Source of the DNA: Ralstonia sp. A12
Lineage (GTDB): Bacteria > Pseudomonadota > Gammaproteobacteria > Burkholderiales > Burkholderiaceae
Reading direction: 5' to 3'
Assembly (NCBI RefSeq): GCF_000801955.1
Contig: NZ_JSZO01000017.1
Span: 1 to 42,368, forward strand
DNA length: 42,368 nucleotides
Under the pieces are notes generated by a model. It ran no database searches. It saw only the letters and a list, made by a program, of their open reading frames with translations, and was not told the DNA's origin. Of the stretch, positions 1-42,368 are shown in pieces (the stretch's first letter is position 1; every line of letters starts with the position of its first letter). The position numbers and the translations under genes are program-made.

Positions 1-19
1 CAAAATCTCGGACAGGCCC

Positions 20-448
20 TCTTTGTCTTGCCAAAGAAAAGTAAGCAAAGAAAGGCGCGCCCGATGCGGCGACAGATTCCTTGAATTTCTGTCGCAAGGA
101 GGGAGAGGAGGCAAACTCGCTACGCTCAGACAGCCTCCTCTCTTTTTCCTCCTTGCAACACAAATTCAAGGCGCCGCATAGGGCAGGGAAAGTCAAAGGC
201 CAAACCCTCTGGGCGCCAGCCCCAAACGACAAGGCCAACCTCACGATGGGTTGGCCTTTTCTTTTGACGTTGAGCCCTTGATGGCGCCTTGAATTTTTGT
301 AAGCGGGCGGAAAAAAGACGGGGAACTGTTTGAGCGCAGCGAGTTTTCCCCGTCTCCGCACGGTTACGAAAATTCAAGGAAGGGTTCGCCATCTCGGGCG
401 CGCCTTTCTTTTGCTTACTTTTCTTTGGCAAGACAAAGAAAAGTGAGT
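20..448. repeat. Composite intergenic repeat made of nested inverted repeats
   Basis: No gene is visible in the first 514 bases. A 45-bp arm at 20-64 (ctttgtcttgccaaag...) returns inverted at 394-438. Inside are two long hairpins. The first spans 64-179 (atgcggc/gccgcat, then ccttgaattt 79-88 with aaattcaagg 162-171, gcaaggaggga 94-104 with tcctccttgc 147-156, gaggaggc 105-112 with gcctcctc 133-140). The second spans 280-393 (gatggcg/cgccatc, ccttgaatttt 287-297 with aaaattcaagg 369-379, gacggggaa 317-325 with ttccccgtc 346-354). Both loops hold the same 20-bp core, tgtttgagcgcagcgagttt at 327-346 and its near-identical reverse complement at 113-132. I remember such cores as common in Ralstonia and relatives. 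Short ORFs here are fortuitous. Confidence 0.8.
231..265 (+). terminator. Terminator-like hairpin in the centre of the composite repeat
   Basis: A 10-bp perfect stem (aaggccaacc 231-240, ggttggcctt 249-258) is followed by ttctttt. It has the form of a Rho-independent terminator on the plus strand, but no gene in the window ends into it. It may end a transcript entering from the left, or simply be part of the repeat. Confidence 0.55.
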
Positions 449-468
449 CGGTCCCGGCAGGGAACGAA
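394..468 (-). repeat. Dispersed repeat copy B, inverted relative to the right-edge copy
   Basis: Read on the minus strand this matches 42297-42368: a small hairpin (ccctgccggg), then gactcactt, then ctttgtcttgccaaagaaa, gtaagcaaa and gaaaggcgcgcccga. A shorter copy A, lacking the hairpin part, lies at 20-64. Three copies inside 42 kb suggest a dispersed genomic family. Confidence 0.8.
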
Positions 469-514
469 AGGGGAGTGGACCACCAAGATCAAAAACAAAA
501 CCCCGACAGTCCAT

Positions 515-1204
515 CTACCGTTGCACCACCGCCAGCCCCAGCAAAATCAACACCGGCGGCACCACACACCAAAACGAAAAAACCGAAAACGCCAACGCCC
601 CCAACACCGCGCCGATGGCGAACCCACACAGCGGTGGCACCATCTTCCGCAACCGCGTACGCGCTGCTTCCTTCTGCGTGCTGCCAAGCGACAACAACTC
701 CACCACATCAATCACGATCTGCGTGGTGTTGCCCGTCATGATGGTCGTTGGCGCATGCTCCGACAAAACAATGCGCGCCTTGGCGTTCTGCACCCCCATC
801 GCCGCCACGCCGATCAGCCCGACGATGATGGTGGCCGGTGCATCGGCCGATTGAATCGGCAACGCCAGCAACCCCGCCACCATGAATGCCAGCAACAGCA
901 CCGCCTGCGCCAACAACAGCGGTCGCAGTGGCGCCACGCCGCGCCGCGTGAGCGCCGCCACCGCCAACTTGGTTGCAGCCACGGCCAGCACAAACATCGG
1001 CAGCGCCAGCAGCTTGGCGAGCACACCTTGACCGGAGCCCGCCAACTCCAGCCCGATCATCACGAAGTTGCCCGTGACGTGCGCCGTGAACAGCCCGAAC
1101 AGCGCTGCGAAGCCGACCACGTCGATATAGCCCGCCACGAACGCCAGCAGGCTGCCCTGCGCGATCAAGAAACGCGCTGACGGTGATGCAGCCGCCGGAG
1201 ACAC
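515..1204 (-). CDS. DUF1275 (YoaK-type) integral membrane protein
   Basis: With a GTG start at 1204 this encodes about 229 residues with roughly six hydrophobic segments and the family-like stretches AGYIDVVGF, HVTGNFV and MTGNTTQ. The frame stays open to an ATG at 1324, but that would overlap the preceding amidohydrolase gene by more than 110 bases and add an arginine- and proline-rich tail. GTG 1204, or TTG 1222, just at the amidohydrolase stop (1212) fits family length better. It is the last gene of a same-strand block. DUF1275 proteins are presumed transporters, but the substrate is unknown. Family call is confident; the exact start is not. Confidence 0.8.
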   Translation of the reverse strand: MSPAAASPSARFLIAQGSLLAFVAGYIDVVGFAALFGLFTAHVTGNFVMIGLELAGSGQGVLAKLLALPMFVLAVAATKLAVAALTRRGVAPLRPLLLAQAVLLLAFMVAGLLALPIQSADAPATIIVGLIGVAAMGVQNAKARIVLSEHAPTTIMTGNTTQIVIDVVELLSLGSTQKEAARTRLRKMVPPLCGFAIGAVLGALAFSVFSFWCVVPPVLILLGLAVVQR

Positions 1205-1211
1205 CGCGGCT

Positions 1212-3050
1212 TCAGAAGGCAAAGCACGAACACCCGAAGGCGCCCCAGAAACCGCGGAAGTCGGTGGTCGGTACGTTGGCCGTGCGCGCCTTCTGATGCG
1301 AATGGCCATGCACCGTGCATGCACCAGCGCAGTGGTGCACCTGCTGCTGCAACGGCGCAGCCGGCCGCCAGTGCCCCGGCACGCGCGACACGGGCGACCA
1401 CTCCGGCAACACCGGAATCGGCGGCGGGCCGAATTCGGTGAACTCTGCCGCGCCGTAGACGATGCGCCCCCCCACCACCGTCAGCACCGATTCGATGGTC
1501 TTGATGTCGGCCTCAGGCACGCTGAAGAAATCCGCCGACAACGCTGCCAGATCGGCCAACTGCCCCACCTTGATCTGCCCCTTGTTGCCCTGGTCTGCCG
1601 AGAACCATGCGCTGCCATGCGTGTACAGCTCCAGTGCAACTTCGCGCGGCAACCCTTCGGGATACAGCGCCATGCCGCCCACGGTGCGCCCGCTCGACAG
1701 CCAGTACAGCGAGGTCCACGGGTTGTAGCTTGACACGCGCGTGGCATCGGTGCCGGCGCCCACGGGCACGCCTTCGGCCAGCATGCGCTTGATGGGCGGC
1801 GTTTGTTCCGCAGCGGCTGCGCCGTAACGGTCGACAAAGTACTCGCCCTGGAAGGCCATGCGATCCTGGATGGCGATACCGCCGCCGAGTGCGCGCACGC
1901 GTTCGATGTTCTTCGGTGAAATCGTCTCCGCATGGTCGAAGAACCACGGCAGCCCGTTGAACGGAATGTCGCGGTTCACGCGCTCGAACACGTCGAGCAT
2001 GCGCGAGATCGATTCGTCGTACGTGGCGTGCAGGCGGAATGGCCAGCGCTGCGCGACGAGGTGGCGCACGACGGTTTCCAACTCCTGCTCCATCGTCTCG
2101 GGCAGGTCGGGGCGCGGTTGCAGGAAGTCTTCAAAGTCTGCGGCGGAGAAGACCAGCATTTCGCCCGCACCGTTGTGGCGGAAGAAGTCATCGCCCTGGC
2201 GGTATTGCACGCTACCGGTCCAGTTCTTGAAGTCGGCCAGCTCTTCCTTCGGCTTCTGCGTGAAGAGGTTGTAGGCGATGCGGATGGTGAGCTGGTTCTG
2301 TGCCGATAGCTCGCGGATGATTTCGTAGTCTTCCGGATAGTTCTGGAAGCCGCCGCCTGCGTCGATGGCGCTGGTCACGCCCAGGCGGTTTAGCTCGCGC
2401 ATGAACTGGCGCGTTGAGTTGACTTGGTATTCCGGCGGCAGCTTCGGCCCCTTTGCCAGCGTGGAATACAGGATCATCGCGTTGGGCTTGGCGATCAGCA
2501 TGCCGGTGGGCTCACCACTGGCGTCACGCTGGATCTCGCCGCCGGGCGGGTTCGGCGTGTCCTTGGTGTAGCCGACCTGGTGCAGCGCGGCGCGGTTGAG
2601 CAGCGCGCGGTCATACAGGTGCAGCACGAACACCGGCGTGTCGGGCGCGGCCTGGTTCAGCTCTTCCAACGTGGGCATGCGGCGCTCGGCAAACTGGAAC
2701 TCTGTCCAGCCACCCACCACGCGTACCCATTGCGGCGATGGCGTGCGCGCGGCCTGTTCCTTGAGCATGCGCATCGCATCGGCCAGAGACGGCACGCCTT
2801 CCCAGCGCAGCTCCAGGTTGTAGTTCAGCCCGCCCCGGATCAGGTGCAGGTGCGAATCGTTCAGGCCGGGAATGACGGTGCGCCCGCGCAGGTCGATCAC
2901 CTGGGTGGTGGCGCCGCGCTGTGCCATCACGGTGGCGTCGTCGCCCACGGCAACAAAGCGCCCGTCGCGCACGGCAACGGCGCTGGCGGAGGGGCGTTCA
3001 CGGTCGACCGTGTGGATGCGGCCGTTGTGCAGGATGAGGTCGGCAGTCAT
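1212..3050 (-). CDS. YtcJ-like metal-dependent amidohydrolase
   Basis: About 612 residues. The N-terminus reads as an amidohydrolase-3 beta-sandwich, and an HxH metal-binding pair lies in NDSHLHL at about 67-69. Later segments FRLHATYD, FFDHAET and GAGTDATRVSSYNPW match the family, which hydrolyses amide or ester bonds of unknown small molecules. ATG 3050 is chosen because it lies 4 bases past the DoxX stop and starts right at the conserved MTADLILHNG; an ATG at 3095 overlaps DoxX. The C-terminus carries a cysteine- and histidine-containing tail ending GFWGAFGCSCFAF, which I believe recurs in relatives of this gene rather than being a frameshift. The physiological substrate cannot be told from sequence. 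Confidence 0.85.
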   Translation of the reverse strand: MTADLILHNGRIHTVDRERPSASAVAVRDGRFVAVGDDATVMAQRGATTQVIDLRGRTVIPGLNDSHLHLIRGGLNYNLELRWEGVPSLADAMRMLKEQAARTPSPQWVRVVGGWTEFQFAERRMPTLEELNQAAPDTPVFVLHLYDRALLNRAALHQVGYTKDTPNPPGGEIQRDASGEPTGMLIAKPNAMILYSTLAKGPKLPPEYQVNSTRQFMRELNRLGVTSAIDAGGGFQNYPEDYEIIRELSAQNQLTIRIAYNLFTQKPKEELADFKNWTGSVQYRQGDDFFRHNGAGEMLVFSAADFEDFLQPRPDLPETMEQELETVVRHLVAQRWPFRLHATYDESISRMLDVFERVNRDIPFNGLPWFFDHAETISPKNIERVRALGGGIAIQDRMAFQGEYFVDRYGAAAAEQTPPIKRMLAEGVPVGAGTDATRVSSYNPWTSLYWLSSGRTVGGMALYPEGLPREVALELYTHGSAWFSADQGNKGQIKVGQLADLAALSADFFSVPEADIKTIESVLTVVGGRIVYGAAEFTEFGPPPIPVLPEWSPVSRVPGHWRPAAPLQQQVHHCAGACTVHGHSHQKARTANVPTTDFRGFWGAFGCSCFAF

Positions 3051-3054
3051 GGCG

Positions 3055-3486
3055 TCAGTATTTAGGAAAGATCGAGAAACGTCCGGGGCCGGCAATGAGG
3101 ATCGTCGTGAAGATGATCAGCAACATCCACCCGAACTGTCCATCGGCAAGTGACCAGTCCGGATGCACCACCAGCATCGCCACCAGCAACGTGGCGACGA
3201 TGGGCAGGCACGCCAGGCGGGTCAGCACGCCCAGCGCAATCAGCAGCGGGCACACCGTTTCCGAGAGGATTGCCAGCAGCAAGGTAGGTGCGGCGCCCAT
3301 GTGGAACGGGTCTTCAATGCGTGTGAGTTCCTGGCTGTAGTGCAGCACCTTGGGCAGGCCGTGCACGGCAATGAGCAGCGCGCTGCCGGTGATGCGCAGG
3401 AACAGCAGGCCAGCATGAAGGGCAACATTCGGCGCGGTGTCGGCCGGTGCCGTGGCGTTGGTGGATTCGAGCGAAAGGCGTGTCAT
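3055..3486 (-). CDS. DoxX family membrane protein
   Basis: 143 residues with about four hydrophobic segments after a polar N-terminus. The stretches FLRITGSALLIAVHGLPKVLHY, GVLTRLACLPIV and the C-terminal GPGRFSIF are typical of DoxX/DoxD-like quinone-linked or redox-associated membrane proteins. It sits 4 bases before the amidohydrolase gene and 19 bases after the XapX gene, so it is very likely co-transcribed with them. DoxX proteins are often found with hydrolases and oxidoreductases, but no specific reaction can be assigned here. Confidence 0.85.
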   Translation of the reverse strand: MTRLSLESTNATAPADTAPNVALHAGLLFLRITGSALLIAVHGLPKVLHYSQELTRIEDPFHMGAAPTLLLAILSETVCPLLIALGVLTRLACLPIVATLLVAMLVVHPDWSLADGQFGWMLLIIFTTILIAGPGRFSIFPKY

Positions 3487-3505
3487 GGCAGTCGCCTCTG
3501 TTCAG

Positions 3506-3793
3506 TTACGTTGGATTGGGCGGTGTGCGATCCGCGGCCGCCGCCACATCGGCCTCCGGTGCCTTGGGCGGTGCCCCCGTGATCTTGGGCACGCACTCGT
3601 GGCGGAACCACGCCATCGTGATCGGCTCACCGGCCAGCAGGCGCTGCGTGGTCGGCACGATCTGCTCACCGATCAGCATGCCGAGCAGCCCGACCAGCGC
3701 AATCGCGGGCGGCGCAGGCGAGCGCACGTGCAGCAACGCATAGATGACGCCGACCAGCATGCCGACGCCAATCGAGATGAGATAGGGCTTCAT
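3506..3793 (-). CDS. XapX-domain small membrane protein
   Basis: 95 residues. The N-terminal half (MKPYLISIGVGMLVGVIYALL, then APPAIALVGLLGMLIGEQ) has the two hydrophobic segments and glycine pattern of the XapX domain. The C-terminal 45 residues are polar and proline/alanine-rich. ATG 3793 is preceded by GGAGG at a good distance, so the longer frame to 3853 is rejected. XapX is a domain of unknown function that I recall as frequent beside alpha/beta hydrolases in proteobacteria. It probably belongs to one transcript with its neighbours. Confidence 0.8.
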   Translation of the reverse strand: MKPYLISIGVGMLVGVIYALLHVRSPAPPAIALVGLLGMLIGEQIVPTTQRLLAGEPITMAWFRHECVPKITGAPPKAPEADVAAAADRTPPNPT

Positions 3794-3868
3794 GAGGCCT
3801 CCAGTCGGGCGGTTGTCGGAGTCGTCGGGGCCGGTGCACGCGCGATGCCGCACACCGGCTCACCCAGT

Positions 3869-4690
3869 TTAGGACGACAGGAACGCCAGCAGGTCGGCGT
3901 TGACCTTGTCTGCCTCGGTCACGCACATGCCGTGCGAGCCGCCCGGATAGACCTTCAGCGTGCCGTTTTTCACCAGCTCCACACCCAGCTTGGCCGAATC
4001 GTCGATCGGCACGATCTGGTCATCGTCGCCGTGCAGGAATAGCACCGGCACATCGATCTTCTTCAGGTCTTCGGTGTAGTCGACCTCGGAGAACTCCTTG
4101 ATGCACAAGTACTGGCCGTGGATGCCACCGGTCATGCCCTGCGCCCAGAAGGCATCGATGGTGCCTTGCGAGACCTTGGCATCCGGCCGGTTGAAGCCGA
4201 AGAACGGCGTGGCGAGATCGCGATAGAACTGCGAGCGGTTGTCGGCCACACCTTTGCGGATGCCGTCGAACACCTCCATCGGCAAGCCCTTCGGGTTGGC
4301 AGCCGTCTTGAGCATGATGGGCGGCACGGCGCCGATCAGTACGGCGCGGGCGACGCGCTTGGTGCCGTGTCGGCCGATGTAATGCGCGACCTCGCCGCCA
4401 CCGGTGGAGTGGCCGACCAGCGTGGCGCCCTGGATGTCGAGCGCATCCAGCAGCGCCGCCAGATCGTCGGCGTAGGTATCCATGTTGTTGCCTTGCGACG
4501 GCTGGTCGGAGCGGCCGTGGCCGCGCCGGTCATGGGCGATGACGCGAAAGCCCTTCTGCACGAGAAACAGCATCTGTGCGTCCCAGGCGTCGGCGTTGAG
4601 CGGCCAGCCGTGCGAGAAGACCACCGGTTTGCCGGTGCCCCAATCCTTGTAGAAGATGCGCGTACCGTCTTGAGTCGTGATCGTTTGCAT
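3869..4690 (-). CDS. Alpha/beta hydrolase (non-haem chloroperoxidase/esterase type)
   Basis: 273 residues. The nucleophile elbow GHSTGG places the catalytic serine at about 95; the acid lies in [12 protein letters not shown] and the histidine in GGSHGM at about 253. The oxyanion segment [12 protein letters not shown] is typical of cofactor-free haloperoxidase-like esterases, which hydrolyse small esters or perform perhydrolysis. Length is normal. It lies between the isochorismatase-fold gene (108-bp gap) and XapX (75-bp gap) on the same strand. A true halogenation role should not be assumed, because the 'chloroperoxidase' name in this family reflects a side activity. Confidence 0.88.
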
Positions 4691-4798
4691 GATGGGAATG
4701 GATGTGTGCGTGATGGCGAAGCGGGCGGCGCGTGCAACAGCAGCGTTGCTGCACAGGCGTCGCCCGAGGGCAGGGATACGGCTTGGGTGGCAGCGCGA

Positions 4799-5485
4799 TC
4801 AGCGGGCAGGCACAGCCGCCAGCGCCTCATGCGGCGTGGCGGTGCGCTGCGGTGCCTTGTGCACCATCGTGTAGGCGTAGTCCACGCCCATGCCGTAGGC
4901 GCCGGAGTGTTCCTTCACCAGCTTCATCACGGCGTCATACGTATCGCGGTGTGCCCAGTCACGCTGCCATTCCAGCAGCACCTGTTGCCACGTCACCGGC
5001 ACCACACCGGCCTGCACCATGCGCTGCATGGCGTAGTCGTGCGCTTCCTTGGAGGTGCCGCCCGAGGCGTCGGCCACCATGTAGATCTCGTAGTCGGCAT
5101 CGTGCATGGCCGACAGCGCGAAGGTGCAGTTGCACACCTCCGTCCACAGGCCAGCGACGACCACCTTCTTGCGGTTGTTCTTGGCCAGGGCGTCACGCAC
5201 CTTCTGGTCGTCCCACGAGTTCATCGAGGTGCGTTCGAGCAGTTCCTTGCCCGGAAACACGTCGAGCAATTCGGGATAGGTGTAGCCGGAGAAGCTTTCC
5301 GACTCGACGGTAGTGATGGTAGTGGGGATGTTGAAGATCTTCGCAGCCTTGGCTAGACCGACGGTGTTGTTCTTCAGGGCTTGTCGGTCCATCGACTGCA
5401 CGCCGAAGGCCATTTGCGGCTGGTGGTCGATGAAGATCAGTTGACAGTTCTGCGGGGTGAGGACTTCCAGCTTGGGGTTCGTCAT
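4799..5485 (-). CDS. Isochorismatase-fold cysteine hydrolase, YcaC-like
   Basis: 228 residues from ATG 5485. Asp20 in LIFIDHQ and Cys118 in GLWTEVCNC are at the positions expected for the Asp-Lys-Cys catalytic set of YcaC-like hydrolases. The start is set by a preceding aaggga and the conserved beginning; the frame upstream to 5599 is low-complexity translation. YcaC-type enzymes form large ring assemblies and have no settled natural substrate. It is the first structural gene after the LysR regulator, which is on the same strand 250 bases upstream. Confidence 0.87.
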   Translation of the reverse strand: MTNPKLEVLTPQNCQLIFIDHQPQMAFGVQSMDRQALKNNTVGLAKAAKIFNIPTTITTVESESFSGYTYPELLDVFPGKELLERTSMNSWDDQKVRDALAKNNRKKVVVAGLWTEVCNCTFALSAMHDADYEIYMVADASGGTSKEAHDYAMQRMVQAGVVPVTWQQVLLEWQRDWAHRDTYDAVMKLVKEHSGAYGMGVDYAYTMVHKAPQRTATPHEALAAVPAR

Positions 5486-5594
5486 GGCCGTATCCCTTGG
5501 GGGCGTGATGCAAATGAGAGAGTGCCGCCGTGTGGTTGTCGCATGGGTGTCATGCGCGCGCCGTGCGGAACCCACGGCAATCGGCGGCCCATCC

Positions 5595-5622
5595 ATCATA
5601 GGAAGTTACGCTCCGTGCACAA
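5595..5622 (-). promoter_or_regulatory. Candidate promoter for the hydrolase block
   Basis: On the minus strand TTGTGC (5622-5617) and TATGAT (5600-5595) are separated by 16 bp. This would start a transcript about 100 bases before the isochorismatase-fold gene. Assigned by eye only. Confidence 0.35.
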
Positions 5623-5735
5623 CGTCAGAAATGGCGAGTGCAGTTTTTGCGATTGACGAACAATCCGTGCTGCTTCGCGAAATATTGCGCGACTAACCTG
5701 ACCCGCGCCGGCCGCTGGAACCGGCGCACCGGCCC

Positions 5736-6668
5736 CTAGCGAACCCAGCCGCGCTCGAGCAGGGGCACGTCCCAGGCCAGTTCTCCTGCGTGGTGGTTGG
5801 TCAGGCAGTCGATCAGCGCGCACACCTTGACGGCCTGTCGCTGCGTTGCGGGATAGACCGCAGAAAAATGCAGCGGCGCGAGGTCGTACTCCGCCAGCAC
5901 CGGCACGAGCCTGCCAGCGACCAGGTCGTCGCTCACAACCAGCGTGGGTAGGCAGGCAATGCCGGCACTAGTGAGCGCGTAGTCGCGCAGCAGGTGCACG
6001 GAGTTGGAGCGCACTTGCTCGGGCAGGTCAAGTTCGGCGCTCACCTCGCCATTGCGCGAGAACACCCAGCGCTTGCGGGTCGGATAGCCGGAGTACAGCG
6101 CGAGTGAATGCTGCAGCAGGTCAGCCGGTTGCTGCGGCAGGCCGTATTCCTCAACGTATGTGGGCGTTGCGCAGAACATGCGCCGCAGCGTGAACAGGCG
6201 CCGCTCGATCAGCGAATCGTTGACGGGCGGGAAGATCTGGAACGCCACGTCGAACCCCTCGGCAATCGGGTCGACCACGCTGTCGTCCACCACCACGTCG
6301 AGCTGGATGTCGGGGTACTGCGCACCAAACCGGGCCAGCGGCGCGGCAAAGTGGCTCAGCGCGTAGCCAGGCAGCATGCGGATGCGCAGTTTGCCGGCCG
6401 GTGTGGCGCGCAGGCCGCGCATTTGGTCGGTCAGGTCCGTCAGCATGCAGACGGCTTCGGCGCAGCGCTTGTAGTAGGTTTCACCCACTTCGGACAGCCG
6501 CACATGCCGTGTGCTGCGGTGGAACAGCGGCGCCTCGATAAAGCGCTCCAGTTGCTGCACGCGGTTGGTGACCACCGAGTTGGTCACGCCCAGCTGGCGT
6601 GCGGCCTCGGCAAAGCTGCGCGTTTCGGCCACGCGCACGAAGGCTTCAATACTGAGAAAACGGTCCAT
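5736..6668 (-). CDS. LysR-family transcriptional regulator
   Basis: 310 residues. The N-terminal winged helix-turn-helix (FVRVAETRSFAEAARQLGV, then TNSVVTNRVQQLE) and the substrate-binding domain from about residue 90 are those of the CrgA/AphB-like branch, which begins MDRF. It is transcribed away from the 3-hydroxybutyryl-CoA dehydrogenase gene across a 168-bp gap and toward the hydrolase block downstream. Either could be its target. LysR proteins usually bind T-N11-A dyads, but no clear one was picked out here. The inducer is unknown. Confidence 0.9.
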   Translation of the reverse strand: MDRFLSIEAFVRVAETRSFAEAARQLGVTNSVVTNRVQQLERFIEAPLFHRSTRHVRLSEVGETYYKRCAEAVCMLTDLTDQMRGLRATPAGKLRIRMLPGYALSHFAAPLARFGAQYPDIQLDVVVDDSVVDPIAEGFDVAFQIFPPVNDSLIERRLFTLRRMFCATPTYVEEYGLPQQPADLLQHSLALYSGYPTRKRWVFSRNGEVSAELDLPEQVRSNSVHLLRDYALTSAGIACLPTLVVSDDLVAGRLVPVLAEYDLAPLHFSAVYPATQRQAVKVCALIDCLTNHHAGELAWDVPLLERGWVR

Positions 6669-6836
6669 TTCCAGCGTCCTGGCGCCCGGGGTGAAAGGGT
6701 GGCGCGACGGCAGCCATCATACGGCGATACCGTGGAATGTGATGTTCCCGTCGGCGGGCTTTTCGGCGCATCGCCGTGTCGTTTATCCTCTGCAATCTGT
6801 TTCATTCTTATTCCAATACCAAGCGAGGAGCAGTTC

Positions 6837-7691
6837 ATGGCAATTCAAGTGGTCGGCATCGTCGGTGCCGGAACAATGGGCAACGGCATTGCGCAAGCGT
6901 GCGCCGTGGTTGGGCTGGACGTGGTGATGGTGGACATCAGCGATGCCGCCGTGCAGAAGGGCATCGCCACCGTGGCGGGCAGCCTGGACCGCCTGATCAA
7001 GAAAGAGAAGGCAACCGAAGCCGACAAGGCCGCCGCGCTGGCACGCATCCAGGGCTCGACCAGCTATGACGACCTCAAGCGCGCCGACCTCGTGATCGAA
7101 GCCGCCACCGAGAACTTCGACCTGAAGGTCAAGATCCTCAAGCAGTTGGAAGCGGTGGCCGCGCCGCACGCCATCGTCGCGTCCAACACGTCATCGATCT
7201 CGATCACCAAGCTGGCCGCCGTGCTACAAGACGCCAGCCGCTTCATCGGCATGCACTTCTTCAACCCGGTGCCGATGATGGCGCTGGTGGAAGTCATTCG
7301 TGGCCTGCAGACGAGCGATGCCACGCACGCCGATGTCGAGGCGCTGGCCAAGCAACTCGGCAAGACGCCGATCACCGTCAAGAACAGCCCGGGCTTTGTG
7401 GTCAACCGCATCCTGTGCCCGATGATCAACGAGGCGTTCTGCGTGCTGGGCGAAGGCCTGGCCTCGCCGGAAGAGATTGACGAGGGCATGAAGCTCGGCT
7501 GCAACCACCCGATCGGGCCGCTGGCGCTGGCCGACATGATCGGCCTGGACACCATGCTGGCCGTGATGGAAGTGCTGTACACCGAGTTTGCCGACCCCAA
7601 ATACCGCCCGGCCATGCTGATGCGCGAAATGGTGGCCGCCGGCTACCTGGGCCGCAAGACCGGTCGCGGTGTGTACGACTATCGCAAGTAA
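6837..7691 (+). CDS. 3-hydroxybutyryl-CoA dehydrogenase
   Basis: 284 residues. A Rossmann GAGTMG at about 10-15 binds NAD(P). GMHFFNPVPMMALVEVI carries the family signature with the catalytic histidine, followed by NSPGFVVNRI and the C-terminal dimer domain ending GRGVYDY. It oxidises or forms 3-hydroxyacyl-CoA in fatty acid, polyhydroxybutyrate or aromatic-acid metabolism (Hbd/PaaH class). The start is fixed by gcgaggag just upstream of ATG 6837; the frame extends further upstream only as shadow. It is monocistronic, ending in a strong terminator. Which pathway it serves cannot be told from this location. Confidence 0.93.
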   Translation: MAIQVVGIVGAGTMGNGIAQACAVVGLDVVMVDISDAAVQKGIATVAGSLDRLIKKEKATEADKAAALARIQGSTSYDDLKRADLVIEAATENFDLKVKILKQLEAVAAPHAIVASNTSSISITKLAAVLQDASRFIGMHFFNPVPMMALVEVIRGLQTSDATHADVEALAKQLGKTPITVKNSPGFVVNRILCPMINEAFCVLGEGLASPEEIDEGMKLGCNHPIGPLALADMIGLDTMLAVMEVLYTEFADPKYRPAMLMREMVAAGYLGRKTGRGVYDYRK

Positions 7692-7761
7692 CTGCGCACA
7701 ATCGCGCTGTCCGCCAACTGTCAGGCCGGATTCGCGCGAACTGTCCGTAAGTGTGCATGGA

Positions 7762-7810
7762 GGCGGTGTGGCGGTGCGTTGATGATGACGCATCGCCACA
7801 CCGCTTTTTT
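7762..7810 (+). terminator. Strong Rho-independent terminator
   Basis: A long stem (gcggtgtggcg from 7763, cgccacaccgc ending 7804, extended inward by tgcgt/atgca-like pairing) is followed by six T residues at 7805-7810. It ends the 3-hydroxybutyryl-CoA dehydrogenase transcript and separates it from the PhzF-family gene. Confidence 0.85.
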
Positions 7811-7834
7811 CCTTTTCACACACCGGACACTGCC

Positions 7835-8704
7835 ATGTCGCGCTACGCCTACCGTCTGCTCAACGTCTTTGCTGAATCCACCTTTGGCGGCAACCAGCTC
7901 GCCGTCTTTGAAGACGGGCGCGGCTTGGACGATGCCACCATGCAGGCCATCGGACGCCAGTTCAACCTGTCCGAGATCACCTTCATTTTTCCGGATGACA
8001 CGGACGGTGCCACGGCGCGCTTCCGCATCTTCACGCCCGATTACGAGATGCCGTTTGCCGGCCACCCGTCGCTGGGGACCGCGCAGGTGGTGCGCGAGCT
8101 GTACGGCCCGGGCAATGAGCTGACGCTGCGCTGCCAGTCGGGCATCGTGTCGCTCACGGCGCAGGATGAAGGGTGGTCATTGGTGCCGCCGCGCTCGGGT
8201 GCGCTGAATACGCGCGAAGCCGATCCGGCCATTGCGAAGATGCTCGGGCTGGACACGGATGCATTGGCGGGCCCGCCGTTGTGGGTCGATGCGGGGATCG
8301 AGCAACTGATGGTGCCGGTCAAGACGCGTGCCGATGTGGAGCGCGCTCGCCCCGATCCCGCTGCGTTCGACGCCTGGCCGCGCAGCCGCAATGATGGGCG
8401 CAACGCCTACGTGTTCACCATGCCGGCATTTGGCAACGGCGCCGGCAGCAATGACCCGGTGGTGTCGCGCTTCTTCTTCGAATACGGCACGGGCCTGTGG
8501 GAAGACCCGGGCACCGGTTCGGCCTGTGCCAACCTGGGCGGCTGGCTGCGTGCGACTGAGCACACGTTGCCGGCAAGCTACCGCATCGAGCAGGGCGCCG
8601 CGGTGGGGCGGCCGTGCTACCTGACGCTGAAGGTCGATGCGGACGGCACCATCCACGTGGGCGGCCGCGTGATCGAGATCGGCCGCGGCACGCTGACGAT
8701 TTGA
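7835..8704 (+). CDS. PhzF-family isomerase/epimerase-like protein
   Basis: 289 residues starting MSRYAYRLLNVFAES. The two-domain diaminopimelate-epimerase-like fold is indicated by FGGNQLAVF, the glutamate in FNLSEITF (about 47, matching the catalytic Glu of PhzF), the FTPDYEMPFAGHPSLG segment and EDPGTGSACANLG. Only PhzF itself is tied to phenazine synthesis, and no other phenazine gene is nearby, so this is best called a PhzF-like protein of unknown substrate. The start is taken at 7835 because the upstream frame runs through the terminator hairpin. Confidence 0.9.
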   Translation: MSRYAYRLLNVFAESTFGGNQLAVFEDGRGLDDATMQAIGRQFNLSEITFIFPDDTDGATARFRIFTPDYEMPFAGHPSLGTAQVVRELYGPGNELTLRCQSGIVSLTAQDEGWSLVPPRSGALNTREADPAIAKMLGLDTDALAGPPLWVDAGIEQLMVPVKTRADVERARPDPAAFDAWPRSRNDGRNAYVFTMPAFGNGAGSNDPVVSRFFFEYGTGLWEDPGTGSACANLGGWLRATEHTLPASYRIEQGAAVGRPCYLTLKVDADGTIHVGGRVIEIGRGTLTI

Positions 8705-8721
8705 GTGGTCAAGCGGCGACG

Positions 8722-9261
8722 CTAGTTGGCGACGTTGAACTGCTTACAGAAGAACGTCGTCCCGCACGGCGCGCCGTCGGGCATCAACGCGTAGTTGGGC
8801 ACGGTGCCCACGCGCTGCCAGCCGGCGCGTGCGTACAGCCGCTCGGCATCGCCGCCGGTGACGGTGTCGAGCACCAGCACCGTCTTGCCTTCGGCACGTG
8901 CGATGTCATCAATCGCCGCCATCAATTGCTGCGCAATGCCTTGCCGACGGGCGCGGCGGTGCACAAGCATCTTCGCCACGTCTGCCCGGTGCGGCTGATT
9001 TTCGGGCTGTGCCAGAATCAACTGCACGGTGCCCAGGACGGTGCCGTGCGCGTCTTCAGCAATCAGCAAGGCGCGTTCGTTGCGCGCGACCCCTTCGGCC
9101 ACGTTGCGCCAGAACGCCTGCGCCTTGTCATGCGACAACGGTTGCATGAAGCTGACCGACGCGCCGCCTTCCACGCAATCGACCAGCACATCGGCCAGCG
9201 CATCGACGCAGGTGCGCGCTTCATTGGCACCCACGCGGCGCACGATCACGGTGTCGGTCAT
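8722..9261 (-). CDS. GNAT-family N-acetyltransferase
   Basis: 179 residues from ATG 9261. The acetyl-CoA binding motif A is seen as VAKMLVHRRARRQGIAQQL (R-x-x-G-x-A), followed by VLVLDTVTGGDAERLYARAGWQRVG, a typical motif B. The ATG overlaps the stop of the upstream XRE-cupin gene (ATGA at 9258-9261), so the two are translationally coupled and probably share one promoter. The acceptor molecule is unknown; small-molecule amine acetylation, as in detoxification, is common for such stand-alone GNATs with a dedicated regulator. The longer frame to 9438 overlaps the regulator and is rejected. Confidence 0.9.
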   Translation of the reverse strand: MTDTVIVRRVGANEARTCVDALADVLVDCVEGGASVSFMQPLSHDKAQAFWRNVAEGVARNERALLIAEDAHGTVLGTVQLILAQPENQPHRADVAKMLVHRRARRQGIAQQLMAAIDDIARAEGKTVLVLDTVTGGDAERLYARAGWQRVGTVPNYALMPDGAPCGTTFFCKQFNVAN

Positions 9262-9845
9262 TTCGGTCTCCAGCCAACAGGTGACACGGTGGTGAGCGCC
9301 ACCAGATAGCGCGCCGGCCGCTGCGTCGGGTTGTGAAAGACGATCGGGCGATCCAGTTGCATTGCCAGGCAATCGCCCGCGCTCAGGCGCCAATGCACGT
9401 CGCCCACGGTCATTTCCATCGTGCCTTCCACGATCCACACCTGCTGGTAGATCTCGGCATCACGCACGCTGGTGTCGTAGGCCACGCGCTGGCCGGGCGG
9501 AAAGTGCACCTCCACGAGCTGGATAGGCGAGCGGGCGGCCGGTGAGAGGTTGCGGCGTACATAGCCTGAGCTGGGGTCCGTCCATTCCAGCTGGTCGGCC
9601 GCGCGCGCCACGGGTGAGGGCTCGGCGGCCGGCGCCGCGCCCTCTTCGAACAGCGAGGCGAGCGTCACGCCCAGCGCAGAGCTGAGCCGGTCGAGCACGG
9701 CGGCGGTCGGGCTGCTTTGGCCGCGCTCGATCAGGGAGATGGCCGAGCGGCTGACCTGGCTGCGTTCGGCCAGGGCGTCGAGCGAGAGCCCTTGCGCGTC
9801 GCGCAGTTCACGCAGGCGGTGGGCGATGCGTTGGTGGATGTCCAT
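9258..9845 (-). CDS. XRE-family regulator with C-terminal cupin domain
   Basis: 195 residues from ATG 9845. The N-terminal lambda-repressor-like helix-turn-helix covers about 8-62 (GLSLDALAERSQVSRSAISLIERG). The C-terminal cupin (about 110-190, PPGQRVAYD, QVWIVEGTMEMTVG, LSAGDCLAMQ) would bind a small effector. This is the PuuR/SutR-like arrangement, where the cupin senses a metabolite. It is translationally coupled to the GNAT gene, suggesting that it controls that enzyme. A long dyad at 9852-9883, immediately upstream, fits autoregulation. An in-frame ATG at 9872 lies inside that dyad and is less likely to be used. Confidence 0.9.
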   Translation of the reverse strand: MDIHQRIAHRLRELRDAQGLSLDALAERSQVSRSAISLIERGQSSPTAAVLDRLSSALGVTLASLFEEGAAPAAEPSPVARAADQLEWTDPSSGYVRRNLSPAARSPIQLVEVHFPPGQRVAYDTSVRDAEIYQQVWIVEGTMEMTVGDVHWRLSAGDCLAMQLDRPIVFHNPTQRPARYLVALTTVSPVGWRPK

Positions 9846-9851
9846 GGGGGT

Positions 9852-9883
9852 CAGTTTAATGGAAATTTTCATCCAGTAAACTG
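9852..9883 (-). promoter_or_regulatory. 32-bp dyad, likely operator of the XRE-cupin/GNAT pair
   Basis: The arms cagttta (9852-9858) and taaactg (9877-9883) are perfect inverted repeats, with an inner gg/cc pair (9861-9862, 9873-9874) placed symmetrically. The site lies 7 bases before the regulator start codon. Its AT-richness contrasts with the surroundings, as expected for promoter and operator. Confidence 0.6.
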
Positions 9884-9965
9884 GAATTTGGAGGGGTGGC
9901 GACCGCCTTCGTCTTTGATCGTGCCTTCCGCATGCGCCAGCCGGGCGACGAGGCCGCTCAGCAAG

Positions 9966-10010
9966 TAGACATAATTTTCTAGACAAGATTTTCTAGACAA
10001 GATAGTCTAC
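9966..10010 (+). promoter_or_regulatory. TAGACA half-site array upstream of the BlaI-type gene
   Basis: TAGACA occurs at 9966-9971, 9980-9985 and 9994-9999, exactly 14 bp apart. The 14-mer attttctagacaag is repeated perfectly in tandem at 9974-9987 and 9988-10001. The last half-site forms a dyad with gtcta at 10005-10009 (tagac-N6-gtcta). A possible promoter (TAGACA 9980-9985, 17 bp, TAGTCT 10003-10008) overlaps the array, as expected for repressor control of the blaI-like gene. No copy was found before the beta-lactamase gene. Confidence 0.6.
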
Positions 10011-10042
10011 ATGTCGATCTCCAGTACAGCCGACGTGTAGCC

Positions 10043-10426
10043 ATGACCAAGACCTCATCCCGCATCAAGCCCACCGCTGCTGAGCTGAACCTCCTGCGCG
10101 TGTTGTGGCAACTGGGGCCGGCCACGGTCAAGCAAGTGCATCAGGCGGTGCAGGTCGAGAAGCCGGAAACAACCTATGCCGCAGTGCTGCGCCAGTTGCA
10201 GATCATGCATGGCAAAGGGATGTTGATGCGCGACGAGCGCGAGCGCTCGCATGTGTATGCGCCGGCGCAGCGCCAGAACGTTCTGCAGAGCGGTCTGCTG
10301 AAGGAGTTCATCAACAAGGCGTTTGATGGTTCCGGCAAGGCGCTTGTCCTGGCAGCGCTGCGCGGACATGTGACCAAGGAAGAGCGCGCCGAGATCGAAG
10401 CGTTGCTGCGCGGGGACGACCTGTGA
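10043..10426 (+). CDS. BlaI/MecI/CopY-family repressor
   Basis: 127 residues. The winged helix (about 8-80: PTAAELNLLRVLW, VKQVHQAVQ, TTYAAVLRQLQIMHGKGML, ERERSHVYAPA) is that of BlaI/MecI. The C-terminal helices (LLKEFINKAFDGS and onward) would dimerise. Such repressors hold beta-lactamase or copper genes off until a membrane sensor inactivates them. The gene overlaps the sensor gene by 4 bases (GTGA), so the pair is one transcript. The Shine-Dalgarno is weak. The half-site array just upstream is a plausible target. A CopY role is unlikely, because no copper gene is near and the partner is a BlaR1-like sensor. Confidence 0.88.
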   Translation: MTKTSSRIKPTAAELNLLRVLWQLGPATVKQVHQAVQVEKPETTYAAVLRQLQIMHGKGMLMRDERERSHVYAPAQRQNVLQSGLLKEFINKAFDGSGKALVLAALRGHVTKEERAEIEALLRGDDL

Positions 10427-12204
10427 GCACAACGCCTGCCATCGTGGTTCAGGCGCTGGGCTGGGCACTGCTGCACTTTCTCTGGAAGGGCACACTGCTG
10501 AGCCTGGCTGCTGCGCTGTTCCTGCGGCTGACGCGCGGCAGCCGACCGCAGATCCGGTACATCGTGCTCTGCGCGGCTTTGGCCCTGTGCGTGCTGGTTC
10601 CCCTCATCGACGGCTATCGAGAATTCACCGCGATGACGGCGGCCTCCGTCGTCATCGACCCGGCGCAAGCCGTACCCGTTTGGCTGCAGCAGGCCGCAGT
10701 GCCTGCCTTGTCGGAAGCCCCCATGCTTTGGGTCGTGGTGGCCTGGCTGCTTGGCGTCGGCCTCATGACGGTGCGTGTGGTCGTGGGGCTGGCATGGGTG
10801 CACCGGCTCGCGCATGCCACGCAAGCCTGCACCAACGATGCGTGGCAGGCCTGTGTGTCGGCGCTTGCGCAGCGTTGTGGCGTGCGCCGCCCGGTCCGGC
10901 TTCGGGTCGTGCCGTGCTTGTCCAGTCCGGTCACTGCCGGTTGGTGGCGCCCGATCGTGCTGGTGCCCGCTTCGTTGTTGACGCAGATGCCGCCGGACCT
11001 GATCGAAGCGCTGCTGGCACACGAGATCGCCCACATCCGGCGTTTCGACTATCTCGTCAACCTCCTGCAGCGGGCGATCGAGGCCCTGCTCTTCTATCAC
11101 CCCGGCGTGTGGTGGTTGTCAGGGCGTATCCGAGTGGAGCGGGAGCTGATTGCCGATGAACTTGCCGCGAGCCTGACGGGCAACGCGCGGCATCTGGCAC
11201 TGGCGCTCAATCAACTGAGCCTGCTGCAGACCGTGGAGACCACCCCGGCAGGCGCGGCACTGTCGGCACGCGGCGGTGTGCTGTCCGAGCGCATTCGCCG
11301 GCTGGTCAGGCCGCAGCCGCAGCCTGCGGGATGGGCGTCGGTGGGCTTCACTGCCACGCTCGGCATTGCGTTGCTGGTGTCGGCAGCCGTGGTGCCGCGC
11401 TACCTCGACCGGGCTGTCGCTCGCGAGATCCAGTCCGTATCGGACGATGCGCGGCATGTGCTCGCCCACGCATCGGCCATCGGTAAGGTCGAGGCGCTAG
11501 CCGGCCTGATCCAATCCCAACACGTGTACGTGGTGGAGGACGACAGCGGCAAGGTGCTGCTCCGGAAAGATGCCGATCGCATGGTTCCGATTGCATCGTT
11601 GACCAAGCTGATGACCGCGATGGTGGTGCTGGATGCACAGCCCGACCTGGACCGTATCGTGCAGATTGCCCCAGCCGACGCCGGCACACCGGAGCTGCGT
11701 CGTGCGGGGGTGCCGATCGGGACGCGCTTGCCGCTGCGCGATGTCATGCAGCTTGCGCTGATGTCGTCGGATAACCGGGCTGCCTTTGCATTGGCGCGGA
11801 CGTATCCCGGTGGTATGCCGGCATTCCAGCGCGCGCTGCAGGCCAAGATTGCCGCGCTGGGGCTGCAGCACACAGCCTTGAATGAGCCGACCGGTCTGTC
11901 GCCGCACAACCGGTCGACGGCCAGCGATATCGCCACGCTTGCCAAGGCTGCGGCCGACTACCCGGAAATCCGCCGCGATACGACCTACACGCGCGAGACC
12001 GTGCAGATCAACGGCCAGCCGGTTGAGTACCGCAACACCAATCCGCTGGTGGGCGCGCGCGGCTGGGATATCCAGCTCTCCAAAACAGGCTTTACCGATG
12101 AGGCCGGCCGCTGCCTGATCATGCAGATCCGTTCTGCCGGCACCAGCATCACGATGGTCTTGCTCAATGGGCATCGCGCGGTGACGGTACCCACCATGTC
12201 TTGA
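10423..12204 (+). CDS. BlaR1-like M56 metallopeptidase fused to an S11 penicillin-binding domain
   Basis: 593 residues, GTG start overlapping the blaI-like stop. Residues about 1-330 form an M56 membrane metallopeptidase: several hydrophobic segments, zinc site HEIAH at 200-204 and a candidate third ligand in RVERELIADELA at about 241-245. A final membrane segment lies near 305-325. Residues about 363-593 are an S11 (PBP7/DacA-type) serine peptidase domain with SLTK 392-395, SDN 449-451 and KTG 554-556. Canonical BlaR1 instead ends in a class D beta-lactamase-like sensor. I infer that beta-lactam acylates Ser392 outside the membrane and signals M56 cleavage of the repressor. All catalytic motifs are intact, so a D-Ala-D-Ala peptidase activity is also possible. 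Confidence 0.88.
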   Translation: MSTTPAIVVQALGWALLHFLWKGTLLSLAAALFLRLTRGSRPQIRYIVLCAALALCVLVPLIDGYREFTAMTAASVVIDPAQAVPVWLQQAAVPALSEAPMLWVVVAWLLGVGLMTVRVVVGLAWVHRLAHATQACTNDAWQACVSALAQRCGVRRPVRLRVVPCLSSPVTAGWWRPIVLVPASLLTQMPPDLIEALLAHEIAHIRRFDYLVNLLQRAIEALLFYHPGVWWLSGRIRVERELIADELAASLTGNARHLALALNQLSLLQTVETTPAGAALSARGGVLSERIRRLVRPQPQPAGWASVGFTATLGIALLVSAAVVPRYLDRAVAREIQSVSDDARHVLAHASAIGKVEALAGLIQSQHVYVVEDDSGKVLLRKDADRMVPIASLTKLMTAMVVLDAQPDLDRIVQIAPADAGTPELRRAGVPIGTRLPLRDVMQLALMSSDNRAAFALARTYPGGMPAFQRALQAKIAALGLQHTALNEPTGLSPHNRSTASDIATLAKAAADYPEIRRDTTYTRETVQINGQPVEYRNTNPLVGARGWDIQLSKTGFTDEAGRCLIMQIRSAGTSITMVLLNGHRAVTVPTMS

Positions 12205-12214
12205 TTCGCATCCT

Positions 12215-12243
12215 GCGCGGCGCCTGACTGAACAGTCGGCGCG
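12215..12243 (+). terminator. Hairpin after the hybrid sensor gene, possible terminator
   Basis: gcgcggcgcctgact pairs with agtcggcgcgc around a gaac loop, with one or two bulges. The following sequence is only moderately T-rich (ttgtttcctgtgtttgc). It may attenuate readthrough into the beta-lactamase gene 150 bases on. The rest of the gap to 12391 shows no half-site like those at 9966-10010. Confidence 0.4.
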
Positions 12244-12391
12244 CATCGCGTTGTTTCCTGTGTTTGCTTTCCTGTCTGGCTGATTGCATGCGGCCGGCCG
12301 GTCGGTGTTCGCCTGCAGTCTGGCCTTTCAACCCTGCCTCCTTCTTGCCGAAATCGGCACGCGGATCGAGGCATCCTCAAGAGAGAAGAAC

Positions 12392-13213
12392 ATGAAACGC
12401 TGGTGTGTCGCGGCAGCCATTCTGGCCGCCAACGTGGTGAGCCCAACAGCTCACGCCGAAACCCTCTGCACCGTCGTCGCAGATGCGGCGTCGGGCAAGG
12501 TACTGGTGCAGAACGGTGATTGCGCCACGCGCGTGACACCGGCGTCTACCTTCAAGATTGCGCTCAGCCTGATGGGGTTCGACGCCGGCATCCTCAAGGA
12601 TGAACATACGCCCACGCTGGCGTACCACGACGGCGATGTCGCGTGGGGCGGTGACGCTTGGCGGCAGCCCACGGACCCGGCGCGTTGGATCCAGTACTCG
12701 GTGGTCTGGTTCTCGCAGCGGGTGGCGCAGTCGCTTGGCGACACCCGCTTTCAGCACTACGCCGACGTGTTCGACTACGGGAACCGAGATGTGTCTGGTG
12801 AGCCGGGTAAGCACAACGGCACCGCTGGCGCGTGGATCAACTCGTCGTTGCAGATATCGCCGCTGGAGCAGGTGGCCTTCCTGCGCAAGGTTGCCAACCG
12901 TACGCTTCCGGTGAGTGCCACTGCCCTGGACATGACCTGGCGCGTGACGGAAATCGCCGCGCGCCCGGATGGGTGGACGATTCATGGCAAGACGGGGACG
13001 GGCTCTCCGGGAGCACCGATCACGCATGAAGGCCACTACGACCGCGCGCACGCTTACGGCTGGTTCGTCGGCTGGGCAACGAAGGGGTCGCGCACGCTGG
13101 TGTTTGCGCGCCTGACCCAGGACGCGCAGGCGCAACCGGCGCCCGCCGGCATGCGCACACGCGATGCGCTGCTGGCCGAGCTGCCGTCGTTGGTCGATGG
13201 CGCCACACGATAG
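12392..13213 (+). CDS. bla: Class D beta-lactamase, OXA-22-like
   Basis: 273 residues with a Sec signal ending ...TAHA (about 22). Class D motifs are complete: STFK 52-55 (acyl-serine and carboxylated lysine), SVV 103-105, YGN 129-131, Trp148 in AWINSSLQIS and KTG 200-202. It hydrolyses penicillins and related drugs in the periplasm. Segments such as FDAGILKDEHTP, YGNRDVSGEPGK and AHAYGWFVGWA resemble what I remember of OXA-22 of Ralstonia pickettii, but many positions differ, so it looks like a separate member. ATG 12392 follows gagagaag. It lies 187 bases after the hybrid sensor gene and 7 before the acyltransferase gene. R. pickettii OXA enzymes are known to be inducible; induction here is inferred from context. 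Confidence 0.92.
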   Translation: MKRWCVAAAILAANVVSPTAHAETLCTVVADAASGKVLVQNGDCATRVTPASTFKIALSLMGFDAGILKDEHTPTLAYHDGDVAWGGDAWRQPTDPARWIQYSVVWFSQRVAQSLGDTRFQHYADVFDYGNRDVSGEPGKHNGTAGAWINSSLQISPLEQVAFLRKVANRTLPVSATALDMTWRVTEIAARPDGWTIHGKTGTGSPGAPITHEGHYDRAHAYGWFVGWATKGSRTLVFARLTQDAQAQPAPAGMRTRDALLAELPSLVDGATR

Positions 13214-13220
13214 GCCGGCC

Positions 13221-14363
13221 ATGCGTATCGACATGCGCAACAGGCGCATCGATGTGATCCGCGGGGTCGCCATCCTGCTTGTCCTGTTCCATCACTTCAA
13301 CATCGCCTATCGCTTGAGCGATACGTCGCTCGCTGCGGCTTTCGGGTCGGAGCTTGTGCAGGCCGTGGCCCGCAACGGCAACTACGGGGTGACCCTGTTC
13401 TTCGTGGTTTCGGGTTACCTGATCACCTCGAACGCCTTGCGCCGCTGGGGCCAGCTCAGCCGTATCGACGCGTGGGCGTTCTATGGGCTGCGCATCGCGC
13501 GCATCGTGCCGTGCCTGCTGTTGCTGTTGTTGATCGTGAACGTGCTCGCGCTGAGTGGTGTTGCGATCTTCCAGAACCATGCCGCGACGGGTGAGCCCGT
13601 CCCGCTATGGCACGTCAACCTGGCAAGCCTGACCTTCACCATGAATCTGCTGATCAGCCGGGTCGGATGGATCAACTATCCGTTGGGCGTCTTGTGGTCG
13701 CTCTCGGTGGAAGAGGTGTTCTACCTCACCTTCCCGCTGCTGTGTCTCGTGCTTCGGCGTGAGTCGCTGCTGTGCCTGTTCTGGGCGGCAATCATTGCGG
13801 TTGGCCCGCTGTACCGGCTGACCCATCAAGGCGATGAGGCTGGATTTCTGTATGCGTACTTCGCCAGCTTCGACGGGATTGCCATTGGCTGCGGCGCTGC
13901 CGTTCTGTCTAGACGGTTCGTCTTGGCTGGCATGTCGACCTGGTTTGTGCAGGGCGCAGTCGTGGCCTTGATGACGTTTCTCTATCTGTGGTGGCCGATC
14001 GCGCAGAGCAACGTCCTGGGTGTGACGGCGATGGCGCTGGGTACGGCCGCCCTGTTGTGGCCGGTGCAGCGTTCAGCGCCCAGTGATGAGCTGCGCTTCA
14101 ACCGCTTGGGTGCAATGGTGGCGTGGTGCGGCAAGAACAGCTACGAGCTGTACCTGTTCCACCTGATCCCGCTGGCGGTGCTCAAGACGGGGTTCCCGCG
14201 TGCAAGCGTTGCCGGCGACGAGAAGCTCGTGCTGCTGGCGGTGTTCATGCTGCTTTCATTGTTGCTGGCAGCGGGCATTGCCCGGTACTACGCCGAGCCG
14301 CTCAACCGCATGCTCCGCCAACGTATCGCGCGGCCACGGTCTGTGCCGTCCACCATCGCTTGA
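13221..14363 (+). CDS. Acyltransferase 3 (OafA/YrhL-type) membrane protein
   Basis: 380 residues with about ten membrane segments. It opens RNRRIDVIRGVAILLVLFHHF, where the arginine and paired histidines are the conserved active residues of the family, and continues with GNYGVTLFFVVSGYLI and WSLSVEEVFYLTFPLL. Such enzymes acylate sugars of O-antigen, peptidoglycan or exopolysaccharide. The gene starts 7 bases after the beta-lactamase stop, so it is likely co-transcribed with it, and a cell-envelope modification role alongside a beta-lactamase is possible but unproven. ATG 13221 is used because the frame upstream overlaps the beta-lactamase gene. Confidence 0.9.
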   Translation: MRIDMRNRRIDVIRGVAILLVLFHHFNIAYRLSDTSLAAAFGSELVQAVARNGNYGVTLFFVVSGYLITSNALRRWGQLSRIDAWAFYGLRIARIVPCLLLLLLIVNVLALSGVAIFQNHAATGEPVPLWHVNLASLTFTMNLLISRVGWINYPLGVLWSLSVEEVFYLTFPLLCLVLRRESLLCLFWAAIIAVGPLYRLTHQGDEAGFLYAYFASFDGIAIGCGAAVLSRRFVLAGMSTWFVQGAVVALMTFLYLWWPIAQSNVLGVTAMALGTAALLWPVQRSAPSDELRFNRLGAMVAWCGKNSYELYLFHLIPLAVLKTGFPRASVAGDEKLVLLAVFMLLSLLLAAGIARYYAEPLNRMLRQRIARPRSVPSTIA

Positions 14364-14368
14364 ACGAA

Positions 14369-14400
14369 GGCGCTTCGCCTCGGCAACTGAGGCGAGCGCC
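14369..14400. terminator. Hairpin between convergent genes, probable bidirectional terminator
   Basis: ggcgcttcgcctc (14369-14381) pairs with gaggcgagcgcc (14389-14400) with a single bulged base. It lies between the acyltransferase stop and the stop of the LysR gene facing it. No clear T-tract on either side. Confidence 0.55.
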
Positions 14401-14407
14401 GTACGGG

Positions 14408-15310
14408 CTACGCGGGGTTGTGTGCTTTGCCGGCACGCTCGAATAGCCATGCAAGGAAGGTGTTGAGTGGCAGGTCATCTGCGGCATCCCGATGCAGGCA
14501 GTGAAACGGCGGTCCCTCGAGCTTGACCTCCGGAAACAGCATGACGAGCCGCCCGTGGTCGACGTCGTCCTGAATCACCGCCCGTGGGGCCAGGCAGACC
14601 CCCAGGCCACTCATCGCGGCTTTCACCAGCAAGGCAAATTCGTCGTAGAACGGCCCACGCAGGGTCTCACCAATCGAAACGCCGGCCTGGTGAAACCAGT
14701 ACTGCCACGCCTGCGGCAAGCCGGCGTAATGCAGCAGCGGCGCATGACGCAAGTCAGCCGGTGTGCGTACCGCAGCCAACGCTGGATGATGCGGCGCGCA
14801 AATCGGCACCGCCGCGTTGGCTACCAGCGGCTTCGACACGAACCCCCGGCGCCGCAACTCCGGCGTGTAGCGGCGAATGACCACGTCGCTCGATTCATCG
14901 ATGCGCTCCACGTCGGTGTCGGGCGTGGACACCAGTTCAATGTCGATACCCGGGTGCTGCGCATGGAAGTGCACCAGTTGCGGAAGCAACCAACCGTGGG
15001 CGAACGACGATGAGGTGTTGATCCGGATCTGCTGCCGATCGGGCGCCTCGAACATCTGCTCCGTGGCCTCGGTCAGGCGCCCGATGCAACTTGCAACGTC
15101 GACCAGGTAGTGCCGGGCCCGCAACGTCAGGCGCAGGGATCGTCCATCGCGCTCGAACAGCTTCTGCCCGAAGAACGTTTCCAGCACGCGGATCTGTTGC
15201 GCGATCGCGCTTTGCGTCACGTTCAACTCTTCGGCGGCAAGGGTCAGGCTGTTCAGGCGTCCGGCAGCTTCAAAGCTGCGCAAGGCATTGAGAGGAGGGA
15301 GTCGGCGCAT
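14408..15310 (-). CDS. LysR-family regulator of the GcvA/AmpR type
   Basis: 300 residues. The start MRRLPPLNALRSFEAAGRLNS and helix-turn-helix LTLAAEELNVTQSAIAQQIRVLE are characteristic of the GcvA/AmpR branch; the effector domain follows from about residue 90 (SSSFAHGWLLPQL). It faces the beta-lactamase/acyltransferase genes tail-to-tail and diverges from the lipoprotein gene, with an inverted repeat (15324-15342) in the shared 97-bp gap. The simplest target is the lipoprotein gene plus itself. AmpR relatives control beta-lactamases in other bacteria, so a role in bla control is conceivable but has no direct sequence support. Confidence 0.9.
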   Translation of the reverse strand: MRRLPPLNALRSFEAAGRLNSLTLAAEELNVTQSAIAQQIRVLETFFGQKLFERDGRSLRLTLRARHYLVDVASCIGRLTEATEQMFEAPDRQQIRINTSSSFAHGWLLPQLVHFHAQHPGIDIELVSTPDTDVERIDESSDVVIRRYTPELRRRGFVSKPLVANAAVPICAPHHPALAAVRTPADLRHAPLLHYAGLPQAWQYWFHQAGVSIGETLRGPFYDEFALLVKAAMSGLGVCLAPRAVIQDDVDHGRLVMLFPEVKLEGPPFHCLHRDAADDLPLNTFLAWLFERAGKAHNPA

Positions 15311-15323
15311 GGCGCAATATCAA

Positions 15324-15342
15324 AGAACGGCTAAAGCGTTCT
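15324..15342. promoter_or_regulatory. Inverted repeat in the LysR/lipoprotein intergenic region
   Basis: agaacg (15324-15329) and cgttct (15337-15342) are perfect arms around a 7-bp spacer, 14 bases before the LysR start codon. Size and place fit a LysR-type operator. Confidence 0.5.
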
Positions 15343-15356
15343 GGAAAAAAACTCGT

Positions 15357-15385
15357 TTGTGGCGATGAAAGCGGCTTCCTATCAT
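15357..15385 (+). promoter_or_regulatory. Candidate promoter of the lipoprotein gene
   Basis: TTGTGG (15357-15362) and TATCAT (15380-15385) are spaced 17 bp. It starts 15 bases past the inverted repeat at 15324-15342, an arrangement seen at LysR-activated promoters. Confidence 0.4.
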
Positions 15386-15407
15386 AGGCGCCACACCGGA
15401 TCGGAAG

Positions 15408-16148
15408 ATGATGATTGCTTTACCCAGCCTACTCAAGACATCGACGCATCGCGCTGCATGGCGCCCAGTGCCGTTCGGCTGTTGGATGCCCGTGTGGGCG
15501 CGTCAAACCAGCCGATGCGCGGCGCTGGCTGGCATCGTCCTGATGCTGGTCGCGTGCGCGGGGCCACCGCCGAACGAGCGGGAGACCGGCAGCGGCGGCA
15601 CGCTGGTGCGATACAGCTCACGCCAGGTGAGTGTGGATCTGACCGATACGGAGCAGCAGAGCCTGCGCACCATGCGGGATCGTACCTACGCCAATACCGC
15701 GCAGGACCGTGCACTGGGTGCTGTGGCCAAGGCGCTGACCGAACTCGGTTACGCGCCGGTATCCGTCGACCACGAAACCGGTCTGGTTGAAGCGGGCCGC
15801 AGCGACACGCTGGTGCCGAAGTGGCGCCAACTGCTGCGTGGTGCGCTCAAGAACTACACCGGCATGTTTCCGGCCAAGCCGGATCACGAACGCGTATCGG
15901 CGGTCATTGCCGTCAAGGCGGGCTCGGGTGGCCAGGCAACGCTCGTACGCGCCCGATTCGACAGCACGGTCTGGGACAGCAACGGCGACGCGCGCACGAA
16001 GACCGTGCTGCAGCGGGAGATCTACGACGGCTTCTTCGCCAGTGTGGACAAGGTGCTGTGTACGGCTGCGTGCAAGGGGCAGCCTCAAGCGCCCCAGTCG
16101 CCAGCGCAGGCGGCGCCGGTACGTGCCGTGCGCCTGGCCGGCGAGTGA
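15408..16148 (+). CDS. Predicted lipoprotein of unknown function
   Basis: Up to 246 residues. A hydrophobic segment ending LMLVACAG contains a lipobox, with the lipidated cysteine at residue 50 from ATG 15408. If translation begins at the internal ATG 15486, the cysteine is at 24, a more usual signal length, so the start is uncertain. The mature part has a mixed alpha/beta core (DRALGAVAKALTELGYAPVSVDHETGLVEAGRS) and a proline/alanine/glutamine-rich tail. It has no recognisable catalytic motif. It is divergent from a LysR gene that may control it. I do not recognise a named family. Confidence 0.75.
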   Translation: MMIALPSLLKTSTHRAAWRPVPFGCWMPVWARQTSRCAALAGIVLMLVACAGPPPNERETGSGGTLVRYSSRQVSVDLTDTEQQSLRTMRDRTYANTAQDRALGAVAKALTELGYAPVSVDHETGLVEAGRSDTLVPKWRQLLRGALKNYTGMFPAKPDHERVSAVIAVKAGSGGQATLVRARFDSTVWDSNGDARTKTVLQREIYDGFFASVDKVLCTAACKGQPQAPQSPAQAAPVRAVRLAGE

Positions 16149-16155
16149 GGATTCG

Positions 16156-17586
16156 CTAATCCCGCTTCTGCACTGCGGGCGGCAGCCACGTGCCATCCAG
16201 CGCAGCTTCCTTCGGCCACGTCAGTTGCATGCGCAACAGGAAGGGCCCCACGGGCGGCGGCAGCCAGTTGTTACGCATGCCCTTGGGCGGCGCGCGCTGG
16301 ATCAGGATGTCGAGCGAGCCATCGCGGTTCAGGCGTGGGTGGTCTGCCTCGCTGATGACGTTGCGCAGGCCCGGGCGCTCCACAGTGCGGCGCGGTTGCT
16401 GCACGGCGGCCACAGCCCAGCCAGCGTTCTCAGGTGGGAGCTGGTTGCGGTCGAAATGCAGCACGTAGCGATGTGTGCTGTCCAGCGGCAGGCTGTTGGC
16501 ATCCGCCGTGGCCGTGGCGATCAGCATGTCCTGCGGCACATCCGTACCGCCACCCGACCACGAGACGATGGCGCGTTGCGCGTAGTCCAGCCCATACGCG
16601 CCAATCATGCGCGGGATGAACCAGCCATTCTGCGTGATCTGCGGCTGCTTGGCCGCCATGGAGAGCGTCTCGCGTGCGGCAGTCACGCCGGCATCCATGA
16701 CCTTGAGGCTGGTGGCGTCCACAGCCTTGGCATCAAACGGCGCACCCGGCACGATGCCCAGGTTGCGCAGCGATGCCACCATCGTGGAATCCGCCGCGTG
16801 CGGCGGGTTGTCCTTGAGCAGCTCGGCAAAGCGCGTGAAGTACGTGTTGGCATCCAGCGCGGTTACGCGGCGGCGCGCTGCATTCAGGCTGACGTCGATG
16901 TCGTTGGCCTTGTCCGCTTCGGCTTCCGTTTCGCGCGCGCCAGGTTTGCCGAATGCTTCGAGCGGCGTGATGCGATAGCGATCCTGCACGCGGCGCGCGG
17001 CAACTTCATCGCGCTGGCCAGCAACCTGGGTGCGTGCGACGACCCATACCAGGTTGGTCGGCGCGGCAATCTGTTTGACGCCCGCCGGCAGCGTCCCTTC
17101 CCAGCCCGGCGGCGTGATGGCGTAGTTGGCCGCACGGGCACCGGTGGTGCGGTTGCCGAGCGATTCGAACACATCGGTCCAGGCGTCGTGTACCGCGACC
17201 CAGATGTGGCGGCGGCCGACGTCGGGCAGGCTCAGCACGACCGGCCCGTTGCGCAAATCGACGAAGGCGCTGCTGGCAAGCACGTCTACGCGGGCCCGCA
17301 CGCCGGCCGGCAGGGCTTCATCTTCCAGCGTGCGCTGGTGCATGAAGCGGCCATTGGGCGCGATGGCGGAAGTGACCTGCATCAACGCGTCCGTCATCAT
17401 CAACGGAAACGCATACACATAAGCGGATCGGACTTGCGCCTCGCCGGCTTGCGGCAGGCGCAGTTCGTTGGCTGCGGCGGGGTTCGGGTCCTGGGTCGCG
17501 CAGCCGGTCAGGGTCAGGGCCGCCGCGCTCAACGCCACAGCCGCCAGCCTCATGAGCGGGCGCACGGGCGCATGGCAGTGCGTCAT
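16156..17586 (-). CDS. DUF1254/DUF1214-like lipoprotein
   Basis: 476 residues from ATG 17586, which follows GGAG at 6 bases. A signal peptide ends LTLTGCATQ, so the protein is probably lipidated. The N-terminal part (AYVYAFPLMMTDALM, FVDLRNGPVVLSLPDVGRRHIWVAVHDAWTDVF) matches DUF1254, and the C-terminal part (SLPLDSTHRYVLHFDRNQLPP, ending NNWLPPPVGPFLLRMQLTWP) matches DUF1214. These paired domains are widespread in proteobacteria with no established reaction. It converges on the lipoprotein gene (7-bp gap). The 217-bp upstream gap contains a short palindrome (17712-17727) and a small tandem repeat (17755-17792). Confidence 0.85.
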   Translation of the reverse strand: MTHCHAPVRPLMRLAAVALSAAALTLTGCATQDPNPAAANELRLPQAGEAQVRSAYVYAFPLMMTDALMQVTSAIAPNGRFMHQRTLEDEALPAGVRARVDVLASSAFVDLRNGPVVLSLPDVGRRHIWVAVHDAWTDVFESLGNRTTGARAANYAITPPGWEGTLPAGVKQIAAPTNLVWVVARTQVAGQRDEVAARRVQDRYRITPLEAFGKPGARETEAEADKANDIDVSLNAARRRVTALDANTYFTRFAELLKDNPPHAADSTMVASLRNLGIVPGAPFDAKAVDATSLKVMDAGVTAARETLSMAAKQPQITQNGWFIPRMIGAYGLDYAQRAIVSWSGGGTDVPQDMLIATATADANSLPLDSTHRYVLHFDRNQLPPENAGWAVAAVQQPRRTVERPGLRNVISEADHPRLNRDGSLDILIQRAPPKGMRNNWLPPPVGPFLLRMQLTWPKEAALDGTWLPPAVQKRD

Positions 17587-17754
17587 CGTGTTCTCCATCT
17601 TGTCGGTACGCGGCAACAGGAAACCAGACGCCTGTCGAACATCCCCCCAAGGATGCTTGCGCATACGGTTGCGCGGTCGCCCGTCACGACGCCACGCTTG
17701 TTGTTAAGCCTCTTCTGAATTTAGAAGTGCCGCCCTCGCAAGTCAATCGAAGTG

Positions 17755-17792
17755 CGGTGGGGTGCGCACGGTGGGGTGCGCGGTAGGGTGCA
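17755..17792. repeat. Short tandem repeat in an intergenic region
   Basis: Three units, cggtggggtgcgca (17755-17768), cggtggggtgcg (17769-17780) and cggtagggtgca (17781-17792), lie just past the end of the flavoprotein gene. Possibly replication slippage. Confidence 0.6.
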
Positions 17793-17803
17793 TGCGGATG
17801 CGC

Positions 17804-18787
17804 CTACAGCCGCAGATGTAGGGCGAGGCGCAACTTGGCGGCATCGTACTCGGCTTTGAGCCGTGTGACGATCTCTCCGGCGGGGGGGAGGTCGCCAATC
17901 TGGCCCACACCCTGGCCAGCGCCCCAGATGTCTTTCCACGCCTTGGCGCGGGAGCTGCCGTCGCCAAAGTTCATCTTCGACTTGTCGGCCTCGGGCAGGG
18001 CTTGTGGGTCCAGGCCGGCCAGTTCGATGCTCTCGCGGATGTAGTTGCCGTGCACGCCCGTGAAGAGGTTGGTGTAGATGATGTCGGACGCCGCCGCGCG
18101 CACGATGGCGGTCTTGTAGCTCTCGGCGGCGTGCGCCTCCTGGCTGGCGATGAAGCGCGTGCCGATGTAGGCGAAGTCCGCCCCCATGGCCTGCGCGGCG
18201 AGGATGGCATCCCCCGTGGCGATGGCGCCCGACAGCGCGATCGGCCCATCGAAGATGCTGCGCACCTCGCCCACCAGGGCAAACGGCGACAGCGTGCCGG
18301 CATGCCCGCCCGCCCCTGCAGCCACCAGGATCAGCCCGTCGACGCCGGCTTCGAGCGCCTTTTCGGCATGGCGCAGATTGATCACGTCGTGCAGCACGAT
18401 GCCGCCGTAGCTGTGCACGGCATCGAGGATCTCCTTGACCGGCGCGCGCAGCGAGGTGATGAAGATCGGCACCTTGTGCTTGACGCAGGTGGCCACGTCC
18501 TGCTCGAGCCGCGCGTTGGAGTGGTGCACGATCTGATTGACGGCCAGCGGCCCCACCACGTCGTGCGGATGCGCGGCGCGGTGGGCGGCCAGGTCCTCGT
18601 TGATCTGCGTGAGCCAGTCGTCCAGCACCTCGGCCGGGCGCGCATTGAGCGCCGGAAACGCGCCGACGATGCCGGCCTTGCACTGCGCTAGCACCAGTTC
18701 CGGATAGCTCACGATGAACATGGGCGACCCGATCACGGGCAGCGTCAGGTGTTGCAGCGCGGGCGGCAAGTGCTTGGCGGCGGGCAT
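17804..18787 (-). CDS. NAD(P)H-dependent flavin oxidoreductase, nitronate monooxygenase-like
   Basis: 327 residues. TIM-barrel FMN protein: opening PVIGSPMFIVSYPELVLAQCKAGIVGAFPAL, flavin-binding VDGLILVAAGAGGHAGTLSP, and phosphate-binding GADFAYIGTRFIASQEA. Bacterial relatives include nitronate monooxygenases and the FabK enoyl reductases; the AGAGGHAG histidine region favours the nitronate monooxygenase side. It likely protects against nitronates or acts as a general quinone/enone reductase. It is a single gene with its own dyad-overlapped -10 element (18810-18829). Confidence 0.85.
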   Translation of the reverse strand: MPAAKHLPPALQHLTLPVIGSPMFIVSYPELVLAQCKAGIVGAFPALNARPAEVLDDWLTQINEDLAAHRAAHPHDVVGPLAVNQIVHHSNARLEQDVATCVKHKVPIFITSLRAPVKEILDAVHSYGGIVLHDVINLRHAEKALEAGVDGLILVAAGAGGHAGTLSPFALVGEVRSIFDGPIALSGAIATGDAILAAQAMGADFAYIGTRFIASQEAHAAESYKTAIVRAAASDIIYTNLFTGVHGNYIRESIELAGLDPQALPEADKSKMNFGDGSSRAKAWKDIWGAGQGVGQIGDLPPAGEIVTRLKAEYDAAKLRLALHLRL

Positions 18788-18809
18788 GGCGTCTCCGGGC
18801 AGACGGGCG

Positions 18810-18829
18810 TCGTTCGATTATAGGAACGA
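18810..18829 (-). promoter_or_regulatory. Dyad overlapping a perfect -10 element
   Basis: tcgttc (18810-18815) and gaacga (18824-18829) are perfect arms around gattatag. On the minus strand this contains TATAAT (18822-18817), placed to drive the flavin oxidoreductase gene 30 bases on. No good -35 is visible, so an activator or repressor probably binds the dyad. Confidence 0.5.
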
Positions 18830-18866
18830 TCCAGCACTCTGCCGCGCGCGATTTGCCGGCCGGGGC

Positions 18867-19415
18867 TCAGGCATGCGCGTGCTGCGCGAGCAACTCGATG
18901 AAGGTGCGGTTGAAGGCCGGCAGGTCGTCGGGTTTGCGGCTGCTGACCCAGTTGCGGTCGGTGGCGACTTCCTGGTCGACCCAAGTGCCGCCGGCGTTGC
19001 GGATGTCGTCCTGCAGCGAGGGCCAACTCGTCAACGTGCGCCCGCGCACCAGCCCGGCAGAGACCATCAGCCACGGCCCGTGGCAGATCACGGCGATGGG
19101 CTTCTGCGCCTGCTCGAACGCTTTTACAAAGGCCTGCGCGGCGGGCACCATGCGCAGCGCATCGGCGTTGAACACGCCGCCGGGTAGCACCAGGCCATGG
19201 AAGTCGTCGGCGCGGGCGTAGTCCAGAACGAGGTCCACCTTGAACTTGTCGGCCTTGGTGTCGTGATGCAGCCCCGTCACGCTGCCGGCCTTGGGCGCGA
19301 TGACGGCGGTGGTGGCACCGGCCGCTTCCAGCGCCTGCTTGGGGCTTGCCAGCTCGGCTTGCTCGAAGAGGTCGTGGACCAGGATGGCGATGCGCATGTC
19401 GTGTAGCGTGGTCAT
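18867..19415 (-). CDS. DJ-1/PfpI-family protein (type 1 glutamine amidotransferase-like)
   Basis: 182 residues. The nucleophile elbow IAVICHGPW places Cys111-His112; a glutamate in LFEQAELA (18 or 21) would complete the triad. GLVLPGGVFNADALR and SWPSLQDDIRNAGGTWVD are standard for the PfpI/YhbO branch, which contains stress-response deglycase- or glyoxalase-like proteins. The start follows aggag at a proper distance. It is divergent from the dehalogenase-like gene (116-bp gap). The exact activity of this branch is disputed, so a general name is used. Confidence 0.9.
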   Translation of the reverse strand: MTTLHDMRIAILVHDLFEQAELASPKQALEAAGATTAVIAPKAGSVTGLHHDTKADKFKVDLVLDYARADDFHGLVLPGGVFNADALRMVPAAQAFVKAFEQAQKPIAVICHGPWLMVSAGLVRGRTLTSWPSLQDDIRNAGGTWVDQEVATDRNWVSSRKPDDLPAFNRTFIELLAQHAHA

Positions 19416-19531
19416 GATGAACTCCTGTCAGGTGGGCGGAGCGGACATCTCCGCAACGTGCATGCCCGGGGTGCGCTAGCATGCGGAGCATTCCTCACCC
19501 GTCGCCTCACGACCGATCACTGGAGACCCGC

Positions 19532-20458
19532 ATGACCACGCCGCTTTCCATCGATGCCGCCACCGCCGCTGCAGATGCCGTGCTGTTTCCGGGTTTTCGC
19601 CCGTTCCGCCAAGCGGTCAACGGGGTGGAGATCGCCGGGGTGATTGGCGGCAGTGGACCGCCCCTGCTGTTGCTGCACGGCCATCCGCAAAGCCATGTGA
19701 TCTGGCACAAGGTGGCGCACGAACTGGCGCGCGACTACACCGTTGTCGCCACGGATTTGCGCGGCTATGGCGCGTCGTCCAAACCGGAAGGCAGCGCCAG
19801 GCATGTCGAATACAGCAAGCGCACCATGGCGCAGGACCAGGTGGAAGTGATGCGCGCGCTCGGCTTCGGCCGCTTCCGGCTATGCGCACATGATCGCGGC
19901 GCACGCGTGGCGCATCGCCTGTGTGTCGATCACCCTGTACATGTGGAGCGCGCCATGCTGCTCGACATCGCCCCCACGCTGGCGATGTACGAGCACACCG
20001 ATATGGCCTTTGCATCCGCCTACTGGCACTGGTTCTTCCTGATCCAGCCGTCGCCGTTTCCTGAAACGCTCATCAATGCCACGCCGGATTTCTACATCAG
20101 CAAATTGATGGGCCTGCGGCATGCGGGGCTTGAACCATTTGCCCCGGAAGCGATGGCCACCTACGCCGCCGCCATGCGCGAGCCTGCCTGCGTGCACGCC
20201 ATGTGCGAGGACTACCGCGCCGCCGCCACCATCGACCTCGAACACGATCGCGCCGACCGTGCTGCCGGCAAGCGTGTGAGCGTGCCGCTGCGCGTGCTGT
20301 GGGGCGAGCACGGCGTGATCCAGCGGTGCTTCAAGCCCCTGGAACTGTGGAGCGCGGTGGCCAAGGATGTGAGCGGCGGTACCGTGCCATGCGGGCACTA
20401 TGTGCCGGAGGAAGCGCCGGAGGCGTTGTTGACGGAGATGCGGGCGTTTTTTGCCTGA
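19532..20458 (+). CDS. Alpha/beta hydrolase, fluoroacetate (haloacetate) dehalogenase-like
   Basis: 308 residues from ATG 19532, behind ctggaga. The nucleophile is aspartate, not serine: CAHDRGARV (Asp121, Arg122, Arg125). A second acid is Asp145 in LLDIAPT, the halide pocket pair is His166-Trp167 in YWHWFFLIQ, and the base is His289 in PCGHYVP. This constellation (Asp nucleophile, two arginines, His-Trp) is what is known for fluoroacetate dehalogenases such as FAcD, so C-halogen cleavage is well supported at the motif level. Epoxide hydrolase relatives share the fold but lack the His-Trp pair. Substrate range is not provable from sequence. Confidence 0.85.
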   Translation: MTTPLSIDAATAAADAVLFPGFRPFRQAVNGVEIAGVIGGSGPPLLLLHGHPQSHVIWHKVAHELARDYTVVATDLRGYGASSKPEGSARHVEYSKRTMAQDQVEVMRALGFGRFRLCAHDRGARVAHRLCVDHPVHVERAMLLDIAPTLAMYEHTDMAFASAYWHWFFLIQPSPFPETLINATPDFYISKLMGLRHAGLEPFAPEAMATYAAAMREPACVHAMCEDYRAAATIDLEHDRADRAAGKRVSVPLRVLWGEHGVIQRCFKPLELWSAVAKDVSGGTVPCGHYVPEEAPEALLTEMRAFFA

Positions 20459-20473
20459 GCGTGACTTGGCGGA

Positions 20474-21157
20474 CTAAGCCTCCGCCCACTCTCGCAACAG
20501 GTTGTGATACGTCCCCGTCAACGCAATGACGGACGTGTCCTCCTGCCCCAGTACCGCCATCAGCCGCTGCAGTTCCGTATCCATCTGGAACAGCAGCGCG
20601 CGATGCGCATCACTGCGCACCATGCTCTGCAGCCAGAAGAACGAGCACACCCGCGCGCCGCGCGTGACGGGTGTGACGCGGTGCAGGCTGCTGCTCGGGT
20701 AGAGCACCATGTCACCCGCCGCGAGCTTGACGCGGTGCTCGCCAAAGGTGTCGTCGATGACGAGTTCGCCGCCGTCGTAGTTTTCGGGCTCGGTCAGGAA
20801 CAGCGTGCAGGAGAGGTCGCTGCGGATGCGGAAGTCGGTACCGCGCAGGTGGCGCACGGCGTTGTCGACGTGGTTGCCGAAGGTCTGCCCGCCCGCGTAG
20901 CGGTTGAACAGCGGCGGGAATACCTTGAGCGGCAGCGCGGCCGAGAAGAACAGCGTGTTGGCTGCCAGCGCATCCTGGATGAAGGTGCCGACCTCCCGCG
21001 CAGCGGGCGAGCCTTCAGGCAACTGCATGTTGTGCTTCACCTGGCCCGACTGAGCGCCGGCGGTGACTTTGCCGTCCACCCATTCCGCGGTGTCGATGAT
21101 GGCGCGGCAGTGTGCGACCTGATCCTTGGTGAGGACGGCGGGAATCTTCAACAGCAT
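20474..21157 (-). CDS. piuC: PiuC-type Fe(II)/2-oxoglutarate dioxygenase (PKHD hydroxylase)
   Basis: 227 residues. The prolyl-4-hydroxylase-like core has His96-x-Asp98 (GNHVDNAV) and distal His159 ([10 protein letters not shown]) as iron ligands, with Arg169 placed for 2-oxoglutarate. The start [10 protein letters not shown] and length are as in PiuC/YbiX. These genes usually follow catecholate-siderophore TonB receptors and may process siderophores or peptides. Here it is the last gene of such an operon and overlaps the Sel1-repeat gene by 10 bases. Regulation by iron is inferred from the Fur-box-like site at 24226-24245. Confidence 0.92.
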
Positions 21158-21900
21158 GGCGATTCGGTTTCAAGTGCGCCGGCCAGCGTGCGCAGGCGCG
21201 CATCGGGATGGCCGGCAAGAAAGTCATGGGCCTTGGCGAGGAAGGCGGGTGTCGCGCTGCGCGGTACGGCTCGCATCCACGTGCGGGCTTCGTCGGCGCG
21301 GTCGGTGAGCGCGAAGAGTCGTGCCGCATTGAACTGGCCACGGAAGTCGCCACCCTCAGCGGCACGCAGGTAGCAGTACAGGGCCATCCCCAGGTCGGCC
21401 TCGACTTCCCAGCCGTCTTCATAGAAACCGCCGACCACGTTGATCGACTTGGCGTGTCCTTGCGCAGCGGCTGCCTGGAAGAGGGCGAAGGCTTGTGCGC
21501 GATCTTGCCGTACACCGCGCCCGAGCTGCAGGCTGGTGGCGTAGTTGTACTGGCCCCAGTCGAGGCCGGCATCTGCCGCGCGGGCATACCAATGCGTGGC
21601 GGTCTTGTCACAGGCGGGGGCGCCCCAGCCGTGCTCGTAGCAGCGGCCGAGCATGTTGGCGGCCATGGCGTGGCCGGATACCGCGGCGGTCTTGAACCAG
21701 AAGAGGGCCTCGGTGTGATTGCGTTCAACGCCGTGGCCATCGAGCAGCCATTGGCCGAGGATGGCCTGTGCCTCCGTATGGCCGCGACGGGCGGCGCCGG
21801 CTAGCCAATCCGCCGCGCGGTCGGCCGGGCCGGTCAGCACGGCGTGGATGGCATCCACCACCGCAGCATCGGCTGCGGTGGTTTGCGCTTGTGCCGCCAT
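21148..21900 (-). CDS. Sel1-like repeat protein in the iron-uptake operon
   Basis: 250 residues made of tandem about 36-residue Sel1/TPR-like repeats between about 40 and 210 (for example [73 protein letters not shown]). No signal peptide is obvious, so it is probably cytoplasmic. Sel1 repeats form a solenoid for protein binding; no catalytic residues are seen. Its frame overlaps piuC and touches the receptor stop at 21900, so translation is coupled through the operon. I recall Sel1-type genes between TonB receptors and piuC elsewhere, but their job is not established. Confidence 0.88.
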
Positions 21901-24179
21901 CAGTACCGGATACCCAGCGTCAGGATCGCCGCGCGCCCCGGTGCGAGCGATGCGTAGTGCGATGCATACGCCTGGTTGTAGTACTTCTTGTCGAACAGGT
22001 TCTGCACGTTCAACTGCAGGTTCATGTGCTTGTCGATGCGGTACGAGGCCATCGCGTCAAAGCGCCAGTAGGCCGGCACCCACTTCGGGTTGGCTGGGTT
22101 GGCGCTGCCCCAGACCTTCGAGACGTAGTACGCACCGCCACCCAGCGTGAACTTCGGCATCGGCTGGTAGGTGGTCCACAGGCTGAAGCTGCTCTTGGGC
22201 GTGTTGGGGAATTCGGTGCCGTTGGTGGCGCCAAAGGCCGAGCCCGAACCGCCGTTGTTGCGCAGCTCGCTCTTCAGGTATGTGTAGCCGCCGAACACCT
22301 GCCACTTGTTGGTGAGCGCGCCCGACCAGCCCAGCTCGAAACCGTCCACGCGCTTGTTGCCAGCCATGGCGGCGGTGCCGTCCTGCAGCACGATGCGCGC
22401 GTTGGTGGTTTCAATGCGGAAGATGGCAGCGGTCAGCGCCAGCTTGTTGTCCAGCACGTTCCACTTGGTGCCGAGTTCGTAGGCGCGGTTCTTCTCAGGG
22501 GCGAGCACGTCGCCGCGATTGCCCGAGCGGTCTGGTGTGAGCGCGCTGCCATCGGCACCCTGGCCGGCCACGGAACCCGACGGCGTGGACGACGTGCCAT
22601 ACGCCACGTAGATGCTGCCGTTCTGCGCAGGCTTGAAGACCAGGCCGAGCTGGTAGTTCAGCAGGTTGTCGTCACGCGAGAAGCTGGAGCGCACGCCTTG
22701 CGCATTAGCCGACGTGGTGGCCGATGCCGAGTAGCGATCGAAGCGCAGGCCGCCGTTGATCTGCCAGCGCGGCGACAGCTCGATGGTGTCGAACACGTAG
22801 GCCGATTGCGTGCGCACCGTGGTCTCGGCCGGGTTGTTGGCCAGCGTGATGTTGCCCGTCCACGGGTCATTCGGGTTCGGGTTGAACAGGCTGGTGCAGT
22901 TGTAGCCGCCGGCCGCGCCGATCCCGTTCGGACAGCGGTTGCTGCCCGTGGGGACGTTGTACGTGTCGTTGCTGCTGTGCTCGCGCGAGAACTCCAGGCC
23001 CGCCGCATAGCTGTGCTTGAAGCCGCCGGTCTCGAACTTGCCGGTCGCTTCCGTCTGGTTGGCGACGGTATTGGCCACGGAGTAACGCGTGTTGGCACGG
23101 CGCCAGACCATGCCGTAGTAGATGTTGCCCTGGCTGTCGTCCGGCTGCGTCCAGACGTAGTCCTGGCTGGTGCGTGCGATGCGCGTGGTGTTGCGCAGCT
23201 TCAGCGCGCTCGACACATCGTGCTCCAGCGACAGCGTGCCCATGTCGACGCGGTCACGGCGGAAGTCGCGGCCGAGGCCATAGTAGGTATTGCGGTCGAC
23301 ATCCACCGGCGAGCCGTCGCCGGGTGCGAACAATTGCGGCCGGCCATCGGTGCGGCGGTTGAACGTGCCGTTGTTGTAAGGGATACCCGTGTCCGGCGTG
23401 TCGTTCGATTGCAGGTGGTAGTACGACAGCGTGGCGCGCGTGGGCGTGCCCAGCCCAAACGCGATGGACGGTGCGATGCCCCAGCGGCTGAAGCTCGTCA
23501 CGTCACGGCCCGGTGTGCCGGCGTCGTGATACATCGCGTTCAGGCGGAAGGCGGCGTGCTCGCCGATCTGGTAGTTGCCGTCGGCCGTGGCGCGCTTGTA
23601 CGCCGCATTGCCCACCGACACCGTGCCTTCCGTGAAGTGCTCCAGCTTGGGCGTTTTGCTGACGATATTGATCGCCCCACCCGCCGAGCCGCGCCCTTCA
23701 TACGCGCCCGACGGCCCCTTGATGACCTCCACCGATTCCACGTTGAACATCTCGCGCGATTGCGCACCGATGTCACGCAGCCCGTCGAGGAAGGTGCTGG
23801 CCTGCGCGTCATAGCCGCGGATGAACGGGCGATCGCCCACCGGGTTGCCGCCTTCGCCCGCGCCAAATGCAATGCCCGGCACCGTGCGCAGCGCTTCGGT
23901 GAGTGTGACGGAGCCGGTGTCCTGCAGCACCTCGGCCGGGATCACCGTGACGGACTTGGGCGTGTCGAGCAGCGGCGCGGTGAATTTGCCGCCCGAGGCT
24001 TCGTCGGTCTGGTAGCCGGTGCTGCCGGTGACCGTGTGGGTCGGCAGGGTGGCCGTCACTGAATCCTTCTTGGTCTCGGCTATGGCCGGCGTGGCCGCCA
24101 CGGCAAAGCTCATGGCCCCGGTCAGATATCCCACCACCGAATGTTCGGCGCGCTTACGTTCCGTCTGTGCTGCTTGCAT
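21900..24179 (-). CDS. TonB-dependent siderophore receptor, Fiu/PiuA-like
   Basis: 759 residues from ATG 24179. A signal region ends ...TPAIAE (about 35). The N-terminal plug includes LLDTPKSVTVIPAEVLQDTG, FIRGYDAQASTFLDGLRDIG and VEVIKGPSGAYEGRGSAGGAINIVSK, and the beta-barrel ends LTLGIRY with a terminal aromatic residue. The plug wording resembles the catecholate receptors Fiu and PiuA. It imports ferric siderophores across the outer membrane with TonB energy. The genes downstream (Sel1 protein, piuC) fit this. In P. aeruginosa and E. coli such receptors also admit siderophore-linked beta-lactams. The longer frame to 24263 crosses the Fur-like site and is not used. Confidence 0.92.
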   Translation of the reverse strand: MQAAQTERKRAEHSVVGYLTGAMSFAVAATPAIAETKKDSVTATLPTHTVTGSTGYQTDEASGGKFTAPLLDTPKSVTVIPAEVLQDTGSVTLTEALRTVPGIAFGAGEGGNPVGDRPFIRGYDAQASTFLDGLRDIGAQSREMFNVESVEVIKGPSGAYEGRGSAGGAINIVSKTPKLEHFTEGTVSVGNAAYKRATADGNYQIGEHAAFRLNAMYHDAGTPGRDVTSFSRWGIAPSIAFGLGTPTRATLSYYHLQSNDTPDTGIPYNNGTFNRRTDGRPQLFAPGDGSPVDVDRNTYYGLGRDFRRDRVDMGTLSLEHDVSSALKLRNTTRIARTSQDYVWTQPDDSQGNIYYGMVWRRANTRYSVANTVANQTEATGKFETGGFKHSYAAGLEFSREHSSNDTYNVPTGSNRCPNGIGAAGGYNCTSLFNPNPNDPWTGNITLANNPAETTVRTQSAYVFDTIELSPRWQINGGLRFDRYSASATTSANAQGVRSSFSRDDNLLNYQLGLVFKPAQNGSIYVAYGTSSTPSGSVAGQGADGSALTPDRSGNRGDVLAPEKNRAYELGTKWNVLDNKLALTAAIFRIETTNARIVLQDGTAAMAGNKRVDGFELGWSGALTNKWQVFGGYTYLKSELRNNGGSGSAFGATNGTEFPNTPKSSFSLWTTYQPMPKFTLGGGAYYVSKVWGSANPANPKWVPAYWRFDAMASYRIDKHMNLQLNVQNLFDKKYYNQAYASHYASLAPGRAAILTLGIRY

Positions 24180-24225
24180 GGCTTGGTGCCCGCTCCCCTG
24201 AAAAATCTTGTTACATGTTTTGTGC

Positions 24226-24245
24226 AAATGAGAATTGTTATCGTT
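24226..24245 (-). promoter_or_regulatory. Fur-box-like site before the TonB receptor
   Basis: aaatgagaattgttatcgtt (read on plus) closely follows the Fur consensus pattern of alternating gataat/attatc hexamers. It lies 46 bases before the receptor start codon in a locally AT-rich stretch. Confidence 0.7.
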
Positions 24246-24379
24246 CGCATGTGAAGGAGTCAACGCAGAATCTGTCGGTTTCCTTATTGGCTGAAGAAAA
24301 TCTCCGATAAATCAATGTGTTATGCCAAGCGAGCTGCCGGATGCGGCAAAACGCAGCATGTTTTGTGTTCGAAGGCTTC

Positions 24380-24427
24380 CATTTATTCAAGCAAATGATT
24401 TAGTATTGGCGGGCAGGTTGTCCAACC
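24380..24427 (+). promoter_or_regulatory. Candidate control region of the atu-type operon
   Basis: Two small dyads lie just before the first atu-type gene: cattt (24380-24384) with aaatg (24393-24397), and ggttg-tc-caacc (24416-24427). Either could be an operator for the TetR protein encoded at the far end of the operon. The rest of the gap 24264-24379 shows nothing clear. Confidence 0.3.
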
Positions 24428-24454
24428 GAATCTCTCTTGCAAGGTGAGCATCGC

Positions 24455-25234
24455 GTGAGCACGGACCCGGAACTCCATATCGAGCAGCGCGGCCAAGCGC
24501 TGTGGCTGACCATTCAGCGCGAAGAGCGCCGCAACGCGATCAATGGCGCCGTGCTCGACGCACTGACGGCAGCGCTGGCCGATGCCAGCCGCAACACCGC
24601 TGTACGCGCCGTGGTGCTGACCGGCGCCGGCACGCGTGCCTTCTGTGCCGGGGCCGATCTGCAGAGCGGCCAATCCTTCCGCTTTGACTATTCGCAACCG
24701 CACCAAGCGTTGGCTGATCTGTTCCGCCAGGCACGCCGCTGCACCGTGCCGCTCATCGCGCGGGTGAATGGCGCGTGCATGGCCGGCGGCATGGGCTTGC
24801 TGGCGATGTGCGATCTGGCGGTGGCCAGCCGCAGCGCCGTGTTCGGGCTGCCCGAGGTGAAGGTCGGGGTGTTCCCGGCACAGGTGTTGGCCGTGCTGCA
24901 GCATCAGTTGCCACGCCGCGTGCTCAACGAGATGTGCTTGACCGGCGAGCCGATGAGCGCGGACCGCGCGCTCGCCGCCGGCCTCATCAACGAAGTCGCA
25001 GAACCTGAAGCACTTGATGCCACTGTCGATGCGCTGCTTGCGCGATTGCTCGACAAGTCGCCGTCGGCCATCCGGCGCGGGTTGTACACGCTCAAGCAGG
25101 TCGAGCACCTGAGCTTCGAGCAGGCGATGGCCTTTACCGAAAGCCAGATCGGCCTGTTTGCTTTGACCGAAGACGCGCAGGAAGGGCAGGCTGCCTTTCG
25201 CGAGAAGCGCGCCCCCAACTGGACGGGTCGCTGA
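24455..25234 (+). CDS. atuE: Enoyl-CoA hydratase, AtuE (isohexenylglutaconyl-CoA hydratase)-like
   Basis: 259 residues with a GTG start at 24455; a TTG at 24437 is the alternative. Crotonase fold: AFCAGADLQSG and NGACMAGGMGLLAMCDLAV form the oxyanion hole, and FGLPEVKVGVFP carries a catalytic glutamate. AtuE hydrates isohexenylglutaconyl-CoA after the geranyl-CoA carboxylase step; this specificity comes from context (first of eight genes with AtuA, AtuC-, AtuD- and AtuF-like products), not from the sequence alone. A methylglutaconyl-CoA hydratase (LiuC) role is the main alternative. Its stop is 1 base before the AtuA start. Confidence 0.8.
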   Translation: MSTDPELHIEQRGQALWLTIQREERRNAINGAVLDALTAALADASRNTAVRAVVLTGAGTRAFCAGADLQSGQSFRFDYSQPHQALADLFRQARRCTVPLIARVNGACMAGGMGLLAMCDLAVASRSAVFGLPEVKVGVFPAQVLAVLQHQLPRRVLNEMCLTGEPMSADRALAAGLINEVAEPEALDATVDALLARLLDKSPSAIRRGLYTLKQVEHLSFEQAMAFTESQIGLFALTEDAQEGQAAFREKRAPNWTGR

Positions 25235-25235
25235 C

Positions 25236-27008
25236 ATGCGCAAAGATACGATTTCCATTGGCGGCGCCAGCGGGTTCTGGGGTGACAGCGTTACCGGTCC
25301 GATGCAGTTGGTCGCCTCGGGCCGCCTCGACTTTCTCGTCTTCGATTACTTGGCCGAGCTGACCATGTCGCTGTTGGCCGGCGCGCGCATGAAGAACGCG
25401 GAGCTGGGCTACGCCACCGACTTCGTGAGCGTGGCGATGCGCGCGGTGCTCAAGGACGCGCTGGCGCAGAATATTCGCATCATCGCCAACGCGGGCGGTG
25501 TGAACCCGCGCGGTTGCGCTACCGCCCTGCAGGCGTTGGCCGATGAGCTTGGTGTGAGTGTGCGCATTGCCGTGGTGGAAGGCGACGACGTGATGCCGCT
25601 GCTGCCCGCGCTGCGCGACGAAGGCGTGCGCGAGCTGCAAAGCGGCCGGCCGCTGCCCGACAAGGTGGTGAGCGCGAATGCGTACCTGGGCGCGCTGCTG
25701 ATCAAGGCAGCGCTCGATGCGGGGGCGCAGGTGGTCATCACCGGCCGCTGCGTCGACAGTGCGGTCACGCTCGGCGCATTGATGCACAGCTTCGATTGGC
25801 ACGCCGATGACTATGACCGCCTCGCCGCGGGCAGCCTTGCTGGGCACATCCTCGAATGCGGCTGTCAGGGCGCCGGCGGTCTGCATACCGATTGGGAAGC
25901 CGTGCCCGACTGGGCGCACAGCGGCTACCCCATCGTCGAATGCCGGGCCGATGGCACCTTCATCGTCACCAAGCCGGAAGGCACGGGCGGGCTGGTGACG
26001 CCTGCCACCGTGGGCGAACAACTGTTGTACGAGATCGGCGACCCGGCGCGCTACGTGCTGCCTGATGTCGTCTGCGATTTCACACAGGTGACGATGACGC
26101 AGGCCGGCGAGCATCGCGTTGAAGTACGGGGCGCACGCGGCCTTGCACCCACGCCCGACTGCAAGGTGAGCGCCACGTATGCCGACGGCTACCGCGCCAC
26201 CGGCCAGCTCACCGTCGTCGGCATCGACGCTGACCACAAGGCGCGCCGCACTGCCGAGGCGATTCTGGAGCGCACGCGCGGCCTCTTCCGCAAGCTCGGC
26301 CTGCCGGACTACAGCGCCACGCACATCGAAACACTTGGATCGGCCTACCTGTTCGGGCCACATCAGCCGAGCGCGCCGCGCTTTGAATCGGTGATGTGGC
26401 TGGCGGTCGCGCATCCGAACAAGCAGGCATTGGAGTTGTTCGCACGCGAGATCGCACCCGCCGGCACATCCTGGTCGCCCGGCACAACGGGCGCGGGCGG
26501 CCGCCCAAGCGTCGTGCCTGCCATCAAGCAATACGCCTTCCTGATCGACAAGGGGCGCCTGCAGCCGCGCGTGACGTTGCTCGGTGGCGAGAGCTTCGAT
26601 GTGACCGTGCCGCTAGGTGGTGCAGCGCTTGAAGCCGTGGTTGCTGCCACTGCGTCAAACGCATTGCCATCCGGCCCGACGCGCGAAGTCCCGCTCATCG
26701 AACTTGCCTACGCTCGCAGCGGCGACAAGGGCGACACCTCCAACATCGGCGTCATCGCGCGTCAGCCAGAAGACTTGCCGCTGCTGCGCGCACAGCTGAC
26801 CGAAGACGCCGTCGCCGCCTACCTCGCGCACGTCGTGAAGGGCCGCGTGACGCGCTATGACTTGCCCGGCATTCACGCGCTCAACTTCGTCTGCGAGCAG
26901 GCGTTGGGCGGCGGCGGCATGGCCTCGCTGCGCAACGACCCGCTGGGCAAGGGCATGGCGCAGGTGCTGCTGACGATGCCCGTGCGCGTGCCGCTCGATC
27001 CCCCTTAA
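25236..27008 (+). CDS. atuA: AtuA-family (DUF1446) protein, acyclic terpene utilization
   Basis: 590 residues. The opening GGASGFWGDSV, the DFLVFDYLAELTMSLLAG and IIANAGGVNPRGCA stretches and the EGTGGLVTP segment mark the DUF1446/AtuA domain; the C-terminal part (from about 480, LIELAYARSGDKGDTSNIGVIA) is the second conserved domain usual in these proteins. AtuA is required for citronellol/geraniol growth in Pseudomonas and is proposed to remove acetate from 3-hydroxy-3-isohexenylglutaryl-CoA. Homologues also occur outside terpene pathways. It starts 1 base after the hydratase and is followed closely by an acyl-CoA dehydrogenase. Confidence 0.87.
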   Translation: MRKDTISIGGASGFWGDSVTGPMQLVASGRLDFLVFDYLAELTMSLLAGARMKNAELGYATDFVSVAMRAVLKDALAQNIRIIANAGGVNPRGCATALQALADELGVSVRIAVVEGDDVMPLLPALRDEGVRELQSGRPLPDKVVSANAYLGALLIKAALDAGAQVVITGRCVDSAVTLGALMHSFDWHADDYDRLAAGSLAGHILECGCQGAGGLHTDWEAVPDWAHSGYPIVECRADGTFIVTKPEGTGGLVTPATVGEQLLYEIGDPARYVLPDVVCDFTQVTMTQAGEHRVEVRGARGLAPTPDCKVSATYADGYRATGQLTVVGIDADHKARRTAEAILERTRGLFRKLGLPDYSATHIETLGSAYLFGPHQPSAPRFESVMWLAVAHPNKQALELFAREIAPAGTSWSPGTTGAGGRPSVVPAIKQYAFLIDKGRLQPRVTLLGGESFDVTVPLGGAALEAVVAATASNALPSGPTREVPLIELAYARSGDKGDTSNIGVIARQPEDLPLLRAQLTEDAVAAYLAHVVKGRVTRYDLPGIHALNFVCEQALGGGGMASLRNDPLGKGMAQVLLTMPVRVPLDPP

Positions 27009-27022
27009 CCGACGAGGCCATC

Positions 27023-28177
27023 ATGTACTCAGGCTTGTTGTCGTCCGCGATGTTCGATGCCGATCATGAGTCGTTTCGCGAGACCGTGCGCCGCTTTGTC
27101 GACAAGGTCGTGCTGCCGAACATTGATGCATGGGAAGAGGCCGAGACCTTCCCGCGCGCGCTGTATCGCGAGGCGGCGGATCTTGGTTTGCTCGGCGTCG
27201 GCTTTCCGGAGGAATACGGCGGCACACCCGGCGACCTGTTCCTCGAACTCGCGATGATCGAAGAACTGACGCGTGCGGCCAGCGGCGGGTTGTTGGCTTC
27301 GCTGTTCAGCCACACGATCGGTGCGCCGCCCATCGTGGCGGGCGGCTCTGCGGAGCTGAAGGCGCGCGTGCTGCCGGAGATCCTGTCGGGCGACAAGATC
27401 AGCGCATTGGCCATCACCGAGCCATCCGGTGGGTCGGATGTCGCCAACCTCACCACACGCGCTGTGCGTGACGGCGATCACTACATCGTCAACGGCAGCA
27501 AGATCTTCATCACCTCCGGCATGCGCGCGGACTACATCACCGTGGCTGTGCGCACGGGCGGGCCGGGTGCGAGCGGCATCTCCGTGCTGCTGGTGGACGG
27601 CGATACGCCGGGTTTGTCGCGCACGCCGCTCAAGAAGATGGGCTGGTGGTGTTCAGACACGGCACAACTGCACTTCGACCACTGCCGTGTGCCCGTGGGC
27701 AACCTGCTCGGTGTGGAGAACCGCGGCTTCGAACTGGTCATGCGCAACTTCAACCACGAGCGCCTTGCGCTGGCGATGCAGGCCTACGGCCTCGCGCGCA
27801 CGTGCTTGGCGGAAGCCGTGGAGTGGGCCACCCAACGCGAGACGTTCGGCAAGCGCCTCGTGCAACATCAGGTGGCGCGGCAGAAGCTGGTGGCGATGGC
27901 CACGCGCATCGAAGCCACGCGTGCATTGCTTGAAGACCTGATGCGCCGCATGCAGGCGGGCGACTCGCCCGTCGCGCAACTGTGCATGCTCAAGAACTTC
28001 GCCACGCAGAGCCTCCAGTTCTGCGCGGACACTGCTGTGCAACTGCTGGGCGGCATGGGCTTCATGCGTGGCACGAAGTCGGAGCGCATCTATCGCGAAG
28101 TGAAGGTCTACATGATCGGCGGCGGCGCGGAGGAGATCCTGAACGATCTTGCTGCGCGCCAGCTTGGCTGGGCCTAA
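27023..28177 (+). CDS. Acyl-CoA dehydrogenase (first of two in the operon)
   Basis: 384 residues. FAD-dependent dehydrogenase signatures: ALAITEPSGGSDVANLTT and the C-terminal QLLGGMGFMRGTKSERIYREVKVYMIGGGAEEI, with the general-base glutamate expected in the last motif. It forms the trans-2-enoyl-CoA from a saturated branched acyl-CoA. It is clearly distinct from the second dehydrogenase in the same operon (30745), so the two may act at different chain lengths or branch positions, for example citronellyl-CoA and a shorter product. ATG 27023 follows gagg; a start at 27050 is possible. Confidence 0.9.
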   Translation: MYSGLLSSAMFDADHESFRETVRRFVDKVVLPNIDAWEEAETFPRALYREAADLGLLGVGFPEEYGGTPGDLFLELAMIEELTRAASGGLLASLFSHTIGAPPIVAGGSAELKARVLPEILSGDKISALAITEPSGGSDVANLTTRAVRDGDHYIVNGSKIFITSGMRADYITVAVRTGGPGASGISVLLVDGDTPGLSRTPLKKMGWWCSDTAQLHFDHCRVPVGNLLGVENRGFELVMRNFNHERLALAMQAYGLARTCLAEAVEWATQRETFGKRLVQHQVARQKLVAMATRIEATRALLEDLMRRMQAGDSPVAQLCMLKNFATQSLQFCADTAVQLLGGMGFMRGTKSERIYREVKVYMIGGGAEEILNDLAARQLGWA

Positions 28178-28198
28178 CGGGCAATCAGGGAGAGAACC

Positions 28199-29086
28199 AT
28201 GTATCGCTCAGTCTTTCGACCGGGGTTGTTCCTGGGGCAAGTGGCGGTGGTGACCGGCGGCGGCAGCGGCATCGGCCGGTGCACGGCGCATGAGCTGGCA
28301 TCGCTCGGTGCGGCGGTGGCGCTGGTGGGGCGCAATGCGGAGAAGCTCGCCGCCGTGCACGCCGAGATTGTTGAAGCCGGCGGTACCGCGCATACCTATG
28401 TCTGCAACATCCGCGACGAGGCTGCCGTGCAGGCGACGGTCGCGCAGATTGTCGGCGAGCACGGCCGCATCGACGCGCTGGTCAACAATGCGGGCGGGCA
28501 GTTCCCGTCGCCGCTCAAGGACATTTCCGTCAAGGGGTGGGAGGCCGTCGTGCAGACCAACCTGACCGGCGGCTTTCTGATGGCGCGCGAGTGCCTGAAT
28601 CAGGCGATGCAGCAACGCGGCGGCGCCATCGTCAACATCGTTGCTGACATGTGGGGCGGCATGCCGAACATGGGGCACTCCGGTGCGGCGCGTGCTGGCA
28701 TGATCAACTTCACGGAGACGGCGGCGTTCGAGTGGGCGCAGTACGGCGTGCGTGTGAATGCCGTGGCGCCGGGCTATGTGGCGTCGTCGGGCATGGACGC
28801 GTATCCGCCGTGGATGGCCGAGACCATCCGCAGCATGCCGCGCACCGTGCCGGCCGGGCGCTTCGCCACCGAGGCGGAGGTGTCGTCAGCGATCGTGTAT
28901 CTGCTGTCGGAAGCGGCCGCGTTCATCACGGGCACGACCTTGCGCGTGGATGGTGGTCGCCCCAACGTGCGGCCCGGCACGCCCATGCCCGCGCCGCGCC
29001 ATGGCGCCGAACCGTTCAACGGTTTCCACCTGGCCGTGACGCCCAAGGTGCTCCAAAGCGAGGAGGATCGTCATGCCGGCGCTTGA
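28199..29086 (+). CDS. SDR-family protein lacking the canonical Tyr-Lys dyad
   Basis: 295 residues. The NAD(P)-binding motif TGGGSGIG (19-26) and NNAGG (96-100) are normal. Where YxxxK is expected the sequence reads HSGAARAGMINFTET: the usual Tyr and Lys positions are Ser161 and Arg165, and no tyrosine or lysine is nearby. HSGAARAG resembles peroxisomal trans-2-enoyl-CoA reductase (PECR) as I recall it, in which a shifted Tyr/Lys pair follows; here those positions are Ile169 and Glu173. It is probably an enoyl- or dienoyl-CoA reductase-like member (AtuB/AtuG-like by context). It overlaps the carboxylase beta gene by 14 bases. Confidence 0.85.
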   Translation: MYRSVFRPGLFLGQVAVVTGGGSGIGRCTAHELASLGAAVALVGRNAEKLAAVHAEIVEAGGTAHTYVCNIRDEAAVQATVAQIVGEHGRIDALVNNAGGQFPSPLKDISVKGWEAVVQTNLTGGFLMARECLNQAMQQRGGAIVNIVADMWGGMPNMGHSGAARAGMINFTETAAFEWAQYGVRVNAVAPGYVASSGMDAYPPWMAETIRSMPRTVPAGRFATEAEVSSAIVYLLSEAAAFITGTTLRVDGGRPNVRPGTPMPAPRHGAEPFNGFHLAVTPKVLQSEEDRHAGA

Positions 29087-30692
29087 ATCACGCATCGTTC
29101 CGCAGAGCGCTGCGTACCAGCAGAATCGCGCCGCGTTGACGGAACTCGTTGATCAACTGCGCACACTGGAGAACCGCACGCGCGACAAGTCTGAAGCCTC
29201 GCGTGCGCGCTTCGAGCAGCGTGGGCAATTGCTGCCGCGCGATCGGCTCGGCCGTCTGCTCGACGCTGGCGCACCTTTCCTTGAGTTGTCCACACTGGCG
29301 GGCTTCTGCCTGGACCATGCAGATCCGGCACGCTCGATTCCCGGCGGCGGCTTCATCGCCGGCATCGGCTGGGTCAGCGGCGTGCGCGCGATGATCATCG
29401 TGGACGACGCGGGCATCGACGCGGGTGCCGTGCAGCCGATGGGCATCGAGAAGTTCCAGCGCGCGCAGGCCATTGCCCTGGAGCAGAAGCTGCCGTTCAT
29501 CCACCTGGTCGAGTCGGCTGGCGCCAACCTGCTGACGTATCGCGTGGAGACCTTCATCCACGGCGGCAGCGGCTTCTACTGGCTCGCGCGGCTGTCGGCG
29601 GCGGGCATTCCGGTGATCAGCGTGGTGCACGGGTCGAGCACGGCGGGCGGTGCGTACATGCCGGGCCTGTCGGACTATGTGGTCATGGTGCGTGATCGTG
29701 CGCGCGCGTTCCTCGCAGGGCCACCGCTGCTCAAAGCGGCCACTGGCGAGATCGCCACCGAAGAGGAACTGGGCGGCGCCGAGATGCACGCCACCACCTC
29801 GGGCCTGGCGGAGTATCTGGCCGAAGACGACGCCGATGCACTGCGCATCGCGCGCGAACTCGTGGCTGCGCTGGATTGGAACCGCGATGTGCCCGCAGCC
29901 GATCGACCTTACGCGACGCCGCGCTTCGATGCGGAAGAGCTGCTCGGCATTGCGCTGACTGACCATCGCAAGCCACTCGACATGCGCGAGGTCATCGCAC
30001 GCATTGCCGACGGGTCGGACTTTCTGGAGTTCAAGCCGGACTACGGCCCGGCGACGATCACCGGACACGCGGCCATCTGCGGCATGCACGTCGGCATCAT
30101 CACCAACAACGGGCCGCTGGACCCGGCGGGCGCCACGAAGGTCGTGCACTTCATCCAGGCGTGTTGCCAATCCGATACGCCATTGCTGTATCTGCAGAAC
30201 ACCACGGGCTTCATCGTCGGAAAGCAATCTGAGCAGGCGGGCATGATCAAGCACGGCTCGAAGATGATCCAGGCGATGGCCAATGCCACCGTGCCGCGCA
30301 TCACCGTGCATTGCGGTGCGTCGTTTGGCGCGGGCAACTATGGCATGTCAGGGCGCGGCTTCTTCCCGGATTTCTGCTTCAGCTGGCCCAACGCCAAGAC
30401 CGCCGTGATGGGCGCTGAGCAGGCCGCCGGCACGATGGCCACCGTCATGGCCGCGAGCATGCAGCGCAAGACGCAGACTGTCGACCATGACGCCATCGAA
30501 GCGATGCGCGCCAAGGTGATCGACACGTTCGAGCGGCAGTCCGGCGCGTTCACCGTGTCCGGCCGATTGCTGGACGACGGCGTGATCGACCCGCGCGACA
30601 CGCGCAAGGTGCTGGCCTGCGTGCTGGCCGTCTGCGACGAAGCGCGCCGCCGCACGCTGCACCCCATCCAATTTGGCGTTGCCCGACCGTAG
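29073..30692 (+). CDS. atuC: Acyl-CoA carboxylase beta (carboxyltransferase), geranyl-CoA carboxylase AtuC-like
   Basis: 539 residues. The two crotonase-like carboxyltransferase halves are visible: GQLLPRDRLGRLLDAGAPFLELSTLAG at the N-terminus, VVHGSSTAGGAYMPGLSDY, ATEEELGGAEMHATTSGLAEYLAEDD, and later FIVGKQSEQAGMIKHGSKM and GASFGAGNYGMSGRGF. Such subunits carboxylate 3-methylcrotonyl-CoA (LiuB/MCC) or geranyl-CoA (AtuC/GCC). The operon with AtuA and a ligase, and a separate LiuD in the window, favour geranyl-CoA. Start follows gaggagg. The paired biotin subunit is the gene at 31906. Confidence 0.87.
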   Translation: MPALESRIVPQSAAYQQNRAALTELVDQLRTLENRTRDKSEASRARFEQRGQLLPRDRLGRLLDAGAPFLELSTLAGFCLDHADPARSIPGGGFIAGIGWVSGVRAMIIVDDAGIDAGAVQPMGIEKFQRAQAIALEQKLPFIHLVESAGANLLTYRVETFIHGGSGFYWLARLSAAGIPVISVVHGSSTAGGAYMPGLSDYVVMVRDRARAFLAGPPLLKAATGEIATEEELGGAEMHATTSGLAEYLAEDDADALRIARELVAALDWNRDVPAADRPYATPRFDAEELLGIALTDHRKPLDMREVIARIADGSDFLEFKPDYGPATITGHAAICGMHVGIITNNGPLDPAGATKVVHFIQACCQSDTPLLYLQNTTGFIVGKQSEQAGMIKHGSKMIQAMANATVPRITVHCGASFGAGNYGMSGRGFFPDFCFSWPNAKTAVMGAEQAAGTMATVMAASMQRKTQTVDHDAIEAMRAKVIDTFERQSGAFTVSGRLLDDGVIDPRDTRKVLACVLAVCDEARRRTLHPIQFGVARP

Positions 30693-30744
30693 CGCTATCC
30701 CATCCGAATACACGAACAGCCCAAGGCCACCGGAGCGAGACACC

Positions 30745-31902
30745 ATGCACTTCACCCACGAACACCAGGAACTGCAACGCAACCTCAAACGCTTCATCGA
30801 CAGCGACATCAACCCGCATGTGGATGAGTGGGAAGCGGCGGAGATGTTCCCCGCCAAGGCGCTCTTCAAGAAGATGGGCGAGCTGGGTTTTCTTGGCATT
30901 GCCAAGCCGACGGAGTTTGGCGGCCTGGGCCTCGACTACTCGTACGCGATGGCGATGGCGGAAACGCTCGGCCACATCCACTGCGGCGGTGTGCCGATGG
31001 CGATCGGGGTGCAGACCGACATGGCAACGCCCGCACTGGCGCGCTTCGGCTCCGATGAGCTGCGCGCGCAGTTTCTCGCCCCCGCCATCAGCGGCGATGC
31101 GGTGGCGTGCGTGGGCGTGTCGGAGCCGAGCGCCGGGTCCGACGTGGCCAGCATCAAGACCACCGCACGCAAGGACGGCGACGACTACATCATCAACGGC
31201 AGCAAGATGTGGATCACCAACAGCCTGCAGGCGGACTGGATGTGCCTGCTGGCCAATACGTCGGATGACGCGGCCCACCGCAACAAGTCGCTCATCATCG
31301 TGCCGATGAACACGAAGGGCGTGTCTGTCGGCAAGAAGATCCGCAAGATCGGCATGAACTCGTCAGACACGGGGCTCATCTACTTTGACGACGTGCGCGT
31401 GCCGCAGCGCTACCGCATCGGCGAAGAAGGCAAGGGCTTCACGTACCAGATGCTGCAGTTCCAGGAAGAGCGCATGTGGGCCGCCGCCAGCAGCCTGGCG
31501 ACGATGTCGATGTGCATCGAGACCACGGCCGAGTACGCCCGCGAGCGCAAGCTGTTCGGCGCCAGCCTGCTCGACAACCAGTGGGTGCACTTCAAACTGG
31601 CTGAACTGAAGACCGAGGTGGAGGCGCTGCGCGCGCTCACGTACCGCGCGTGCGATCTCTACATCCACGGACAGGACGTGACGGAGCTGGCATCGATGGC
31701 CAAGCTCAAGGCCGGGCGCCTGGCGCGCATCGTGCCGGATGCCTGCCTGCAGTTCTGGGGCGGCATGGGCTTCACGTGGGACAACCACGTCTCGCGCTAC
31801 TACCGCGATGGGCGCCTGGGCTCGATTGGCGGCGGGGCAGATGAAGTGATGCTCGGCATCATCTGCAAGTACATGAACACGCTGCCGGGCAAGAAGGGCT
31901 GA
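30745..31902 (+). CDS. atuD: Acyl-CoA dehydrogenase, AtuD (citronellyl-CoA dehydrogenase)-like
   Basis: 385 residues. The opening MHFTHEHQELQRNLKRFID and the motifs CVGVSEPSAGSDVASI and CLQFWGGMGFTWDNHVSRYYRDGRLGSIGGGADEV are typical; the glutamate of the last motif is the likely base. The internal position between the carboxylase beta and alpha genes matches AtuD of the Pseudomonas atu cluster, which oxidises citronellyl-CoA to geranyl-CoA. ATG 30745 is used; an earlier TTG in frame has no support. Substrate assignment rests on gene order. Confidence 0.85.
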   Translation: MHFTHEHQELQRNLKRFIDSDINPHVDEWEAAEMFPAKALFKKMGELGFLGIAKPTEFGGLGLDYSYAMAMAETLGHIHCGGVPMAIGVQTDMATPALARFGSDELRAQFLAPAISGDAVACVGVSEPSAGSDVASIKTTARKDGDDYIINGSKMWITNSLQADWMCLLANTSDDAAHRNKSLIIVPMNTKGVSVGKKIRKIGMNSSDTGLIYFDDVRVPQRYRIGEEGKGFTYQMLQFQEERMWAAASSLATMSMCIETTAEYARERKLFGASLLDNQWVHFKLAELKTEVEALRALTYRACDLYIHGQDVTELASMAKLKAGRLARIVPDACLQFWGGMGFTWDNHVSRYYRDGRLGSIGGGADEVMLGIICKYMNTLPGKKG

Positions 31903-31905
31903 GCG

Positions 31906-33900
31906 ATGGGCACGCCGCACGCTGCTTTCCGCACAGTACTGATTGCCAACCGGGGCGAGATCGCGCTGCGCGTGATGCGCACGGCGCGGCGCCTCGGCAT
32001 GCGTACCGTTGCCGTGTATTCCGATGCCGACCGCGATGCGCCGCATTGCCGCGCGGCGGACCTCGCCTTGCCGATTGGCGCATCGCAGCCGCAGGCGTCG
32101 TACCTGAACATCCCGGCGCTGCTGGCGGCTGCACGCAAGGCGGGTGCGGAGGCCGTGCACCCCGGCTACGGCTTCCTCGCTGAGAGTGATGCATTTGCCA
32201 ACGCGTGTGCTGAAGCTGGGCTCGTCTTCATTGGCCCGCCGGCGGAGGCCATCCTCGCGATGGGCAACAAGGCCGGCGCCAAGCGTCTGATGGAAGCCGC
32301 CGGCGTGCCGTGCGTGCCGGGCTATCAAGGCGATGATCAATCCGATGCGCGTATGGCTCAGGAAGCCAGTCGCATCGGCTACCCGGTGATGATCAAGGCG
32401 GCAGCCGGCGGCGGCGGGCGCGGCATGCGACGTGTGGATCAGGCAGAAGACCTTGCTGCAGCACTGCAGTCCGCACGCTCCGAAGCGGAGAACGCGTTTG
32501 CCTCGGACGAGTTGATTCTCGAAAAGGCGATCGTCGAGCCGCGTCATATCGAGATCCAGGTGTTTGCCGATACGCACGGCAACGTCGTCCACCTAGGCGA
32601 GCGCGATTGCTCGGTGCAGCGCCGGCATCAGAAGGTGATTGAGGAATCGCCATCGCCTGCTGTGTCACCGGCGTTGCGTGAACGCATGGGCGCGGTGTCG
32701 GTGGCGGCAGCGCGCGCCATCGGTTATGTGGGCGCAGGCACGCTGGAATTCCTGCTCGCCCCCGATGGCGCGTTCTACTTCATGGAGATGAACACGCGCC
32801 TGCAGGTTGAGCACGCGGTGACGGAAGCGGTGGTCGGTGTCGATCTGGTCGAGTGGCAATTGCGCGTGGCATTGGACGAGCCGTTGCCGCTCTCGCAGGA
32901 CGCTATCGATGCGCGGCGTGCGCAAGGTGGGCACGCCATCGAAGTGCGCCTGTGCGCGGAAGACCCGCAGCAGAACTTCCTGCCGCAGAGCGGCACCGTT
33001 GCCCGCTGGCGTGCGCCGCGTGAAGTGCGTACGGACCATGCGCTGGCCGATGGGCTGGTGGTGTCGCCGTACTACGACTCGATGCTCGCCAAGATCGTCG
33101 CGCACGGCGTCGACCGCGCCGATGCATGTCGCCGATTGGCGCATGCGCTGGATGACTGCCTGCTGCTCGGCTTGCCGACCAACCGCGCGTTCCTGCACCA
33201 ATGCGCGGCGCATCCGGCGTTCTTGGCGGGCGACGTTTCCACGGCGTTCATCGACCGGCATTTCCCGGCAGCGATGCGTCAAGCGACCGTACCCGATGAA
33301 GTGGTCTGCCAGGCCGCAGCTGTATTGCTTACGCACCTGCGCGAGGACACCGCGCGCCGCTATCCCGCAGAACTGCAAGGCTGGGCCAGCAGCCGTACGT
33401 ATCCCACGCTGTGCCGCTTCACGCTCGACGGTGAAGCCATCGAGATGCGTGTGCGAACACTCACCGCACAACGCTGGGAGGTGAGCTGGGACGGCGGTGT
33501 CGCACACGCAGACATCGTGTCCGAAGTCGACGGCCGCATGACGCTCGCGCTGGGCGACACGTTGCACCCGTTCGACTACGCCATCTCTGGAGCTACCTGC
33601 CATTTCGTGTTCGATGGCCGAGAGCACGCCGCCGTCGACATCACCTACGCCAAGGCCGAACGCAACGGCGCACAGGCCGGCAGCGGGCGCATCAGCGCGC
33701 CGATGAACGGCCGTGTAGTGGCTGTGCACGTGGCCGAAGGCGAGGCTGTCTCCGCCGGTCAGGTGCTGCTGGTGGTCGAGGCCATGAAGATGGAGCACAG
33801 CATTGCCGCGCCGCTTGCCGGCGAGGTGAAGGGCCTGTTTACCCAGGTTGGCGCACAGGTGGCGCCGGGTGGGTTGCTGATGGAGATTGCCGCGGCCTGA
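31906..33900 (+). CDS. atuF: Acyl-CoA carboxylase alpha (biotin carboxylase + carrier), AtuF-like
   Basis: 664 residues. Biotin carboxylase with ATP-grasp occupies about 1-450 (VLIANRGEIALRVMRTARRLG, GYPVMIKAAAGGGGRGMR, VQRRHQKVIEESPSP, MEMNTRLQVEHAVTE). The C-terminal biotinyl domain has VEAMKMEHS with the biotin lysine at about 628. It would form GCCase with the beta subunit at 29073. It begins 3 bases after the dehydrogenase stop. Compared with LiuD (40206-42236), the same domain plan is present but sequence differs through the middle domain, consistent with paralogues of different specificity. Confidence 0.9.
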   Translation: MGTPHAAFRTVLIANRGEIALRVMRTARRLGMRTVAVYSDADRDAPHCRAADLALPIGASQPQASYLNIPALLAAARKAGAEAVHPGYGFLAESDAFANACAEAGLVFIGPPAEAILAMGNKAGAKRLMEAAGVPCVPGYQGDDQSDARMAQEASRIGYPVMIKAAAGGGGRGMRRVDQAEDLAAALQSARSEAENAFASDELILEKAIVEPRHIEIQVFADTHGNVVHLGERDCSVQRRHQKVIEESPSPAVSPALRERMGAVSVAAARAIGYVGAGTLEFLLAPDGAFYFMEMNTRLQVEHAVTEAVVGVDLVEWQLRVALDEPLPLSQDAIDARRAQGGHAIEVRLCAEDPQQNFLPQSGTVARWRAPREVRTDHALADGLVVSPYYDSMLAKIVAHGVDRADACRRLAHALDDCLLLGLPTNRAFLHQCAAHPAFLAGDVSTAFIDRHFPAAMRQATVPDEVVCQAAAVLLTHLREDTARRYPAELQGWASSRTYPTLCRFTLDGEAIEMRVRTLTAQRWEVSWDGGVAHADIVSEVDGRMTLALGDTLHPFDYAISGATCHFVFDGREHAAVDITYAKAERNGAQAGSGRISAPMNGRVVAVHVAEGEAVSAGQVLLVVEAMKMEHSIAAPLAGEVKGLFTQVGAQVAPGGLLMEIAAA

Positions 33901-33966
33901 GGGCTGCATCGCCGTACTGATCCATCGTTTCGTCGTGCAGTTCATGCGGTCCACAGGAGACGTCCC

Positions 33967-35553
33967 ATGTTCGAAGCCACGCCAGATTCCGCGCTTGAAG
34001 CCAACCTGCTGAACCGGGTGGCGTTGGGCGATACGTTGCATCGCAGTGCGCGCAAGTTTGGCGCGAAGGTCGCGTTGGTCGATGGACCACGCCGCATGAG
34101 CCACGCCCAACTCAACGCAGACAGCAACCGCTACGCGCATCACCTGCTGGCCAGTGGCCTCAAGCCGGGAGACAAGGTCGCCATGCTTTGCGGCAACTCG
34201 GCGCAGTTCCTGGTGGCGGCCTACGGCATCCTCAAGGCAGGGCTGGTGTGGGTGCCCATCAACGCGATGCTCGGGCCCGATGATGTGCGCTACATCCTGG
34301 AACATGCCGAAGCGCGGCACGTGGTGATCGATGCAGCGCTGTACCCGGTGCTGCGTGACACGCTGGCAACGCTTGGGCTGCCGGCACATCAGTGCTTTGG
34401 CGAGCCAGTTGCGGGTGGCCCGCAGACCGTTGAGCAGGCGCTGCAAGGTCACGCCGATACGCTGCCCGCCGTGGTGATCGACGACCGTGATCTCGCGCTC
34501 ATCATGTACACCAGCGGCACCACGGGCCGGCCCAAGGGCGCGATGCACTCGCACCGCTCGGTGCACGCCGCGCTCATGTCGAACATCGCCGGCCTGAACC
34601 TGAACGTGGCGGACGTGTTCTCGTGCATCCTGCCGATGTTCCATTGCGCGCAGTTTTCAACGGCCGCATCGGCGATGACGGTGGGCGCCACGCTCGTCAT
34701 CCAGCGTGGCTTCGACCCGACGGCGTTGCTCGATGCGATTGCCAACGAGCGCATCACGCAACTATTCGGCCTGCCACTCATGTACGCCGCGCTGCTGCAC
34801 CACCCGCTGCGCGCGCAGCGCGATCTCTCCAGCCTGCGCCTGTGCCTGTATGCGATGGCGCCGATGGCCAAGCCGCTGCTCGAACGCCTGATCGCGGAGG
34901 TATGCCCGAACTTTGCGCTCGGCTCCGGCCAGACGGAAATCTTTCCGATGACGATGTACTTCGCGCCCGACCAGCAATTGCTGCGCACCGGCAACTACTG
35001 GGGCCAGCCCTGCATGGTGAACGAGGCGGCGGTGATGGATGACCAGGGCAACCTGCTCGGCCCCAACCAGCTGGGCGAGATCGTGCATCGCGGCCCCAAT
35101 GTCATGCTCGGCTACTACAAGGACCCGCAGGCCACCGCCAACGCACGCCGCTTTGGTTGGCATCACACGGGTGACCTCGGCATGTGGGACGACGACGGCC
35201 AGCTCCAGTTCAAGGACCGCATCAAGGACATGATCAAGACCGGCGGGGAGAATGTGCCCTCGCTCAAGGTGGAGGAGGTGCTGCTGCGTCACCCCGCCGT
35301 GGCGAATGCCGCGGTGGTCGGCCTGCCGCACACGCATTGGGTGGAGGCGGTGGCCGCCTTTGTCTGCCTCAAGCCCGATGCGCAAGCCGATGCTGCGGCA
35401 TTGCAGGCGCACTGCCGCGAGCATCTCGGCAGCTTCGAAGTGCCCAAGCACATCACCGTGGTCGACAAGCTGCCCATGACGGCGACCGGCAAGATCCAGA
35501 AGCACGTGCTGCGCAGCGCCAACCAGACGCTGTTCGAGGGGGATGCCCGATAG
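33967..35553 (+). CDS. Acyl-CoA synthetase (AMP-forming), AtuH-like
   Basis: 528 residues. The ATP/AMP motif IMYTSGTTGRPKGAMHSH (about 178-195), GQTEIFPMT, HHTGDLGMWDDDGQLQFKDRIKDMIKTGGENV and the final catalytic lysine in MTATGKIQKH identify an ANL-family ligase that activates a carboxylic acid as its CoA thioester. As last gene of the atu-type operon it probably activates citronellate/geranate or a shorter branched acid. It has a clear aggaga before ATG 33967. The 66-bp gap from the carboxylase gene contains no obvious terminator. It converges on the TetR gene (9-bp gap). Confidence 0.88.
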   Translation: MFEATPDSALEANLLNRVALGDTLHRSARKFGAKVALVDGPRRMSHAQLNADSNRYAHHLLASGLKPGDKVAMLCGNSAQFLVAAYGILKAGLVWVPINAMLGPDDVRYILEHAEARHVVIDAALYPVLRDTLATLGLPAHQCFGEPVAGGPQTVEQALQGHADTLPAVVIDDRDLALIMYTSGTTGRPKGAMHSHRSVHAALMSNIAGLNLNVADVFSCILPMFHCAQFSTAASAMTVGATLVIQRGFDPTALLDAIANERITQLFGLPLMYAALLHHPLRAQRDLSSLRLCLYAMAPMAKPLLERLIAEVCPNFALGSGQTEIFPMTMYFAPDQQLLRTGNYWGQPCMVNEAAVMDDQGNLLGPNQLGEIVHRGPNVMLGYYKDPQATANARRFGWHHTGDLGMWDDDGQLQFKDRIKDMIKTGGENVPSLKVEEVLLRHPAVANAAVVGLPHTHWVEAVAAFVCLKPDAQADAAALQAHCREHLGSFEVPKHITVVDKLPMTATGKIQKHVLRSANQTLFEGDAR

Positions 35554-35562
35554 GGCCAGCGC

Positions 35563-36237
35563 TCAGGCCGCCGGCTGGGGCGGCGATGGCGGGGTACGGA
35601 GGATGAACAGCACCGCCTGGTCGGCCAGCGCATCGATGCTGATGCCCGCGCCAGCCTGATACCACTGCGCCGTCCAGTTGAGCGCGCCGAACATCAGCAG
35701 GCGGTCCACCGGTGTCGGTTGTGCCCAGTCGCCCGAGGCGCGCAGGCGGTCGATCACACGGGTCCAGAGGTCCTCGTAGCGGTCTTTGAGGGCGATGATG
35801 CGTTCCTGCGCCTGCGCATCGAGCGAGCGCCACTCATACAGCATCACCGGGATGAAATCCTGATTGGGCGCGAGGATCGTGTAGAGGTGCGCGCGCACGA
35901 GTTGGCGCATCGCTTCACGCGCAGGCAGACCGTCGATGTCGATGGCCTCGATGTCGGCCAGTGCCACCGTCAGGCCATGTTCGATCACGGCCTGCAGGAT
36001 GTCCTGCTTGGTCTTGAAGTGGTAGAACCAGCTTCCTGCATGCACGCCCGTGGCGGCAGCAATGTCGCGCACGGTGGTGTTGCCATACCCCTTCTCGCGG
36101 AACAGCCTGGCTGATTGCTCGATCAGCGCGCGGCGCAGGCCCTCGTTGGCATCTTGCGCGGGGCGGCCACGCTTGCGGCGTGGCGTTTCAGTTTCCGGAG
36201 TGGACTCGGGCGGGTTGGGTGTGGCGGGTTTCGGCAT
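35563..36237 (-). CDS. TetR-family repressor, AtuR-like by context
   Basis: 224 residues from ATG 36237. A proline-rich basic leader (about 1-30) precedes the helix-turn-helix, EQSARLFREKGYGNTTVRDIAAATGVHAGSWFYHFKTKQDIL (about 38-80). The C-terminal ligand domain (LVRAHLYTILAPNQDFIPVMLYEWRSL and onward) is a common TetR type in fatty-acid and branched-acid catabolism. It faces the atu-type operon tail-to-tail, and AtuR represses atu in Pseudomonas, so it is the obvious local candidate, probably responding to a CoA ester. The extended frame to 36330 overlaps the MBL gene and is not used. Confidence 0.85.
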   Translation of the reverse strand: MPKPATPNPPESTPETETPRRKRGRPAQDANEGLRRALIEQSARLFREKGYGNTTVRDIAAATGVHAGSWFYHFKTKQDILQAVIEHGLTVALADIEAIDIDGLPAREAMRQLVRAHLYTILAPNQDFIPVMLYEWRSLDAQAQERIIALKDRYEDLWTRVIDRLRASGDWAQPTPVDRLLMFGALNWTAQWYQAGAGISIDALADQAVLFILRTPPSPPQPAA

Positions 36238-36298
36238 GCCCTGGCGAAGAGAAGAGGCTTCGCTGCATTGTAGCGGCGCACAGCCACCGCGCGGCAGG

Positions 36299-37252
36299 TC
36301 AATCGCGGTTGAGGATGCGGCCGTCTTCAACCGTGGCAGCGCCTGCCTTGACTAGCGCAGCGATGGCGGCATCGAGCAACACCGTCATCGACTGGCTCGC
36401 GAAAAAGCGCGCCTGCAGGCGCTCCATCAGGCTGGTCTGCGTGAACCAGGCAAACAGCGCGTCGTGCGACAGCGCCTGCTGCTCCAGCAGCTTGAACTTC
36501 ACCAGCACGCGGATGGCGTGCAGCGCGTTGCGCTCGGGGTCCGCACGCAGATACGCGAGCCGCCCCAACGATACGTCGATGGCTGCGCTGACGCCGGTGA
36601 ACGGTCGGCCATGTCCCGGAATCACCACGTGCACATCGAGCTGCGCGATGCGCTCCAGAATCGCCTGCTGTTCTGCAAAGCCGCTCTCGCCCTCCAGCTC
36701 GGGAAAGATGATGCCGAAACCGCGTTCCCACAGCGCATCGGCTGAGAGCAACACGCGCGACTCCGGGCTGTAGAGGATGACGGCGTTGGGATCATGCCCC
36801 GGTGCGCTGATGACCTGCCAGTCGAAACCGCCCAGGTGCACGGTCATGCCGTCGGCCAGGCCTGCGTCTGCATCGCTCTCTGGCAGCGTGAAGCGCGCGC
36901 ATTCCTGGCCGGTGGGGCCATAGCTGAGGGCGTCGGTGTCCCAGCGGCGCACGTCGTTGACTTGTGCCGCAGGCACGCGCGTGGGGCAGTCGTACAGCGC
37001 CTGCAGCGCTGCGTTGCCGCCGCAGTGGTCCGAATGCAGGTGCGTGTTCAGCAGACGGCGCAGCGGCCTGCCTTGCAGTGCGTGCTGGACCAGCGCGACA
37101 GTCTGCGGTGCGTGCGTGAGATAGCCGGAGTCGACCAGCGCGCAGCCGCCGTGCGCTTCGTCATCGAAGAAGAGGATGTTGTTGGACGACAGCCAGCCGC
37201 GCTCGAACACGCGCATCGAATCGGGGAGGGTGATGATGTCGTGTTCGGCCAT
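36299..37252 (-). CDS. Metallo-beta-lactamase-fold hydrolase
   Basis: 317 residues. The metal motif HLHSDHCGG (about 72-80), a later histidine in SAPGHDPNAVILY, the bridging acid in LLSADALWERGFG, and IPGHGRP complete the MBL dinuclear site. The C-terminal about 80 residues form the extra helical domain of MBL-fold hydrolases that act on thioesters, lactones or glyoxalase-type substrates. It is not a drug-resistance carbapenemase. It lies 12 bases after the DUF1289 gene and 61 before the TetR gene on the same strand, so it may share their regulation and clean up CoA-thioester or lactone by-products. Confidence 0.87.
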   Translation of the reverse strand: MAEHDIITLPDSMRVFERGWLSSNNILFFDDEAHGGCALVDSGYLTHAPQTVALVQHALQGRPLRRLLNTHLHSDHCGGNAALQALYDCPTRVPAAQVNDVRRWDTDALSYGPTGQECARFTLPESDADAGLADGMTVHLGGFDWQVISAPGHDPNAVILYSPESRVLLSADALWERGFGIIFPELEGESGFAEQQAILERIAQLDVHVVIPGHGRPFTGVSAAIDVSLGRLAYLRADPERNALHAIRVLVKFKLLEQQALSHDALFAWFTQTSLMERLQARFFASQSMTVLLDAAIAALVKAGAATVEDGRILNRD

Positions 37253-37264
37253 GTTAGATAGAGG

Positions 37265-37531
37265 TCAGGCGCTGGGCGTGTCGTTAAGCCACGCGCACGC
37301 GCGCTCGGGCAGCGTCTGCCACACAGCGAGGCGCGCAGCGTCGCTCATGGTCGACCACGTGGCAATCTCGTCGATCGTGCGCATGCAGCCAATGCACAGG
37401 CCGCGTGCGTCGCTCATCTTGCAGACGCTGATGCACGGCGACGTGACCGGCTGTGCGCGCTCGGCCTGCGCACGGCTGTTACGCAGCTTGCCCAGCGAGA
37501 GTTTCAGTTGGGCGCGAGTGCAGGCGTCCAT
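37265..37531 (-). CDS. DUF1289 small cysteine-rich protein
   Basis: 88 residues. The family signature is plain: SPCISVCKMSDARGLCIGCMRTIDEIATW, four cysteines spaced for a metal or Fe-S site followed by the conserved Trp. A basic N-terminal about 30 residues precedes it. DUF1289 proteins have no established function. It is placed 10 bases from the YbaK-like gene and 12 from the MBL gene in a tight same-strand run. Confidence 0.88.
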   Translation of the reverse strand: MDACTRAQLKLSLGKLRNSRAQAERAQPVTSPCISVCKMSDARGLCIGCMRTIDEIATWSTMSDAARLAVWQTLPERACAWLNDTPSA

Positions 37532-37541
37532 TGATGTTCGG

Positions 37542-38042
37542 TCAGTCGCGCTGGGCGATATCGGCCACAGGCGCGCCGGTCATCGCTTCCAGCTCGGCGG
37601 GCGTGAGGTTGAAGACCGCATGCGGATGGCCGGCAGCAGCCCACACGCTGGCGTACTGGAACAAGTCCTGGTCGAGCAGCATGACCGGCTTGACCGCATG
37701 GCCGACCGGGCACACGCCGCCGATGGCGTAGCCCGTCTTCTCGCGCACGAACTTGGCATCGGCCTTGGCGAGTGCGCCCACGTGCGCGGAAACCTTTGCC
37801 TCGTCGACGCGATTGGTGCCACTGGCAATCACCAGCACCGGCACGTCGTCTTTCGCGCGGCGGAAGATGATCGATTTGGCAATCTCCGCCACCGAGCAGC
37901 CCAGGCCCGCAGCAGCCTCGGCAGAGGTCTTGCCGGTGGCCGGCAGCATCACGATGGCTTTCTCGTAGCCGAGCGTGCGCAGGTGGTCGGCCACGCGCTG
38001 GGCAGATTCGGGCAGCGGAGCGTTCGTATCGGTAGCGGTCAT
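37542..38042 (-). CDS. YbaK/ProX-type aminoacyl-tRNA deacylase domain protein
   Basis: 166 residues from ATG 38042. The motifs AEAAAGLGCSVAEIAKSIIFR (with the catalytic lysine in EIAKS), VLVIASGTNRVDE and TGYAIGGVCPVGH are typical of stand-alone trans-editing domains that hydrolyse mischarged tRNA (YbaK, ProX). The substrate tRNA cannot be told. The longer frame to 38360 runs through the HMG-CoA lyase gene and is rejected. Its 22-bp distance to liuE suggests read-through from that gene. Confidence 0.87.
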   Translation of the reverse strand: MTATDTNAPLPESAQRVADHLRTLGYEKAIVMLPATGKTSAEAAAGLGCSVAEIAKSIIFRRAKDDVPVLVIASGTNRVDEAKVSAHVGALAKADAKFVREKTGYAIGGVCPVGHAVKPVMLLDQDLFQYASVWAAAGHPHAVFNLTPAELEAMTGAPVADIAQRD

Positions 38043-38064
38043 CGTCGTTGTTCTTCGTGAAGGT

Positions 38065-38994
38065 TCAGATGCAGGCCTGGGCGATCTGGTCCTGCAGTTT
38101 GAGCAGCAGTGCGCGGCCTGCACGCGAAGCGGTCGGGCGGCCAATGGCCTGCGAGATGAAGTCGCCCGCCAGCACGACCTTGTCCAGGTCGATGCCGGTG
38201 CGGATGCCAAGACCGTGCAGCAGATACAGCACGTCTTCGGTCGCCACGTTGCCGGTCGCGCCCTTGGCGTACGGGCAACCGCCCAGCCCTGCCACCGATG
38301 CGTGGAAGATGTGGATGCCGACTTCCAGACTCGCCACGATGTTGGCCAGCGCCTGGCCATACGTGTCGTGGAAGTGGCCCGAGAGGCGATCGATCGGGAA
38401 CGTTGCGGCAGCGGCTTCCATCACGGTTTTCACGCGGCCGGCGGTGCCCACGCCGATGGTGTCGGCAATGTCGATCTCATCGCAGCCCAGATCGGCCATG
38501 CGCTTGATGACGTCGACCACGGAAGACACCGGCACCTCACCCTGATACGGGCACCCCAGCGAGCACGAGATCGAGCCGCGCACGCGAATGCCCGCGTCCT
38601 TGGCGGCCTTGGCCACCGGCACAAAGCGTTCGATCGATTCGGCAATCGAACAGTTGATGTTCTTCTGCGCAAAGGCCTCGCTGGCCGCGCTGAAGATCAC
38701 GATCTCATCCGCACCCGCCGCAGCGGCGCCCTCGAAGCCCTTCATGTTGGGCGTGAGCACCGAATACAGCGTGCCCGGCCGGCGCTGGATGCGCGCCATC
38801 ACCTCGGCGCCGTCGGCCATTTGCGGCACCCACTTGGGCGACACGAACGACGCCGCTTCCACGTTGACGAAGCCGGCGTCGGACAGGCGGTTCACCAGCT
38901 CGACCTTGGTGTCGGTCGAGACCGGCGCCTTCTCGTTCTGCAGACCGTCGCGCGGGCCGACCTCGACCACCTTCACGAAATGCGGATAGCTCAT
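38065..38994 (-). CDS. liuE: Hydroxymethylglutaryl-CoA lyase
   Basis: 309 residues. TIM barrel with KVVEVGPRDGLQNE at the start (catalytic Arg-Asp), the metal-binding SGHFHDTYGQA and the signature AGLGGCPYAKGATGNVATED containing the active-site cysteine. It cleaves HMG-CoA to acetyl-CoA and acetoacetate, the last step of leucine and of acyclic terpene degradation. It starts 1 base after the GhrA-like gene stop, so the two are translationally linked. LiuD is separated only by the 268-bp region upstream of that gene. Confidence 0.93.
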   Translation of the reverse strand: MSYPHFVKVVEVGPRDGLQNEKAPVSTDTKVELVNRLSDAGFVNVEAASFVSPKWVPQMADGAEVMARIQRRPGTLYSVLTPNMKGFEGAAAAGADEIVIFSAASEAFAQKNINCSIAESIERFVPVAKAAKDAGIRVRGSISCSLGCPYQGEVPVSSVVDVIKRMADLGCDEIDIADTIGVGTAGRVKTVMEAAAATFPIDRLSGHFHDTYGQALANIVASLEVGIHIFHASVAGLGGCPYAKGATGNVATEDVLYLLHGLGIRTGIDLDKVVLAGDFISQAIGRPTASRAGRALLLKLQDQIAQACI

Positions 38995-38995
38995 C

Positions 38996-39937
38996 TCAGT
39001 AACCTCGTTGCAGATCGACAATGCCGACGATCGTTTCGCCGGCTTCCAGTGCGCGGATCTTGCGCGCGATCTGGGCAATGCTCACTTCGCGCAGCGTCAG
39101 CGCCGAAATGTGCGGTGTGATGTGGATGCGCGGCTCGGCCCAGAACGGGTGATCGGCGGGCAGCGGCTCCTTGCGGAACACGTCGAGCGCGGCGCCGGCA
39201 ATCTGCCCGCTGCGCACGGCGGCGAGCAGATCCTCTTCCACCACGTGCTTGCCGCGCGCCACGTTGATGACGAATGCGCCGGGGGCGAGCTGCGCGAGCA
39301 GCTTGGCGTCGATCACGTTTTCGGTGTCGGCGGTGAGTGGCAACACGTTGACCAGCACGCGCGTGCCCGAGAGAAAATCGGGCAGAGCATCCGTGCCGGC
39401 GCGGCAATCGATGCCGTCGATGGTCTTCGCCGAACGGCTCCACCCACGTACCGGAAAGCCAAAGCCCGCCAGCGTCTTGGCGATGTGCGTGCCCAGCACA
39501 CCCAGGCCCAGCACGCCGACAACGAAGTCATCGCGATTGAACGGCTTGAGGAAACGCCACATCTTGGCTTGCTGCTGGCGTTCGTATTCGTCGAGCCGGC
39601 GGAAGAAACGCAGCACGGCATGCGTGACGTATTCGCCCATCTGCGCGGCCATGCCGGCGTCGTCCAGGCGCACGATCGGCAGGCCGTCGGGGATGGCATC
39701 GGGGGATTGCGCACGCAGGCCCAGGATGGCATCGACGCCCGCACCCAGGTTGAACACCGCGCGCAAATCCTGGCGCCCGCGCAGCATGTCGGCGGGCGGC
39801 TGCCAGACCACGGCGTAGTCGGCGTCCTGCGCCGCACCCTGTTCCCACACCGACAGCCGCGCTTCAGGCAGCGCCTGAGCAAAACCATCGAGCCAGGGTT
39901 GGGGCTTACCGTCGGGCGTGTAGATCTGGATGTGCAT
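38996..39937 (-). CDS. D-2-hydroxyacid dehydrogenase, glyoxylate/hydroxypyruvate reductase A-like
   Basis: 313 residues. The Rossmann motif GVLGLGVLGTHIA, catalytic Arg in NVARGKHVVEEDLL, Glu in DVFRKEPLP and His in ITPHISALT are those of the GhrA group of D-isomer 2-hydroxyacid dehydrogenases. It reduces glyoxylate or hydroxypyruvate with NAD(P)H. Its coupling to liuE (1-bp gap) and its position right after a LiuR-like palindrome suggest a role in branched-acid catabolism, perhaps on a 2-oxo or 2-hydroxy acid, but this is inference. Confidence 0.9.
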   Translation of the reverse strand: MHIQIYTPDGKPQPWLDGFAQALPEARLSVWEQGAAQDADYAVVWQPPADMLRGRQDLRAVFNLGAGVDAILGLRAQSPDAIPDGLPIVRLDDAGMAAQMGEYVTHAVLRFFRRLDEYERQQQAKMWRFLKPFNRDDFVVGVLGLGVLGTHIAKTLAGFGFPVRGWSRSAKTIDGIDCRAGTDALPDFLSGTRVLVNVLPLTADTENVIDAKLLAQLAPGAFVINVARGKHVVEEDLLAAVRSGQIAGAALDVFRKEPLPADHPFWAEPRIHITPHISALTLREVSIAQIARKIRALEAGETIVGIVDLQRGY

Positions 39938-39972
39938 GTGGGGCGACTTCGAGATGCGTAGTTGACGCGTGG

Positions 39973-39988
39973 TTTACGTATACGTCAA
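39973..39988 (-). promoter_or_regulatory. LiuR-like palindrome before the GhrA-like/liuE genes
   Basis: tttacgtatacgtcaa is an 8+8 palindrome with one mismatch, lying 36 bases before the start codon at 39937. It matches the shape of the MerR-family LiuR site as I remember it (TTnACGTnnACGTnAA). On the minus strand TTGACG at its end could serve as a -35 box. Confidence 0.55.
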
Positions 39989-40042
39989 GCAGTGTAGCAG
40001 GGGCTGCCGAAGCGCGTGGCGGCCCGTTTCGGTGCCGGCGTT

Positions 40043-40204
40043 CTATCGCTTGCAGGTCACGCGGGCGCGTCGTTGGCGTAGCTGGTGCAACACAACTCTC
40101 GCATCCTTGACGCGGCCCGCCCCGACATCGTCCAAGCCTTTGGACGCTTCCTCCAAGAGTGTTAGCAGCACCTGCGTCTCTTTTGCCCGACGATCGCTCG
40201 ACAA
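40043..40204 (-). CDS. Possible small protein (53 aa), antitoxin-tail-like
   Basis: A TTG start at 40204, two bases after the liuD stop, follows GGAGGGGG at a usable distance and opens a 53-residue frame. It is rich in charge and leucine: KETQVLLTLLEEASKGLD, then AGRVKDARVVLHQLRQRR. The stretch looks like the C-terminal helices of Phd/RelB-type antitoxins, but no DNA-binding N-terminus or toxin partner is seen. It may be a remnant or a novel small gene translated after liuD. The rest of the gap to 39938 holds the LiuR-like palindrome and nothing else recognised. Confidence 0.35.
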   Translation of the reverse strand: MSSDRRAKETQVLLTLLEEASKGLDDVGAGRVKDARVVLHQLRQRRARVTCKR

Positions 40205-40205
40205 C

Positions 40206-42236
<2,031 letters not shown>

Positions 42237-42296
42237 TTTTTGGTGTGTCTCCGGGCAGTCCTCTGGCGTCTTTTGCACTTGTGGTGCATCCCTTGT

Positions 42297-42368
42297 TTCA
42301 TCCCCTGCCGGGGCTGACTCACTTTCTTTGTCTTGCCAAAGAAAGTAAGCAAAGAAAGGCGCGCCCGA
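42297..42368 (+). repeat. Dispersed repeat copy C at the right edge
   Basis: Matches the reverse complement of 394-468 almost base for base: cccctgccgggg hairpin, gactcactt, then ctttgtcttgccaaagaaa, gtaagcaaag, aaaggcgcgcccga, cut off by the window end. It lies 60 bases upstream of liuD. The composite element probably continues outside the window. Confidence 0.8.

What the first reader, a model, noticed from the sequence alone, without database searches (positions are those of the whole stretch)
10043..12204. BlaI repressor paired with a BlaR1-like sensor carrying an S11 penicillin-binding domain
Canonical BlaR1/MecR1 ends in a class D beta-lactamase-like sensor. Here the M56 protease (HEIAH 200-204) is joined to an S11 carboxypeptidase-type domain with intact SLTK, SDN and KTG (392, 449, 554). 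An inducible system could thus sense beta-lactams, or cell-wall peptides, through a true penicillin-binding protein. Because the S11 domain keeps all catalytic motifs, the natural ligand may be a muropeptide rather than a drug. The next gene is an OXA enzyme.
Basis: partly seen in the sequence, partly recalled or inferred. Interest (0 to 1): 0.8.

Follow-up and report, generated by a model that had tools for sequence, protein, structure and literature searches.

The report
BlaR1-like sensor with penicillin-binding domain
A Ralstonia operon pairs a BlaI repressor with a membrane protease whose outer part is a cell-wall enzyme (a penicillin-binding protein), and related operons in other genera carry unrelated kinds of beta-lactamase in the same slot, so it is very probably a penicillin-alarm switch that differs from the classical one.

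Summary
blaI (10043-10426) overlaps a 593-aa gene (10423-12204) joining an M56 protease to an S11 domain with intact HEIAH, SLTK, SDN and KTG. The domain is closest to PBP7-type D,D-endopeptidases; no class D domain matches. I found 39 full fusions, all in genomes of one order. blaI is immediately upstream in 39 of 39; the nearest tested gene downstream is a beta-lactamase in 29 (class D 6, A 7, B3 16), a TonB-dependent receptor in 9, none in 1. All 13 active-site residues checked are intact in 39 of 39. All 39 carry 2-3 dyads in exact 14-bp register before blaI; here the exact array is found nowhere else, so OXA probably depends on read-through. Most likely it is a BlaR1/BlaI-type switch sensing beta-lactams by acylation of a PBP7-like domain; sensing, cleavage and induction are inferred. 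Intact motifs do not argue for a muropeptide ligand. Three classical residues (repressor-cut Phe, loop Phe, Tyr261) are not kept, so the cutting step must differ. New variant of a known kind.

The parts
9966..10009 (+). Operator array: three dyads TAGACA-N6-TCTA in exact 14-bp steps (9966, 9980, 9994). It overlaps a promoter-like pair TAGACA (9980-9985) / 17 nt / TAGTCT (10003-10008).
   Evidence: three of only four exact matches in the 6.1-Mb genome; 2-3 dyads (at most 1 mismatch) at 14-bp spacing upstream of blaI in 39 of 39 loci. The promoter assignment is my reading; the promoter scan did not list it.
10043..10426 (+). blaI: BlaI/MecI-type repressor, 127 aa
   Evidence: Pfam Penicillinase_R 70.7 bits; aligns to S. 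aureus BlaI 1sd4 and MecI 1sd6; immediately upstream in 39 of 39 loci
10423..12204 (+). BlaR1-like sensor-protease, M56-S11 fusion, 593 aa
   Evidence: hydropathy peaks at residues 16-34, 44-62, 104-122 and 306-324 fit four membrane helices; AlphaFold2 mean pLDDT 85.6, pTM 0.55
10621..11235 (+). M56 metalloprotease domain (residues 67-271), HEIAH at 11020-11034, E241 to D245 at 11143-11157
   Evidence: Pfam M56 89.7 bits; profile of 6 fusions hits S. aureus BlaR1 8exs at 4.8e-13 over profile positions 103-324; H200, E201, H204, D209, E241, D245 kept in 115 of 115 aligned proteins and 39 of 39 loci
11509..12171 (+). S11 PBP7-type penicillin-binding domain (residues 363-583): S392 and K395, S449 and N451, KTG 554-556
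12205..12391 (+). 187-nt gap between sensor and OXA; no exact operator dyad; one weak terminator-like stem at 12237-12253 (4 such sites in the scanned stretch 9850-14500, 3.1 expected by chance)
12392..13213 (+). Class D beta-lactamase (OXA), 273 aa
   Evidence: NCBIfam NF000270 357.8 bits (cut-off 280); best family model OXA-1043, 404.7 bits, below its 525 cut-off
13221..14363 (+). Acyl_transf_3 family acyltransferase; belongs to the cassette
   Evidence: Pfam PF01757 105.4 bits; directly after bla in 12 of 12 loci of the family survey

Best explanation
A BlaR1/BlaI-type beta-lactam switch in which the class D-like sensor is replaced by a PBP7-type S11 domain. BlaI binds the 14-bp tandem array over its own promoter and holds down blaI, the sensor, OXA and the acyltransferase as one unit. 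A beta-lactam in the periplasm acylates Ser392 of the S11 domain; the movement is passed through the four membrane helices to the M56 protease, which cuts or otherwise inactivates BlaI; the operon is transcribed, OXA rises through read-through, and new BlaI restores repression. Shown by computation: gene order, domain identities, intact active sites, purifying selection, operator array, and pairing with beta-lactamases of three unrelated classes. Inferred: acylation as the signal, the membrane relay, BlaI inactivation, read-through into OXA.
For: blaI immediately upstream in 39 of 39 fusion loci and a beta-lactamase as the nearest tested downstream gene in 29 of 39 (class D 6, class A 7, B3 16; curated models passed by the examples checked). 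Controls gave no beta-lactamase: 0 of 16 single S11 loci in Ralstonia, 0 of 7 M56-without-S11 loci, 0 of 10 rows of single S11 genes in other genomes (7 distinct genes); 23 of these 33 stretches have only about 1.5 kb on each side. All 13 active-site residues checked are intact in 39 of 39 loci; of 115 aligned homologues 109 keep all 11 checked there, and 115 keep the protease residues. dN/dS of the S11 part is 0.09-0.10. Operator array in 39 of 39, its exact form found once in this genome. The S11 fold is one whose solved members are listed with penicillin G, ampicillin, imipenem or meropenem bound (5zqb, 3ita, 3mzf, 6ntz). A separate PBP7-like gene (42-45% identical) lies elsewhere in this genome, so the fused copy is an extra. 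Recalled, not seen in any call: Rossolini et al. 2001 reported that the J. lividum B3 activity is elicited by beta-lactams; the paper is not held.
Against: No induction, binding or cleavage data exist here. In 9 of 39 loci the next gene is a TonB-dependent receptor and in 1 (G697) none of the tested genes. The Phe at P1' of the classical BlaI cut (F102 in S. aureus) aligns to Ala105 in 39 of 39; the position aligned to Phe284 of the autocleavage loop is never Phe (0 of 39; 0 of 115); Tyr261, called near strictly conserved and needed for induction in B. licheniformis (PMC9834060, passage), aligns to residue 260, which is Tyr in 0 of 115. So the cut and part of the protease site differ from the classical ones. 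The loop that plugs the classical sensor (EL1) is poorly conserved here (mean majority fraction 0.24). No exact operator lies before OXA, so its control depends on read-through across 187 nt. The curated BlaR1 model (NF000326) is matched only over residues 103-248, 60.6 bits against a cut-off of 400.
Confidence: 0.77

Rival explanations
1. The S11 domain mainly senses cell-wall state (cross-linked muropeptides or their absence) as a working D,D-endopeptidase, and beta-lactams act indirectly; beta-lactamase is only one of several outputs.
For: The domain is endopeptidase-type with all checked catalytic residues kept. The next gene is a TonB-dependent receptor in 9 of 39 loci. In G697 a second operator array lies upstream of an esterase-like gene (naming by eye).
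Against: Classical BlaR1 sensors keep the same kind of motifs (PMC9834060 passages), so intact motifs do not discriminate. Three unrelated beta-lactamase classes in the slot point to beta-lactams as the relevant signal in those genomes.
Confidence: 0.12
2. The fusion is chiefly a membrane-anchored murein endopeptidase, and the neighbouring blaI and bla are not functionally tied to it.
For: S11 domain closest to PBP7 endopeptidase.
Against: blaI adjacent in 39 of 39 and bla nearest in 29 of 39; the protease residues checked are invariant in 115 of 115 homologues, which a mere anchor would not need; purifying selection also on the M56 part (dN/dS 0.19-0.23).
Confidence: 0.04
3. OXA here is controlled by another regulator (for example one like RP3 of R. 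pickettii) and the BlaI pair serves only its own two genes. (Not exclusive of the main reading for the sensor itself.)
For: RP3 controls OXA-22 and OXA-60 in R. pickettii (PMC3660660 passage). There is a 187-nt gap with a weak terminator-like stem before OXA and no exact operator there.
Against: Between the ends of the alignments the gap from sensor to bla is 50-68 nt in 6 of 7 class A loci (140 in G1220) and 30-120 nt in the 16 B3 loci, as in a single operon, though 103-290 nt in the 6 class D loci; the order blaI-sensor-OXA-acyltransferase is kept in 6 of 6 class D loci.
Confidence: 0.1

Closest known systems
BlaR1/MecR1 with BlaI/MecI (Staphylococcus, Bacillus licheniformis)
   Same: BlaI-type repressor next to a four-helix M56 zinc protease with HExxH and ExxxD and a C-terminal penicillin-binding sensor; beta-lactamase gene adjacent
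   Different: Sensor is S11/PBP7-type, not class D-like; P1' Phe of the BlaI cut and of the autocleavage loop and Tyr261 not kept; 14-bp tandem operator layout; Gram-negative host; output is a class A, B3 or D enzyme or a TonB-dependent receptor
BlaR homologues of Oxalobacteraceae with a class D site and an M56 domain (PMC9045261, passages)
   Same: Gram-negative, M56 protease joined to a penicillin-recognising domain
   Different: Class D-type sensor rather than S11
PBP7/PbpG D,D-endopeptidase (S11)
   Same: Fold and catalytic motifs of the C-terminal domain
   Different: PBP7 is a separate gene (a 42-45% identical copy lies elsewhere in this genome); here it is fused behind four helices and a protease
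RP3-controlled OXA-22/OXA-60 of Ralstonia pickettii (PMC3660660, passage)
   Same: Inducible class D enzymes in Ralstonia
   Different: RP3 is described there as a DNA-binding positive regulator, not a membrane protease with repressor
PbpP/sigma-P of Bacillus thuringiensis (PMC8092216, passages)
   Same: A penicillin-binding protein serves as beta-lactam sensor for beta-lactamase expression
   Different: Acts through proteolysis of an anti-sigma factor by other proteases; not fused to a protease

Membership tests
BlaR1/MecR1 sensor family | M56 gluzincin protease with HExxH and ExxxD | tested here: met
   Pfam M56 above cut-off; H200, E201, H204, D209, E241, D245 in 115 of 115
BlaR1/MecR1 sensor family | Four membrane helices with sensor after the last | tested here: met
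   Four hydropathy peaks and long helices in the model; side of the membrane not tested
BlaR1/MecR1 sensor family | Class D-like sensor domain | tested here: not met
   S11 170.3 bits, no class D/Transpeptidase match at E <= 0.01
BlaR1/MecR1 sensor family | Curated model NF000326 at its cut-off | tested here: not met
   60.6 bits against 400, protease part only
BlaR1/MecR1 sensor family | Tyr261 near the zinc site | tested here: not met
   Aligns to residue 260: Tyr in 0 of 115, Leu in 86; a one-place shift of the alignment would not give Tyr either
BlaR1/MecR1 sensor family | Autocleavage loop with P1' Phe284 | tested here: inconclusive
   Aligned position 283 is Phe in 0 of 39 (R 22, H 7, N 5, K 2, others 3) and 0 of 115; the loop is gapped in the alignments, so the register is uncertain
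BlaR1/MecR1 sensor family | Sensor acylated by beta-lactams; BlaI cut on induction | not testable with these tools
   needs protein experiments
BlaI/MecI repressor family (Pfam Penicillinase_R) | Pfam model at cut-off | tested here: met
   70.7 bits, cut-off 22.6; the specific NCBIfam BlaI and MecI models stay far below their cut-offs
BlaI/MecI repressor family (Pfam Penicillinase_R) | Phe at P1' of the cut (F102) | tested here: not met
   Ala105 in 39 of 39
S11 penicillin-binding proteins (PBP7 type) | S11 model, SxxK, SxN, KTG | tested here: met
   NCBIfam PRK11669 is the best model but 211 bits is under its 294 cut-off
S11 penicillin-binding proteins (PBP7 type) | Covalent penicillin binding or peptidase activity | not testable with these tools
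   needs labelled penicillin or muropeptide assay

The most novel reading that the evidence does not exclude
A separate lineage of BlaI/M56 switches in Burkholderiales reads the periplasm through a working PBP7-type murein endopeptidase, so that one protein can report both beta-lactams and the state of wall cross-links. It has been paired with class A, B3 and D beta-lactamases and with TonB-dependent receptors, using one operator grammar and a repressor cut different from the staphylococcal one.
Probability: 0.25. Interest if true: 0.85.

Novelty: new variant of a known kind. Interest (0 to 1): 0.7.

Why it matters
Beta-lactamase induction in Gram-negative bacteria is usually explained by indirect routes (AmpR with muropeptides, recalled; two-component systems, PMC3660660 passage). 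This would be a direct-sensing route with a real penicillin-binding protein as receptor, found next to three of the four Ambler classes, including B3 enzymes. It also shows that the M56 protease is a platform on which the sensor can be exchanged, which makes the question of how sensor acylation drives the protease testable with a second, unrelated sensor fold.

Tried and rejected
Rejected: a class D sensor; a frameshift or chance fusion (39 loci, intact motifs; dN/dS); an exact operator in front of OXA. A second exact site in this genome is a single dyad at G000:C21 near aroQ- and thioredoxin-like genes (naming by eye); the reversed control pattern has 9 matches, so I take it as chance. With one mismatch the double array has one further place in this genome, G000:C60:60824, not followed up; other genomes of that call also have such one-mismatch places, and the control patterns have 0-4 per strand. 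The two other OXA-like genes of this genome (G000:C12, 56%; G000:C32, 34%) carry no exact operator.

Led nowhere or limited: structure search with the whole model lists only S11-type folds among the 50 shown, so the M56 part was not tested by fold. The S11 tree does not settle whether the fusion arose once (2 changes needed, 1 not excluded; quick method, SH-aLRT only); single S11 genes of Massilia-like genomes, 59-62% identical, fall among the fused ones. The genome contig scan returned 36 loci; by coverage of the query one, Ralstonia sp. ASV6, is a full fusion. Class and phylum surveys found no further full fusion at E <= 1e-60. In print: in the searches no listed title or abstract start described an M56-S11 sensor; two searches listed only 15 of 98 and 15 of 591 papers, searches found none, and most subscription papers are not held. 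On re-checking I lowered the main confidence from 0.80 to 0.77 because Tyr261 proved not to be kept.

Full report

Is the fusion real and maintained. A protein search returned 1943 relatives at E <= 0.001 among the 7998 candidates scored; all 120 listed carry both M56 and S11 by precomputed Pfam. The named ones belong to Burkholderiales genera except P0049, named Azospirillum. I aligned 115 of the 120 and left out 5 with partial coverage. H200, E201, H204, D209, E241, D245, R290, S392, K395 and S449 are invariant in the 115; 109 of 115 keep all 11 catalytic positions checked, the other 6 differ or are gapped at N451 or KTG. Among three Ralstonia species the S11 part has dN/dS 0.09-0.10, the M56 part 0.19-0.23, OXA 0.08-0.11.

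Distribution. Full fusions were found in 3 of 16 Ralstonia genomes, 12 of 398 genomes of the family, which include these 3, 3 new ones among 399 genomes of the order (besides the window's own and these 3, seven genomes passed the threshold with M56 or S11 or both on separate genes), 2 of 10 in the family of G725, both already known, and 25 of 245 in the family of G630, one already known (E <= 1e-90). No further one came from 369 genomes of the class or 299 of the phylum, each at E <= 1e-60. Together 39 distinct loci, all in the order of the window. One Ralstonia genome (G007) keeps only an S11 tail and the acyltransferase, with an unrelated OXA next to them; it is described only and not counted.

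Neighbourhood. In all 39 loci blaI lies immediately upstream on the same strand, 0-72 nt between alignment ends. Classes were set by tblastn to references; the examples that I scanned pass the curated class A (2 of 2), B3 (1 of 1) and class D (2 of 2) models. A named record shows the class A form: Paraburkholderia caribensis plasmid 2, BlaI, M56 metallopeptidase, class A beta-lactamase, acyltransferase. The acyltransferase follows bla in 12 of 12 loci of the family survey and lies divergently beside blaI in G1220; none is listed near the other 26. Controls in the same call: 16 Ralstonia loci of single S11 genes (15 PBP7-like, 1 DacA-like), 7 M56 loci without S11, and 10 rows (7 distinct genes) of single S11 genes elsewhere gave no beta-lactamase hit, though 23 of the 33 stretches have only about 1.5 kb on each side.

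Operator. Upstream of blaI all 39 loci hold two or three dyads of the form TAGA(C/A)A-N6-TCTA (at most 1 mismatch each) spaced exactly 14 bp. In the window they start at 9966, 9980 and 9994. The exact form TAGACA-N6-TCTA occurs four times in the whole genome, three of them here; the control (pattern read backwards) occurs nine times, so single sites mean nothing but a triple in register does. In 12 genomes searched for a double array, the exact form lies at one place only in 10; G1371 has a second one before another blaI-M56 pair and G697 a second one before an esterase-like gene (the esterase naming is by eye). One-mismatch places elsewhere occur in several of these genomes, one of them in G000 (C60), in numbers like those of the control pattern. 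BlaI-M56 pairs without an S11 domain carry the same type of site (5 of 5 with a found blaI, two of them with a single exact dyad), so the array belongs to this BlaI lineage rather than to the S11 sensor. No exact dyad lies between sensor and bla in any of the 39. The array overlaps a promoter-like pair (TAGACA, 17 nt, TAGTCT), my reading; the consensus scan did not list it.

How it most likely works. By analogy with BlaR1 (PMC9834060) the S11 domain is acylated at Ser392 by a beta-lactam, the signal crosses the membrane, and the M56 protease inactivates BlaI. Solved S11 enzymes of the same fold are listed with penicillin G, ampicillin, imipenem and meropenem, which makes acylation plausible. 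Four points differ from the classical system. Phe102 at the BlaI cut aligns to Ala105 in 39 of 39, inside an invariant A-L-R stretch. The position of Phe284 in the autocleavage loop is Phe in 0 of 39 and mostly Arg (22), with some doubt about register. Tyr261, near strictly conserved in BlaR1 and needed for induction in B. licheniformis by that paper's account (passage), aligns to a residue that is Tyr in 0 of 115. The loop that plugs the classical sensor is variable here (mean majority fraction 0.24). In B. licheniformis a cytoplasmic peptidoglycan dipeptide acts on BlaI as co-inducer (PMC3305447, abstract and outline only); whether that holds here is unknown.

Ligand. Intact catalytic motifs do not argue for a muropeptide: the classical sensor is a beta-lactam receptor with its own SXXK and KTG (PMC9834060 passages). 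The argument for beta-lactams is the pairing with three unrelated beta-lactamase classes. The argument for something broader is the TonB-dependent receptor group (9 of 39). The five kinds of neighbouring output need at least 5 changes on the M56 tree, 4 being the least possible (quick tree, many weak forks), so each output is nearly a lineage of its own and the 39 loci are not independent cases.

Novelty. BlaI/M56 signalling is known, and class D-type BlaR homologues in Oxalobacteraceae are in print (PMC9045261, passages). PBPs as beta-lactam sensors are known from PbpP (PMC8092216, passages). None of the titles or abstract starts listed describes an S11-type BlaR1, and searches returned nothing; two of these lists were capped, and the library does not hold most subscription papers. 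I rate it a new variant of a known kind.

Noticed in passing
L091 (G007:C16) 6987-9416: A Ralstonia genome keeps only the last part of a fused S11 domain (92% to P. caribensis) and the acyltransferase (89%), with an unrelated OXA gene beside them; a short stretch recurs on both sides of the OXA gene, as after insertion of a mobile element. Described only.
   Followed up: partly
window 13221-14363: An Acyl_transf_3 acyltransferase is part of the cassette in 12 of 12 loci of the family survey and lies divergently beside blaI in G1220; its role in a beta-lactam response is unexplained.
   Followed up: partly
L109, L111, L148, L151, L157, L158, L168-L170: In 9 loci blaI and the M56-S11 gene are followed by a TonB-dependent receptor instead of a beta-lactamase.
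   Followed up: partly
L112, L113, L115, L117, L118, L121: Related M56 proteins in Massilia-like genomes end in a TonB_C domain (L115 by Pfam; L117, L118, L121 by eye) or a helical region (L112, L113, by eye) instead of S11, with the same operator type upstream: the outer module is exchangeable.
   Followed up: partly
L095-L099, L005, L006: Single S11 genes 59-62% identical to the fused S11 domain, closer than the Ralstonia PBP7 (42-45%); possible source or offshoot of the sensor domain.
   Followed up: partly
L207 3172-4169: In G697, whose blaI-sensor pair has no beta-lactamase next to it, a second operator array lies just upstream of an esterase-like gene (named by eye).
   Followed up: no
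window 14408-15310: A convergent LysR-type gene follows the cassette in all three Ralstonia carriers (92% identity in both relatives).
   Followed up: no
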